Origin: Planctomycetaceae bacterium
GTDB lineage: Bacteria; Planctomycetota; Planctomycetia; Pirellulales; Pirellulaceae
Assembly (NCBI GenBank): GCA_024638965.1
Contig: JAHEJI010000009.1
Location: 1-55,070, forward strand
Direction: 5' to 3'
DNA: 55,070 nt
Shown piece after piece: positions 1 through 55,070 of this stretch (positions are counted from its first letter, which is position 1; the number at the start of each line of letters is the position of its first letter). The notes under the pieces are model-generated. The model was not told the origin of the DNA and ran no database searches. It saw nothing but the letters and a program-made list of their open reading frames with translations. The position numbers were made by a program, and so were the translations under genes.

Positions 1-417
1 CATGTTATGCATGAATAATGCGTGGTAAGCTCGCGAGCAAATGACGCGAACTTTTAAGCGGCAATCGGGATCCCAGCCTGCGAACGCGTCCAGCACGTAT
101 AGGTGCTCGCATTCATCCAGAAAATTTACAGCTCGCTCGCGCATCTTTACGTACGAATCTTCCGAAATGGCAATGTTGATATCCCCCCACCAAACATCGT
201 TTTCGACACTGGCTTGTTTGACGATTCGTTTGTCTTTGGGACTGCGTCCCGTCTTTTCGCCGGACAACGTCGAAATTCCACCGCTACTGGTGATCGTCGC
301 ATGGTCGAAGAGAACCGCTTCTTCGTACAACTGAGCTGGAGACGCGTTGCGGAGTACTTTGTTCGGGAATTTGCCTTCTGCAATTGCAGCGATACGGGAA
401 TTGGTTGCTGTAGCCAT
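1..417 (-). CDS. pckA: Phosphoenolpyruvate carboxykinase (ATP), N-terminal 139 residues, cut by the window edge
   Basis: Reverse-strand reading from an ATG at 415-417 runs open to the edge and begins MATATNSRIAAIAEGKFP. It contains SGEKTGRSPKDKRIVK (about residues 50-65), the conserved N-terminal block of ATP-dependent PEP carboxykinase, then VWWGDINIAIS, and LYVLDAFAGWDPDCRLKVRV followed by a Trp-less AYHALFMHNM, which matches the family's substrate-lobe segment. The enzyme decarboxylates and phosphorylates oxaloacetate to phosphoenolpyruvate, the first committed step of gluconeogenesis, in the cytoplasm. The catalytic P-loop half lies outside the window. No strong Shine-Dalgarno is visible before this ATG. 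It is divergent from prpBC across about 330 bp, which fits growth on substrates entering through C3/C4 acids. Family assignment is secure; the rest of the gene cannot be seen. Confidence 0.9.
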   Translation of the reverse strand, partial: MATATNSRIAAIAEGKFPNKVLRNASPAQLYEEAVLFDHATITSSGGISTLSGEKTGRSPKDKRIVKQASVENDVWWGDINIAISEDSYVKMRERAVNFLDECEHLYVLDAFAGWDPDCRLKVRVICSRAYHALFMHNM

Positions 418-748
418 AGAATTCATTCTGCTCGAACGACAGTGTTCGTTTTGTTAAGGATGTAGGTGCTGCAATCGCGGATGAAAGCAAGAACTCGCGT
501 TTAGAGAAATCGCCTGGAATTTCAGGGATACGAAAAAATTAAGAGTAACCGGCTTAATGAAATCATGTAAGACGATTTCGTATAAAAAAAGACCTTCTTG
601 TTGTATTATCCACGCTAAATTTCGTCGCGTTCAATGACAACTTTTTAGATGAGCATTCTACGAGCCCATTTTGCTGGTTGGCGTCTGGCGAGTCGCGAAC
701 GAAACCGCATAATAGGACTTTGTAAAACCAATTTTCACACCGTTTTGG
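418..748. promoter_or_regulatory. Divergent intergenic region between pckA and prpBC; no defined site recognised
   Basis: This 331-bp stretch separates two genes that read away from each other, so it must hold both promoters. It is AT-rich between about 520 and 650 (for example a run of seven A near 582-590). I see no convincing sigma-70 box pair, operator palindrome, riboswitch or RNA gene. The role as a shared control region is inferred from gene orientation only. Confidence 0.4.
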
Positions 749-1636
749 ATGTCGATGACAAATTCACCAGGCGCTCGGTTTCGAGCCGCCCTCGCGGAAG
801 AGAATCCGCTGCAAATTGTTGGGACGATCAACGCTTATTGCGCGCTGCTGGCAGAACGAGCCGGATTTCGTTCAATTTATCTATCTGGCGCGGGTGTCGC
901 AAATGCATCGTTCGGTCTGCCGGATCTCGGCATGACATCCATGACCGATGTCGTTCAGGATATTGAGAGAATCACATCCGTCTGCGATATTCCGTTAGTT
1001 GTGGACAGTGATACCGGTTGGGGCCACGCGCTATGCATCGCCCGTACCGTAAAGTCGTTTATCGCCGCGGGTGCGGCCGCTTTACATATCGAGGATCAAC
1101 AAGCCGCGAAGCGATGCGGACATCGCCCCAACAAAGCGATGGTTTCGGCCGAGGAAATGGTCGATCGGATTCATGCCGCAGTCGACGCCCGGACCGACGA
1201 TTCGTTTGTGATTATGGCCAGAACGGATGGGTTGGCAGGTGAAGGTCTTGAAGCGGCGATCGAACGATGCCAAAAATACGTGGAAGCTGGAGCCGATATG
1301 ATCTTCGCGGAAGCAATCACGGACGCCGAGCAGTACATGAAGTTTACCGGGTCATTGCCGGTGCCCGTATTAGCCAACATGACGGAGTTTGGCGAAAGTC
1401 CATTGTTGGACCTGGATCACTTAAGGGACGTTGGCGTCCAACTGGTGTTGTATCCTTTGTCTGCTTTCCGCGCGATGAGCCTGGCTGCCGATACAATGTA
1501 CAAGGCCATTCGCAAGGATGGCACTCAACGGGAGGTTGTCGGACAAATGCAAACTCGAAATGATTTGTACGAAGTCCTCAACTACCTCTCCTACGAACAG
1601 CAAATTGACTCTATTCTGAAAAAGGCGACTTCATGA
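749..1636 (+). CDS. prpB: Methylisocitrate lyase
   Basis: A 295-residue protein of the isocitrate lyase/PEP mutase superfamily, of usual PrpB length. It cleaves 2-methylisocitrate into pyruvate and succinate, the last step of the methylcitrate cycle for propionyl-CoA. Visible motifs are VVDSDTGWG (Asp86 and Asp88, Mg2+ ligands), HIEDQ (113-117) and the PrpB signature [12 protein letters not shown] (121-132) with catalytic Cys123. The start is ATG 749; an in-frame ATG at 755 is an alternative, and neither has a clear ribosome-binding site. Its stop overlaps the prpC start (ATGA at 1633-1636), showing translational coupling. A generic PEP mutase-family hydrolase is possible, but the KRCGHRPNK block and the prpC neighbour favour PrpB. 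Confidence 0.92.
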
Positions 1637-2760
1637 CTACAACAAAAGACAAAAAAGCAGGTGGATTGGCCGGCGTGGTTGCGGGCGAAACAGCGATCGC
1701 AACCGTCGGCAAGGCTGGCAAGGGATTGACTTATCGCGGCTATTCGATTCATGATCTTGCTGAGCATGCGACGTTCGAAGAAGTCGCATTCTTGTTGCTG
1801 TTTGACCACTTGCCTGGGCAAAAGGAACTCGACAGCTTTATTGCACGGCTGAGAAGCAATCGCGCACTGCCACAACCCTTGATGGATACTCTGCAAAGAA
1901 TTCCCGCGGACGCGCATCCAATGGACGTTTTACGAACGGGTTGTTCGATGCTGGGAGTGCTTGAGCCGGAAACATCGTTCGATCAACAAGTCGAGAAAGC
2001 GGAGCGATTGTTGGGCGCGTTTCCTTCGATGCTAGTTTATTGGTACCGCTTTTCACAAAACGGTACTGAGATTGATTTTGAAAGTGATCAAACTTCGATC
2101 GCCGGCTATTTTCTGGAAAAACTTCACGATAAAGAACCAACGGAACTTGAACAACGAGCGATGGATGTGTCGCTGATCCTTTACGCGGAACACGAGTTTA
2201 ATGCTTCAACGTTTGCGGCCCGTGTTTGCACCGCCACCTTGTCGGATATTTACTCGGCGATTACGGCGGCGATTGGGACCTTGCGAGGACCACTTCATGG
2301 AGGTGCCAATGAAGCGGCGATGGAGTTGATCGAGCAGTTTCAGACGCCCGATGAAGCCGAAGCGGGGATCATGGAACTTCTGGCAGCCAAGGCGAAAATT
2401 ATGGGCTTTGGCCACCGTGTTTATACGATTGCCGATCCGCGGAGCGATATTATCAAAGAATGGGCCAGGAGGTTGTCAGAACAAGCGGACGATGAAGTGC
2501 TGTATCCGGTTTCGGTGAGAATTGAAGAGATGATGCGTCGCGAGAAGAATCTGTTTCCAAATCTGGATTTCTTTGCCGCGTCGGCCTATCACTTTATGGG
2601 CGTTCCCACGCCTATGTTTACACCGATCTTTGTCCTGTCTCGTGTGAGCGGATGGGCGGCTCATGTCTTTGAGCAACGAGCCAATAATCGGCTGATTCGA
2701 CCCGGGGCCGACTATATCGGACCTGACGATCAGGAGTGGGTTTCGATCGAAAATCGGTGA
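1633..2760 (+). CDS. prpC: 2-methylcitrate synthase (citrate synthase family)
   Basis: A 375-residue citrate synthase-fold enzyme, the short form typical of PrpC rather than the longer gram-negative TCA citrate synthase. It condenses propionyl-CoA with oxaloacetate. The N-terminus [16 protein letters not shown] is the PrpC/short citrate synthase opening. The catalytic triad is present: His222 in [12 protein letters not shown], His261 in GFGHRVY and Asp312 in [13 protein letters not shown]. The start codon overlaps the prpB stop by 4 bp, so the two form one operon in the order prpBC. prpD is missing from the unit and lies at 9403-10830 on the other strand. The enzyme may also accept acetyl-CoA; sequence alone does not exclude a dual citrate/methylcitrate role. 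Confidence 0.92.
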
Positions 2761-2835
2761 CAATTCCAACCTGCGATGTAATGTTGCATGAATCTCAGAC
2801 TCGTGAAAACGACTCGGAGAGGCGGTGATTTTTTT

Positions 2836-2895
2836 GTAGTCGAGTCTGTCCCAGACTCGGACGCGGCGTCGCAGCCTGGGACAGGCTAGGCTACA
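2836..2895. repeat. Dispersed palindromic repeat, family B, copy 1
   Basis: Two adjacent hairpins: CGAGTCTG-tc-CCAGACTCG and GCCTG-gga-CAGGC, bounded by GTAG and CTAC. A second element with the same plan, boundaries and stem cores (GTCTG..CAGAC) lies at 16441-16515. It sits between the prpC stop and the convergent outer-membrane protein gene, so it might act as a bidirectional transcription end, but there is no long T tract except TTTTTT just before it (2829-2835). Confidence 0.6.
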
Positions 2896-2950
2896 GCTTC
2901 GACTCGGTGAGTCGTTCAGCTATGAAGTAGCAGCCTCGCTGCTAACTGGG

Positions 2951-3865
2951 CTATTTTCGCAGCCGGAAACCCAGGAAAAGGTCATTCGTTCGGTAATCAA
3001 AGTCGCCCAATGAGGCGCCGGCCGTTTGATCAAACACGTTGATGTTATCGGCGGCGACATAACGATACTCGACAAAGAGATCCAACCGCTGTGTGATGGT
3101 TCTGTTAATTCCCCCGATTACCTGAAAGGCGAACGAGGTTTCGTCAATGGTGTAAATGTTGGTCGCCGTCGTGGCAGTTGCATCCGAAATCAAAACTCCA
3201 ATTCCGGCCCCACCATAAAAGCTGGATCGCTGAAAAGCACGAGGGGCAAAATCGAACAAGACGTTACCCATAATGGTATAACCCCGAAGCGTTCCAACCG
3301 CCGAGGATATGGCATCACTGGTCAATTGATCGTCCGTAAATGTTTGAACTTGATACGATTGGAAGTCGTATTGCCGGGCGCCGGCTTCAACTTCCATTCG
3401 CGCCCGTGGGTGAACTTGGCGTCCAATTGCGAACCCGCCGGCAAAATTGTCGTCGAAGTTGAAATACCGACCTTGCTCGAATTCTTCAGTTACGGTTTCG
3501 AATATTGGTTCACCCGTATCCGGATCGGTGCCGATTTCGACCCTGGTATCTTGCGAACCTTGATCCTGAAGCCGAAAGAAGTCCGAGATATTCGACCATC
3601 CGCCAAATGCACTAATGTAGGGTCCACAGCAAACCACCGGGCAGGACGGTCGTTCGCATAGGTTGCCGCCGCATCCGGGATACGTCGTTGACTGCCCGTT
3701 ACCAACGTTTTGCAAGAATATTGCACCGGCATCTTCGGTGTATCCAACCGTTTCGTCACCGCATTGACCACAATCGCATTGAGCCCAAACGAACGTCGGT
3801 GATAATTGGCCGGATAACGAAAGTGCCAGCGAGATTCCGATTGTCAGTAGCAGTTTATTAAGCAC
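2951..3865 (-). CDS. Secreted Cys-rich outer-membrane beta-barrel protein (OmpA-barrel-like)
   Basis: A 304-residue protein with a signal peptide (residues 1-28, cleavage likely after VWA). The mature N-terminus is unusually Cys-rich (CDCGQCG, CGGNLCERPSCPVVCCGPY), and the rest alternates polar and aromatic residues in strands typical of an eight-stranded outer-membrane barrel: YISAFGGWS, FAGGFAIGRQ, ARMEVEAGARQYDF, SFYGGAGIGVLIS, FAFQVIGGINRT, LDLFVEYRYV, and a C-terminal FLGFRLRK strand. The start is GTG at 3863-3865, chosen for AGGAG seven bases upstream. It stands alone, convergent with prpC. The partner or ligand is unknown; the barrel is inferred from strand pattern and the aromatic end, and the cysteines suggest disulfides or lipid/metal binding at the surface. 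Confidence 0.75.
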   Translation of the reverse strand: MLNKLLLTIGISLALSLSGQLSPTFVWAQCDCGQCGDETVGYTEDAGAIFLQNVGNGQSTTYPGCGGNLCERPSCPVVCCGPYISAFGGWSNISDFFRLQDQGSQDTRVEIGTDPDTGEPIFETVTEEFEQGRYFNFDDNFAGGFAIGRQVHPRARMEVEAGARQYDFQSYQVQTFTDDQLTSDAISSAVGTLRGYTIMGNVLFDFAPRAFQRSSFYGGAGIGVLISDATATTATNIYTIDETSFAFQVIGGINRTITQRLDLFVEYRYVAADNINVFDQTAGASLGDFDYRTNDLFLGFRLRK

Positions 3866-4063
3866 TTGTAGACTCCTGAGTCGCCTTCGACGTAGCGCTG
3901 AATTCCATCTGAATGATCGCGCATTTCCGATACCTTGATGCAGGTCGCGTTATCATTTCTGTCGACAAATTCGGATCAACTAGTTCAAGCCGACTTCAGG
4001 CGCTGGACCAAACTACCAAGCTTAACAAACGAAGTTAAAGTTTGACGATTGTAGGGGGAAGTT

Positions 4064-4087
4064 AGTTGGCAGTTGGCAGTCGGCAGT
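4064..4087. repeat. Short 7-bp tandem repeat (AGTTGGC type)
   Basis: Two exact AGTTGGC units (4064-4077) followed by AGTCGGC and AGTTTAC. It is followed at about 4120-4138 by another small near-repeat (GACTGACGACTGATGACT). Both lie directly downstream of the stop codon of the RND exporter. They look like slippage products in noncoding DNA; no function can be assigned. Confidence 0.5.
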
Positions 4088-4138
4088 TTACAGCTTCGAT
4101 CTCTACTCGAATCACTCTGAGGACTGACGACTGATGAC

Positions 4139-6418
4139 TCATTTCTTTTTCGCAAATTTGGCCAACAGTGCTGGCAGAAAAACCAAATCTCCAAACAGTG
4201 CGGCGGAGATCGTGATGGCTCCCATCGACGCAAATGTGTGATGGTCTCGGGAGTCACTGAACAACACCGTCATAAAGCCCGAGACCAAGACGACGGTTGT
4301 AATAATCAACGCTGTGCCGACACCAGTGAAGGCTCGGCGAATGACCACCTCATCACCGCCACCGTTTTTCCGCTCCTCGTAAAACCGTGTTAGAAAGTGA
4401 ATTGTGTCGTCGACCGCGATTCCCAGGCAAACAGTAAATGCACAGACCGTTACGATCTCAAGTGCCTGACCTGTCGCGACCAGGAAAGCCCCCGCCACCG
4501 TCAATGGGAAAATGTTGGGAACAATCGAGATCAACCCGATTCGAAGCGACCGGTAAACTACAGCCAGCACACAAAAAATAATCAGCGACGCCACGCCCAA
4601 ACTGGCTGCCAAGTCGACGACGATTTGATAGAGGTTTTTCCATCGCCAAACCGCGTTGCCCTGCAATTCAAAATCGAAATTGGAATGTTCGGCTCTGATC
4701 GAATCAAATCCGGCGAGAATTCGCTCAAACACCGGACCGTACCGCGCGATCCCGAGGTCTTGAACGCGAAATCTAATTTGCGCACTACTTTCTTCCGGAC
4801 TGTAGAAAGACCGTTTGATCGATGGCGGTAATAATTCAACCATCGACATCCGACCGGACACATCACCTTGACCCGGTAACGCCGCAATGATTTTGCGAAT
4901 GGACACTGGATGGCCGATCAACGGTTCCTGCTCAAGAAGTTCATCAACTTTTCCAATCACATCCACGATTTCGGGAGAGTCCGGCTGGACCTCCGAATTC
5001 CAGCTAATTTCGACTCGCGATTGCTCCAGTCCTCCCATTGCTTTGTCCATTTCAGCCAGCGCGACGGATGATTCGCTACCGACTGGCAAAGCGTTCGATT
5101 GTTTTTCGTCGGGTCGGAGCGTCAAAGAGACGCTTAGCAGGATCGCCGTTGTCGCCAATCCGATCAAGCTAAAAGTCGTTTTCCGTTCGAGCACGTAGTC
5201 AATGATGCTTCCGATTCGATTCAGGTTTTGGTCGATCAGGCTTTTTTCGTGACCGACGTGAACCCTTTTTCCCAACCAGGTTGAGCAGGCCAGGGGAATT
5301 GTGGTGATGACAGCGATGAACGAGCAAAATACGCCGATCACACAACACGCACCGAACTCGCGAACCAAGTCTTGGTGCGCTAGCCAGAGTGAGCCAAAAC
5401 CAATTGCGGTCGTTAATGAAGTCAAAAAACAGGCCAAGCCAACTTGATTGACCCCGGATTCAGCGGCTTCAAGTGGAGTCATACCGCCAGCACGATTGCG
5501 TCGAATTTGAACCATCAGGTGCACACCATCGGTGAAGCCAACCAGGCTGACCAGAATGGGTAAAACCACATCGTTGAACGGGTTAAATTGAAACTCGAAG
5601 TATCGGATAAACCCTAGCGTCCAGAAGACTCCAAGGGCGGGGGCCATTGCAACCACGACGACCGCAGAAACGCCGCGAAACAAAATGATGCTCATAATCG
5701 CAATCATGCTATAGGCAACCAGCTGATAGATGAATTGATTGGATTCATGGGACTCGAGTGCAGTCAACTCAATCGGAACCCGGCCGGTTACCGAAAACTT
5801 CATTTCGACGCCTGGAAACTTGGCCGCGGTCGATTCGGCGATCTCTCGCAGCCCCTCAATGCAATCACGATTTTCTTTCAGATAGATCCAGTTGAAATTC
5901 ACAAGCAACAAAACCGACTCAGCGTCGGCCGACATGAGTTGACCCACGATAAACGGATGGTTCAGCCCCTTTCGTTTGGCCATTTCAAATCGTTTTTCTG
6001 ACGCATCGCCACGCGGCAGCAAGGGTTCAGGCAAGCCGAATGCGTTCATCGGAGGAACTTCATCCATCCAGAAAACGTCGGAGATATAGTCGGTATTGTC
6101 CAATTTTTCGACCACGGCTCGCAGGCAGTTCGCGCCTTCCGGAGAAAAGATCGAATCAGATTGAACGAGCATCACCGCGTGGCTGTTAAGGTCGATCGAC
6201 CGGACATTGCGGTACTCCTGAGAACCCGGAGGTTCAATGACTGGCGTTTGATCAAGCTCCTGTTCCGCAACCTTATTGAAGACTTCGAATAGGTTGTCGA
6301 AGATCCGAGGTGCTTTGTAGCCAATGATCGCAAAGCTGCTGATGATCAGAATCATCAACAACGCCAGCCAGGGACGGCGAACGATCCAACCTGTAGCACG
6401 ATTGAACGTCTGTGACAC
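4139..6418 (-). CDS. RND-superfamily exporter (MMPL/SSD-type, COG1033-like)
   Basis: A 759-residue membrane protein with the duplicated RND layout: one N-terminal membrane segment (about 15-33), a periplasmic domain (about 35-230), five closely spaced helices, a second periplasmic domain and a last bundle of helices. Family motifs are GFTDGVHLMVQIRR in the first half and LGIAVDDTIHFLTRFYEER in the second, carrying the acidic residues of the proton-relay helix region. It has no HAE-type length (about 1000 residues), so it belongs to the smaller lipid/hydrophobic exporter branch. The start is GTG at 6416-6418 with GGGAG upstream. It follows the redox fusion protein after a 35-bp gap on the same strand, so the two are probably cotranscribed. 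Substrate is unknown; hopanoid or lipid export is one possibility from the family. Confidence 0.82.
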   Translation of the reverse strand: MSQTFNRATGWIVRRPWLALLMILIISSFAIIGYKAPRIFDNLFEVFNKVAEQELDQTPVIEPPGSQEYRNVRSIDLNSHAVMLVQSDSIFSPEGANCLRAVVEKLDNTDYISDVFWMDEVPPMNAFGLPEPLLPRGDASEKRFEMAKRKGLNHPFIVGQLMSADAESVLLLVNFNWIYLKENRDCIEGLREIAESTAAKFPGVEMKFSVTGRVPIELTALESHESNQFIYQLVAYSMIAIMSIILFRGVSAVVVVAMAPALGVFWTLGFIRYFEFQFNPFNDVVLPILVSLVGFTDGVHLMVQIRRNRAGGMTPLEAAESGVNQVGLACFLTSLTTAIGFGSLWLAHQDLVREFGACCVIGVFCSFIAVITTIPLACSTWLGKRVHVGHEKSLIDQNLNRIGSIIDYVLERKTTFSLIGLATTAILLSVSLTLRPDEKQSNALPVGSESSVALAEMDKAMGGLEQSRVEISWNSEVQPDSPEIVDVIGKVDELLEQEPLIGHPVSIRKIIAALPGQGDVSGRMSMVELLPPSIKRSFYSPEESSAQIRFRVQDLGIARYGPVFERILAGFDSIRAEHSNFDFELQGNAVWRWKNLYQIVVDLAASLGVASLIIFCVLAVVYRSLRIGLISIVPNIFPLTVAGAFLVATGQALEIVTVCAFTVCLGIAVDDTIHFLTRFYEERKNGGGDEVVIRRAFTGVGTALIITTVVLVSGFMTVLFSDSRDHHTFASMGAITISAALFGDLVFLPALLAKFAKKK

Positions 6419-6453
6419 CGTTGGTAACTCCCGGCTTTTCTAGAACGGATCAG

Positions 6454-8460
6454 CTAGTTTCGCGATCTTTCCGCGGCGAGTTCTTCGCTCAGTCGAAAAT
6501 CCCATTCGACAGCCATGAAAACCTCATCGCGTCGCAGAACATCGTCGCCGCCTTCGTCCCAGTTTGTGAAAGCAAACCGTCGCATCGCCAGGGGAACCTC
6601 TTTTTTTGAAACAAGCCCGTCGTTGTTTTTGTCGAACCTGGCGAAAAAGTCATCCACAAACTGTTCGCACTTCTTTTGTTCGTTGGCTGAAAACAGAACT
6701 TGAGCTGGAGTCGTCACTTCGAAATTTTCTGGTTCGATTCGCGTTTCAGCGATTTCAAAAAACGCAACTGCCATTTCTTCATAGGTTTGATCGCCCCAAT
6801 AAACAGTTTGATCCGGATCGGGATTTGCTGGGTTATCGGCTGAATTGTCAAACGTCGCCGTGAAATTGATTTCATCCAGGGATTCCAGCGGAATCGGTTC
6901 TTTCAGTTTGTAAGTGTGTTGCCAATTGAAGTCGTAATTAGGCACGTCGAGCATGATGTTTTCGGATTCACCCGACCGTGATGTCACCCGAAATGACTTG
7001 CCTCGATAATGCATGTGAGGAGCAAAGCCGAGCAGTTCTCCTTTTTTTGGCAAGTAGCGAACCTTCGCTTCGACCCGGTAAGCGCCGGCATGAGGCGGAA
7101 TTTCAAAATCCTGATCAATCGCGATCAGGGTGTAGACCTTTTGATCGATCTCCGATTCATCGGCAAAGACCAAGCCGATTTTTGTGATGTCAGACTGCTT
7201 TTTACCAACAGGAGTGTAGTGTTGCTGGAACACCAGTTTCGAACCCGCCGGAACCCGTCGACCATGACGATCGGGGTATGCCGTTTCTCGCTGTCCGGGA
7301 ACGTAGGCACTCAACCAGCCGACGCCGGTGTAGGAAACACCATCGGGCGGTCGAATAAAGACGATACTATGATGAACAACGGAACGGTTGCCGGGTGCAA
7401 CTTCTGCGGCCACGACCCATTTGTCTTCTTTGAATCCGGGGTCAACGACGAAGTACTGATAGTCGACAGTGCCGTCCGCTGGGACGTCAAAAGGCTTGTC
7501 GCTCATCGAAACAACTACGTCAGGATCACGGGGAAGATTCCAACCCTCTTTGCGCTTCAGAAGTTCGGGAAGTTCATCAGCTTTGCCAAACGGCGCCCCG
7601 GCAGCAACCCAATCACGAAGGATTTGTTTATCCAGAGAGGGCATCAGCCGGGTATTCGCGAAATCTCCATGGTTCGGATCAGCGTGCCAAGGAGGCATTC
7701 GCCCTTCATCGACGACCTCAACGATCATATCACCCCAGCCTACGACTTCTTCGTAATCGGTTAGCGAAAAGGGCCCAATGTCGCCCGCCCGATGGCACTC
7801 GGCACAATGTCTTTGCAAGACTCTTGAGATCTGTTTCGAAAATGTGATTGGACTGTCTTCCCGGGTCTCTTTGACTCGTCCAATAATGCAACCCTCGGGT
7901 TTTGTCAGCGGTTGGCTGGGCAATTCTCCGGTCAACAGTTCTTCGATCGCGATTCGCAAATCGTTTCTCGTCGGCTTGGACTTGGCAATCCCCGGTTGGT
8001 ATTGGTCGTCCACGCGGCCTCGATACACGATGTTCAAGTCTCGATCAACGACAAAGATCTCGGGCGTTCGTTCGGCCTGGAACTGATCGGCGACGAGATT
8101 TCGATGATCTTTTGCCACCGGGAATTGAAGATTCAAAGACTCGACAAATGCCGTCAGCTCTTCTTCGGAATCCTGTCGGTTACTATCCACGCCGATAAAA
8201 CGCACGCCGTGAGTCTTAAATTCCTGGGCCAGCTCGTTTAGTCGTGGACCGTACAGTCGAGCGAGTGGACACTCGATTCCAATGAAGCAGACAACCGTGA
8301 ACTTCACTTCTGACGGAGGCTCAGCGTCCAGTACAGCCGTTTTGCCTGAGGTTGTGCGAAGATTGAAGCCCGTGACGACATCGTCCTTAGCCGAGACAGG
8401 ATGATTCCAACTAATCAGCGCGATCGCAAGCGCGACGCAAACTGGTCGGAAGACGTTCAT
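6454..8460 (-). CDS. Exported fusion: thioredoxin-like redoxin, cytochrome c motif, copper ascorbate-monooxygenase-like core, EF-hand
   Basis: The chosen ATG at 8458-8460 gives a 668-residue protein with a signal peptide (1-24, cut near VSA) and AGAGGG upstream; the reading frame stays open for 29 more residues. Domains in order: an AhpC/TlpA-like redoxin (about 28-180) with a single Cys in GIECPLARLYGP (Cys64) and VDSNRQDS; a c-type heme motif CAECH (219-223); a copper type II ascorbate-dependent monooxygenase-like two-domain region with VVHHS (His363/364), QQHY (His414) and PHMHYRG (His482/484), the usual copper ligands; and a C-terminal EF-hand loop DKNNDGLVSKKE (610-621). Fusions of this kind are common in planctomycetes and have no settled substrate. 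The lone redoxin Cys argues against a classic CxxC disulfide exchange. It is first in a probable unit with the RND exporter. Confidence 0.85.
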   Translation of the reverse strand: MNVFRPVCVALAIALISWNHPVSAKDDVVTGFNLRTTSGKTAVLDAEPPSEVKFTVVCFIGIECPLARLYGPRLNELAQEFKTHGVRFIGVDSNRQDSEEELTAFVESLNLQFPVAKDHRNLVADQFQAERTPEIFVVDRDLNIVYRGRVDDQYQPGIAKSKPTRNDLRIAIEELLTGELPSQPLTKPEGCIIGRVKETREDSPITFSKQISRVLQRHCAECHRAGDIGPFSLTDYEEVVGWGDMIVEVVDEGRMPPWHADPNHGDFANTRLMPSLDKQILRDWVAAGAPFGKADELPELLKRKEGWNLPRDPDVVVSMSDKPFDVPADGTVDYQYFVVDPGFKEDKWVVAAEVAPGNRSVVHHSIVFIRPPDGVSYTGVGWLSAYVPGQRETAYPDRHGRRVPAGSKLVFQQHYTPVGKKQSDITKIGLVFADESEIDQKVYTLIAIDQDFEIPPHAGAYRVEAKVRYLPKKGELLGFAPHMHYRGKSFRVTSRSGESENIMLDVPNYDFNWQHTYKLKEPIPLESLDEINFTATFDNSADNPANPDPDQTVYWGDQTYEEMAVAFFEIAETRIEPENFEVTTPAQVLFSANEQKKCEQFVDDFFARFDKNNDGLVSKKEVPLAMRRFAFTNWDEGGDDVLRRDEVFMAVEWDFRLSEELAAERSRN

Positions 8461-8557
8461 TTTGCCCTCTGGTCTGATCCGGGATGCGATTGACCAATTG
8501 TAACCGAAACTCGGAGGATTCAATAACACGATAATTTTCGACTTCAATCGCGATCAT

Positions 8558-8632
8558 CCTTTAGCCGCGTGGGCAACGCCCCGCGAGCTTGGATAAGCAA
8601 ATCGCGACCCGATGGACACGCGGTTAAACGAT
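8558..8632. repeat. Dispersed palindromic repeat, family A, copy 1
   Basis: The element starts TTTAGCCGCGT and ends ACGCGGTTAAACGAT, so its outer 12-15 bp are an imperfect inverted repeat around a GC-rich centre. Similar elements are at 12370-12489 and 32690-32744. Homology seems to reach beyond the hairpin: AATACCGGACTCAA at about 8656-8670 reappears in reverse as TTGAGTCCGGTATT beside copy 2. It lies between the divergent start of the redox fusion gene and the ferritin stop. Confidence 0.7.
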
Positions 8633-8710
8633 GGGTCGTTCGGAAACCTCTTTGCTAATACCGGACTCAATCAAAGATGTCTTGTTCAGATAAATAACAT
8701 CTAATCTTCG

Positions 8711-9217
8711 CTACGCATCGCTTTCTTCGGGCTGTCTGGCAGCGAGTTCGCGGTCAATCATGTAGAGTCCATTAGGATTGCCATCGATCATCTTGAGCTG
8801 GTCAATCACTCCGCGGGCGTTGGCTTCTTCTTCAACTTGTTCGTTAACGAACCACTCCAGAAATACGTCGGTGGCGTAGTCTTTTTCCGCGCGGGCCAAA
8901 TCTTTCAAATTGAAAATGCACTGGGTGATGTGCTGTTCGTGGGCGAGCGCTTTTTCAAACAGGCTGAGCGGCGTTTCGTTATTAATATTGGGTTTGCCGA
9001 TCGGGTCGAGTTCAACTTCGCCGTCGCGCTCCAGAATGAAATTGAAAAATCGATCGGCATGTGCCAGTTCTTCGTGGTACTGCATTTTGAACCAGTTGAC
9101 AAAGCCCGGCAAACGAAGTCGGTCAGCCTCCGCCGCCGCTGCCAGATAAGCGTATGCGGAATAAAGCTCTTCATTGATTTGTTTGTTGAGAGCTTCTTCC
9201 ATTTTTTTCGATTGCAT
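8711..9217 (-). CDS. ftn: Non-heme bacterial ferritin
   Basis: A 168-residue four-helix-bundle ferritin of typical FtnA length. It oxidises Fe2+ and stores it as a mineral core inside a 24-subunit cage. Diiron-site residues are visible: INEELYSAYAYL (Glu17 region), YHEELAHADRFF with the Glu-x2-His pair, and EWFVNEQVEEE on the last long helix. There is no heme-ligating Met typical of bacterioferritin in the dimer interface segment. The start is ATG 9215-9217 with GGAG eight bases upstream. It is a single gene, and no Fur box could be recognised. Confidence 0.93.
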   Translation of the reverse strand: MQSKKMEEALNKQINEELYSAYAYLAAAAEADRLRLPGFVNWFKMQYHEELAHADRFFNFILERDGEVELDPIGKPNINNETPLSLFEKALAHEQHITQCIFNLKDLARAEKDYATDVFLEWFVNEQVEEEANARGVIDQLKMIDGNPNGLYMIDRELAARQPEESDA

Positions 9218-9402
9218 CTGTTATCTCCAAAATTCGATTTTTCGCGTTATGGCATCACTCAAGTCACTCAAACACGATATTGAATCGCCAATTATAGCCG
9301 CTTGGCGACTAAGCCGAATACACACCGTTGGGAAATGTTAAAAGAAAACGCCAGTGATTTCCGACGCCGTACGGATGTCCATTTGAGATTGGGTCTCAGT
9401 CT

Positions 9403-10830
9403 CTATACCAAAAGTTGACTAACGTCCGAGGTCGCTTTGACAAACAACTCCATGAATTCTTTCACTGGCGTGCCATCCAATTCCACGTGGTTGCCAAACG
9501 CATTGCGAATGTTCTGGGCCTGAATGGCGTCAAAGACTACGTTGAGACTGTTGTTGAACTTGTCTTCCAAAAGCGGCATTCCCTCATCGCGGCGTTTACG
9601 GTGACCAACGGGATATTGAACCTCGACGCGCTCGGTGCTGGTGCCGTCGTTGAAGAAAACTTGAATGCTATTACCGATCGCACGTTTGTCGAGGTCGTAA
9701 TAATCCTGGGTGAAGGATTCGTTTTCGCGAACAACCATTTTTGCTCGGCAAGCGTCAATCCGTTCATCGGAGGCGACGCTGTCGGTATAGTGCTCGGCCG
9801 TTAATTCGCCGAAGATCAGACCGATGGCTGCCATGTATTGAAGGCAATGATCTCGATCGGCAAAGTTATTCAGCGGTCCGGTTTTATCGATGATTCGAAC
9901 GCCTGGTTCCTGTGTTTCAAGTTCGATGCGCTCAATATCATTAATGCGGTCTTTCACTTGCGGATGGAGGGTCAAAGCACATTCAACCGCAGTTTGCGCA
10001 TGGAACTCGGCCGGAAAAGAGATCTTGAATAGAATGTTCTCCATCACGTACGAATCCAGCTGCATCCGTAGAGTGATTTGTTTGCCATTAAACAGAACGT
10101 CCTGGAAGCCCCAATTCGGCGCCGAGAGGGCTGTCGCATAGCCCATCTCGCCTGTTTTTGCGATGAGCGCCAGTCGCACGGCGCGACTGGTTGCATCTCC
10201 GGCGGCCCAGCTCTTTCTCGAACCGGTGTTGGGAGCGTGGCGATAAGTCCTTAGCGCGCCGCCATCGATCCATGCATTTGAAACGGCGTTAACCGTTTGG
10301 TCGTAGTCGCAGCCCAGCATTTGGGCGGCGACCGCTGTGCTGGCAACGCGGACCAACAACACGTGATCCAGTCCGACCCGATTAAACGAATTGTCAAGTG
10401 CCAGGATGCCTTGGATTTCATGAGCCTTGATCATCGCAGTCAACACATCTCGTACCGTCACCGATTCGCCTTTGACCCGGTTCTGATAATCGGCAACTGC
10501 AAGGATGGCGCCGAGGTTGTCCGAGGGATGTCCCCATTCCGCGGCGAGCCAGGTATCGTTGAAGTCGAGCCAACGAACAAGGGTGCCAATGTCAAAAGCT
10601 GCTTTGACCGGATCAAGCTGAACAGGCGTACCCGGTACGCGGCAACCGCCCTTCATTGACGCCCCGGGAACGAGAGGGCCCAGCATCTTGCGGCACTCGG
10701 GGTAAGCAAGCGCCAGGAAACCGCAACTCAGGCTATCCATCAGGCAGTAGCGAGCGGTGTCGTACGCCAAATCACTGTTGATTTCTTTATGGTGAACGTA
10801 GTCAGCGATTTCGATTAGTAACGAGTCCAT
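9403..10830 (-). CDS. prpD: 2-methylcitrate dehydratase (MmgE/PrpD family)
   Basis: A 475-residue MmgE/PrpD-fold enzyme, close to the usual 480. It dehydrates 2-methylcitrate to cis-aconitate-type product in the methylcitrate cycle. Family landmarks are [20 protein letters not shown] (about 88-107), the helical segment [35 protein letters not shown], and [15 protein letters not shown]. The start is ATG 10828-10830 with GGAG five bases upstream. It is not in the prpBC operon, lying 6.6 kb away on the opposite strand, and stands directly downstream of the thiolase on the same strand with a 75-bp gap. PrpD rather than another MmgE-family member is favoured by the prpB and prpC genes nearby. Confidence 0.9.
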
Positions 10831-10905
10831 TGTTTCTCCGAAGAAGTTTGTCGTCAGACGTCAGATTTGAGAATTTGAGAATTTCAGATTCAAGATTTTC
10901 ATGGT

Positions 10906-12078
10906 CTAGGCTGCTTCAACCACCATGGCGACGGCATTTCCACCGCCGAGGCAGAGACTGGCAACTCCACGTTTGCCGCCTGTTCGGCGCAATGCGTGAA
11001 TCAGTGTCACCAGCACGCGAGCCCCGCTGGCGCCGATCGGATGGCCTAATGAAATCCCTCCTCCGTAAATATTCACCTTATTTTCATCCAGCTTTAGCTC
11101 TTTAAGGCAAGCAACCATCTGGCTGGCAAAGGCCTCGTTGATTTCGAACAAGTCAATATCTGCGGCGGTCAAGTCGGCTTTCTTGAGGGCTTCCTGGATG
11201 GCGGCAACTGGCGCAATGAAAAGGTCCTTCGGCTCAGTGCCGGAAGTGTGGCTGGAGAGGATCTTGAATCGCCAAGGTGCCGAAGCTGAAACTGTTTCGT
11301 CGGCGACAACCACAGCCGCAGCTCCATCGGAGAGCGTTGAAGCATTGCCAGCCGTTACGGTGCCTTCCCGATCAAACACGGCTCGTAGTTTTGACAAGCC
11401 TTCGATCGTCGTGTCGGGTCGGGGGCCTTCATCAGCGTCGACCACTGTATCGCCTTTGCGGCCCTTGACCGTGACCGGAACAATCTCATCAGCGAATACG
11501 CCATCGGCCATGGCCTTGGCAGCCAATTGCTGGGAACGCGCCGCAAACTTGTCCTGGTCTTCGCGAGTCACATCGAACTTTTTAGCAATGTGTTCGGCGT
11601 GCATGCCCATATGACACGACTCAAACGAACAAGTCAGACCGTCGAATACCATTTCGTCCTGGATGGGCTTGTCACCAAGCTTCACACCGCCGCGAAGTCC
11701 GTGAACAACGTGAGGAGCCATTGACATATTTTCCATGCCGCCAGCGACGATCGCGGTTGCATCACCACAACGAATGGCTTGGCTGGCGAACATGACGCTT
11801 TTGAGACCTGAGCCGCAGACTTTGTTGACGGTTACGGCTGGGATCGTCGCGGGCAGCCCACCCTTGAGGGCCGCTTGCCGGGCAGGCGCCTGACCTGCTC
11901 CCGCTTGAAGCACTTGACCCATAATGACTTCATCAATTTTATCCGGCGTCAAACCGGCCTGTTTAATTGATTCGCCAACAACGACGCCGCCAAGATCAGT
12001 GGCTGACAGTGAGCCAAAACCTCCCAGAAAAGAGCCGATCGGAGTTCGGACACCTGAGATAATAAATGCATCGGACAT
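10906..12078 (-). CDS. atoB: Acetyl-CoA C-acetyltransferase (thiolase II type)
   Basis: A 390-residue thiolase. It carries the nucleophile Cys88 in VNKVCGSGLKSV, the second-domain NEAFASQ motif, His346 in GHPIGASGAR and Cys376 in CLGGGNAVA, so all catalytic residues are present. It condenses two acetyl-CoA or cleaves 3-ketoacyl-CoA in the last step of beta-oxidation. The length and VCGSGLKS motif fit the biosynthetic/short-chain AtoB-PhaA group, but a broader beta-ketothiolase (including 2-methylacetoacetyl-CoA from isoleucine) cannot be excluded and would suit the propionyl-CoA genes around it. The start is ATG 12076-12078 with AAAGG upstream. The same-strand prpD follows 75 bp downstream. 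Confidence 0.92.
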   Translation of the reverse strand: MSDAFIISGVRTPIGSFLGGFGSLSATDLGGVVVGESIKQAGLTPDKIDEVIMGQVLQAGAGQAPARQAALKGGLPATIPAVTVNKVCGSGLKSVMFASQAIRCGDATAIVAGGMENMSMAPHVVHGLRGGVKLGDKPIQDEMVFDGLTCSFESCHMGMHAEHIAKKFDVTREDQDKFAARSQQLAAKAMADGVFADEIVPVTVKGRKGDTVVDADEGPRPDTTIEGLSKLRAVFDREGTVTAGNASTLSDGAAAVVVADETVSASAPWRFKILSSHTSGTEPKDLFIAPVAAIQEALKKADLTAADIDLFEINEAFASQMVACLKELKLDENKVNIYGGGISLGHPIGASGARVLVTLIHALRRTGGKRGVASLCLGGGNAVAMVVEAA

Positions 12079-12089
12079 TACAGTGCCTT

Positions 12090-12329
12090 TTAAGTTGATT
12101 GAGTTGAATTGGGATCCGCCATTTCATCGCGCCGGTACAGAACGAAAATTCGCGGCGAATTCGTACGCTCGCGAAATAGCTTGATTTTCGAATATTCTTC
12201 AGCAGATATCGTATGAAAAAAACTGCCGTTGACCAATTGCCCACGCGGAGGAAAAGGCCCCGGGTTAGCCAATCGTCGTATTCGATTTGATCGGAAAAAA
12301 CGTTTGCGTTTTGCTCGCATCTTGTTCAA
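12090..12329 (-). CDS. Possible small basic protein of unknown function upstream of the thiolase gene
   Basis: An open frame of 79 codons that ends 11 bp before the thiolase start on the same strand. The protein is very basic at the N-terminus (MNKMRAKRKRFFRSNRIRR) and mixed further on (SAEEYSKIKLFRERTNS). No domain, signal peptide or membrane segment is recognised, and I do not know a family. Position and spacing would allow translational coupling to the thiolase, whose Shine-Dalgarno falls just after its stop. It may simply be a chance frame in the thiolase leader, since no ribosome-binding site is clear before its ATG. Confidence 0.3.
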   Translation of the reverse strand: MNKMRAKRKRFFRSNRIRRLANPGPFPPRGQLVNGSFFHTISAEEYSKIKLFRERTNSPRIFVLYRRDEMADPNSTQST

Positions 12330-12369
12330 GCCCCAAGACCTGATTCTGAGCTAGGAAACGCGCGACGAA

Positions 12370-12489
12370 CCTTGTTGAGTCCGGTATTGATAAAAAGGCG
12401 TTTTGAGGGCCCCTTGTTTAACCGCGTGCCCAACGGGCAGCGTTTTACCGTCCAAACGTGCGGGGCGTTGCCGACGCGGTTAAACGATG
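12370..12489. repeat. Dispersed palindromic repeat, family A, copy 2
   Basis: Core TTTAACCGCGTGCCC (from 12417) to GACGCGGTTAAACGAT (to 12488) forms an imperfect inverted repeat with a GC-rich centre that itself contains GCGGGGCGTTG. The left flank TTGAGTCCGGTATT (12373-12386) matches the inverse of a sequence next to copy 1. It separates the thiolase unit from the divergent acyl-CoA dehydrogenase gene, so it lies in a promoter-proximal region of both. Confidence 0.7.
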
Positions 12490-12655
12490 CGTTTATTCTC
12501 CATCTTGGCGCCAATAAATGAGAATTTGACTTGTTGATTTTGGGGGTAAATCGGGCATAATCTTTTCAACAAAAAAGCCGAAGAAATCCCTCATTTCCGG
12601 CAGCCAAAATGACTCAGCCGGGCTGCTGATGACTTCAACAACATAAGGACGATCG

Positions 12656-14437
12656 ATGAGCGCATCGCTTAGTGACCTGCAAAAGAAACAGATCGAACAA
12701 GCTGAGGAACTCTTGTTTTCCGGCCCCGAAAAAGAAGGCTTTGCCAAAGATCTCTATTTCGGAAAATTCCGGGAAGCATCGATCATGCCCTATCCGGAGC
12801 AGTCCCATGACGCTCGTACGGCGGGCGATGAAATGGTCGAAAAAGTAAAGGAATTCTGTCTCGACAATATTGATCCTGAAAAGATTGATCGCGAAGCTGA
12901 TATTCCTGAATCGGTGATCAAGGGGTTAGGCGAACTTGGTGTCCTCGGCATGACGATCGATCCGAAGCTTGGTGGTCAGGGGATGTCACAGTTCAATTAC
13001 TGCCGGGTCATGGAGGTCATTGGCGGACATTGTGCCTCGACCGGAGTTTTTGTAAATGCTCATCACTCGATCGGTTTACGGGCCCTTCAATTGTTTGGAA
13101 CCGAAGAGCAGAAAGAGCAGTGGATGAAACCACTGGCGGCTGGAGAAAAGCTGGCGGCATTTGCCTTGACAGAAGCCAACGCAGGTTCCGATGCGGGTAA
13201 TGTACGTACGCGAGCCGAGCCAACCGAAGATGGACAAGCCTATATCTTGAATGGCGAAAAGCGTTGGATCACGAACGGCGGGATCGGAGATGTCTTGACG
13301 GTCATGGCCCGGACCCCTGATGTTGCGGAGCCGGATGGCAAGATCACAGCTTTTCTCGTGACGCCCGACATGAAGGGCTTTGAAGTCCTTGAAGCGCGAA
13401 TGGAAAAGTGCGGGATTCGCGGTACCGCCACGGGCCGTTTCAAATTGACGGATGTTCGAGTTCCCAACGAAAATATCCTTGGACCAGTCGGCAATGGCCT
13501 GAAAGTCGCATTGACGGTACTCGATTATGGTCGGACCACGTTTGGCGCTTGTTGTACGGGTGCCGCGAAATACTGCATTGAACGAATGGTGGCGCGGGCG
13601 AATTCCCGTTACCAATTCGGAAAAACGCTGGGCGAGTTTCAACTGGTCAAAAACAAATTGGCGCTGGCGTCTGCTGATACTTATGCAATGGAAAGCGCGA
13701 CGTTTCACACGGCTGCATTAATTGACAGTGGCGCCGACGACTTCATGGTTGAAACGGCCATGATTAAGGTCTTTGCCAGTGACATGCTTTGGAGAATCAC
13801 AAATGATTGCCTCCAGATCTGGGGTGGAAAAGGTTTTTTTACGGATCAACCGTTTGAGCGATTGATGCGGGATGCCAGGTTGAATTTGATCGGTGAAGGA
13901 GCCAATGATGTGCTTCGTTGTTTTATTGCCGCGGTTGGTATCCGACACGTGGGCAAAGAAATGCAAGTCGTTCAGAGTGCTCCCTGGAAAGCGTACAAAC
14001 TGATCAAGGCCGCGGCCAAACTACCGGTCAAACACGAGCACTTGAGATTCTTCGCCAACTCAATCGGCAAACAGATCGGGAAATTCGCGTGGTCCGTCGA
14101 AATGGCGCTCATCAAACACCGTGAGGGTATCCTCGACCAAGAGTTTACTCAGGGACGCTTGGGGGATATCGCGACGGAGTTGTTCATGGCCAGCTGCGTG
14201 TATTCGCGATTGAGCGCTCTGTTAGTGAACGGCACGATTCCAGAGCCCAAGAAACAGATCGAAGTTGATACCGGCATGCTTTACATGCGACTGGCTCGTA
14301 TTCGAAACGAACGACGATTTGAGGAGCTAAAAACGAACTTTGACTCCGAAGTGGAGAAAGTAGCCAACGCCTGGCTGCAACATGATTATTCAAAAAATTG
14401 GGTTCTCACACCTGAGGAAAAGGACATTCCCCAATAG
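12656..14437 (+). CDS. Acyl-CoA dehydrogenase, long form with C-terminal extension
   Basis: A 593-residue FAD-dependent acyl-CoA dehydrogenase, longer than the usual 380-400, with a C-terminal helical extension (about 440-593) as in VLCAD/ACAD9-type enzymes. Order: an N-terminal helical domain (50-165), a beta domain with FALTEANAGSDAG (169-181) and ITNGG, and a C-terminal helical domain with GGKGFFTDQPFERLMRDAR (390-408). The catalytic base is probably Glu414 in LIGEGANDVLR. It introduces the alpha-beta double bond of acyl-CoA and hands electrons to ETF. The start is ATG 12656 with AAGGA six bases upstream. A good terminator follows at 14466-14500, so it is monocistronic. Chain-length preference cannot be read from the sequence. 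Confidence 0.92.
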   Translation: MSASLSDLQKKQIEQAEELLFSGPEKEGFAKDLYFGKFREASIMPYPEQSHDARTAGDEMVEKVKEFCLDNIDPEKIDREADIPESVIKGLGELGVLGMTIDPKLGGQGMSQFNYCRVMEVIGGHCASTGVFVNAHHSIGLRALQLFGTEEQKEQWMKPLAAGEKLAAFALTEANAGSDAGNVRTRAEPTEDGQAYILNGEKRWITNGGIGDVLTVMARTPDVAEPDGKITAFLVTPDMKGFEVLEARMEKCGIRGTATGRFKLTDVRVPNENILGPVGNGLKVALTVLDYGRTTFGACCTGAAKYCIERMVARANSRYQFGKTLGEFQLVKNKLALASADTYAMESATFHTAALIDSGADDFMVETAMIKVFASDMLWRITNDCLQIWGGKGFFTDQPFERLMRDARLNLIGEGANDVLRCFIAAVGIRHVGKEMQVVQSAPWKAYKLIKAAAKLPVKHEHLRFFANSIGKQIGKFAWSVEMALIKHREGILDQEFTQGRLGDIATELFMASCVYSRLSALLVNGTIPEPKKQIEVDTGMLYMRLARIRNERRFEELKTNFDSEVEKVANAWLQHDYSKNWVLTPEEKDIPQ

Positions 14438-14465
14438 GGATAGATGATAAGGGCGTCAGAATTGG

Positions 14466-14500
14466 CGCAGGACGGACCATCAAGTCTGTCCTGCGTTTTT
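14466..14500 (+). terminator. Rho-independent terminator of the acyl-CoA dehydrogenase gene
   Basis: Stem CGCAGGAC-g-GAC (14466-14477), loop CATCAA, then GTC-t-GTCCTGCG (14484-14495), followed by TTTTTG. The stem is 11 bp with one G-T type internal pair and is followed at once by a T run. It lies 28 bp after the stop codon at 14437. Between here and the next gene (14540-14600) is a second, weaker hairpin, CTCTCC-ccaa-GGAGAG followed by CTTAAAAAA. Confidence 0.85.
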
Positions 14501-14722
14501 GTTTGTTTGTCGTTCCCAGTTTAAAAAGTGTTGTCGTTGCGAGTCTCCCCTCACCGGGCGCTGAGACGGCGACCTCTCCCCAAGGAGAGCTTAAAAAACC
14601 GAGGTTTCCAAGCCAAACTTTCTTGAAAGCCGAAATTACGAACTTGTTAACCACTCGCTTAACAACTCCTTTCGGATTATCTTTTCAGGTTCCAACAACA
14701 TTCATCTAACACAAATTTCGAT

Positions 14723-16324
14723 ATGGCTTGGCACCAACTCATCAGTAAATTCACAGCCGAAAGCGACAAAATTGGACTCGGTGGCGGCGAGCGTTCAATT
14801 GAACGCCAACATAAAAAAGGGCGACTGACGGCTCGTGAACGAATCGGGAAACTACTTGACGGTGACTCGTTTTGGATGGAAGTCGGTTTGTGGGCCGCTT
14901 GGGAGATGTACACGGAATGGGGCGGGGCACCCTCGGCGAGCGTTATATGTGGGCTTGGAAGAGTCTCTGGGCGCACCGTGATGATTATCGCCAACGATGC
15001 GACGACGAAAGCAGGTGCATTTTTCCCGATGACGTGCAAGAAGGTCTTGCGGTCGCAGCGAATCGCGATGCACTGCCGGGTGCCGCTCGTCTATCTCGTT
15101 GATTCCGCTGGCGTGTTTTTGCCTCTGCAAGATGAAATTTTTCCAGACGAAGACGACTTCGGACGCATTTTTCGCAACAACGCCGTAATCTCTGCGATGG
15201 GAATACCGCAACTCGCGGCGATCATGGGAAACTGTGTCGCGGGCGGTGGTTACTTGCCTGTGTTGTGTGACAAGCTGGTCATGACCGAAGGTTCTGGCCT
15301 GTACCTGGCTGGACCTGCTTTGGTCAAAAGTGCGATTGGCCAGGAAGTGACATCGGAAGATCTTGGCGGAGCCTCAATGCATGCCAGTATCAGCGGCACG
15401 ATCGACTTCAAAGAACCCAATGACGACGCGGCAATTGAACGGCTGAAGCGTCTGATCGATATGTTGCCGAACGATACGATTGCCTCCGAGTTTCGGCGCG
15501 ACGAATCGGTAGACGCTGGTCCCTCAAATTCAGACATTTACGAAAAGATTCCGATCGACCCGCAGTCTCGTTATGACGTGCATGACTTGATTAGCCACCT
15601 TGTCGATGCGGAGACGTTTCAAGAGTACAAGTCGGACTACGGGCAGACCATCGTTTGCGGGTATGCAAAGATCGGCGGCTACCAAGTGGGCATCGTCGCG
15701 AACCAACGGACGGTTGTAAAAACACCGAAGGAAGGCATGCAGTTCGGTGGCGTCATCTACCACGACAGTGCGGACAAAGAAGCCCGCTTCATTATGGACT
15801 GCAATCAGACGTGGACGCCGATCATTTTTCTGCAAGATGTAATGGGATTTATGGTCGGACGCGATAGCGAACAAGTTGGAATCATTCGAGCCGGGGCAAA
15901 AGTCGTCAACGTCATCTCGAACAGCCGCGTTCCGAAGATCACCGTCATTACTGGTGGCAGCTACGGAGCGGGTAACTACGCCATGTGCGGTAAAGCTTTT
16001 GATCCAAGATTAATTTTCGCATGGCCAAATGCTCGTTACGCTGTCATGGGCGGAGCTCAGGCTGCAAAAACGATTTTGGATATCAACATTGCGGCGTTAA
16101 AACGGGCTGGAAAAGAACCCGACACACAAGAACTGGAAGAATTGCGTGCGAAGGTTCAGGATTCATACGAAACGTCGACAGACATCCGCTATGCGGCGGC
16201 GCGTCTGTGGGTCGACGCGATCATCAACCCCGCCGATACGCGGGACGTTTTGATCCAGTCGCTGGGAATCGTGACCCGCCACGTGCAAGATGAACCGTTT
16301 CGAACGGGCGTACTGCAGGTGTAG
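14723..16324 (+). CDS. Acyl-CoA carboxylase, carboxyltransferase (beta) subunit
   Basis: A 533-residue biotin-dependent carboxyltransferase of two crotonase-like halves. The N-terminal half binds acyl-CoA (GRLTARERIGKLLDGDSF, then AIMGNCVAGGGYLPVLCDK with the oxyanion-hole glycines), and the C-terminal half binds carboxybiotin (GGSYGAGNYAMCGKAFDP). It transfers CO2 from carboxybiotin to an acyl-CoA. Length and the GLYLAGPALVKSAIG / GGASMHASISG blocks are closer to methylcrotonyl/propionyl-type beta subunits than to AccD. The partner biotin carboxylase/BCCP gene is not in the window. In context propionyl-CoA or methylcrotonyl-CoA is the likely substrate, but the sequence does not decide between them. 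The start is ATG 14723 without a visible ribosome-binding site; earlier in-frame starts are absent. Confidence 0.88.
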   Translation: MAWHQLISKFTAESDKIGLGGGERSIERQHKKGRLTARERIGKLLDGDSFWMEVGLWAAWEMYTEWGGAPSASVICGLGRVSGRTVMIIANDATTKAGAFFPMTCKKVLRSQRIAMHCRVPLVYLVDSAGVFLPLQDEIFPDEDDFGRIFRNNAVISAMGIPQLAAIMGNCVAGGGYLPVLCDKLVMTEGSGLYLAGPALVKSAIGQEVTSEDLGGASMHASISGTIDFKEPNDDAAIERLKRLIDMLPNDTIASEFRRDESVDAGPSNSDIYEKIPIDPQSRYDVHDLISHLVDAETFQEYKSDYGQTIVCGYAKIGGYQVGIVANQRTVVKTPKEGMQFGGVIYHDSADKEARFIMDCNQTWTPIIFLQDVMGFMVGRDSEQVGIIRAGAKVVNVISNSRVPKITVITGGSYGAGNYAMCGKAFDPRLIFAWPNARYAVMGGAQAAKTILDINIAALKRAGKEPDTQELEELRAKVQDSYETSTDIRYAAARLWVDAIINPADTRDVLIQSLGIVTRHVQDEPFRTGVLQV

Positions 16325-16440
16325 TACTACAGCGCAAGGTAGCGGAAAAAAACGGGGACTGACTCGACGCGCCACCTCATCTACTTGGCTGCAAGTTCTC
16401 TTTTTCATCGTGCCAGTCCCCCCTTTGCGCAGCCTAAACT

Positions 16441-16515
16441 GTAGCCGTGTCTGTCTCAGACACGGAAAAACCGCAACTTTGTCGCGGTGTCAGTCTGGGA
16501 CAGACTGACCGACAC
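16441..16515. repeat. Dispersed palindromic repeat, family B, copy 2
   Basis: A perfect 9-bp stem CCGTGTCTG-tct-CAGACACGG (16445-16465), a short AT-rich spacer, and a second perfect stem CAGTCTG-gga-CAGACTG (16491-16507). The two-hairpin plan and GTAG boundary match copy 1 at 2836-2895 while arm sequences differ in compensated positions. It lies between convergent genes (carboxylase beta subunit and pta). Confidence 0.65.
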
Positions 16516-16571
16516 CATAAACTCACAACCTCGGAGAAGGGTCCAACTGTAACAACTCGGAGAACCTCGTC

Positions 16572-17525
16572 TTACTCAACTTGTTGTGCCAGGATCGAAG
16601 CGATCACGGCCACATCAACGATATCTTTTGGCGAACAGCCGCGTGAAAGATCCATGCACGGTTTTGCCAACCCTTGAACAAGCGGTCCCATTGCTTGAGC
16701 ACCTGCGAGCCTTTCGGTGATCTTGTATGCGATATTTCCCGAGTCGAGATCGGGAAAGACAAATACGTTAGCCTGACCGGCGACCGGAGAATCGGGTGCC
16801 TTTTTTTGTGCAACCTGCGGAACAAAAGCGGCGTCAAATTGGAGCTCTCCATCGATCGCCAAATCCGGAGCCATCTGCCGAGCGTGTTTCAATGCCTGGC
16901 GTACTTTATCGATGCGGGGGTGATGGGCACTTCCCTTGGTGGAATAAGACAACAACGCGACCTTGGGCGGTTCGCAGGTCAGAAGTTGGTGATTTTCGGC
17001 TGCCGTCACGGCAATCTCACCGAGCTGCTCGGCGGCTGGATCGGGCACGACACCGCAATCTGCGTAGGTGAGCGCGCGGTCAGGAAGTTGCATCAAGAAA
17101 AAACTGGAAACCAACTTGCGTCCGGGAAGTGGACCAACGCCGTACAATCCTGCTCGAATCACACTTGCCGTGGTTGCGATGCTTCCGGCGACCGAACCGT
17201 CGACAAAGCCGGTTCGCACGAGCAAGGAACCAAAAAGGAGCGGATTCTCTGCGATCGCTTCGCAAGCCAGCTCAACCGTCATGCCCTTGTGTTTGCGGTT
17301 TTCAAAAAGCTGCTGAGCGCACTGGTCGAGCATCGCCTGGTTGGAAACGGTGACCGTTTCCAACAAACTGCCGGCGACGTCGCCGACAAAAACCGCTGTT
17401 CCCAAACCAAGTCGTTCAAATTCGGTGGCCGCCTCGATGACCCGCGGATCCTGCGATTCGGGAAAAACGATCCGCTTCGGATTGGCTTTGGCTCGTTCGT
17501 GTAATTGTTCGATGACGCTGGGCAT
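16572..17525 (-). CDS. pta: Phosphate acetyltransferase
   Basis: A 317-residue phosphate acetyl/butyryltransferase-family enzyme, matching the short single-domain Pta. It interconverts acetyl-CoA and acetyl phosphate. Conserved blocks are IVFPESQDPRVIEAA (N-terminus), FVDGSVAGSIATTASVIRAGL, ALTYADCGVVPDPAAEQL, LLSYSTKGSA, DGELQFDAAFVP and the C-terminal FPDLDSGNIAYKITERLAGA. The ATG at 17523-17525 is chosen because the protein then begins MPSVIEQLHERAKANPKRI as family members do; the frame extends 35 residues upstream without homology. No acetate kinase gene is adjacent. It stands alone on its strand, convergent with the carboxylase gene. Confidence 0.92.
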   Translation of the reverse strand: MPSVIEQLHERAKANPKRIVFPESQDPRVIEAATEFERLGLGTAVFVGDVAGSLLETVTVSNQAMLDQCAQQLFENRKHKGMTVELACEAIAENPLLFGSLLVRTGFVDGSVAGSIATTASVIRAGLYGVGPLPGRKLVSSFFLMQLPDRALTYADCGVVPDPAAEQLGEIAVTAAENHQLLTCEPPKVALLSYSTKGSAHHPRIDKVRQALKHARQMAPDLAIDGELQFDAAFVPQVAQKKAPDSPVAGQANVFVFPDLDSGNIAYKITERLAGAQAMGPLVQGLAKPCMDLSRGCSPKDIVDVAVIASILAQQVE

Positions 17526-17586
17526 GAAGTTAATGTAAAGCGGATTCAGGATTGTTTTAAGTGGGGCTCGTGAAGAGTAGAAGAGC

Positions 17587-17672
17587 AGGCCGGAACAAAC
17601 TCTGCGCTGATTCGGCATGTCATCCGTCAAATCCCGGAATTGCCGGAACAGCGCTGCGCTCGTTCCGGCCTA
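17587..17672. repeat. Inverted repeat with GCCGGAAC ends
   Basis: GCCGGAACAGCG (17642-17653) pairs with CGCTCGTTCCGGC (17657-17669) around a 3-base loop, with one unpaired base. A partial relative, GGCCGGAACAAACTCTGCGC, lies just upstream at 17589-17608. The pair sits upstream of pta and downstream of the small membrane protein gene on the same strand. It looks like another intergenic palindromic repeat, but only this locus carries it in the window. Confidence 0.5.
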
Positions 17673-17728
17673 CTCGATACTCATACCGCGTTCCGATTTC
17701 CGTCAAACGAACGCCTGCTACGGTTGTT

Positions 17729-18115
17729 TCAGAATCCAAGCAAGTATCGAACCGTCAAATAGATCGCGATTGTCAAATACATCAACAACAGAACCGCCCA
17801 CAACAAGCTTAGTTTTGGGTGCTTTTCAGCAAGCCTCAACCCGCCGACCAGCGAAACAAGAGTCAAGGTTCCCAGAATTCCGGCCACGATACTGCTCGGA
17901 AGCCACTCAAGTGACGCAAGCGTTAACGCCACAATTACCATAACCAACATGATATGCCAGATTCTGAACTGATACTTCGAATCGTCGATTACCGGTTCAG
18001 AGACGCCGGGCAGAAATGGCTGCGCCACACTCATTTTGCGCACCGCATCAATTTCCGGATCCGGCGGAGCCAGTTTGACTTCGTCTTCTGATTGTGTTTC
18101 GTTGGCGTCCATCAC
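17729..18115 (-). CDS. Small membrane protein of unknown function downstream of nadE
   Basis: A 128-residue protein. The first 50 residues are acidic and soluble (MMDANETQSEDEVKLAPPDPEI), then come three hydrophobic segments: about 53-70 (IWHIMLVMVIVALTLASLEW), 73-92 and 104-124. The N-terminal tail is presumably cytoplasmic. No family is recognised. It begins 12 bp after the nadE stop on the same strand, so it is probably cotranscribed with nadE; the second ATG (Met2) could equally be the start. A role connected to NAD synthesis is not implied by the sequence. Confidence 0.7.
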   Translation of the reverse strand: MMDANETQSEDEVKLAPPDPEIDAVRKMSVAQPFLPGVSEPVIDDSKYQFRIWHIMLVMVIVALTLASLEWLPSSIVAGILGTLTLVSLVGGLRLAEKHPKLSLLWAVLLLMYLTIAIYLTVRYLLGF

Positions 18116-18127
18116 CGAAAACCTGAT

Positions 18128-20116
18128 TCACAAAAGTTCTTCCAATTGCTTCAGCTCGTACTCGAATCCGCCCGAGAGAATCGGAAAGCGGCACCAAGTT
18201 TTGGGGTCCAGGTTTTCGTCGTCGAGATGAAAACTTGGCGCGTACCTTTCTCGTTTCCATTGGTTGCGGCACCAGAGCTTGAAAAAGCGTATTACCCATT
18301 CTCCTAATTGTTTTGGCGGAGCGTCGGCATATTTTAACTTGAGGTGTTCAAACACTTCGACCGGCATTAGTTTTTTTAATATCGCCAAACGCTCGATATA
18401 ATCGAGCACATCATAAGGCATCAAATCATCTTCATCGGTTTGTTGGTATTCCGGCGGCCGTAATTCGGCAGTCGGTTTTTGCGAGTTGATACTTTTGAGA
18501 GCCGGAACCGGGGCAAGACCAAGGGGTCCATCGGTTTCCATCCAGCTTAGCCATTCCCGCAAAAATGCCTTGTCGATCCCTGCGATTGGGCTCAGTCCGC
18601 CACTCGTATCGCCATCCATCGTCGCGTAACCGACTGCCGCTTCGCTGCGATTACTTGTTGAAAGCAGCAACGCGTTATTTAGATTCGCTAACATCCAGAC
18701 ACTCGGTGAACGCACTCGAGACTGAATGTTCTGTAAAGTAATGTCGTGGTCTTTCCAGTTAAGTTCGTATCCAATCGCATTACTGACCATATCTCGATAA
18801 CTACTGACAAGAGATTCTACGTCGAACTCAAGATGCCTGGCTCCGATCGCTTTGGCGACATCGCGGGCAGCATTGCGAGTTACATTTCCACTGTTCTTAG
18901 TCGATTGGTAGACGGTGGTAAGTGTGCGAGTCACGAGTTCGTGGAGGTTGGATAGCGGTGCTTGGTCTTTGGTCACCCAGTCGCCCATCTGCTTGACGGT
19001 TTCCTCCATTCCCAGTTCGGCGACAGCCAGTTCCAGCATGGTCGCAACCAAGGTTGCGCAGGCGGCCGAGTCCGCTCCGCCGCTAAGAGAGACGACAAAC
19101 CCGTGAGAGTGACTCTTGCGCATATAGTCGTATAACCCCAGACAGACACTGCGCGTAAACTCTTCGCATTTCAGGTTTTCGCTGTCTTCCCATTCCGGTT
19201 TCGTGACGACGGTGGCAGCAAGTTTGCAATCCGGCAACTTGAATTCTGCTTGAATGAGATCTGATTCATCGCCATCGACTTCCGGTTCAAAGCTACCCGT
19301 ACGCGCACGTTTCATGCGAGTTGAATCGATGTCAACGGTGGCCACGGTAAGACCAATGCTCTTGAATGAAAGCCGATCGCCCAATTCCACAAGTTGACCA
19401 TCCGAGGCAATCATTGCGTCGCCGTCAAAAATGGCCCGCCCCGACTCGTTGCCCAACAAGTTGGAATAGACATACGTCACGTTGAATGCGCGGCTGCCTT
19501 CGATCACAAACCTTTTGCGCACCGCGTGTTTTCCAAACGCAAAATGACTGGCACTCGGATTGAGAATGATATCGGCCCCGCGGGCAGCGAGTTTTCCACC
19601 TGGCCGTGTGCCGACCCAGGCGTCTTCACAAATCTCAAATCCGATGCGGATCCCACCGATGTCAAACAACAAGTCTCCGAGTGGATATTCCATGCCTTCG
19701 ATATCAATCCAAACGTTGATTCCCTCCGGCCACGGCTTAAACCACCGAGGTTCATAATGAATACCGTCGCCGGCCAGATGTTGTTTGGCCACGAAACCGA
19801 TGATCTGACCGTCCACAAGCAATGCGGCCGTATTGAAAAGTCCACCGGCGTACATGATCGGCAAGCCGACGGAAACGATCATGCCAACGGTTTCAGGTAC
19901 AATCGATTGGAGCATCTTCAAGGCTGTGGCGTGTACGCCAGGCGCGTGAAAAGCATCTTCACAGCCGTAGCCCGTGATGCAAAGTTCGGGTAGGCACAAC
20001 ACCATAACGTTTGACTTGCGAGCTTCCGCAATCGAATCGCAGATGTTCTGGCGGTTTGCAAGCCAGTCCAAAGCAGTCTGGTTTAACACCCCGGCCGCAA
20101 CTCTTATCAATTTCAT
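18128..20116 (-). CDS. nadE: Glutamine-dependent NAD+ synthetase
   Basis: A 662-residue two-domain enzyme, the usual length of the glutamine-hydrolysing form. The N-terminal nitrilase-fold glutaminase (1-270) has the triad Glu44 (LPELCITGYG), Lys111 (VAKQHLAGDG) and Cys163 (GFEICEDAWVG). The C-terminal NAD synthase domain has the ATP-pyrophosphatase loop SLSGGADSAA (343-352), STSNRSEAAVGYAT and GGLSPIAGIDK. It converts deamido-NAD plus ATP and glutamine to NAD+ in the cytoplasm. The ATG 20114-20116 gives the standard N-terminus MKLIRVAAGVLNQTALDW. A small membrane protein gene follows 12 bp downstream. Confidence 0.95.
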   Translation of the reverse strand: MKLIRVAAGVLNQTALDWLANRQNICDSIAEARKSNVMVLCLPELCITGYGCEDAFHAPGVHATALKMLQSIVPETVGMIVSVGLPIMYAGGLFNTAALLVDGQIIGFVAKQHLAGDGIHYEPRWFKPWPEGINVWIDIEGMEYPLGDLLFDIGGIRIGFEICEDAWVGTRPGGKLAARGADIILNPSASHFAFGKHAVRKRFVIEGSRAFNVTYVYSNLLGNESGRAIFDGDAMIASDGQLVELGDRLSFKSIGLTVATVDIDSTRMKRARTGSFEPEVDGDESDLIQAEFKLPDCKLAATVVTKPEWEDSENLKCEEFTRSVCLGLYDYMRKSHSHGFVVSLSGGADSAACATLVATMLELAVAELGMEETVKQMGDWVTKDQAPLSNLHELVTRTLTTVYQSTKNSGNVTRNAARDVAKAIGARHLEFDVESLVSSYRDMVSNAIGYELNWKDHDITLQNIQSRVRSPSVWMLANLNNALLLSTSNRSEAAVGYATMDGDTSGGLSPIAGIDKAFLREWLSWMETDGPLGLAPVPALKSINSQKPTAELRPPEYQQTDEDDLMPYDVLDYIERLAILKKLMPVEVFEHLKLKYADAPPKQLGEWVIRFFKLWCRNQWKRERYAPSFHLDDENLDPKTWCRFPILSGGFEYELKQLEELL

Positions 20117-20328
20117 GTCCGCATCGACTCCAACAGAACGACCTGAGTGACGATTTAGTTTGCGATAATCTTCAAATCAAGGCAACCGAGAACAAATGGT
20201 CGGATTAGATAAGGATTGCCGGAAAATCGTTGAGCTGGGGAATCATTTGGAGCAAAATCAGCTTTGGACAGTACGGACAGGATTACTAATAATAGTCCGA
20301 TACCGATCCTGATTGCCTGGAGCCAAAA

Positions 20329-22263
20329 TTGAGTTCGCACCCGAACGTCATTGAATTTGATTGCCCGCATTGCCAGACTACGCTCAAGTCCGCCAGAGCA
20401 AACGAAGGCAAAAAGGGCCGTTGCTCCAATTGCAAGACTCCCGTCACCGTTCCAGAAGTCTTATCGGAGTTCGACGTCATTTACAAGGATACGCCTGACC
20501 GAGATCAAGGGCAGGGCGATTCGTCAAAAAAGGATGAACACCAGTTTGATATCGATTTTGAATTCGGCGACGACATCGAAGAGGTAATTGCCAAGGCCAA
20601 AGAACCGCCGCCAAAAGACATCGTGACTCCTCCACCGATTCTTCACCCGGGAACAAAAATACCGACGGACTCGCCAACGCGCCCCAAGCGGGTTGTTTCC
20701 GACGAAAACCTGCCACAAAAGAAAAGACTCAAAAAAGAGATCGCTCAACGAAAAGCGAACGAGGCCGGCGAAACGGAGAAACAATTCGATGCAACCCCGG
20801 CTAAATCGCCACCGATCGTTCTTTTCGACGATGCTGCGGAAGGAAGCGAATTGCATTTGCAAGTTGATTCGCCCGACGTTGCTGAGACTGGCGATGTTGG
20901 CGACAAAGTGCCGCCAGAAGAAGACACCTCCCCAATCCGTGTTGAGGGAATTACCAGCGACCAGGTCGATGTCGCAGATCTCTACGGTATGAAATGCACG
21001 ATTTGTGATACTCGGATTCACGTTACCCAGGACCAAGTTGGGACGATGGTGGAATGTCCGGTCTGCTATACCAAGGTAAAAGTAAAACCTCCTGAGAAAC
21101 CGTCCAAACATCGGCCGGATTGGATGGGGCAAATTCCGGGTTTCAAAGAAGAATCGGAAGAAGAGCTCAGATTGGCCGATCCTATCGAACGCCCCAAAGT
21201 CGATATGCTTATCAATCCTGATCATGGATTGCCCGAGGTTGAGAAAGATTTATTGGCTCCGTTGCCTACACAGGCCGGTTTTGACGAAGCCCAGATCGCC
21301 GAAGACGAGGATATTTCTGATCTCCAAGTGAATGAGGAAGAAATGACAACTCGCGCTGAGACTCAGCGCCCCGAAACGCCTCAACCACCCACACCAGTCC
21401 AATCTGCCGCGCCGCCAGCAAGCACGTCCGATTCTGATTCCAAACCAACGCCAGTTCCGACCAAGCCGAAAAAGAAAGTCTCGTTGCGCGAACGATTTGA
21501 AAATTCGCTTGACGAACCCGAACAGGAAAAGCCGCTCAGCGTTCACACGAGCGAGGAGCTAAAGCCGCTCACTTATAAGACGCTGACAGATCTCGTGACT
21601 TCGGTTCTCCAAGATCCAGCCCTGATCCTGCGAGCGTTAATCGCGATCTTGTTGCTGACCCTGGGAGTGTTCGTCTTTCATCTTTTTGAGGGGACGATCG
21701 GCGAAAACGCCGAGCCGGATTTTGTGGGGGCAGCGTCGATGCTGTTTTACGGGTCTCTTTACTTGTTCATTTATGGCGCTGGCACGGTTTGGCTATGGTA
21801 CATCTGCAGTTTCGTTTTCCGAGACACAGCTCGTGGTTTGAAACAAGTTGAGACCTTCAAGACCCAAGGTTTCGATGAAATGAAGAGTACTTTTTTACTG
21901 TTTGCTTTCAGTTTTGCAGTGGCCGGTTCCCCATTTTTGATGCTGAGTTCATATGTCTCGGCACCCATCAGGTTTTTGATTGCTCCCCTGTTGCTGATCG
22001 TTGCCTGGTTCAATCAATGGCCATTTATCGGCGTAGATTTTGAACCATTCAAGACTTTCAGGACCGAACCGAGTGATTGGAAACACTTTTATATCTACGT
22101 GCTGGGGTTGGCGTTCGCTGCCTGCCTGGGTGGTTTATTCTATCACGTGCCCTATTGTGGGATCATTGGGGCCACGATTATGGTTGTCGCAACACTTGCG
22201 TTTTCGGCGATTACAGGCTGGCACTCCGGGCGCATGATCAAAAAACTGGACGACCCCGTTTAG
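20329..22263 (+). CDS. Zinc-ribbon membrane protein of unknown function
   Basis: A 644-residue protein starting at TTG 20329, chosen for GGAG (20319-20322) six bases upstream. It opens with a zinc ribbon, CPHC at 12-15 and CSNC at 32-35 (MJ0042-like, frequent in planctomycetes), and has a second one, CTIC at 223-226 and CPVC at 243-246. Between and after them (about 45-215, 260-420) the chain is acidic, proline-rich and low in complexity. The last 200 residues carry about six hydrophobic segments (for example LILRALIAILLLTLGVFVFH). So the zinc ribbons and linker would lie in the cytoplasm and the C-terminus in the membrane. No enzyme motif is seen. The next gene on the same strand also ends in a zinc finger. 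Confidence 0.8.
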   Translation: MSSHPNVIEFDCPHCQTTLKSARANEGKKGRCSNCKTPVTVPEVLSEFDVIYKDTPDRDQGQGDSSKKDEHQFDIDFEFGDDIEEVIAKAKEPPPKDIVTPPPILHPGTKIPTDSPTRPKRVVSDENLPQKKRLKKEIAQRKANEAGETEKQFDATPAKSPPIVLFDDAAEGSELHLQVDSPDVAETGDVGDKVPPEEDTSPIRVEGITSDQVDVADLYGMKCTICDTRIHVTQDQVGTMVECPVCYTKVKVKPPEKPSKHRPDWMGQIPGFKEESEEELRLADPIERPKVDMLINPDHGLPEVEKDLLAPLPTQAGFDEAQIAEDEDISDLQVNEEEMTTRAETQRPETPQPPTPVQSAAPPASTSDSDSKPTPVPTKPKKKVSLRERFENSLDEPEQEKPLSVHTSEELKPLTYKTLTDLVTSVLQDPALILRALIAILLLTLGVFVFHLFEGTIGENAEPDFVGAASMLFYGSLYLFIYGAGTVWLWYICSFVFRDTARGLKQVETFKTQGFDEMKSTFLLFAFSFAVAGSPFLMLSSYVSAPIRFLIAPLLLIVAWFNQWPFIGVDFEPFKTFRTEPSDWKHFYIYVLGLAFAACLGGLFYHVPYCGIIGATIMVVATLAFSAITGWHSGRMIKKLDDPV

Positions 22264-22278
22264 TTCGGAAATTTGTTC

Positions 22279-22340
22279 GATCTGAGTGGTGCGCCGTGAA
22301 GATCTCTCGTATTTTCGCGTGAGATTCTTCGGTCGCTGAC
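22279..22340. repeat. Dispersed palindromic repeat, family C, copy 1
   Basis: GAGTGGTGCGCCGTGAAGATCTC leads into an imperfect stem, GAAGATCTCTCG against CGTGAGATTCTTCGG, then GGTCGCTGACG. Copies with the same order of blocks lie at 34176-34262 (inverted orientation) and 46111-46183. It starts 15 bp after the zinc-ribbon gene stop and ends about 150 bp before the RING-finger gene. Confidence 0.65.
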
Positions 22341-22487
22341 GCACTTTCCGAATGACTTGTGTTGAGTTCGTTCAAAATTTGAACGGCAATCGGATTAGCG
22401 CCCTTGCCATTGAAGTGGCCACCATCACTAACCCAACTGCCATGAATCAGCCAAATCGAAATCAAAACAAGAACTAAAGGAATAGCG

Positions 22488-23294
22488 TTGACCTTTTCTG
22501 TCGTCTTGATTCCGGCGATCGTGTTCATCATTGTCGTCATTGCAATTTTGTTGGCAAATGTGTTTCGGATGCATCGGGAGCTGTCTCAGACGTTTTCGGA
22601 TCTTGCCAGGACGTACGGCGGCACCATGACGTCTGCGACGCGTCTGAAAACGGTGACTTTCAAAAAAGACGACGTGAGTTTTGTTGTCAAAGCAAAGTAC
22701 CTTAAGGGCAAGCAGGTTATCCAGATCTACGCAATCTGGCACGACATGCGGTTTCGCGCAAAGTTCTTTCCTGAGACGCTCTCGGATGCCATGAAAAAGT
22801 TCATTGGCATGCAAGATATTCGGGTTGGCAATCCAGACTTCGACAGCCGGTTCGTCGTTCAGTCCAACGACGTGGTCGAGCTGATGCACTTTCTTCAGCC
22901 TGCAGTTCAAGCCGCGATCTATTCGATGGGAAAAAATGCGGTGCTGAACATCTCTGGAGGCAGGATGCAGTTAGACCGCGAAGTGAAATTCTCCGATCCT
23001 GCCATGATTCAGTCTGTCGTACGGCAGTTTGTCGATTCGTATTTCATCATGCGTGCAACGATTGTGGATGCGACGAATGCGATCGAAGTGACGGCCGTGT
23101 CTCTCGACACGACTGAAGCGGTGTGCATGGTTTGTGGTGAACCGATTAATCAACGCCGTGTCGTTTGTCGAACATGTTCCACACCGCATCATCGAGAATG
23201 TTGGGAGTACCTGGGCCAATGCTCAACGTACGCCTGTGGTCAGACGAAGTTCAGGCTCGATTCTGACCAGAGTCGTTTTCATATTCGACAGTGA
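22488..23294 (+). CDS. Membrane-anchored protein with C-terminal prokaryotic RING-type zinc finger
   Basis: A 268-residue protein starting at TTG 22488 with AAAGGAA six bases upstream. Residues 4-26 form one membrane helix. A central region (about 30-205) shows no known motif. The C-terminus holds C213-x2-C216-x10-C227-x2-C230-x3-H234/H235-x3-C238-x6-C245-x4-C250, in the context CMVCGEPIN...VCRTCSTPHHRECWEYLGQC, which resembles the Prok-RING_1 type of finger described in bacteria. The fold would bind two zinc ions, and the topology puts the finger on the cytoplasmic side if the N-terminal helix is an anchor with N-out. Whether it acts in any ubiquitin-like chemistry is unknown. The zinc-ribbon protein gene lies 224 bp upstream on the same strand, separated by a family C repeat. 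Confidence 0.78.
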   Translation: MTFSVVLIPAIVFIIVVIAILLANVFRMHRELSQTFSDLARTYGGTMTSATRLKTVTFKKDDVSFVVKAKYLKGKQVIQIYAIWHDMRFRAKFFPETLSDAMKKFIGMQDIRVGNPDFDSRFVVQSNDVVELMHFLQPAVQAAIYSMGKNAVLNISGGRMQLDREVKFSDPAMIQSVVRQFVDSYFIMRATIVDATNAIEVTAVSLDTTEAVCMVCGEPINQRRVVCRTCSTPHHRECWEYLGQCSTYACGQTKFRLDSDQSRFHIRQ

Positions 23295-23309
23295 CGCCGA
23301 TCCGTATCT

Positions 23310-24551
23310 TCACACTTTTGCCGCGACGGATTTCTGGATTCGGGCGATGGCTTCCACCGTGTTTTCGCGACTACTAAACGCACTGAGTCTGAAAAAGCCT
23401 TCACCAGCCGCACCAAATCCGCTGCCGGGAGTGCCGACAATGTTTGACTTTTCCAAAAGCAGATCGAAAAACTCCCAACTTGAAAGTCCGGTTGGGGTTT
23501 TCAGCCAAACGTAAGGAGCGTTCACGCCACCGTAGACCGTAAAACCCGCGTCCGACATGCCTTCCCGCAGCAGACGTGCATTCTCTAAATAGAAATCAAC
23601 TAGCTTACGCACCTGCTGCTTGCCGTCCGGCGTATAAATTGCGGCCGCTCCACGTTGAATCGGATAAGAGACTCCGTTTGATTTTGTGCTGTGTCGGCGA
23701 TACCACAACGGGTGGAGAGCCTGCGATTGGCCGTCTGACGTCGTCCCCGTCAATTGCCTCGGAACAACGGTAAACGCACAACGTGTGCCCGTGAATCCGG
23801 CCGTCTTACTGAAGCTGCGAAGTTCAATCGCAACGTCTTTCGCACCAGGAATCTCATAAATCGAGTGAGGCATATCGTCTTCGGAAATGAAGGCTTCGTA
23901 GGCGGCATCGTAGAAAATAACAGCTTCGTGTTCTCTCGCGTAATCGACCCATTTTTGAAGCGTTTTTTTGCTGGCCACGGTTCCCGTTGGATTGTTAGGA
24001 TTGCACAAATAAATCAGATCAACTTTTTCCTTTGGAAGTGGAGGTTGAAATCCTGTTTCTTCAGTTAGTGGCAAATAAACCAGGCCTTCATATCTGCCCG
24101 AATCCAGCGCGGGCCCAGTCCGTCCAACCATGACGTTCGTGTCAACGTAGACCGGATAAACAGGATCAAAAACAGCGATTTTGTTGTCAGCACCAAAGAC
24201 TTCAACCAGGTTACTTGAGTCAGACTTGGAACCATCCGAAATAAAGATCTCCTCCGGGTCGATTTCGACGCCTCGTTCGGCGAAGTCATTCTCTGCGATG
24301 GCCTCACGCAAAAAACTGTAACCTGTTTCCGGTCCGTAGCCTTTGAAAGTTTCCACATTCGCCAGCTCATCGACCGCGTCGTGCATCGCCCGGATGACCG
24401 CAGCCGGGAGCGGTTGTGTCACGTCGCCAATCCCCATCTTGATCACGTCGGCGTCGGAATTGGCTTCGCAGAAAGCCCTCACGCGCCGACCAATCTCGGG
24501 AAACAGGTATCCGGCCTGTAGTTTCAAATAGTGTTCGTTAACTTTGGCCAT
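23310..24551 (-). CDS. dapL: LL-diaminopimelate aminotransferase
   Basis: A 413-residue PLP aminotransferase with DapL-specific signatures: [20 protein letters not shown] at the N-terminus, [41 protein letters not shown], and the PLP-lysine segment [15 protein letters not shown]. It converts tetrahydrodipicolinate directly to LL-diaminopimelate for lysine and peptidoglycan, a route typical of planctomycetes, chlamydiae and some other groups. The ATG at 24549-24551 is chosen because the protein then starts as in the family; the frame is open for 14 more residues. It lies 58 bp downstream of the CPBP protease gene on the same strand, third in a likely transcription unit. Confidence 0.95.
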
Positions 24552-24609
24552 TTGATTGACGTCCAAGTTGGTTTTGTCGGTTGGGTGGTGCACATCCAGC
24601 GAAGTGAAC

Positions 24610-26235
24610 TTACAAAATCAGGAAAAGTAACGTGGCCACGCAACCATTATTGATCGCATGCATGATCATCGGAGCGACCAGGGATTCTCGCCATTCACGA
24701 ACCAACGCAAAACCAATTGCCAACGTTGACAACAACGGGAGCCCAATCAAGCCCTGGGGATGAACGGCGGCAAAAACCAGGCCGCTTAGAACTGCAGAGA
24801 ATATAACGCTCGCATATTTTTGCCAACCGGTCGTCGAGTCGCGCAAGTGACGATAAAGGACTCCGCGAAACATGGTTTCTTCAACAATCGGTGCGGCAAT
24901 ACACAACGCCACAAATGCGCATATGATTAACGTTGGATCACCGGCAGCGAATTGTTCCTGGATTGGATGGCCAGGTGCGGCTACCGACGAAAGTTCGTTG
25001 GCATTAGGATCCTGTTGAAAAATCGTCGTTACCACGATAATTATCATCATCACGACGAGCGATCCCGCCAGGAACGGCAATACGGAAATATACGAAACAA
25101 GGGCAATCGCCCCTTCGACAAATGGGTTTTTTAGTTTCCAACCGATATCTTCACGAACGTCAGAAAATGGAATTCCCCTGGCGACGGGCCAAACCAAAAC
25201 CATCAGTGACGCAAAAAAGACGAACAGCACGCCTACGAACGCCTGGACGTCAGTGAGAAAATCATTGGCAAACACCGCTAAAGCGAATTGGGCTCCCCAG
25301 AACAACACAAACCAGATCGCAAAAGTCTCCGCGTAAATGCGTCCGCGCCTGGATTGGGGACGAAATTTGGGCTTCACATTTCCAGATATCGTCATGACAA
25401 GAAACGCGAAAGCGGTCAACATCCCAGCAAGCAGCGCTAAGATGATCGCAAAAAACGCACTCCAGCCAATCAAGGTGCTTCTGCGGGCGTTGTTTTCCAA
25501 TTGATCGCGAGCGTGCGAGTGCGGTGTTTTTTCGGGAACTAACGCAAGTTCACCAACCCATCCGAGTTCGTTTTTCAGAAACTCGCGATCTTCTTCGGGA
25601 ATCGAATGCGAGTCGTAAAAACCGTCGTCATAACTTTCAAACAAGGCCCCTACGATTTCACGCAGTCGTTGCTGTTTCTCCGTCTGTTTATAGTTAAGTT
25701 TGACAATCAGATTATCGACTTGGGCAAGTTGCTCGAGTGCTGTCGCGGCATCGACAAATTCGTTCGTCAAAATCGCGGCACCGTATCTCGATTCGGGAGG
25801 ACCTGTATTCATGGTCGCAATTTGCGATGCCAGCGAGTTGTCTTTGGGATTGGCTGCGCCCAGTTGGTCGCCAAATAGCAGTTTGTAGCCGAGCAACATT
25901 TTGCCTTGCAGGTTAATCTGCATTAGCTCAGCTTTTGCAATATCACGCGGTCCCTCGGGCGCAGGTCTTACAAATTGAATATAAGTTGTCGATGCAAAAA
26001 TGAAGAATGTTATTCCGAGTATGATCAGCCAGGAAAAAGCGACCAAACCGCGGTTGCCCACTAATTCTTGCTGAGGCAACAATGGACTTGGCGAAGCTGG
26101 ATCTGGCATTGGCGCATATTGAGGGTCATAAGCGGTACTCGGAGACGGCTCTTCCGCCCGATCGTAGCTTGGAGGATTGGCCGGCTGATCCTGTGGCGCT
26201 GGTTCATTTTCGGGCTGCGGAAATTCAGAACTCAC
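24610..26235 (-). CDS. CPBP-family intramembrane metalloprotease with long N-terminal extension
   Basis: A 541-residue membrane protein. The first 60 residues are proline-rich and soluble; a membrane helix follows at about 68-90, then a soluble stretch of about 150 residues (about 92-250), then the multi-helix CPBP (Abi) domain. Its motifs are all present: [12 protein letters not shown] (Glu-Glu and Arg), FAAVHPQG (His) and HAINNGC (His/Asn). These form the zinc-type active site of Rce1-like proteases in the membrane. It starts at GTG 26233-26235, which overlaps the stop of the upstream uracil-DNA glycosylase gene (GTGA), so the two are translationally coupled. Substrate is unknown. The long periplasmic or cytoplasmic insert before the CPBP core is unusual for the family. 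Confidence 0.85.
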
Positions 26236-26972
26236 GATTTGCTTTCAATTCGAATCAGGCGGTTAATTTCCTTGAATACTTGATCAAACATCTCTTCAGT
26301 CAAGCGCCCGGTAAACGTATTTTGCTGGCTCGGATGATAACTGCCTACCAGCCATCGCCTGGATTCTGGCTCTGAATGGGGAGTTTTTGCGTTTTCGCAG
26401 ACGGGTCGCAACTCGACTTTTGCAGCGTGCCCGAATTTGGGCCGAGGCTTTGGATCGTCTAGCCAGTTGGATTCGATCGCGATTTTCACAATGGCTTGCC
26501 AAGCCAACCCACCCAGGGCCAGGAAAATCGTGGGGCGGACCAAGCGAATGGTCTCGTCCAGAAATGGTCGACACGATTCGAGTTCCCCACGCATGGGTTT
26601 GTTGTCGGGTGGCGCACAATGACAAATATTGGTAATGACGCAATTCCTTAAACGAAGACCGTCGTTCGTGTGCCGTGAATCAGCCCGGTTTGAAAATCCG
26701 GCCCGATACAGGGCTCCAAACAGCCAGTCTCCACTGCGGTCGCCAGTAAACATCCGGCCGGTGCGATTGGCTCCATGTGCTCCCGGGGCGAGGCCAATGA
26801 TCAACAATTGCGCAGGCGCTTTGCCAAAGTTGGCTACCGGTTTTCCCCAATAATCAAAATCTGAGTAGCTTTTGCGCTTTAAGGTGGCGACTTTCTGGCA
26901 GTGTGCGACGAGCCGCGAACATTTTTGGCAATTCTCAATTTCGGAGTTGAGCTGCGACCAAGTAGATTTCAA
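26232..26972 (-). CDS. Uracil-DNA glycosylase, family 5 (UdgB type)
   Basis: A 246-residue base-excision repair enzyme. The family-5 signature GLAPGAHGANRTGRMFTGD covers the water/uracil-binding motif, and SYHPSQQNTFTGRLT is the second DNA-binding motif. Cysteines in CQKCSRL, NCVITNICHCAPP and LESCRPF are placed as in iron-sulfur-cluster UDGs. It removes uracil and other deaminated bases from DNA. The frame starts at TTG 26970-26972 with only a weak ribosome-binding site, so a start a few codons away is possible. It overlaps the CPBP gene by 4 bp. The linkage of a DNA glycosylase to a membrane protease and to dapL has no obvious logic. Confidence 0.9.
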   Translation of the reverse strand: MKSTWSQLNSEIENCQKCSRLVAHCQKVATLKRKSYSDFDYWGKPVANFGKAPAQLLIIGLAPGAHGANRTGRMFTGDRSGDWLFGALYRAGFSNRADSRHTNDGLRLRNCVITNICHCAPPDNKPMRGELESCRPFLDETIRLVRPTIFLALGGLAWQAIVKIAIESNWLDDPKPRPKFGHAAKVELRPVCENAKTPHSEPESRRWLVGSYHPSQQNTFTGRLTEEMFDQVFKEINRLIRIESKS

Positions 26973-27043
26973 TTTATGGTGAGCCTTGATCGATTCTTAT
27001 CCGTGAACGTTGCAATCAATCTGTTTGAACAATAACGCTTTGT

Positions 27044-27886
27044 TTATTCCACCGTCTGATCTTGTTTGAAGTACTTTCTTTTGACGGCTTGATAACGAAT
27101 TTCGATGAGAACAAAAATTCCAACCAAAATCATGCCGCCAGCGATCTTTATCCACATGTTGCTGGGATCAATGTATCGATCGATTCGCTTTGAAAATGCA
27201 TACATCAATGCGTTACCCATCAAACTTCCAAGCAACACACCAGTCACGGTGAGAAAACGACTTAGTCCCAACAGGCGTCCGAAAATCGAACCGCCGATAC
27301 TTCCCGTCGTCGACGTTGGGAACATGACGAACAGCACAAGCCCTAGGAATGCCATTCGACGAATCCAGGGGTGAGCGGCCATGATGAACTTGCCGTCCCA
27401 TACCAAAGCAGCAATCTTGGGACCGACGTAGGGGAATCGAAACAAAAAGCCCATGTGAAAAGTAACGAACATGGCGACCATCACATCCATGTAGGTAACG
27501 AGCGCGAACAACTCCCCCGCATTCATCGTGATTTCGTAGGCTTGCTGAACCGCATCCGGCATCCCCAAAAAAACAATAAACCGACCAAACACAAAAAAGG
27601 TCAAAAATGCATGGACGACAACCGAATAAGAATAGTCCCATCCAAAAAACAGACCCAAGCCGATCAAGATTGCGGCCGTCAGGACGATGGGACCAACAAG
27701 CGTCATTAGCCAGAACAACGGATAGTCTTTTCGAAACCCCTCTTCAAAGTGCGTAAACAGATCGAGAAGCTCGGTGCGCAGCTTTTCCGGAGACTTCGCG
27801 CTAGTCGAGGCCAATCGATCCATTGCTGTTTCGTCTCCTGTGTCCCTGCTGAAGGCGGCGGAATGCTGAGTTAGCAATTTTCCCAA
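27044..27886 (-). CDS. Putative small multidrug export-like membrane protein
   Basis: A 280-residue protein with about six hydrophobic segments after a soluble N-terminus (about 1-55). The block MFPTSTTGSIGGSIFGRLLGLSR with GVLLGSLMGNALMYAFS resembles the small-multidrug-export family (PF06695), a poorly characterised group whose transport role is mostly inferred. The start TTG 27884-27886 is supported by GGAG six bases upstream; an internal ATG (27823) with GGAG at 14 bases is the alternative and would remove 21 residues. It lies 71 bp upstream of the uracil-DNA glycosylase gene on the same strand, but that gap suggests its own or a shared transcript without coupling. Confidence 0.7.
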   Translation of the reverse strand: MGKLLTQHSAAFSRDTGDETAMDRLASTSAKSPEKLRTELLDLFTHFEEGFRKDYPLFWLMTLVGPIVLTAAILIGLGLFFGWDYSYSVVVHAFLTFFVFGRFIVFLGMPDAVQQAYEITMNAGELFALVTYMDVMVAMFVTFHMGFLFRFPYVGPKIAALVWDGKFIMAAHPWIRRMAFLGLVLFVMFPTSTTGSIGGSIFGRLLGLSRFLTVTGVLLGSLMGNALMYAFSKRIDRYIDPSNMWIKIAGGMILVGIFVLIEIRYQAVKRKYFKQDQTVE

Positions 27887-28237
27887 TTATTGCTCCAAAT
27901 TGCCAAAAAATGAATGCCGCATCGAAAACACTTGGACACACTTGAGCGTAAGTCCAGATTCCTTCCGGGTGTAAAGCTATCAGCCGTTGTGAATTCAGGA
28001 CTTACGGCAAGTTCTTGTCGACAATTATCATTATCGGCCACAAGTTGTATCCCGACTGCATAAAATCGCTCCGTCTAGGATGGGATTTTTCGGCGAATGG
28101 ACAGTGCAACTCAAACACTTTTGAATTACGGGTGAAAAAGTGGCAATAATGACGGGCATTTAGCCAATTTGCCACGATGCGGCCGGCTTGTAATCGGTTC
28201 GTCGCTCCAGACCGCAACGAGTTCACAGGTGGAGTTG
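27887..28237. other. Intergenic, no gene recognised
   Basis: This 351-bp stretch lies between the pentapeptide-repeat gene stop and the membrane protein start, both on the reverse strand. Short open frames here lack ribosome-binding sites and show no known motif. No hairpin followed by a T run, tRNA or dispersed repeat was recognised. Confidence 0.5.
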
Positions 28238-28882
28238 TTAGAGGGCCGCGTTATTCCAGATTTTCCACCACGGCTTTTTCTCCACTTTGCTGCTTTTCGC
28301 AGAGAAACCCCAAGGACGGCCATTGGTACCGATGCAATCTTGCATTTTCGAATAAGCGAAATTAGCTCGCTGAATATTTGCATCCGTCATATTGGACTTC
28401 CGCAAATCGCATTGCGTGAAGTCGGCTTGCGTGAGGTCGGCACCAAAAAGATTGGCCTCGTAAAGGTTGGCACCTTTGAAGTCTGCTCGTAATTCCGCAA
28501 AAAAGAAATCGGCGTTAGAGAAATCAGATCCAGCCAAATCGCCTCCGTTAATCTTTGAATGACGAAACAAAGCGCCATTGCCTTGGCAACGAATAAACTT
28601 GCTGACGTCAAAAATCGTGTCAGAGAAATCAGCCTTTTCCAGTTTGGCACCGGTAAAATCGGCTCGTTTGGCAACGGAATTCGTGATCTTACATTCAACC
28701 AACGTCGCATCTCGAAAACTGGCTTCCGTGAGGTTGCTGCTGGTGAACGTCACGTTGGAAAGGTGCATATTGGAAAAGTCAGCTCCAGAAAGGTCTTTAC
28801 CCTTTATTACGCAGCCATTCAAAGAAGAACCTTTAGCCTTGATCAAAACCTTACCCGTGGTTTTGTGCTTAATTTCGACCAT
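28238..28882 (-). CDS. Pentapeptide-repeat protein
   Basis: A 214-residue protein with about 28 tandem A(D/N)(L/F)xx-type pentapeptides from about residue 24 to 185 (for example LSGADFSNMHLSNVTF and EANLFGADLTQADF). Such proteins fold as a right-handed quadrilateral beta-helix. There is no signal peptide or membrane helix, so it is probably cytoplasmic; a basic tail (KSSKVEKKPWWKIWNN) follows the repeats. The start ATG 28880-28882 has GGAGAG four bases upstream. Some family members mimic DNA and inhibit gyrase, but nothing here supports that role for this one. It is a single gene. Confidence 0.88.
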   Translation of the reverse strand: MVEIKHKTTGKVLIKAKGSSLNGCVIKGKDLSGADFSNMHLSNVTFTSSNLTEASFRDATLVECKITNSVAKRADFTGAKLEKADFSDTIFDVSKFIRCQGNGALFRHSKINGGDLAGSDFSNADFFFAELRADFKGANLYEANLFGADLTQADFTQCDLRKSNMTDANIQRANFAYSKMQDCIGTNGRPWGFSAKSSKVEKKPWWKIWNNAAL

Positions 28883-29177
28883 CTATCTCTCCACACGAGA
28901 ATTTTTGTGAGAAATGATGCCTCTTCCCACTCTTAGAACGCTGCGGTCTTGCCCCCTCCTGTCCCACGTCGTTTTTGTTCTGACAGACTTCGCTGGCATT
29001 CCAAACAGCGAAACGATCTACTTTCGCCGTCCCGCCATCTATTAATGCCGGTAACCGAAGGTAGTTTCGTTTCCAGTTTGAAATTCTTTTGAGTTCACAA
29101 CTCAATCTGACAATATTTCCAGTCACATTATGAGACTTCGAGGCCAAGGTTACAAGCAAAATGTGCAATAATATTCG

Positions 29178-30038
29178 TTAATCGTCGATTACGGGCGGTT
29201 CACTAGCCTTAGTTTCCGTCTTTTCTGGTCTTGGTATGAAAAGTCCCCGTGAGCTTTTGAGATTTCGGTAGGTGCGCAAATCGACTTGAGCAGTTTTCAT
29301 CCAAGCAGATTTGGCATCTTTGATACGTTGACGGTCTTTTTCAGAAAGATTCATGATCAAAGTATGTTTGGAACTAAAACTGATGTCAGATTTGAATAAC
29401 TCGTTCTTATGCAGCTTCATCTCAACCTTGGTTGGGAACCAGCCAAGTCTTTGGATTGAGCGATTTAGCTGCATCCTTGGAAACGGCGGCAATTTAGTCG
29501 GGTCAGATGCATTTAGTCGTGTGAACTGATCGAGAAACTCAAAATAGGCTGGCAAAATCGCCACGTCAGACGGTTGTTTGCCGAAAAACCGGTATTCAAT
29601 GCTTGGGCTTATTAGCTCTGTCAAACCAGTTGCGAGGTCAAAGTTTTCTTCAAACTTGTCGGCAACTAGAAACTTCGTCGTTTCGTTTTGACTGGTTTGT
29701 TGGCGAAGTCCTTCTACCATTTGGATGATTTGGACCTGTTCCAATTTCAAGCGTTGATTGCGAACAAGATCCACCAAGACGAAATATTTGTCTCGTTTGT
29801 CATAAATGGCAATTTCGAGAGGTTTCGGCTGTGCATCGCCGGACATCTGGAAGTCGTAAATCATGCCGTCGGAAAACAGTGTCAGATTCTGCGACACCGG
29901 AGTCTTCTCATCACCGACGTAGACTTCGGATTCAATACGAAACTCTTGAGCCCAATTCACTGTTGGAGAACAAAAACAAGCCCAAGCCAACAACAGGCCG
30001 GAAACTAAAATCTGAGTACCGCATTTGCTTGTGAGCAT
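29178..30038 (-). CDS. Secreted protein of unknown function
   Basis: A 286-residue protein starting at ATG 30036-30038, preferred because GAGG lies six bases upstream and the product then begins with a signal peptide (about 1-31, LVSGLLLAWACFCSPTVNWAQ). The mature part is largely soluble, with FRIESEVYVGDEKTPVSQNL, a repeating beta-rich pattern in the middle, and a basic C-terminal half ending in ETKASEPPVIDD. No catalytic motif or known family is recognised; the N-terminal half resembles exported proteins of planctomycetes that bind cell-surface ligands only in the most general way. It stands alone. Extra in-frame codons upstream (to 30092) lack a ribosome-binding site. Confidence 0.6.
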   Translation of the reverse strand: MLTSKCGTQILVSGLLLAWACFCSPTVNWAQEFRIESEVYVGDEKTPVSQNLTLFSDGMIYDFQMSGDAQPKPLEIAIYDKRDKYFVLVDLVRNQRLKLEQVQIIQMVEGLRQQTSQNETTKFLVADKFEENFDLATGLTELISPSIEYRFFGKQPSDVAILPAYFEFLDQFTRLNASDPTKLPPFPRMQLNRSIQRLGWFPTKVEMKLHKNELFKSDISFSSKHTLIMNLSEKDRQRIKDAKSAWMKTAQVDLRTYRNLKSSRGLFIPRPEKTETKASEPPVIDD

Positions 30039-30180
30039 ATTCGACCTCGGCCTTCGCGATTTGAAAGTCGTTTCTTTTGAGCGTCGCGGCACGGTAGAAA
30101 ATGCAGTTAGATTCGTCCATAGATACCGTTCGGTTCAACGGGGGTGCTAGCAAAAAACGAAATACCGTAGTCGCATGGTG

Positions 30181-30362
30181 ATGCGTTCTAGCCGGGATTG
30201 CTCACGTGGACGGAATAAAGTCACGTCTTTGCTTTGCCGGCACACACAAACGCCATCAATTCGACTTGCAAACTGTTTTTGCTTCCAGAAAAGCGGCTGC
30301 AGTTCCGGCAATTAAAACGTTTGCTCGTTGCCGGCATACGACTTGTGAGAAATGCGTTCTAG
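30181..30362. repeat. Region bounded by an 11-bp direct repeat
   Basis: ATGCGTTCTAG occurs at 30181-30191 and again at 30352-30362; the second copy covers the stop codon of the downstream small protein. Inside the interval, GCCGGCA is also repeated (about 30239 and 30330). It is 182 bp long and could be an old small mobile element with its target duplication, but terminal inverted repeats are not evident. Confidence 0.3.
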
Positions 30363-30841
30363 AATCCTAAGCTGTTGATTTTCTCAATCAACAATTCAGT
30401 GACCAGTTTCACGATGCGAAGGGTTCTCTCGTCTTCAATGCCATGCATTGGACCTTCAATCGACGACTTGAATTCATTCATCGATGTTGCGACCGCCGCT
30501 TTGGCCGGACCATTCAATTGGCCAAAGCTCATTTCATCTATTGACGTGGCCAAACCCGTGATTTTTTCGGCGAGTCCAACCGCGTTATCCGCGTTCAACT
30601 TCTTGAATCCATCCGTGATAGCGTTTAGCTGACGCTGGAGACCCGTTACATTGAAATCGCCAAAATCGATATGTGAGTCAACCATTAAGCCGATTGCCGT
30701 CTGATCGCCGTTATTGAGTGTTTTGTCTCCAGCATTTTTTGTTGTTGGCAATAGGTAGGTATAGGCAAGCCATGCCAGAAGCCAGAGGACGAACAACGGC
30801 AACAGCATCTTGAGTAGCGAGCCACTTAGATTGTCAGACAT
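30359..30841 (-). CDS. Membrane-anchored protein of unknown function
   Basis: A 160-residue protein with one membrane helix at about 10-30 (KMLLPLFVLWLLAWLAYTYLL) and a soluble C-terminal part of alpha-helical character (residues 60-160, heptad-like: LNAITDGFKKLNADNAVGLAEKI). GGAG seven bases upstream supports the ATG 30839-30841. No family is recognised. Its position ahead of the long hexanucleotide tract and lpd is incidental as far as can be seen. The helical tail suggests a coiled coil or small assembly domain. Confidence 0.7.
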   Translation of the reverse strand: MSDNLSGSLLKMLLPLFVLWLLAWLAYTYLLPTTKNAGDKTLNNGDQTAIGLMVDSHIDFGDFNVTGLQRQLNAITDGFKKLNADNAVGLAEKITGLATSIDEMSFGQLNGPAKAAVATSMNEFKSSIEGPMHGIEDERTLRIVKLVTELLIEKINSLGF

Positions 30842-30927
30842 AGCTCGTCTCCGACCACGAAACTAATTCTCAGACAAAGAAACAACTGGCTTTCGGTGTT
30901 GCTGCCGTGATTGATCATCTCGCATTT

Positions 30928-31076
30928 CCCAGTCCCAGTCCCAGTCCCAGTCCCAGTCGTAGTCGTAGTCGTAGTCGTAGTCGTCGTCGTACTCGTACTC
31001 GTACTCGTCGTCGTCGTTAAGACTAAGACTAAGACTAAGACTAAGACTAAGACTAAGACTAAGACTAAGACTAAGA
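30928..31076. repeat. Compound hexanucleotide microsatellite
   Basis: On the + strand this is CCCAGT x5 (30928-30957), CGTAGT x4 (30958-30981), CGT x2, CGTACT x3 (30988-31005), CGT x4 (31006-31017) and TAAGAC x9 (31018-31071) with a partial TAAGA. Each block differs from its neighbour by one or two bases, so it looks like slippage expansion of successive point variants. It ends four bases from the lpd stop codon at 31081. The forward-strand frame through it (VPVPVP, VVVV, KTKTKT) is low-complexity and is not taken as a gene. Confidence 0.9.
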
Positions 31077-31080
31077 TTTG

Positions 31081-32463
31081 CTATGTATGGATGGCTCGAC
31101 CATCAACGGCCAAAGCGGCTTCCTGCATGATTTCGGAAAGGGTTGGATGGGCGTGGCAACAACGAGCCAGATCTTCACTTGTGGCCCCAAAATTCATCGC
31201 GACGGCCGCTTCTGAAATCAAGTCGCCTGCTCGCGCCCCAATGGCGTGGACTCCTAGAATTCGATCCGTATTGGCATCCGCAAGAATCTTGATTTTACCT
31301 TCGAAATCGCCGAGCGCGCGAGCTCGACCATTTGCACCGAACGGACAAACGCCTTTTCGATATGAAATGCCCGCTACTTTGAGTTGTTCTTCTGTTTTGC
31401 CAACGGCTGCAATTTCTGGATGCGTGTAGACAATCGCGGGGATCGCGTCGTAGTTGACATGTCCGAAACCGTTCACGATTTGTTCGACACAGGCGACGCC
31501 TTCCTCCGACGCTTTGTGCGCGAGCATCGCTCCGCCGATACAGTCGCCAACTGAATAGATTCCTGGCACCGACGTTTCGAAATGATCGTTGACCTCGATA
31601 AAGCCGCGTTTGTCGACTTTGATTCCAACGTCTTCCAAGCCGATTTTCGACGTGTTCGGCACGCGCCCGGTGCTCATCAAGACGCGATCGCATTTAATGG
31701 TTTCTTCGCCCTTACAAATGACTTCGCAGCCTTTGCCCTTCTTTTTGGCGCTCTCCACCCACATGCTCGTCTTGAAACCTATCCCTTGTTTTTCAAATGA
31801 GCGTCGAGCCAGTCTGGCGATTTCTTGATCCAACCCCGGGAGGACCTGGTCAAGCCCTTCGAGCACAATGACTTCCGAACCCATTCGATTCCAAACCGAG
31901 CCGAGTTCCAAACCAATATAACCACCCCCGATGACCACCAGCTTTTTGGGCGGCTTTTCATAAGCGAGCGCAGTTGTACTGTCTCCGATAAGATTACCGT
32001 CGTATTCAATTCCTGGCAGGTGCATAGGCAAGCTGCCTGTGGCGATAATGATGTGTTCGGCGGCAACGAGGTCACCCTTTGTCACCTGGATTTTTCCTGG
32101 GCTCACCAAGGTCCCACGTCCGACGATCGCGGTTACTTTGTTTCGTTTCAAGAGCATCTTGATGCCGCCGGTGAGTGTGTCGACGACGTTGTCCTTGCGA
32201 GCCATCATGGTGGGAAGATCGACTTCGACGCTTTTCATTTTGATGCCGTGTTCGGCAAAGTGATCACGAGCCTCAACCAGCAAATGGCTCGACTCCAACA
32301 GCGCCTTGCTCGGAATGCAGCCGACTCGAAGGCAAGTGCCGCCAAATTGATCGTTTTCATCGATAATGGCTGTCTTCAACCCAAGCTGTGCCGCCCGAAT
32401 TGCCGCCACGTATCCACCTGGACCACCTCCAAGAACGATCAGATCAAACTGTTGATTTGCCAT
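31081..32463 (-). CDS. lpd: Dihydrolipoyl dehydrogenase
   Basis: A 460-residue FAD pyridine-nucleotide disulfide oxidoreductase. FAD-binding GGGPGGYVAA (12-21), redox-active Cys44 and Cys49 in GGTCLRVGCIPSK, NAD-binding GGGYIGLELGSVW, a second FAD contact SVGDCIGGAMLAH, and the C-terminal active-site HPTLSE are all present. It reoxidises lipoyl groups of the 2-oxoacid dehydrogenase complexes or the glycine cleavage system. The ATG 32461-32463 (MANQQFDLIVLGGG) is preferred to the upstream TTG at 32470-32472. The E1 and E2 genes are not in the window. The TAG stop lies only 4 bp from the hexanucleotide tract, so transcripts ending near here would carry the repeat. Confidence 0.95.
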   Translation of the reverse strand: MANQQFDLIVLGGGPGGYVAAIRAAQLGLKTAIIDENDQFGGTCLRVGCIPSKALLESSHLLVEARDHFAEHGIKMKSVEVDLPTMMARKDNVVDTLTGGIKMLLKRNKVTAIVGRGTLVSPGKIQVTKGDLVAAEHIIIATGSLPMHLPGIEYDGNLIGDSTTALAYEKPPKKLVVIGGGYIGLELGSVWNRMGSEVIVLEGLDQVLPGLDQEIARLARRSFEKQGIGFKTSMWVESAKKKGKGCEVICKGEETIKCDRVLMSTGRVPNTSKIGLEDVGIKVDKRGFIEVNDHFETSVPGIYSVGDCIGGAMLAHKASEEGVACVEQIVNGFGHVNYDAIPAIVYTHPEIAAVGKTEEQLKVAGISYRKGVCPFGANGRARALGDFEGKIKILADANTDRILGVHAIGARAGDLISEAAVAMNFGATSEDLARCCHAHPTLSEIMQEAALAVDGRAIHT

Positions 32464-32689
32464 TTGTTTCAAAGATTTTGAGTACGGAAAAACCTAAAAG
32501 TCGCGGTCGGACTTCGTCTGAATTGTCAGCTTTTGGGACCACTTGGCAATATGTCCTCATCTAAGTTGTGAACGATCTCGACGATTAAACGTAGATCCAA
32601 TAAACGATTCGGCTGTTTTGTGCAAAAGCCCATTGGAACCGTCATCGTTCCTAATAGAATGGAAACTAGTTCGAGAGCTCCTTGTTTTC

Positions 32690-32744
32690 GTTTAGCCGCG
32701 TGCCCATCGGGCCGCGCGGGGCGATGCCCACGCGGTTAAACGAT
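32690..32744. repeat. Dispersed palindromic repeat, family A, copy 3
   Basis: GTTTAGCCGCGTGCCC (32690-32705) is matched by CCCACGCGGTTAAACGAT (32727-32744), an inverted repeat of about 15 bp with GC-rich centre GGGCCGCGCGGGGCGAT. The left flank GAGAGCTCCTTGTTTT resembles GAGGGCCCCTTG before copy 2. It lies in the 384-bp divergent gap between lpd and the adaptor protein gene; the rest of that gap has no recognised feature. Confidence 0.7.
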
Positions 32745-32847
32745 CTTCCTCAACGGGTTTATGACAGACAATTGCCAAAGGTGGCGCGTCCAACTAGTTC
32801 GTCATTGAACCCCAGCACCATCGGCGAGGCATTTTCAAGATAAACGC

Positions 32848-34128
32848 ATGTTCAAATTTTTACTCAAATTTGTGTTGGTCGTCGGCTTGTTGACTGCCAT
32901 TGGATATGCAGCTTATCCTCCGATTGCCAAGAAGATCGCCGAACGCAATAAACCGAGATGGCGGACGACGACAATCGAAAACGGGACCATCATCAAAGTC
33001 GTTAATGCGACGGGCACCGTTAAACCGACCAAGTCGGTTCAAGTAGGTTCGTTCGTATCCGGCCCGATTAAGGATCTTTACGTCGAATTCAACCAGGAAG
33101 TAAAACAAGACGAAGTCCTCGCCCGCATTGACCCGCGGTTGTTTGCTGCCAACGTTGCTCGAGACAAAGCGACTTTGGCCACACGCAAAGCCGACGTGTT
33201 ACGGGTTGAGGCGTTACTTCAGCAGGCGCGGAATGACGAAGCAAGAGCGACCGCGTTACGTGAAGAAAACATTGACTTCATCGCTCAGTCAGAGCTTGAT
33301 CAGGTCAAATTCGCACGGCTTTCATTGGAAGCTCAATTAACGATCGCAAACGCCTCGATTGACCAGGCAATGGCAACTCTAACCAATTCGGAAGCCAACC
33401 TGGATTATTGTGAAATTCGGTCCCCGGAAGACGGTATGATCATCGACCGCAAGGTCGAACCGGGGCAAACTCTGGCGGCACAGTTTCAGACGCCTGAACT
33501 GTTCGTCGTCGGCGTGGGGTTGCGTGAAAAGATGCATATCTTTGCCGACGTCGATGAATCGGAAATTGGTCTGATTCGCGAGGCAGCAGAAAACGAACAG
33601 CCGGTGACTTTTACCGTGACCGCTTATCCCGACGATTTGTTTGAAGGCTTGATCGAAGAAGTTCGCTTCAGTTCGGCGGAAACCCAAAATGTCGTGACTT
33701 ATCCCGTTGTCGTAGGTTCACCCAATCCGGATTTGAAACTGTTGCCGGGAATGACCGCTGATCTCTCATTTCAGATTCGTAAAAAAGAAAACGTAATCAA
33801 AATTCCAAAGTCTGCACTGCGGTTTTATCCTCCCGACAAAAAGTATGTTCATCCGGATGATCACGAGATCATTGATGGAACCGACTTTGCATTCTTGATC
33901 GAGGATGACGATGAAACCGACGTGAATACGCAGGCGCCGGCAGCCGAACGCATCAAGGCCAGCAAGAAAGCCAAAAAACGACACGTCTGGAAGCTCGATG
34001 GGGAACTATTACGAGCAGTGGAAGTTCAGGTTGGGCTAAGCGACAATCGTTTTTCGGAATTGATCGTCGGTGAATTGGATGAAGACACCGAGTTGGTCAC
34101 CGGGCAAAAGGCGAAGGGTGAAGAGTGA
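32848..34128 (+). CDS. HlyD/MacA-family periplasmic adaptor subunit
   Basis: A 426-residue membrane-fusion protein. One N-terminal membrane helix (about 5-24) is followed by the barrel-sandwich hybrid half-motif VVNATGTVKPTKSVQVGSFVSG (about 51-72), a coiled-coil hairpin (about 95-185, LATRKADVLRVEALLQQARNDEARA), the second half-motif NLDYCEIRSPEDGMIIDRKVEPGQTL, and a beta-barrel/MP domain with LKLLPGMTADLSFQI. It links an inner-membrane transporter to an outer-membrane channel. The MacB-like permease gene lies 175 bp downstream, but no ATPase gene is nearby. The region about 330-380 is an unusually charged insert (EDDDETDVN...KASKKAKKRH). The stop codon falls in a 7-bp tandem repeat (34113-34140). 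Confidence 0.88.
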   Translation: MFKFLLKFVLVVGLLTAIGYAAYPPIAKKIAERNKPRWRTTTIENGTIIKVVNATGTVKPTKSVQVGSFVSGPIKDLYVEFNQEVKQDEVLARIDPRLFAANVARDKATLATRKADVLRVEALLQQARNDEARATALREENIDFIAQSELDQVKFARLSLEAQLTIANASIDQAMATLTNSEANLDYCEIRSPEDGMIIDRKVEPGQTLAAQFQTPELFVVGVGLREKMHIFADVDESEIGLIREAAENEQPVTFTVTAYPDDLFEGLIEEVRFSSAETQNVVTYPVVVGSPNPDLKLLPGMTADLSFQIRKKENVIKIPKSALRFYPPDKKYVHPDDHEIIDGTDFAFLIEDDDETDVNTQAPAAERIKASKKAKKRHVWKLDGELLRAVEVQVGLSDNRFSELIVGELDEDTELVTGQKAKGEE

Positions 34129-34140
34129 AGGGTGAAGGGT
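34113..34140. repeat. 7-bp tandem repeat overlapping the adaptor gene's stop codon
   Basis: Four units of GAAGGGT (second unit GAAGAGT) run from 34113 to 34140, and the stop TGA at 34126-34128 falls inside. Because 7 is not a multiple of 3, loss or gain of one unit would change the frame at the C-terminus of the adaptor protein and alter its last residues. Confidence 0.75.
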
Positions 34141-34175
34141 GAACCTTGGCCACCCCATAAAAAACGAAGCTGAAT

Positions 34176-34262
34176 GTCATTCTGAGGGAGCTTTAGCGAC
34201 CGAAGAATTTCTCGCAAAAACACGAGAGATCCTTCGCCTCGCTCGACTCGGTTCAGGATGAC
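34176..34262. repeat. Dispersed palindromic repeat, family C, copy 2 (inverted)
   Basis: GTCATTCTGAG at the left and CAGGATGAC at the right are inverted, and the inner AAGAATTTCTCG pairs with CGAGAGATCCTTCG. Reverse-complemented, it follows copy 3 at 46111-46183 block by block (CCTGAACCGAGT, GAAGGATCT, GAGAAAT, GGTCGC). It occupies most of the gap between the adaptor and permease genes. A half-element GCCGTTAAACGAT, like the family A end, lies next to it at about 34270-34282. Confidence 0.7.
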
Positions 34263-34303
34263 TTGGATAGCCGTTAAACGATATCAACCTAAGTGAAATA
34301 CAA

Positions 34304-35545
34304 ATGGGATTCTTAACAACGCTGGGAATTGCGATCCGGGCACTTGCAAAAAACAAAATGCGGGCCGGGTTAACGGTACTGGGCGTCGTCATCGGAATTG
34401 CGGCGGTTACGACAATGGTCTCAATCGGGCAAAGTGCCGGTGCGCTTGTCCGCGGTGAACTGGAGAATTTTGGAACCAACGTCATCGTAATTCAGCCGGC
34501 CCAACAGAGAAGAGCCGGTGTCCGCCGCGGCCTGACCAATACGTTGACTTCTAAAGACTCTCAGGCAATCAGCGACGAGTGTCCGTCGATTTTGGCAACC
34601 ACGCCCCTGGTCGGGACAGGTGGCCAAGTCGTTTACGGAAACCTCAACGTCAATCCCAATGAAATGTTCGGTGTGGGAGAAGACTACCTGCGAGTGAGAA
34701 GCTGGCCAATGAAGTACGGAGCATTTTTCGACGCGGCTCAGATTGAAAAGGCCGAAAAAGTTTGTGTCGTCGGCAAAACGATCGTGACAAAACTGTTTCA
34801 AACCGGGAATCCGCTCGGCGAGAAGATCCGCATCAGCAACAAGCCTTTTACGATCATTGGAGTTTTGGAAGACAAAGGAGCAAACATGGTGGGCCAGGAT
34901 CAGGATAGCATTATCTTGATGCCTCATACGACGGTTCGTCGAACCCTTAATGGCTCCAGCTTTGACGACGTTCACGCGATTATTGCTTCGGCGGTCTCGC
35001 CGGAAAAAATGGGCGCCGCCTCAGATCAGATCAAACAGCTGATGATGGATCGACACGACATTAAGCCCGGTCAGAGTGCAGACTTTGAAGTTCAAACAAC
35101 AACCGAAATCGCCAACATGTTGGGAATGATTACCGGCACCATGACTTTGATGTTGGCTTCGATTGCCGGAATCTCGTTGTTAGTCGGTGGTGTCGGCATC
35201 ATGAATATCATGTTGGTTTCGGTAACCGAACGAACTCGAGAAATCGGAATCCGAATGGCGGTTGGCGCTCGTTCGCGAGATATCCTGATGCAATTCCTGG
35301 TCGAATCGGTCTTGCTTTCCTGCATCGGTGGCTTGATCGGATTTGTGTTAGGCATCGGCGCTTCGGTTGGGATTACGAGTTTGATCAACTCGTTTTCAAC
35401 CGGTACGGAGTGGCCGGTTGTGGTTTCGATGCCCGCGGCCATCGTCGCGTTTCTGTTCGCCGCCGCAGTTGGCGTTTTCTTCGGCTTCTACCCAGCCCGC
35501 CGCGCGAGCAAACTCGATCCAATCGACGCACTACGATATGAGTAG
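34304..35545 (+). CDS. MacB/FtsX-type ABC transporter permease
   Basis: A 413-residue permease with four membrane helices in the FtsX/MacB arrangement: one at about 20-42, a large periplasmic domain (about 45-270, MacB_PCD-like), and three at the C-terminal end, with the conserved VGGVGIMNIMLVSVTERTREIGIRMAVGAR block (about 293-322). It lacks any nucleotide-binding domain, so an ATPase must come from another locus. The start ATG 34304 follows a gap filled by repeats, with no strong ribosome-binding site. Together with the adaptor it would make a MacAB-type export or lipoprotein-linked system; substrate is unknown. The last residues PARRASKLDPIDALRYE are the usual C-terminal tail of this family. 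Confidence 0.9.
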   Translation: MGFLTTLGIAIRALAKNKMRAGLTVLGVVIGIAAVTTMVSIGQSAGALVRGELENFGTNVIVIQPAQQRRAGVRRGLTNTLTSKDSQAISDECPSILATTPLVGTGGQVVYGNLNVNPNEMFGVGEDYLRVRSWPMKYGAFFDAAQIEKAEKVCVVGKTIVTKLFQTGNPLGEKIRISNKPFTIIGVLEDKGANMVGQDQDSIILMPHTTVRRTLNGSSFDDVHAIIASAVSPEKMGAASDQIKQLMMDRHDIKPGQSADFEVQTTTEIANMLGMITGTMTLMLASIAGISLLVGGVGIMNIMLVSVTERTREIGIRMAVGARSRDILMQFLVESVLLSCIGGLIGFVLGIGASVGITSLINSFSTGTEWPVVVSMPAAIVAFLFAAAVGVFFGFYPARRASKLDPIDALRYE

Positions 35546-35778
35546 AAAAAGAAATTCGCAAACGAGCGATATGTGATTCTGGCGCGTCGAGTTTTGCCCA
35601 GCCGGGGCCACAACGGCATAACGAATTGCACCGAGTCGCGCGCGGCCCGGGCGAACGATATCAGTCTCATTTTTGTTGAATCAAAGCTGGCGGTTTTGGT
35701 GCCACGCCATTCACTCCGTCGGCTGGAACGGTTATAAAAATTCAGGGACTTTAACTGAAGAATACATTGGAGACCAAC

Positions 35779-36579
35779 ATGAAACTTCGATCATCGATTG
35801 CGCTCGTCGCCATTCTCTCAATCGCAGGTGTTGCCGGCTCTTTCGGGTATGCTCAACAGGAGACAGAATCGGACTCCCGCGCCGTGCTCAATGAACTGCT
35901 GACTGAACGCCGCGACACATTGGCAAAGCGTGTCGTCACACTGGAAACGAAATTTGCCCAAGGACAATTAATCATCGACGCGGTCATCGCAGCACGCGAT
36001 CAACTCTTGGACGCCGAACTACAACTCGTTAAGACCAAGAAGCAACGTGTGGCGATTTACCAAAAGCGAATCGACAACATGCGTGAGCTCGAAGACTCGG
36101 TAAAACGACGACTTGACAACGGTCTAGCTACCCCTGAATCATTGCTGTCGGCCACTGCCGCGCGGTTGCAAGCCGAGATCGATCTCGTCCGGGAGGGCGA
36201 CGGTGACGTCCTACTTCAGGAACTCCAAGGTGTCTGGATTCTTGAATCCATGGAAATGGCTGGCATACAACGTGAGGGTGATGAACTGCCCGAGCGCTTC
36301 CGCGAAATGCAACAGTCGATTAAGGGCGACCGTATGACCGTGACACGCATCGACAATAAGAAGTACGAATGCGTGCTGACTGTGAACGGCGAAACAGAAC
36401 CTAAGCAACTTGATGTCCTGTCGACCGACGATCAAGGAAAGTCCAGAACGGCGAAATGGATTTACAAGATCGCCGACGGAAAACTGATTATTGCAGAAGG
36501 CAAGACGACTCGACCAACGTCATTTGAGACCGGTCCGAACATTGCTACGAAAGTGTCGACGTTCGCGCTCAAGCGTTGA
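35779..36579 (+). CDS. Exported protein with C-terminal TIGR03067-type domain and helical N-terminus
   Basis: A 266-residue protein starting at ATG 35779, chosen because GGAG lies eight bases upstream (TTG 35767 is in frame but weaker). A signal peptide (about 1-25, cut near GYA) is followed by a long helical stretch (about 35-130: LTERRDTLAKRVVTLETKF, LLDAELQLVKTKKQR) that looks like a coiled coil and is rather like the helical hairpin of TolC-type proteins. Residues about 145-266 fit the TIGR03067 domain (LQGVWILESMEMAG, IKGDRMTV, PKQLDVLS, RPTSFET), very common in planctomycetes. Function of that domain is unknown. It stands alone with both neighbours on other strands or far away. Confidence 0.75.
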   Translation: MKLRSSIALVAILSIAGVAGSFGYAQQETESDSRAVLNELLTERRDTLAKRVVTLETKFAQGQLIIDAVIAARDQLLDAELQLVKTKKQRVAIYQKRIDNMRELEDSVKRRLDNGLATPESLLSATAARLQAEIDLVREGDGDVLLQELQGVWILESMEMAGIQREGDELPERFREMQQSIKGDRMTVTRIDNKKYECVLTVNGETEPKQLDVLSTDDQGKSRTAKWIYKIADGKLIIAEGKTTRPTSFETGPNIATKVSTFALKR

Positions 36580-36808
36580 AAGGGATGGGATAAATCCGGG
36601 ATAACATTGCGATTCTGTCAGGAACTGGTGACGATAGGCCTGTGCCGAGGATCTGCATGGAACGGGCGACTGCATTGACACCGAATCCAGAAACGGTGGA
36701 AAACAACTATATGGCCTTTTGCGCCAAGCGGTGCGTAGGTGTTGAAAGACGTTCCTTGCGGCCGCAAATTGGACAATTAATAGTTGACATTCGTTATTGC
36801 GGTGCGGC

Positions 36809-37447
36809 TTACTTGACCTTCTTAATCGACTTCAGAAAGTTGATGACTTCGTCGGCCAATTCTTCCACGGGTTTTTCGCCTGCGAGATGTACTTCAGGTG
36901 AGAATGGCGCTTCGTAGGGCGCATCGATCCCGGTGAACCCTTTGATCTCGCCCGCGCGCGCTTTTTTGTAAAGTCCCTTTGGATCCCGCGTCTCGCAAAT
37001 TTCAAGCGGTGTGTCGATAAACACCTCCACAAAATCTTCTGCGGTGCCCGTGGCGTTAACAATCGCGCGGACTCGATCGCGGTCACTCCGGTAGGGGCTG
37101 ACAAAAGCGGTCAAGGCGATCGTACTGGCGGCACAAAAAATTTCGGCAACACAGCCGATGCGGCGAATGTTTTCCTGGCGATCTTCGGGCGCAAAACTCA
37201 AGCCAAACCGTTTGGCATAGGCTGCACCGTGAACGGGCTCCAGGATCTCAGGACTTGCGTTTAGTCCGTGTCGGATGTTGTCACCGTCGAGTACATAGCT
37301 GCTGACATTCATTTCGTGAAGCTTTACGTCAACACAGTTCGCAACCGTGCTCTTGCCGCTGCCACTTAGCCCAGTGAACCAGACAACACATCCGCGTCGG
37401 CGTTTGACGTTCTGTTGATGCCAGGTCACCAGCGTTTTGTCGGACAT
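36809..37447 (-). CDS. cysC: Adenylyl-sulfate kinase
   Basis: A 212-residue P-loop kinase. GLSGSGKST (26-34) is the Walker A motif, YVLDGDNIRHGLN the APS-binding motif, SFAPEDRQENIRRIG the second substrate loop, and ALTAFVSPYRSDR the usual Ser-containing segment. It phosphorylates APS to PAPS using ATP, in sulfate assimilation or sulfation. It is somewhat longer than typical CysC because of an N-terminal 20-residue tail before the P-loop. No cysD, cysN or cysH gene is adjacent, so PAPS here could supply sulfotransferases. The start ATG 37445-37447 has no strong ribosome-binding site. The unusual acyl-CoA dehydrogenase homologue lies 82 bp upstream on the same strand. Confidence 0.93.
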   Translation of the reverse strand: MSDKTLVTWHQQNVKRRRGCVVWFTGLSGSGKSTVANCVDVKLHEMNVSSYVLDGDNIRHGLNASPEILEPVHGAAYAKRFGLSFAPEDRQENIRRIGCVAEIFCAASTIALTAFVSPYRSDRDRVRAIVNATGTAEDFVEVFIDTPLEICETRDPKGLYKKARAGEIKGFTGIDAPYEAPFSPEVHLAGEKPVEELADEVINFLKSIKKVK

Positions 37448-37529
37448 ATATGACTTTCGGATCTTGAGACTTATCGTTGACTAAATCAACCGGCCTGCCG
37501 AACCTGATCGAGCCGGATTAGCTGGCAGA

Positions 37530-38612
37530 TTAATCTGTGCCGACCAACTCGCAGAGATTCGCATCGAGTACAGACTGTGGACAACTCCATACCAAAAAGA
37601 ACAATGCTTCTTTGCACCAACGGCCGACAGGATGTCCTTGAACGTATCCGGAACCTTTTGCAGCGACTAGGGCGGATTGGGTCGCCCGTAGGACAAGACT
37701 GTTGGCGTCAATGCGCAATTCGTCTTTGGTTCTCGACATTTCGCCTCTTGCCATTGATAACAAGTCGGCCTGGAGGGAGACCAACTGTTCATTCAGAGCC
37801 TGGAACTGGTCTGTCAGATTGGGTCTTTGTCTTGCCTCGTTGGCGATGAAGTCAATGGCAGCACTGGCCAGCCCGATGGCAAGGGTCGAAGTTTGGAATC
37901 CGCCCGTGGCAGTTCCCGTTACCGACGACATCACATTTTGAACGGGGCCCGATAGAACACAGTCCTTGGAAATGAATACGTCTTCACAACGCACTGCGCC
38001 TGTTTGGCTGCCAGTTAGAGCGACCAATTTTTGCCCCGTGTCAACAATCAGCCCCTTGGTCCCGATGCTCACCACGAACAGAATCTGCCGGCCCTCGTCA
38101 ATTTCGGCGCCGATCACCAGGTAATCTGCCGCTGACGCTCCCGTGACCCAGGGGCTGAAGCCGTTAACCACAAATCCTGTTTCGGTCTCTCTCGCGTGCA
38201 TTACCGGTTTGCCAATATGCCGACGACTGGTAGTCAAATGGGAAATGCCGACGGTCGCAAATGTCTTTCCGCTGGCCAAATCCGGAAGCAGACGATTTTT
38301 GATTTCGTCGTTTGCACTGGCTGCGATTCGTCGACAGGCAGCCGTCCTCTGTGTAATCACAAACGTCGTCTTCAAACAAGCCGAACTTAGTTTCAAGTAA
38401 CCCTTGATAACATCCTCGTCATTCCATTCGTAGCCGTCCCATAAACGGGGTACAAACCAGCGAAAAACGCCAGCGCTGCCACACAGCTGCAATTGGACGG
38501 CGGGCCAACTGTCTTCGTCCTGGGTCGAGGAAAGCTCGCGTAATTGATCGCCCAATTCGTCCAACATGACGTTGTCGTTTGAAGATTTTATCGGTTGTAA
38601 ATCCAAAGGCAT
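37530..38612 (-). CDS. Divergent acyl-CoA dehydrogenase-family protein lacking the usual catalytic Glu segment
   Basis: A 360-residue protein with the overall plan of an acyl-CoA dehydrogenase: helical N-terminus, a central beta region with FATVGISHLTTSR and NGFSPWVTGASAADYLVIGAE (like the TNG and beta-domain segments), and a C-terminal helical region with GSGYVQGHPVGRWCKEALFF. At the place of the YEGT segment that supplies the base Glu in short-chain enzymes, the protein reads WSCPQS, so the canonical base is missing. It may be a flavin-dependent oxidase or monooxygenase of the same fold, or use a Glu elsewhere; that is not settled. It is 82 bp upstream of cysC on the same strand. Confidence 0.65.
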   Translation of the reverse strand: MPLDLQPIKSSNDNVMLDELGDQLRELSSTQDEDSWPAVQLQLCGSAGVFRWFVPRLWDGYEWNDEDVIKGYLKLSSACLKTTFVITQRTAACRRIAASANDEIKNRLLPDLASGKTFATVGISHLTTSRRHIGKPVMHARETETGFVVNGFSPWVTGASAADYLVIGAEIDEGRQILFVVSIGTKGLIVDTGQKLVALTGSQTGAVRCEDVFISKDCVLSGPVQNVMSSVTGTATGGFQTSTLAIGLASAAIDFIANEARQRPNLTDQFQALNEQLVSLQADLLSMARGEMSRTKDELRIDANSLVLRATQSALVAAKGSGYVQGHPVGRWCKEALFFLVWSCPQSVLDANLCELVGTD

Positions 38613-38904
38613 TATTGTTTACTCATCTTTCCCAAACAGTGCTGACCGAATGCGCCAAGCCGAACAACGCGTCTCACCTTAAAGCGAATCTATCAAAATC
38701 AGAAACCACTCAATATTCCGCTGCCAACCCAAAAACTCCGTCCGAACGGCGTATTTTACTTAGTTTTGCCTGGTAAATCGGGCGCGCGAGTAAAACGAGT
38801 TACGGACGTGTTGGTATTTTTGGGGTTTTGTTCTAAAACCTAACTCCAATCATTTTTTCACTTATAAGCCTACCCTGAAATCGACAAAAGCGATTGCTTC
38901 AAAG

Positions 38905-41067
38905 ATGACTACAGTTGAACATACCCAAGACAAACTAACCGTCGACGAGTTTTATGGAAAGTGCATGGCCTTGGCCAGCAACTTATGGTGGTCGTGGACC
39001 CCTGAGGTTGAACATTTATTTCGCGATCTGGATCCCGTTGGCTGGCGTCAGACCGATCATAATCCCATCGCTTTGTTGCAGGAATTCACGCCTCAACGGT
39101 TATATGATCGCGCCAACGAGATGGTGTTGTTTACGCGGATTAACCAAGGCTATCGCCGCTTGAAAGAATATATGAACTTGCGACAAACGTGGGCTTCAAC
39201 TCACGTCGGTGTGCTTGGGTCAAAACCGGTCGCGTACTTTTCCGCAGAATTTGGGATTCACGAATCACTACCGATCTACTCAGGCGGTTTGGGTGTGCTT
39301 TCTGGCGACCACATTAAGAGCGCCAGCAATCTCGGCGTGCCGCTTGTTGCGATGGGACTCTTTTATTCGCAAGGCTATTTTCGTCAACAGCTTGATATCA
39401 ACGGCTACCAATGTGAAGAGTACGTTGACACGAAAGTGGAGAAACTTCCGATCCAGGAAGCGACTTCTCCCGAGGGTGATCCGATCACGATCACGCTTGA
39501 AACGCGCAATGGTTCATTGCTTGCCAAAGTATGGAAGATGCAGGTTGGGCGGGTGCGGCTGTATTTGCTGGACTGCAATGTAGAAGGAAACCTCCCGGAA
39601 GATCGTCAGTTAACCAGTCGGCTGTACGGCGGTGACGAGCGAACACGCATTCGCCAGGAGTACGTGCTGGGTGTTGGCGGTGTCAAAGCGTTGCGGGCAC
39701 TGGGAATCAATCCTGGCGTCTACCATATAAACGAAGGGCACAGCGCCTTTGGGCCACTCGAAGTGATTCGACAACGGATGGCCGACGACGGCGTCACCTT
39801 TGACGACGCGTTGAGGGACGTCGCGAGCCAAACGGTTTTCACAACTCACACCCCGGTTCCGGCTGGGCATGATCGTTTCGATCACGACGTGGTTGAAGAG
39901 CATCTCGGTCCACTGCGAGACGAATTGGGGTTGTCGTATGAGCAGTTTATGAGCTTGGGACGAGTCGATCCACAAGATCCAGAAGAGCAGTTTTGCATGA
40001 CGATTGCGGGTTTGAAGCTGTCACGAACGGCTAACGCTGTTAGTCAGCTTCACGGAGTCGTCTCGCGGAGAATGTGGGCCCATTTATGGCCGTGGCGTGC
40101 CGATGAAGAGATACCCATCGGCCACGTCAGCAATGGTGTTCATTCACAAAGCTGGTTAGCCGATCAGATGAAGACGTTTTACGATCGTCATTTTCCAATC
40201 GATTGGATGGATCGCGTGGGTGAAGGCGAAGTCTGGCAGGGGATCCATGATGTCGATCCGGGTGAGCTTTGGGAACTTCACAACACGCTCAAGTCATTAA
40301 TGATCTCGTTTATCCGTCGTCGACTGACGAAACAGTCCCGACGTCGTGGTGAAAGTGATGAGGTAATCGATCATGCGCGTTCAGTGCTCGATCCCAGTGT
40401 GTTGACGATCGGATTCGCAAGACGATTTGCAACTTATAAGCGGGCAAATTTGATTTTCGAAGATCTTGACCGGCTGAGTCATATTATCAACGATCCACAA
40501 CGGCCGATTCAGCTGATATTCGCTGGGAAGGCACATCCTAAAGATGAACCCGGCAAGCATTACATCCAAACGATTGCCTGTCTTCGCAACGAGGCAGCTT
40601 TCAGAGACCGAGTCGTTTTTGTTGAAGATTACGATATCAATGTTTGCCGTCATTTGATTCAAGGCGTTGACGTCTGGTTGAATAATCCGCGTCGTCCGTT
40701 GGAGGCGTCTGGTACGAGCGGCCAAAAAGTCTGCCTCAACGGCGGCCTGAATTTGTCAATTCTCGACGGTTGGTGGGCCGAAGCATACGACGGCTCGAAC
40801 GGCTTCGCAATTGGCCATGGTTCAAGCCATGTTTCGGACGAAATTACTGATGCCCGAGATGCGGAGGCATTGCTGGAGGTATTGGAGAACGAAGTCGCCC
40901 CAATATTCTATAATCGGGACATCGACGGTTTGCCTCGCGATTGGATCAAACGCATGATGAATTGCATCAGCAGCTGTGCTTGGCGTTTCAGTTCCGACCG
41001 GATGGTGATGGACTATGCCAAACACTGTTACCTGCCGGCTGCAGGCGGATTGAGCTGCAAGATTTAG
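38905..41067 (+). CDS. glgP: Alpha-glucan (glycogen) phosphorylase, GT35
   Basis: A 720-residue glycosyltransferase-35 enzyme of the shorter, TIGR02094-like type (classical GlgP is near 800). It phosphorolyses alpha-1,4-glucans to glucose-1-phosphate. Motifs: PVAYFSAEFGIHESLPIYSG (substrate loop), GLGVLSGDHIKSASNLG, NEGHSAFGPLE, FTTHTPVPAGHDRF, and the PLP-binding EASGTSGQKVCLNGGLNLS with its lysine. The C-terminal helical domain is complete (ends SCKI). It starts at ATG 38905 without a strong ribosome-binding site. It is a single gene, divergent from the acyl-CoA dehydrogenase-like gene by 292 bp; the gap has no recognised feature. Confidence 0.93.
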   Translation: MTTVEHTQDKLTVDEFYGKCMALASNLWWSWTPEVEHLFRDLDPVGWRQTDHNPIALLQEFTPQRLYDRANEMVLFTRINQGYRRLKEYMNLRQTWASTHVGVLGSKPVAYFSAEFGIHESLPIYSGGLGVLSGDHIKSASNLGVPLVAMGLFYSQGYFRQQLDINGYQCEEYVDTKVEKLPIQEATSPEGDPITITLETRNGSLLAKVWKMQVGRVRLYLLDCNVEGNLPEDRQLTSRLYGGDERTRIRQEYVLGVGGVKALRALGINPGVYHINEGHSAFGPLEVIRQRMADDGVTFDDALRDVASQTVFTTHTPVPAGHDRFDHDVVEEHLGPLRDELGLSYEQFMSLGRVDPQDPEEQFCMTIAGLKLSRTANAVSQLHGVVSRRMWAHLWPWRADEEIPIGHVSNGVHSQSWLADQMKTFYDRHFPIDWMDRVGEGEVWQGIHDVDPGELWELHNTLKSLMISFIRRRLTKQSRRRGESDEVIDHARSVLDPSVLTIGFARRFATYKRANLIFEDLDRLSHIINDPQRPIQLIFAGKAHPKDEPGKHYIQTIACLRNEAAFRDRVVFVEDYDINVCRHLIQGVDVWLNNPRRPLEASGTSGQKVCLNGGLNLSILDGWWAEAYDGSNGFAIGHGSSHVSDEITDARDAEALLEVLENEVAPIFYNRDIDGLPRDWIKRMMNCISSCAWRFSSDRMVMDYAKHCYLPAAGGLSCKI

Positions 41068-41336
41068 AGGTAGCCTCTATCCGGTTGACCATTTCAATCG
41101 TTACAAAACCCAAAGGGCGATCGTATTTCATGCGAGCGTCCTTTTTTTCTGCACATTTGTCACGTTTGAGCTCGGTAATCAAGAAACGACCGAATTTCCC
41201 TGAAAACTCAACCTACGCTTTTGGATCGTTCGAGTCCTTTTGGGTTCTGAATATTCGATTAACAACGCGTTCCTGCCTGATATTCCAAAATACTGAAAGA
41301 CCAAAATCGAACCGATTTTTCGATTGGGAACACACG

Positions 41337-43112
41337 ATGAAGATTTACGTCGCAGCTTTCTTAACTAGCCTCGTGATTGGCCTTGCAGCTGCCTTTATGA
41401 TCTCCGGCTCCGTTGGTCCAGAGCTTGACAAGCTCGCCGGGACTTTGATTAAGCACCCAGGAAAATCGGATGAAGATCCGCAAGCTCCGCACGAACCGAT
41501 TTTGGAACCTGCAGTACTGCTGACGTTTGCGAATGGAGATGTGTTGGCCGAAGATCTAATATACACCTCCTACGCATTGGGGATGAAATCTCGGACGATC
41601 AAAGCAGTCGAGCGATTCGTGAACAAGGTCCTGAATGGAATCGATCCCGGCAAGCCTTCTGCAGCCGCAGTTTTTTTCAGGGAAGGGACGACCAAGCCCA
41701 CTCTCCTGTTTTGCTTCCCGGTAAAACAGCAGGACGAGCTTGAATCGATTCTTAACAAAATCGGCAACGTATATGAAAAAAATTCAGAGAAGAAGATTGC
41801 GATCAAAGGGCTGGGAAGTCTTCGCATTAAACAACGGGGCGACTACGCTTTTATTTCTGGTAACAAAAGTATTTTCAATCGTTTGTCCGATGACGATTCA
41901 TTATTTGGCTCTTTCGCAGCCAAGTTTGATGTTGGATTGAGAATTACTCCGGGTTTAATTCCGGAAGTGTTGAAGGACAGGTTTTTCGCGAGCCTGGAAG
42001 AAAGCGTTTATCGTAATCGCGGCAAATCGGATTCAGGCATAGAAGCTGCTCTGGAATCACTTGAGAAAATAGACAGTCTGATTCGTCACACTAAGCACTT
42101 CACCGTGGGTATAGATATCGATTGCGAAAACAATCGATTTGCGGTCGAAACGGCACTGATTGCGGATGAGGATTCAATCCTTGCGAGTGAGGCGAACAGC
42201 AACCTCGACCTCAAACCGACTCAATTTTCCGGTTTTGATCTCGATGATGCGGGATTCAATCTGAATTGCTGCAGTAATTGGTCGGAAGATAAACGCGACT
42301 TTCAAAAAACGGTCGCAGAGAAGATCAACTCATTAGAATTTGAGACGTTCGGTCAACAGCCTAACTGGGATGAATCCAATTATTGGCTGACAGAACTTGT
42401 TGCTGCGTGCGGTGAATCGCTTGATTCAGAACGAGTCGATTTTGGGGCAACCTCGATCATTAACGACGGGAGAGTCAGTACCGCACTTGGCGTTGGCATA
42501 GAAAACCCAGCTCGACTGGAAACGTTTGTCAAAACCGTTTTTGAAGAATGCCAAAAAAGAAAATCGAAGTTCATTTGCCGACCGCGTTTTGCGACTCACC
42601 GTGATGTCGTGTTTCATCAAATCGAACGCAAATTGTCAGGCAATGAATCCAGCGATACCGTCTACGGCAAATCGATGAAAATCACGATCGGGTTCAATAA
42701 CAAGGCAGCTTACATTGGTATCGGCGAGCGTGCTTTCGAGTTGCTCAAATCGTGCATTGATGCATCCGCGAACGCGAAGTCGACTTCACATGCCCTGATG
42801 AGTGGCGATTTCGAGTTTTCCCCCTGGTTAAGTCTGGTGGCTGACGACACCCCAGACCTGCGTTATGTGAGAAGCTTGATCAAAAATTCCGCCGCAATTG
42901 ATCGCCTTTCGTTTGAATCTCATGCCGTCGAAAATGGCTACACATCACAGATCGAAATCGAAATGGGTTTTGCCCGGATTGCATGGAAATCCATCAAACG
43001 CGCTATTGATCGAAAAATCTACGATTTCGGCGGTTATCGGCCGGTCAGGGTTATCTCGGGCGAAAGCGGACAAATTCCGTTTTCGTCGATGATTCGTGCT
43101 GACGGCAACTAG
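41337..43112 (+). CDS. Large membrane-anchored protein of unknown function
   Basis: A 591-residue protein from ATG 41337; the open frame runs 132 codons further upstream into the end of glgP but without a ribosome-binding site or sensible composition there. One N-terminal helix (about 4-26, KIYVAAFLTSLVIGLAAAFMIS) serves as signal anchor. The rest is soluble with alternating beta strands and helices (for example LTFANGDVLAEDLIY, LLFCFPVKQQDELESILNKI, SLRIKQRGDYAFISGNKS, SGDFEFSPWLSLVADDT), somewhat like the DUF3352-type proteins of planctomycetes, but that resemblance is only general. No catalytic motif is seen. It stands 269 bp after glgP on the same strand. Confidence 0.7.
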   Translation: MKIYVAAFLTSLVIGLAAAFMISGSVGPELDKLAGTLIKHPGKSDEDPQAPHEPILEPAVLLTFANGDVLAEDLIYTSYALGMKSRTIKAVERFVNKVLNGIDPGKPSAAAVFFREGTTKPTLLFCFPVKQQDELESILNKIGNVYEKNSEKKIAIKGLGSLRIKQRGDYAFISGNKSIFNRLSDDDSLFGSFAAKFDVGLRITPGLIPEVLKDRFFASLEESVYRNRGKSDSGIEAALESLEKIDSLIRHTKHFTVGIDIDCENNRFAVETALIADEDSILASEANSNLDLKPTQFSGFDLDDAGFNLNCCSNWSEDKRDFQKTVAEKINSLEFETFGQQPNWDESNYWLTELVAACGESLDSERVDFGATSIINDGRVSTALGVGIENPARLETFVKTVFEECQKRKSKFICRPRFATHRDVVFHQIERKLSGNESSDTVYGKSMKITIGFNNKAAYIGIGERAFELLKSCIDASANAKSTSHALMSGDFEFSPWLSLVADDTPDLRYVRSLIKNSAAIDRLSFESHAVENGYTSQIEIEMGFARIAWKSIKRAIDRKIYDFGGYRPVRVISGESGQIPFSSMIRADGN

Positions 43113-43442
43113 ATCGCGTTTGGTTTAAGTTTGCCGTCTTTTCGTCGGTTTCTCCCGGCAATCAGAGCGCCACGACCGTTATACGTCCGTGCGACACGCA
43201 CTAGATCGACCTGATCCGAGTCGTTAACGAACCTGCATTGTCAGGCCCTGAGACTTGAAATCGGAAGTCCTAATGAAGTATCCTGATCGGATCGCTCGCC
43301 ATCTAGGATCTGCATGCCTATCCAGAATTGGTGCCTTGGCTCCATCGTTCCACTTGTCCCCCGCAACACGTCAGAAGCGAACTGTAAATCACGAAATGTC
43401 ATCAGACAACAAGACTTCAACTCAACCAGTAGCAAAAAGAAG
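43113..43442. other. Intergenic, no defined feature
   Basis: This 330-bp stretch follows the large anchored protein and precedes a small membrane protein on the same strand. Short frames on both strands lack ribosome-binding sites. No terminator with a T run was found; the stop at 43112 is followed by TTTCGTCGG-type sequence only. No tRNA or dispersed repeat was recognised. Confidence 0.4.
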
Positions 43443-43634
43443 ATGAATCGATATAAGGGACTGCTTCGAGATACTTGGTGGTTGTGGTTAATCTTGTGTG
43501 GCGGCGGAATCATCGCCGGTCGGTTCGTAAGTTTTGTTTTCTTGTCAGCGATTCCAATCAGCATTTTCGCGTTCTTTTATTTCGCAATCATGCGATACGA
43601 TGAAAATGGTGATCCCACCGGCGAGAAAATGTAG
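43443..43634 (+). CDS. Small two-helix membrane protein
   Basis: A 63-residue protein starting at ATG 43443 (MNRYKGLLRDTWWLWLILCG). It has hydrophobic segments at about 11-25 and 29-50, flanked by a Lys/Arg-rich N-terminus and a polar tail MRYDENGDPTGEKM. The reading frame continues 43 codons upstream, but that part has no membrane or known features and the Trp-rich start looks natural. GAAG at 43438-43442 is a weak ribosome-binding site. No family is recognised. It lies convergent with the Rieske oxygenase gene, 41 bp apart. Confidence 0.6.
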   Translation: MNRYKGLLRDTWWLWLILCGGGIIAGRFVSFVFLSAIPISIFAFFYFAIMRYDENGDPTGEKM

Positions 43635-43675
43635 AAAGGACCACCCTCCAATTATTTCCTATGCTTGGTTTCGCG

Positions 43676-44824
43676 TCAGCTCTGCGCCATTTGCGAAAGA
43701 TAGTGTCGATCAAAGGCAGCGAGAACACTTTCGAGATTAGAGTAAGGTCCTGGAACGTATCCCGGTTCGCGCATGCCTTGATGTGCCAGTTCACAGACGT
43801 GCCAATCTTGTTGGTTGGTCATGTCCCAAAACTCCACTGCGGGAATGGGATCGAAATCTGGCTGCCCCATCGTCTGGGGATGAAAAAGGAATTGACAGAC
43901 GACCTCGGTTGCATCAACCGACAATCGCTTTAACCGGTGAAGCAACACGTAATCCGGATGGAGACTGATAAACAACGTGGGAAACAGCGTATAATAGGCG
44001 ACGATCTGGCGTTGTTCTTCACTGAGGTTAGGCAATGGCTTGCCGACGGCGACTCCGTGGGTGGACATCGTGGCGCAATCTTCCGCGAGTTTCATGGGGC
44101 CACCCAAAATTGGCCCTTCCTCAAGATCATTGCTTGAGCCTTTGTAAGGCGTCAGACGATTCAAGGCGGGATGAACCGACGGGCAATGATAACACTCGCT
44201 GTAGTTTTGAAAAATCAGTTTCCAGTTGGCGTCGACGGTATACACGATCTCCCGTCCAACTTGAAGTTCGCTCAAACTCCAGGCTTCGGCATGACGATTC
44301 AACGGCTCCAAAAAGTTTTCCAATGATCGTTGCTCAGCTTCAAGTTCTGAATCTGGAAACGTGAGTCGAATCCAGACAAAACCGTGCCAGATTTCGCAGT
44401 CAACTTGAAGCAGTCCATAGTCGTCTTTGGAAAACCCCTCGACTTCGTGCATGTTTGGAGCTGCGACCAGTCGTCCTTGGCGATCATAGGCCCAGGCATG
44501 ATACGGACATCGAATTCGCTCGATTAGCCCTTCGCAATGCTCGCTTGTGACAAGTCGGCTGCCGCGGTGCCGGCAGAAATTACGAAAGGCGCGGATTTGA
44601 CCATCATCACCCCGACAAACAAAAAGATGGTTGCCTTCAATCTCGCAAACCAGAAAACCAGATGCGTCAGCCTCACTGGTTCGCCCGACGCAAAGCCAGT
44701 TTCTGTTGAAGAGTTTAGCGGACTCGCGACTGTAGACTTCTGGGCAGTTGACATATTTGCCAGCCAACCCGACTGCACCTTGGGAAGTCCTCCTGTATGT
44801 ATCACTCATTTCGCGAGAGCCCAT
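43676..44824 (-). CDS. Rieske non-heme iron oxygenase, alpha subunit
   Basis: A 382-residue ring-hydroxylating/choline-monooxygenase-like oxygenase. The Rieske [2Fe-2S] site is C84-R-H86 and C106-PY-H109 (CRHRGSRL and CPYHAW), and the mononuclear iron site includes NYSECYHCPSVHP (Glu210, His213, His218) with a later acidic ligand likely in EFWDMTNQQDW. It uses O2 and electrons from a separate reductase, which is not encoded nearby. Substrate is unknown: quaternary ammonium compounds and aromatic compounds are the known classes. It starts at ATG 44822-44824 (MGSREMSDTY) or at Met6. It is divergent from the DUF6786-like gene across only 74 bp, so both may be coregulated. Confidence 0.9.
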   Translation of the reverse strand: MGSREMSDTYRRTSQGAVGLAGKYVNCPEVYSRESAKLFNRNWLCVGRTSEADASGFLVCEIEGNHLFVCRGDDGQIRAFRNFCRHRGSRLVTSEHCEGLIERIRCPYHAWAYDRQGRLVAAPNMHEVEGFSKDDYGLLQVDCEIWHGFVWIRLTFPDSELEAEQRSLENFLEPLNRHAEAWSLSELQVGREIVYTVDANWKLIFQNYSECYHCPSVHPALNRLTPYKGSSNDLEEGPILGGPMKLAEDCATMSTHGVAVGKPLPNLSEEQRQIVAYYTLFPTLFISLHPDYVLLHRLKRLSVDATEVVCQFLFHPQTMGQPDFDPIPAVEFWDMTNQQDWHVCELAHQGMREPGYVPGPYSNLESVLAAFDRHYLSQMAQS

Positions 44825-44888
44825 TGGGATAGAAATCTGTTTTTAGATTATCGACTTTTAGGCTAAAGTGAAAGTCACTCAGTCAAAT

Positions 44889-44894
44889 AGGAGG
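44889..44894 (+). promoter_or_regulatory. Strong ribosome-binding site deciding a GTG start
   Basis: AGGAGG, a full match to the anti-Shine-Dalgarno, ends four bases before GTG 44899. It decides the start of the DUF6786-like gene and is the best ribosome-binding site seen in the window. Confidence 0.8.
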
Positions 44895-44898
44895 CGAC

Positions 44899-46053
44899 GT
44901 GGCAAAAGAGAATTCGTTCATCGAAGATGTTTGTCTTCTTCGAAAGCATGTTGAGACCATTGTTCTCGAGAGTGGCGATGCGAAAATCGCAATTGTGCCG
45001 GCCTATCAAGGCCGGACCATGACTTCATCGGCACAGGGAGACGGAGGAACCAGTTGCGGTTGGATTAACCACCAGCTCGTCGCCGACGGTCCCAATGATC
45101 CACAGGTCAACCTGTTCGGTGGAGAAGACCGATTCTGGGTCAGTCCTGAGGGCGGCCAATTCTCAGTATTCTTTGATCCAGGTGCAAAACTGGATTTTTC
45201 GTCATGGCGAACACCGGCGGTCATCGATCGTGAAGCGTTTGATACCGTCGCCCAAAACGATCATTCGGTCACATTCAAAAAAAGTGGTCGGCTGAAGAAT
45301 TACAGCGGGTTCGAATTTGAACTCGAATTTGAGAGGACCGTTAGTCTTTTGTCGCGAACGGAAGCTGAAAAGCTACACGGTATTCAGCTTGATAATCTGG
45401 ATGTTGTGTTTCATGAAAGCCAAAACAAGCTGACCAATCTTGGCAGCCAGACCTGGAACAAGGAAACCGGTCTTCTCGGAATCTGGATTCTTTGTATGAA
45501 TAAGCCAGCTCCCGATGCAACGCTGATTGTGCCTTTCAAACGGGGACCTGTCGCCAAGCTCGGTGCGATTGTGACCGCCGACTATTTTGGCAAACTTGAT
45601 GACAGTCGGCTCCGTGTATGTGAAGAAAATGGAATGATCTACATGCGTGGCGATGGAGAACTGAGAAGCAAAATAGGACTTTCGTATTCGCGGGTCCAGC
45701 CGTTTCTGGGCAGTTGGGATCCAACGCGGAAACTGCTGTCTATCGTCCAATTCAATTTACCCGAATCTGCGCCCAACGGTTACACGAACAATCTTTGGGA
45801 AATTCAAGACGATCCTTTTGCGGGCGATGTGATCAATGGCTACAACGATGGGCCCAACGAATCCGGCGGAAAGCTGGGCGGTTTTTTTGAGTTAGAGACG
45901 ATTAGCCCAGCCCTCGCATTGTCACCGCACGAATCCTACACCCATCTGCATCGCACATTGCGAATTCAGGGGCACCGCGAACAGCTTTCGACGATTGCTC
46001 AGCAAGTTTTTGGTGCAAGTCTCGACAAAATTGAAGGTGTCCTTGCAAACTAA
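44899..46053 (+). CDS. DUF6786-like protein, galactose-mutarotase-type fold inferred
   Basis: A 384-residue protein starting at GTG 44899 after AGGAGG. It contains AKIAIVPAYQGRTMTSSAQG and LFGGEDRFWVSPEGGQFSVFF (about 72-92), the block I associate with DUF6786, and a later DPFAGDVINGYNDGPNESGG. There is no signal peptide, so it is cytoplasmic. The beta-rich pattern and GGEDRFWxxPEG motif suggest the sugar-binding supersandwich fold of aldose epimerases. It precedes the DUF1080-ThuA fusion gene by 191 bp on the same strand, which supports a role in sugar catabolism, perhaps epimerisation or binding of an oxidised sugar. The precise substrate is not known. Confidence 0.7.
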   Translation: MAKENSFIEDVCLLRKHVETIVLESGDAKIAIVPAYQGRTMTSSAQGDGGTSCGWINHQLVADGPNDPQVNLFGGEDRFWVSPEGGQFSVFFDPGAKLDFSSWRTPAVIDREAFDTVAQNDHSVTFKKSGRLKNYSGFEFELEFERTVSLLSRTEAEKLHGIQLDNLDVVFHESQNKLTNLGSQTWNKETGLLGIWILCMNKPAPDATLIVPFKRGPVAKLGAIVTADYFGKLDDSRLRVCEENGMIYMRGDGELRSKIGLSYSRVQPFLGSWDPTRKLLSIVQFNLPESAPNGYTNNLWEIQDDPFAGDVINGYNDGPNESGGKLGGFFELETISPALALSPHESYTHLHRTLRIQGHREQLSTIAQQVFGASLDKIEGVLAN

Positions 46054-46110
46054 AGAATTGTGTAGAATAGGAAGAAGTTTGATATTACAGCCTCGAGATT
46101 AAATCAGAAT

Positions 46111-46183
46111 CATCATCCTGAACCGAGTGGTGCGAGGTGAAGGATCTTTCGTCGATCTGCGAGAAATCCTTTGGTCGCGATGA
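46111..46183. repeat. Dispersed palindromic repeat, family C, copy 3
   Basis: CATCCTGAACCGAGTGGTGCGAGGTGAAGGATCT (first half) and CTGCGAGAAATCCTTTGGTCGCGATGAC (second half) follow the same order as copies 1 and 2. The stem GAAGGATCT-TTCG against CGAGAAATCCTT is imperfect. It lies between the DUF6786-like and DUF1080-ThuA genes. Confidence 0.65.
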
Positions 46184-46244
46184 CTGGGTGTATACGTCAT
46201 AATCCTTTGATCACTTTGATTTCCCATTCAAGAAAAAAATAATC

Positions 46245-47807
46245 ATGACTCACATCTTTTCGACCTTACGATTGGCCATCGTCATATCAGTTGTCTCGTC
46301 TTTTTTTATCGTTTCGTCTGCAGCCGCACAAACCGAGGAGTTCAAAGCAATCTTTGACGGAACTTCCTTAAGCGGATGGTCTGGAGACACAACTTTTTGG
46401 AGCGTCAAAGACGGCGCGATTGTCGGCGAGACGACTCCAGAAAACGTCATCAAGAAAAATATCTTTTTGAGTTGGGATCACGAGCTCGATGATTTCGAAT
46501 TGCGGTTGAAGTTTCGCATTTCCGGCACCGGGAACGCCAACAGCGGAATTCAATTTCGCAGCCAGAAGACTCCGGACGGACACTTGATGGGGTATCAGGC
46601 CGATATCGATCAAAGCGGGACCTACGTCGGCATCTTGTACGATGAAAGAACCGGTCGCGGAATTCTCTGCCAAAGAGGCTCAAAGGTCACGATCGAGGCT
46701 GACGGCAAGAAGAATTCGGAAACGGTGGGCGACAAAAGTGAGCTGCTTGGCAAGATCAATTTGGACGGCTGGAACGATTACTCGATCACCGCTGTTGGAA
46801 ACAAATTCACCATCAAAATCAACGGACACACCATGTCCGAAACGATCGACGAGCAGGCCGAACATTTTGATCGCAAAGGGCTATTGGGATTGCAACTTCA
46901 CGTAGGCCCTCCGATGAAGATCCAATTCCGCGATATTTACTTGAAGCGACTACCGTTGGCGATGGGACACAAGAAAGTTGTTTTCGTGGCTGGCAAGAAG
47001 AGCCATGGTTGGGGACAACATGAACACAATGCCGGATGTCTGCTGTTGGCCAATCGGTTAGATGTGGCTGCCGCCGAAAATGAATTGCCCGTGGTCACCA
47101 CGGTTTATCAGAACGGTTGGCCGACCGATCCAACGGCGTTCGACAATGCGAACACGGTTATCTCGTATTGCGACGGCGGTGGACGCCATTACTTACATGA
47201 GAAGGGTAAGCAATTTGAAGACATCATGCGTCGCGGCGTCGGCTTAGTTTGTATTCACTACGGTGTTGAAGTTCCCAAAGGAATATCGGGACAACGATTC
47301 CTGAATTGGATCGGTGGATATTTTGAGCCTAATTGGTCGGTCAACCCGCATTGGGTGGCGAAATTCGAGAGCTTTCCCGATCATCCCGTCATGAATGGCG
47401 TTGCGCCTTTTGAAATCAGGGATGAGTGGTACTATCACATGCGATTTGCTCCGGAGATGACCCGCGTCACACCGTTGTTGACGACATTGCCTCCAGTCGA
47501 ATCACTTAAACGGAAAGACGGACCCCACAGTGGAAATCCACATGTTCGCGAAGCGGTATTGAAAGACAAGAAACCGCAGCACCTTGCCTGGGCGTTTGTG
47601 CGTGGTGACGGCGAGGGTCGCGGATTTGGTTTCACCGGAGGACACTTCCATCGCAACTGGGCCAATGACAGCTTCCGAAAAACCGTCCTTAATGCGATCG
47701 CTTGGACTGCGCACGTGGACGTTCCCGATACGGGCATCGACTCCGCGACCCCGACACCGGAAGAGATTGAAGCCAATCAGGACTATCCCAAACCGGAAGG
47801 AAAATAA
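46245..47807 (+). CDS. Exported DUF1080 (3-keto-disaccharide hydrolase)-ThuA fusion protein
   Basis: A 520-residue protein with a signal peptide (1-28, cut near AAAQ). The N-terminal half (about 33-235) is a DUF1080/3-keto-disaccharide hydrolase domain: FKAIFDGTSLSGWSG, FWSVKDGAIVGE, NSGIQFRSQ and GLLGLQLH are typical. The C-terminal half (about 243-500) is a ThuA-like class I glutamine amidotransferase-fold domain with VVFVAGKKSHGWGQHEHNAG, LVCIHYGVEVP and GFTGGHFHRNW. DUF1080 proteins are linked to hydrolysis of 3-ketoglycosides, and ThuA to 3-keto-trehalose metabolism. The fusion would act in the periplasm or paryphoplasm on oxidised sugars. It lies downstream of the DUF6786-like gene; a 3-dehydrogenase (GFO/IDH/MocA) is not in the window. 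Confidence 0.88.
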   Translation: MTHIFSTLRLAIVISVVSSFFIVSSAAAQTEEFKAIFDGTSLSGWSGDTTFWSVKDGAIVGETTPENVIKKNIFLSWDHELDDFELRLKFRISGTGNANSGIQFRSQKTPDGHLMGYQADIDQSGTYVGILYDERTGRGILCQRGSKVTIEADGKKNSETVGDKSELLGKINLDGWNDYSITAVGNKFTIKINGHTMSETIDEQAEHFDRKGLLGLQLHVGPPMKIQFRDIYLKRLPLAMGHKKVVFVAGKKSHGWGQHEHNAGCLLLANRLDVAAAENELPVVTTVYQNGWPTDPTAFDNANTVISYCDGGGRHYLHEKGKQFEDIMRRGVGLVCIHYGVEVPKGISGQRFLNWIGGYFEPNWSVNPHWVAKFESFPDHPVMNGVAPFEIRDEWYYHMRFAPEMTRVTPLLTTLPPVESLKRKDGPHSGNPHVREAVLKDKKPQHLAWAFVRGDGEGRGFGFTGGHFHRNWANDSFRKTVLNAIAWTAHVDVPDTGIDSATPTPEEIEANQDYPKPEGK

Positions 47808-48011
47808 AAACCAAAGACGCCGTTAGAGTTTGAAACTGGGCACTCCTGTGCTTGTTAAGACCACGGATATCACGGACTACTCGTCAAGAAATTGCCGCGG
47901 TAGGATGAAGAACTATTTCGCCAGAGACTCGTAAGACGTTAGTAGGCCTTCTCCGGAACACGTCATCCAAAACGCCGCGGGGGTCATTCCGCTGGCGATG
48001 GCTGATGTTTA

Positions 48012-48320
48012 TTGGCACTGATTCTCCACGGGCCTCATTCCGAATCGCAATCCGACGGCCAGCGTCTTTTGCAGCGAACGCCGACCAATCTCCTGATTGT
48101 GTTGCGACAAATCGATGCCGGGACAGTGAACCGACTGGCGAATGCGTTCAAAAAAATACGGGGCCATGATCCGGTGGTCCCCATGGTTATGACAATCAAC
48201 GAAATGAACGCGTCGACCGATGTGTTTCCGAATACGTGCCTTGATAGACGACGCAACCATTGGTTGTTGGCCGGGCAAGATGTATTGAATGATCTGGAAA
48301 TCCACTTCACACACTTCTAA
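48012..48320 (+). pseudogene. Probable relic of a nucleotidyltransferase-like gene
   Basis: The forward frame reads MALILHGPHSESQ...TPTNLLIVLRQIDAGTVNRL, then VPMVMTINEMNASTDVFP and HWLLAGQDVLNDLEI. This pattern (NLLIVL, later xxSxDVFPxxxLDxxxxHxxLxGxDxLxxLEI) recalls a family of bacterial nucleotidyltransferase-domain proteins of about 240 residues. The catalytic GSxxRGE motif expected just before NLLIVL is not recognisable (it reads GPHSESQSDGQ), and the frame stops after 102 codons, so the gene seems truncated and decayed. No ribosome-binding site is apparent. The family match is from memory of its general pattern and is uncertain. Confidence 0.4.
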
Positions 48321-48737
48321 ACATTTTGCTGACGTCCAGGATTGTCAAACTGACTTGTTCGGAGCGATATCCAGACAGGTGAGAACGATTTGTCGGCATC
48401 TGATTGACATCTGAAAAGCACCTGAATGTGGGCGTATTTATCTCCTGCGAGATCGCGGAATTCAAGCCGAATTCAAGCTAGGGCCCTTCATGGAAATGTT
48501 GGCCGGCTTACCACAGGGGCAGCATGCATTTCTTTATCTAGGAATAGCTAAGCTATGCCAGACGCGAAAATGCCGCGAATTCATCAAAACATCAGATTCC
48601 AAGTGTTGACTCGCAGTATGAAGGTTATTAGTTTGGCTAGTTCCGCAAGCTCCACCCTATTTCCCGAGCCAAAGAAACATAAGAAGGCAGATTGGGCAGC
48701 AACGAGGTTCGCAACTTTTTCTTAAGAGAGAATGATC
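48321..48737. other. Leader region of the secreted protein gene, no defined feature
   Basis: This 417-bp stretch precedes the secreted protein gene and should hold its promoter. TTGACT occurs at 48606-48611, but no good -10 box is correctly spaced. GAGAG at 48727-48731 is the only candidate ribosome-binding site. No riboswitch or RNA gene was recognised. Confidence 0.4.
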
Positions 48738-50270
48738 ATGAAAACAACTCTTCTCATTGCCGCAATCACGGCCATGATAGTGGTTCCCTTTGTTTCATCG
48801 GCCAGCGCACAACAACTCGTCTTGCAGACGATCGAAGCAGGCCAAAAACTCGAGCCCATTCGGGTCGCACCCGTTCTTGGCTGGGAAAACGGCAAACGAA
48901 TAATCGGTAAATGGCAGGCCTACAATAAAAATGCAACTGATGGTGCGGGTTTTCCAACCGGCGTAATTTTAGACAGCTACGAAGGCGACACGTTTTACGG
49001 CAATCCAGATCTTTGTGATGCCGATCCCGCGTCAACCCGTCCTTGTAACGGCGCTCTATCCGGCGGTATCGATCCTGCCTGTGATTTTGCTTTAGGATAC
49101 ACCGGCGATTGTGAAAGCGGCGACAATACCCGATGGTTCGTGGGCATTGGTGGAACGTGGGCAGGCGCTATTGGCCCCATGGGCAGTTTCGCGGATAACG
49201 CTCCCACGGTTTCAACTGGACAATGCTTTGCGTGGTATCAAAGCTATGGCTCAGACAGCGCTCCACCGTGCGAGACCTATTTCACGACGTACGCGATTAT
49301 TGAGATTTTTGATAACTCAGTTGCTTCCCTGATCGATGGTATTTCAGAATTGAATGCCACAACTCTTGGCGACGGTTTCATTGACGGGCTCATTCTGGAT
49401 TTCGGACCGGTTGCCACGGGCGGTTACTATTTTGCAAATATCGATTTGACGTTGGAAGATCCTGAGTTACATCTCGGTATCGTGGACGGCGTTGAGGTAG
49501 GAATACCTCAAGACGGAGCCCTCGAAATCCTGTATTGGGATGACGATGGATTGGGAAATATTGTTCCTGGTACATACGCTCAATCGATGCTGTGGGATGC
49601 CAAAGACGCGTCGTTGCAGGGCGCGTGGGCCGACGGAATTTACTACCTTGACGGGTCTACCGATGGTATCACCTACGATTGTCCCGCCTACGATGGAGAA
49701 TACCTCATCGCAACAAATGACGATTGGTTTAACTTTAACGATCAGTCGTGGCCTGGCGGATGCCCGAACTACCTGATGCCGATGATTGGCCTGTTTGGCG
49801 AAGAAGGAACACCTGCCATCGAGATCTGCCCCGACTCGGCGACGGTGACAGCCGGCACGACCTTCAGCGGAAGCTCGGCAGATATTTGCGATGAGGACAG
49901 CGCGATCTGGACCCTTCAGAGCACAACCTTCGCCGCGGCGTTTTCACCGGCTCCGATCGCGATTACTTTCGAAGGTACTGCGAATCCCGTTGGTGGGACT
50001 GACGTGACACTGCGGCTTATCGGCGGCCCCGAGTTCGGTAATGATGCGGCGTTCATCCAGCTACGCATGTTTAACTTCTCAACCGGGGCTTATGTAGGCA
50101 TGCCCTTCATCGCTCAGCCAGACAGCGACAACACCGTCTATGAGTTTACAAATCCTGTCGCTGACTTCGTCGGTCCGAATGGCGAGCTGAGGGCGGAGAT
50201 AACGTGTGCCAAGACGGTAGTCGGTCCGGTCCGATTGCGAATGGATCAAGTCGGATGGCAAATTCAGTAG
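48738..50270 (+). CDS. Secreted protein of unknown function with a C-terminal domain shared with its neighbours
   Basis: A 510-residue protein from ATG 48738, chosen over 48732 because GAGAG then has normal spacing. A signal peptide (about 1-24, SSASAQQ) precedes a Cys-rich, Gly/Asp-rich N-terminal region (LCDADPASTRPCNGALSGG, CDFALGYTGDCESG). There are no transmembrane helices. The C-terminal part from ICPDSATVTAG to the end includes FNFSTGAYVGMPF and VADFVGPNGELRAEITCAKTVVGPVRLRMDQVGWQIQ; this plan reappears at the end of the M28 peptidase (50633-52114) and in the broken fragment at 52807-53290. It is probably extracellular or surface-attached. No enzyme motif is seen. A terminator follows at 50358-50389. 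Confidence 0.75.
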   Translation: MKTTLLIAAITAMIVVPFVSSASAQQLVLQTIEAGQKLEPIRVAPVLGWENGKRIIGKWQAYNKNATDGAGFPTGVILDSYEGDTFYGNPDLCDADPASTRPCNGALSGGIDPACDFALGYTGDCESGDNTRWFVGIGGTWAGAIGPMGSFADNAPTVSTGQCFAWYQSYGSDSAPPCETYFTTYAIIEIFDNSVASLIDGISELNATTLGDGFIDGLILDFGPVATGGYYFANIDLTLEDPELHLGIVDGVEVGIPQDGALEILYWDDDGLGNIVPGTYAQSMLWDAKDASLQGAWADGIYYLDGSTDGITYDCPAYDGEYLIATNDDWFNFNDQSWPGGCPNYLMPMIGLFGEEGTPAIEICPDSATVTAGTTFSGSSADICDEDSAIWTLQSTTFAAAFSPAPIAITFEGTANPVGGTDVTLRLIGGPEFGNDAAFIQLRMFNFSTGAYVGMPFIAQPDSDNTVYEFTNPVADFVGPNGELRAEITCAKTVVGPVRLRMDQVGWQIQ

Positions 50271-50357
50271 ATTGAAAACTGGCAGTTTTGGAACCCGAAT
50301 AGAATAACGTTCGATTTGAACTGCCAAACTGTTAACCGACGCCTCTCGGGCGTGTTA

Positions 50358-50389
50358 AGCCCCTGGCCAAAACCAGGGGCTAATTTTTT
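50358..50389 (+). terminator. Rho-independent terminator of the secreted protein gene
   Basis: Stem AGCCCCTGG (50358-50366), loop CCAAAA, stem CCAGGGGCT (50373-50381), then AATTTTTTC. The 9-bp GC-rich stem plus a T run is a good terminator, 88 bp after the stop codon. A small hairpin GTTAACCGACGCC-tctc-GGGCG precedes it at about 50331-50352. Confidence 0.9.
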
Positions 50390-50391
50390 CA

Positions 50392-50563
50392 ATGGCCATG
50401 GGAAAACACGAATTCCCTTCCCGAGATCAGGTCGCGATGTGCCCATTTCCGGTTGTGCAGCGTACTCGTGGCATTTTTCGTCGATCGCAGCGAGCAACCG
50501 CTCCGCAGCAGTCGGGATTCGATTCTTTCGACCAAGCTTTCCCGAAACCGTCCGCCGGCGCAA
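50392..50563 (-). pseudogene. Remnant of a ParE/RelE-type toxin gene
   Basis: The reverse frame reads NRIPTAAERLLAAIDEKCHEY then AAQPEMGTSRPDLGKGIRVFP (about 50397-50525), which is the characteristic segment of ParE-family toxins (AAERLL, then PxMGxxRPxLGxGIRxFP). The N-terminal part is not recognisable, and after RVFP the expected strand (VGxYVIFY) is replaced by PLKKLAPGFG, which runs into the terminator of the secreted gene. No antitoxin gene is next to it. So it is a truncated relic; if functional at all it would be incomplete. Confidence 0.6.
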
Positions 50564-50632
50564 CGGAAAACCCGAACAGCGCGCCGAGCGGGGTTGATGT
50601 GGCAGAACTTCGGGTTCTTAAGGTCTCCGCCG

Positions 50633-52114
50633 TCAGTCAATGTCGAATAACACGTTGTCAATCAGCGTCCGAACGTTGGCGGGACCGTTTGTCTGGATGG
50701 TTTGGAAAAGCACGCAGATTTCTCCTTTCCCATTCTCGTCCGGGGGGCCAACGTAATCTGCAGCATCCCCGTCCAGACTGAACGTCGTATTTGAGTCTGT
50801 TGTCATCAGCAGCATCGTGCCGGGCAGGCTGCCGGTTTCGTACTGGCCGGTTGTCCAGTTGAACAACTGCGCTGTAACAATCAAGTTGGCTGTAGGCGAT
50901 TCCTTCTTGGCTTCGATATCAACCTTGATGGTCCGAGGGGCGCGGTTGGACGTTTTCGCGCACAATTCAAACTGCGTGACAGGATCGTTGATCGCGAATG
51001 CAAAGGCGGCACCGTGAGCTCCCCAGTAAACATCGTCTGATCCGCAGGTCTCATTGAATTCGCCAATTTCGCCGACTCCTTCCAGAAGTCTGCCGCTATC
51101 CGGACAAAGCAATACCGGAATGGGTACTGCATGTTCGGCAATTAAAGCAACTGCAATTCGCGTGACATCGGTGGCGAACGCAAAGTCATACAATACGCCA
51201 CTGGGACCGTTTGGATCGTTGGCAAGGCGATCCGAGGCGTCATGAAACGTATGATAATATTCATTTGAGCCACCCCAGATTTCCTGCGCCGTATTCTCGA
51301 TGGCGAGAAAAGCAGGAATCCCGGCCGTTACGAACGGATCTTGATCACTGCCCCCGTTGACGTTGAATATCGTTTGGTCAATCACCATGGAGGGTACATA
51401 CTGCTCCGCAGCTGTGGCAAACTCCTGAGCCCACGCTACCGACGCCTGATAATTGGTTCGCGTTCCCAGGTCGAGATCGATGTCGGCGCCACCGCTATCC
51501 CATTTAGGCCGCAATATCATGTCGAGGTTAACCATCCCGACGACATTTTCATCATTGGCCAAGACCTCATTTTGCACGTAATCACTGCTGCCAAGTAATC
51601 CATCCTCTTCGGCGTTGAATCCGATGAATCGAATGGTAGCTTCGAATTGATATTGGCTGAGCACGCGTGCTGCCTCCACCACACCAGCCATTCCGGAAGC
51701 ATTATCGTCGCCTCCCGGCCGGTCGCCGCCGGATGTCGTATCGTAGTGGGCGCCAATTATGAAAATTGAATCTGGATTGGTCACTCCGGGCAACTCACCG
51801 ACAACATTCCGATATGTTCCTTGAATCGACACGTCCAGCCCCATGGCCTGAAAAGTGTCCTGCAAATACAATCGCGCCTCTTGATTACCGAGGCTACCCG
51901 GACCCGAGTCCCCGTTTCGACCGCGATAGCCTTGGTCATAGGAAGAGCCCCCGTACAATCCAAGCCCCGAGTTTTCCACATCGATGTGATAGTTAGCGTA
52001 TTGGCTTTGCGAAACCTGCGACACAATATCGCCGATTTGCCCGTAGGCTATCGACAATCCCGACACAAACAGTACTAAGCTCGGTAATACCCATCCAAAC
52101 AGTGACCTCTTCAT
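50633..52114 (-). CDS. Secreted M28-family zinc aminopeptidase-like peptidase with shared C-terminal domain
   Basis: A 493-residue exported protein. The signal peptide (1-26) is followed by an M28 peptidase domain (about 60-335) with metal ligands and acid residues: GAHYDT (His123), GGDDNASG (Asp136/137), FNAEEDG (Glu169/170), VNLDM (Asp198) and YYHTFHDASD (His287 or 290). So both zinc sites look complete. From about 343 (LCPDSGRLLEG) to the end is a C-terminal beta domain with FNETCGSDDVYWGAHGAAFAF, LFNWTTGQYETGSLPG, and VRTLIDNVLFDID, also found in the 48738 gene and in the 52807 fragment. It probably acts outside the cytoplasm on peptides. AAAGGG precedes the ATG 52112-52114. Confidence 0.9.
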   Translation of the reverse strand: MKRSLFGWVLPSLVLFVSGLSIAYGQIGDIVSQVSQSQYANYHIDVENSGLGLYGGSSYDQGYRGRNGDSGPGSLGNQEARLYLQDTFQAMGLDVSIQGTYRNVVGELPGVTNPDSIFIIGAHYDTTSGGDRPGGDDNASGMAGVVEAARVLSQYQFEATIRFIGFNAEEDGLLGSSDYVQNEVLANDENVVGMVNLDMILRPKWDSGGADIDLDLGTRTNYQASVAWAQEFATAAEQYVPSMVIDQTIFNVNGGSDQDPFVTAGIPAFLAIENTAQEIWGGSNEYYHTFHDASDRLANDPNGPSGVLYDFAFATDVTRIAVALIAEHAVPIPVLLCPDSGRLLEGVGEIGEFNETCGSDDVYWGAHGAAFAFAINDPVTQFELCAKTSNRAPRTIKVDIEAKKESPTANLIVTAQLFNWTTGQYETGSLPGTMLLMTTDSNTTFSLDGDAADYVGPPDENGKGEICVLFQTIQTNGPANVRTLIDNVLFDID

Positions 52115-52806
52115 GATTACAGCCCTTTACCCAAATACCATGATCAACGACCGAGATTCGAATGATCGAAATAACTCGCGCCAGCAAAGAACCGCTACCT
52201 TAATTCATACCGACGTTGAGAAATATCCGGCCGCCTTTAGGAGAATGCACTTTGTGCAGTAATTCGTTTTCTTCAAGCAAAGTCGTTTATAACCTGTTGT
52301 TGAGTAGTTGCATCACTCGAACAATCTTTTTTTCCAAATTTGTTACTGATTCAATGTGCACCGTGCGAAACCGCGCGCGTGATTGGGATGCTCCATATCC
52401 ACGAAGCGAAACCGGGCGATATTGCGCGCCAAAATTGCATCTACGGAGAGCGTTGAATTAGCGGACGACTGTCCAACAGTCAGTCAACACGAGCGTAGAT
52501 CGGACCGTTTTGCCGACTCGCCGTCGTTGTCCCCGGCCGGGCAGTTGGATGCGAAGCGTGATCGTGAGGGAAGGAGATTTCCCGATGATGAAACGACGAG
52601 CGATCACCGGCCTGTTGAATTAAGGGTGGTATCCCGGCAATCCTCAGAGCAAATCCCGTTGCTTCTCTTTCTGGAACCAGAAAGGCGGCGGCCCAGGCGC
52701 CGACGGCATCACGGGAATACGAGACGACTCGGTCGTCTCACGAGTTTCTGGAACACAACCGAACGATCGGCGGAATAAATTGGCGATTGCCGCTATTGTT
52801 CTATCG
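52115..52806. other. Intergenic region with a perfect hairpin and a 12-codon frame
   Basis: This 692-bp stretch lies between the M28 peptidase start and the broken fragment. It has a perfect hairpin GAGACGAC-tcg-GTCGTCTC at 52721-52739. A good ribosome-binding site (AAGGAG at 52571-52576) precedes ATG 52585, but the frame ends after 12 codons (MMKRRAITGLLN), so it may be a beheaded gene start or a leader peptide. No other recognisable gene. Confidence 0.4.
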
Positions 52807-53290
52807 TTATTCAAAGTTAAACAGCACCTCGTCCAACTGCGTTCGCACGATGGGCAGCCCTGTTGTCTGGAGGGTTTGCAGCAGCAGGCGGACTTCACTT
52901 GTACCGGGCTGAATGAAGTCGTCGGGGTCCGAGCCGCTGGGCAGTGCAAAATTCTGAACCGCGTCCACCGTCGAAAGCGGCATGATGCCCGGTAGCGTGA
53001 CGTAGACGCCAGTTGAGAAATTGAACAGACTTCCGCGCAAATTGAGAGTCGCGTTATCGTTCTGTCTGCTGGCCTCGATATCAACACTAATTGTATCGTC
53101 GCCTCCAAACCCGACTGGCGCAGTTGCCGTCTTCGAATTGAACGACAGGATCCGAGAGTTGATAGGCAAACACCTCACCATGTGCGGCCCAATACAAATC
53201 GTCCGAGCCACAAGTGGTATTGAAGTCGTTTGTTTCGCTGGCCCCCTCGTTGAGCGTGCCGCCGCCATGGATGATTGCATGGTGGCGATA
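52807..53290 (-). pseudogene. Frameshifted fragment of a secreted protein sharing the C-terminal domain
   Basis: The last 100 residues in one frame (GGDDTISVDIEASRQNDN, SLFNFSTGVYVTLPG, IVRTQLDEVLFNFE) match the C-terminal domain of the M28 peptidase gene (LFNWTTGQYETGSLPG, VRTLIDNVLFDID). Further upstream the matching part lies in another frame: NDFNTTCGSDDLYWAAHG and DPVVQFE correspond to GEFNETCGSDDVYWGAHG and DPVTQFE of the peptidase. The switch falls near 53130. No catalytic or signal-peptide part is left upstream of about 53290. So this is a degraded paralogue carrying only the shared domain; a sequencing error could mimic the shift but not the missing front. Confidence 0.75.
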
Positions 53291-53692
53291 TACGCCTCTG
53301 GATTATTCGATTCGATGATCCGTTTGGAGGAATACCGTCTGGTTCCGGCTGAAATCGAGCAGGTGGTCAAAGAAAATCCAAGCGTTGACACGTTGGCTCT
53401 GGCCGCGCGAATTTATTTCGAACTTTCAGAACTCAGCCAGGAGGGTATTGATGGAACGTTTTCCAAATCAGATTTGATCTTGCGTGGTACGAATACAGCG
53501 AATCAAGCCCTTGACTTAATATCCGAAATAGACAAATCATATGTGCTCGAGGAGACTCTAGGATGGTTAAGGCGGGCGGAAGAAATCGTTGCACGTCATG
53601 AGCCATGGTGTATGGGTATCAGTGTTTGTGATTCAACTGGAAATGATACCGGCTTAGCTAAAGGCTTTCGAACACAAGAAACCTTGGTTTAA
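53279..53692 (+). CDS. Possible protein of unknown function, overlapping the end of the relic on the other strand
   Basis: A 137-residue frame from ATG 53279 (MVAIYASGLFDSMIRLEEYR); it stays open far upstream, but that part runs antisense to the relic and is not credible. The predicted protein is helical and acidic (LVPAEIEQVVKENPSVDTLALAARIYFELSEL, LDLISEIDKSYVLEETLGWLRRAEEIVARHEPW), which looks like real coding sequence, but no family is recognised and no ribosome-binding site is clear. It may be the tail of a larger gene whose front was lost when the relic's neighbourhood rearranged. Confidence 0.4.
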   Translation: MVAIYASGLFDSMIRLEEYRLVPAEIEQVVKENPSVDTLALAARIYFELSELSQEGIDGTFSKSDLILRGTNTANQALDLISEIDKSYVLEETLGWLRRAEEIVARHEPWCMGISVCDSTGNDTGLAKGFRTQETLV

Positions 53693-53971
53693 TTTCGATA
53701 TTAAGGATCGTCTGAGTTCCTGCAACGCCGATATTCAATGCCCATTTTTCTCGGTCCAAATCGTTGCACTTCAGTTTTGAATTCACCCGATTGGTTTGAC
53801 ATTGGACTTCAAGTTGGCACCATTTTGCCACGTCTTCCAACAACATTCACAAGGTCATGAACTCGCTCATTGTGAAGTGCCAATCCGGAACAAACCGAGT
53901 GCCTCAACCATTAAAATCTGTGAATAAATTTGAATTGTTTACCGGAATTTGACAACTAAGGTTGACGAAAA

Positions 53972-54415
53972 CTAAGGCCCCGACATCGACCCACCGTCCA
54001 GTTTGGGCCGACGGTTGGCCCAAAACAGAATCAGTGTGAGCAGGCTAGCCAGTCCGAGAAGGGCGATTTTCGGATTGACGGTCATGAAATTGACGAATAA
54101 CCACCCGTGGCTGAGCAGATATATGCCGATCAAGACCAAGCCCCACTGTTTACGCCAAATCTGCCCGATGGCACCAAGGCTAATCGTCAATCCCATGAAC
54201 AGAATGAAGGCAAAATAGGAGATGGGCGTGAAGCCGACGATATTTGACTTCTTCTCGCTAATGAAGCGCTGAGTATCGGCCAGCGCCTCTGCGGCTTCAC
54301 CCTCTTGCGCCCACCAGCCCGCCGCTTGTCCGATCATCATACAGCCAACGCCGATACGAATTAGACCGGAGGCAAGGAAGAGAAGGCAAATAGCAATGGC
54401 GAGTTTGCGTTTCAT
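53972..54415 (-). CDS. Small multi-helix membrane protein of unknown function
   Basis: A 147-residue protein from ATG 54413-54415 (MKRKLAIAICLLFLASG); the frame extends two codons to 54421. Four hydrophobic segments are visible: about 3-28, 62-81, 85-103 and 110-128. A hydrophilic loop (about 35-60, WAQEGEAAEALADTQRFISEKKSN) lies after the first. The C-terminus NRRPKLDGGSMSGP is polar. No family is recognised and no neighbour points to a role. Confidence 0.7.
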   Translation of the reverse strand: MKRKLAIAICLLFLASGLIRIGVGCMMIGQAAGWWAQEGEAAEALADTQRFISEKKSNIVGFTPISYFAFILFMGLTISLGAIGQIWRKQWGLVLIGIYLLSHGWLFVNFMTVNPKIALLGLASLLTLILFWANRRPKLDGGSMSGP

Positions 54416-54650
54416 AGTCAATGTCGAAGCGGTAATTTCTTCTTGTCACGACAGGTCAGGGATGTCGGCCAACAAACGCTGGTTTTCAAAAGCGCTATTG
54501 GACTCAGAATCGCCGGATCAACTTGGGGTCGCCTAATGGTGGCAAATCTATCAATCATTTGAATTGTCTGATCGGCGTTAATTTGACAAGTCGTCCAAGC
54601 CCAGAAAATTGCGAATCTCATCGTCTTTTTGAATTGGCTGCTTGCACTCC

Positions 54651-54890
54651 TCAATATCGAAAGGTACTGGCCGTGAGTTCTCGCTGTAACTGATGCACTT
54701 CGACTAGGTCGCCTGTGGTCTTGATGACAAATAATGTGCCATTCGACAAATCGTAAGTCAACTCCATTGATACGGCATTTTGCCGAAATGCCATCCTCTG
54801 TTTCCAGTTGGCACTCGTATTTATTGGTTTCACCAGCGGATGCAGAGACAATGGTGGAATGTACTGGACTATCCGTTGAAGCGATTTGGG
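54651..54890 (-). pseudogene. Probable frameshifted remnant of a small protein gene
   Basis: Two reverse frames carry adjoining parts of what could be one protein. One frame gives SAGETNKYECQLETEDGISA and CRINGVDL; the other, from about 54765 on, gives ELTYDLSNGTLFVIKTTGDL and VEVHQLQREL. Together they resemble a C-terminal pattern I know from planctomycete small proteins (YDLxxGTLFLxST...VxQLxRDL). Intact coding would need a one-base shift near 54765. It has no usable start or ribosome-binding site. Low certainty. Confidence 0.35.
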
Positions 54891-55070
54891 CGTTGAGCCG
54901 GAAAGTCTATTCGAAATACGGTCGTTTGTTAGCTCTCGTCAGAAACTCGGCAAATCAACAAGTTAATGGGACAATTTCTGAAAGAGGCCAAAACCGGTGG
55001 CATGGCTTTCACCGTCCGCGCGGGAGGAGTAAACGGTTGAGCTACGATTGATTGGATTACGCCGCTGCCC
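54891..55070. other. Window edge, no feature recognised
   Basis: No gene with a ribosome-binding site or known motif was found in these 180 bp. A forward frame crosses it but has a low-quality composition and seems to be antisense to the relic. Confidence 0.4.

Follow-up and report, generated by a model that had tools for sequence, protein, structure and literature searches.

The window, i.e., the whole stretch of 55,070 nucleotides analyzed here, comprises positions 1 to 55,070 of contig JAHEJI010000009.1 of Planctomycetaceae bacterium (assembly GCA_024638965.1, referred to as the source genome). Within this window, a tract of tandem hexamers is located between a dihydrolipoamide dehydrogenase-like gene (lpd) and the next ORF (Table 1). 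Four bases (31077-31080) lie between the right end of the tract and the lpd stop codon, in agreement with the distance given by an earlier reading of the DNA letters alone (the sequence-only reading).

Table 1. Features of the tract and its neighboring genes in the window.
Feature	Coordinates	Strand	Evidence
Left arm, 15 TCNTAN-type hexamers	30927..31016	+	Sequence, TRF, arm scan
Right arm, 10 TCNTAN-type units (TCTTAG units on the minus strand)	31017..31076	-	Sequence, TRF (score 118), arm scan
lpd-type dihydrolipoamide dehydrogenase-like gene, start codon uncertain	31081..32472	-	Pyr_redox_2 and Pyr_redox_dim matches
Next ORF, same orientation as lpd, 160 aa	30359..30841	-	No Pfam match at E 0.001

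Parsed as hexamers between 30927 and 31076, the tract consists of 25 units (150 bp) in one unbroken 6-bp phase. From 30927 onward, the units are TCCCAG (five times), TCGTAG (four times), TCGTCG, TCGTAC (three times), TCGTCG (twice), TTAAGA and CTAAGA (nine times). Both the hexamer blocks and the 6-bp phase reported by the sequence-only reading were found in the sequence. CTAAGA is the reverse complement of TCTTAG, and the unit type switches strand at 31016/31017; on the plus strand, the right arm accordingly reads TTAAGA followed by nine CTAAGA units. The tract is composed of two inverted arms and is not one stepwise-diverged direct repeat, i.e., the blocks described earlier stand, whereas their assignment to a single direct repeat does not. 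Both arms abut with zero spacer, and the window copy has no middle part. The arm scan trims the free sixth letter of a unit and hence prints the arm edges as 31015 and 31018. Three adjoining hexamer arrays were identified in the tract by TRF, with a best score of 118 for the TAAGAC block compared to a best score of 70 after dinucleotide shuffling of the window (30 shuffles), so the tract is real and exceeds chance expectation.

Further repeats were observed in the window. A dispersed repeat of approximately 130 bp (30184-30318) is located just 3' of the 160-aa ORF and also occurs in L061 and L027 (81-82% identity) and in L080 of G024, whereas copies of a repeat of approximately 95 bp (43106-43205) were detected in L014 (two), L050 and L012 at 88-95% identity and also in L070 of G024. 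Another short dispersed repeat (34168-34265 and 46113-46178) has copies in L014, L051, L053, L027, L061 and L580. Moreover, a 7-bp tandem repeat of GAAGGGT (34113-34143, 4.4 copies) spans the 3' end of the ORF at 32848-34128.

In order to describe the distribution of the tract, the source genome (5.72 Mb, 292 contigs, 88.6% complete) was searched with blastn using the tract as query, resulting in 77 matches. A second element used as query yielded 82 matches, mostly at the same places but including six additional contigs. With two mismatches at most, TCNTANx4 was found 372 times in forward and 369 times in reverse orientation (reversed control: 4 and 0), and 414 matches of TCNTANx4 compare to none for the permuted core CTNTANx4. 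A locus sample of 41 sequences (435,683 bp), mostly picked by similarity to the tract, contained 48 clusters, and its mononucleotide shuffle gave 3 arm segments; four 20-kb stretches not picked by similarity harbored zero elements. The elements feature a TCNTAN arm, a middle of variable length (absent in the tract) and a reverse-complement arm. Among the 48 clusters, 32 are two-armed and span 66-306 bp, and the TCNTAN arm comes first in 32/32; three of them show the order '><>' and one '><><><'. Based on these results, the tract looks like one copy of a dispersed intergenic foldback family rather than a one-off. The sequence-only reading was supported in part; it had missed the inverted arrangement of two arms, the spread of the family through the genome and its occurrence in other phyla.

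A coding origin was rejected for most copies of the source genome, since they contain stop codons and are located between called genes. Exceptions are a weak ORF call over three two-armed clusters and two one-armed clusters inside a long ORF of L009. A known RNA family was likewise rejected as identity of the elements, since the screening of 10 loci against Rfam returned zero matches at the gathering score. Around the tract, two sub-threshold Rfam matches appeared, one of them over the tract itself (33.5 bits compared to a cut-off of 144).

The composition of the units was determined for 705 units of the source-genome sample. Positions 1, 2, 4 and 5 are occupied by T (678), C (678), T (652) and A (637), respectively, corresponding to 90-96%. 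Position 3 is mixed (T 335, G 264, C 81, A 25), as is position 6 (G 359, A 196, C 132, T 18). Taken together, the data demonstrate the existence of the family, its fixed polarity and a core under constraint, with positions 3 and 6 left free. Furthermore, the order of units was compared with that of shuffled arms for 47 arms with at least six units. Units two apart are identical in excess (247/473, 169 expected), and identity is in deficit for direct neighbors (135/520, 184 expected) and for units three apart (136/426, 154 expected). The excess at a distance of two means that the working period is often 12 bp, e.g., (TCTTAATCTTAG)n.

Elements of the same type were also found beyond the source genome. 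Order-wide and with zero mismatches, TCNTANx4 is present in 74/396 genomes, compared to 10/396 for the permuted CTNTANx4, where the count of 74 consists partly of coding sequences (acidic proteins) and partly of two-armed elements (e.g., L128, L131, L116 and L122). The specificity of the TC..TA core was judged against two control cores. In several genomes, EY-rich acidic proteins of the EYEYEY type mimic arm hexamers in antisense (L109-L115, L117-L121 and L134). Named genomes contributed at least 117 stretches with the TCNTANx4 pattern, and among the 117 stretches listed the TCNTAN arm comes first in 36/38 two-armed clusters. Among the matches listed, such clusters belong to Verrucomicrobia (Chthoniobacter flavus, Akkermansia), Lentisphaerae, Kiritimatiellae, Planctomycetota, Desulfobacteraceae and a few others, and an ORF overlaps 5/34 elements outside the source genome. 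Elements of equal build and polarity are patchily present within the order and also in other phyla. A viral origin was rejected: among the 120 viral stretches listed, two hold a two-armed element, which is weak in one of the two (control pattern: 0/120 listed).

In one lineage of Desulfobacteraceae, copies on separate contigs are 98-99% identical over approximately 100 bp plus little flank, which implies copying. In the same family, the hairpin at 5940-6100 of L195 lies between outer inverted repeats (ACGAAATAACT...AGTTATTTCGT) and is MITE-like. Moreover, in two other genera (G340 and G225), the arms are often (TCGTAC)n arrays around an inner core, GTACTCAGCGAAGCGGTACTCG or variants thereof, and the copies L558, L568 and L574 carry this core on both arms in inverted, REPIN-like arrangement.

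The sister species G024 shares 87-97% identity with the source genome on long aligned stretches. Eleven elements with both flanks on a G024 contig were compared, leaving out L012 (approximately 2 kb in G024). At 10/11 orthologous loci, the element is present in both species with unequal arm lengths; the L014 element, for example, measures 289 bp in the source genome and approximately 40 bp in G024. The length change anticipated by the sequence-only reading is supported at these other elements of the family, whose arms are of strongly unequal length and show a 6-bp and often 12-bp period. No gain or loss of an element was seen at the 10 alignable loci and hence no sign of recent mobility. In ungapped columns, 72/251 sites differ at positions 3 and 6, 51/541 in the core and 255/4865 in the 250-bp flanks, although absolute divergence rates are soft, as flanks are largely coding and the repeat alignment is uncertain. 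The odds ratio of free to core positions is 3.9. Since the core differs more than the flanks, its conservation holds only relative to positions 3 and 6. The elements would also serve as hypervariable orthologous markers between sister species.

The evidence for orthology originates from loci other than lpd, for which G024 gave no match at E 1e-100 or better. Of the genus relatives, 23 gave an lpd match (71-78% identity), and none of these has an arm within 330 nt 3' of the gene (184 nt in one of them). According to the sequence-only reading, absence from relatives together with constancy among reads would make the tract a one-off expansion; the outcome is mixed, with the absence observed for lpd in these 23 relatives and orthologous elements present at 10 other loci of the sister species. 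Across the genus, TCNTANx4 at one mismatch was matched in 11/28 genomes, the source genome included. The pattern is strong in the source genome and G024 and rare in the other members, with 0 to 4 matches in most of them and more in G021. The matches listed for G021 are plain (TCCTAC)n arrays without mixed units, located at the ends of contigs C34 and C39 (L093 and L103).

The differences in arm length, the 6- and 12-bp periodicity and the patchy distribution in the genus would fit a neutral microsatellite, i.e., hairpin-prone seeds grown by slippage in few lineages in the absence of recognition or mobility. Full-length MutS is encoded in the source genome (992 bits), and MutS scored over the cut-off in 26/28 genus genomes, the others being G041 (zero pattern matches) and G024 (71% complete). 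An intact MutS is compatible with slippage, since 6-nt slippage is handled poorly by mismatch repair according to PMC4060949. However, the TC..TA core, the free positions 3 and 6 and the polarity recur across phyla, the permuted core is rare in the 396 genomes, and near-identical dispersed copies occur in one lineage. In particular, the common core argues against plain slippage, and a neutral origin is regarded as unlikely. A mutator phenotype through lost mismatch repair is also unlikely, as the source MutS is intact; this holds less firmly for the 71%-complete sister G024.

The gene context was evaluated for 27/32 two-armed elements by means of a simple codon-based gene caller; five were dropped due to an overlapping ORF call or a missing neighbor. 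The neighboring genes are convergent for 10, tandem for 15 and divergent for 2 elements. Convergent gaps are enriched compared to other gaps (10/27 versus 32/238, p 0.004), and divergent gaps are few (2/27 versus 47/238, p 0.19). At least one gene 3' end faces 25/27 elements. In the source genome, most elements are located at gene ends, plausibly since these are the sites where an element is least harmful.

These positions would also be expected for a functional RNA 3' hairpin or bidirectional terminator, in which pairing of the transcribed arms would terminate or protect the transcripts of lpd and other genes. An RNA 3' structure had been suggested by the sequence-only reading, and a hairpin is indeed predicted for the lpd-sense RNA (-84.7 kcal/mol, z -8.9 versus dinucleotide shuffles; z -4.9 for the tract folded as DNA). 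Moreover, pairing in the window element is better than after shuffling of its units (z -3.1 and -2.8), and the same applies to a few others (L021, L026 and L028). However, the unit order is not generally optimized for folding, with little net effect in a set of 37 elements (mean z -0.22), and the variable positions of the two arms are no more complementary than expected by chance (combined p 0.95 for 33 pairs and 0.94 for 38 pairs). A co-evolving hairpin was rejected on these grounds, and arms unmatched at the variable positions argue against selection for one precise hairpin. Likewise, exchanging the innermost arms among source-genome elements slightly improves the pairing (mean z 0.38, p 0.001); in a mixed-species set, own arms pair better than swapped ones (mean z -0.60), as expected from species differences. 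The stem-loop is seldom accompanied by the T-run of an intrinsic terminator: TTTT occurs within 12 nt at 6/64 element ends, and zero terminator-like sites were listed at the tract. In other phyla, no convergent bias was seen among the 23 elements listed (5 convergent, 12 tandem, 6 divergent; cruder gene caller), and no arm was detected 3' of lpd in the 23 genus relatives. Finally, pairing alone does not explain the TC..TA core and the single polarity: a hairpin needs neither, whereas orientation-dependent recognition of the unit would. A dedicated RNA function is accordingly considered improbable, and the predicted lpd 3' RNA hairpin is likely a by-product.

Traces of mobility were sought in loops, flanks and neighboring genes. 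The loop word GCGTTAGCCCAGTAC, chosen post hoc after inspection of the loops, occurs with up to three mismatches in 5/52 loops (four source elements and one G024 ortholog) compared to 0.13% of random windows. A second loop word is weaker (11/52 loops, 9% background), and most loops in the source genome are unalike. As a sign of target-site duplication, direct words of at least 5 nt were sought in the flanks; they are shared by 2/31 flank pairs (2.8 expected) and hence not in excess, element edges being fuzzy. For Y1 transposases, 37 loci out of 71 listed matches from 10 genomes were scanned (approximately 1.5 kb on each side; two of the 37 originate from one gene region), and an element was located near 1/37.

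Based on genome comparison and unit analysis, a dispersed foldback-type, REPIN-like extragenic family that spread by copying, with arms reshaped by slippage and a unit recognized by an enzyme or protein, is proposed with slightly better than even confidence. Copying at some past time, as in REPINs or foldback transposons, would have scattered the elements, perhaps by means of an enzyme recognizing the hexamer unit. Replication slippage would then lengthen or shorten the arms in 6-bp and often 12-bp steps. The hexamer may represent the unit that is read in orientation-dependent manner by some enzyme or protein, with the site arrays pointing inwards. Any effect of the tract on lpd is putative as well. 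If the proposed reading is right, a degenerate, oriented six-letter code recurs in the extragenic repeats of distant bacteria, which suggests a shared reader or writer. At the least, an apparently lone microsatellite can be a hidden palindrome that belongs to a larger family.

It is quite doubtful, on the other hand, whether TCNTAN is the recognition unit of a widespread machinery, either a transposase-like enzyme acting on inward TC..TA arrays or an enzyme adding units at the 3' ends of a break. An enzyme of the latter type, adding units to both 3' ends, would write the observed polarity directly. Such dedicated machinery would define a new class of interspersed repeats common to PVC bacteria, Desulfobacteraceae and others. 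A strict REPIN mobilized by a RAYT is very improbable, since elements were located near only 1/37 Y1 transposase loci and the source-genome copies, judged by eye, lack a single conserved palindrome, even though the pairs are inverted, intergenic and dispersed and the REP-like inner core of G340 and G225 occurs on both arms, inverted, in some copies.

The nearest known kinds of repeats are REP, REPIN, BIME, TAACTGA and long simple repeats. In the literature on short-unit, palindromic, REPIN and foldback repeats, in which subscription papers were thinly covered, no description of the TCNTAN family was found. Cyanobacterial STRR and the heptamer hairpins of the Nostoc tRNA-Leu intron feature short degenerate units in both halves of a hairpin and slippage-driven change. 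They differ from the TCNTAN elements by their 7-bp units, their location in a group I intron or in direct arrays, and their sequence. Long simple sequence repeats (summarized in PMC4679880 after Mrazek et al. 2007) are likewise tandem, with units of 5-11 nt, and longer than expected. The TCNTAN arrays share these properties, being tandem, longer than chance and variable in length, but go beyond them with two opposed arms, fixed polarity and a core recurring across phyla. TAACTGA heptamers (MacGregor 2015, PMC4679880) are short-unit intergenic repeats in distant bacterial groups, too. They are described in that paper as direct repeats of one fixed unit, mostly just upstream of start codons. The TCNTAN elements do not follow this pattern, since they have inverted arms and two free positions and, in the source genome, are mostly located at gene 3' ends.

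Eukaryotic foldback transposons such as Tetris and Galileo, as described in PMC4079207, resemble the TCNTAN elements in their inverted repeats with internal tandem repeats, their middle domain and the variation between copies. For Galileo, the same paper reports that the internal tandem repeats hold extra transposase binding sites. Inverted repeats of subrepeats around a middle, as in foldback elements or MITEs, were found in the TCNTAN family, the window copy being without middle. In contrast to Tetris and Galileo as described there, the elements are bacterial and small, with 6-bp units, and neither a link to Y1 transposases (37 loci) nor a signal of target-site duplications (31 flank pairs) was found.

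Finally, the intergenic, dispersed setting and inverted pairs predicted to fold back are common to the TCNTAN elements and to REP, REPIN and BIME sequences as covered by PMC3116915 and PMC3733652. The same sources report REPs in PVC bacteria (PMC3116915, Bertels and Rainey 2011; PMC3733652, on GTAG-/CGTC-tagged palindromes). The REP/REPIN unit given there is a palindrome of 20-40 bp, whereas the TCNTAN elements are variable-length hexamer arrays, with two-armed clusters of 66-306 bp, and were not found flanking a Y1 transposase gene. Inspection by eye for a REP palindrome with GTAG/CGTC foot revealed no common core in the source copies and an inner core in G340 and G225. Around the Y1 transposase gene of L281 (1380-2240), GC-rich palindromes of the CCCAGGGC...GCCCTGGG kind were observed, which probably represent a REP-like family of their own. 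The end of a TCNTAN element lies approximately 470 bp upstream of this gene.
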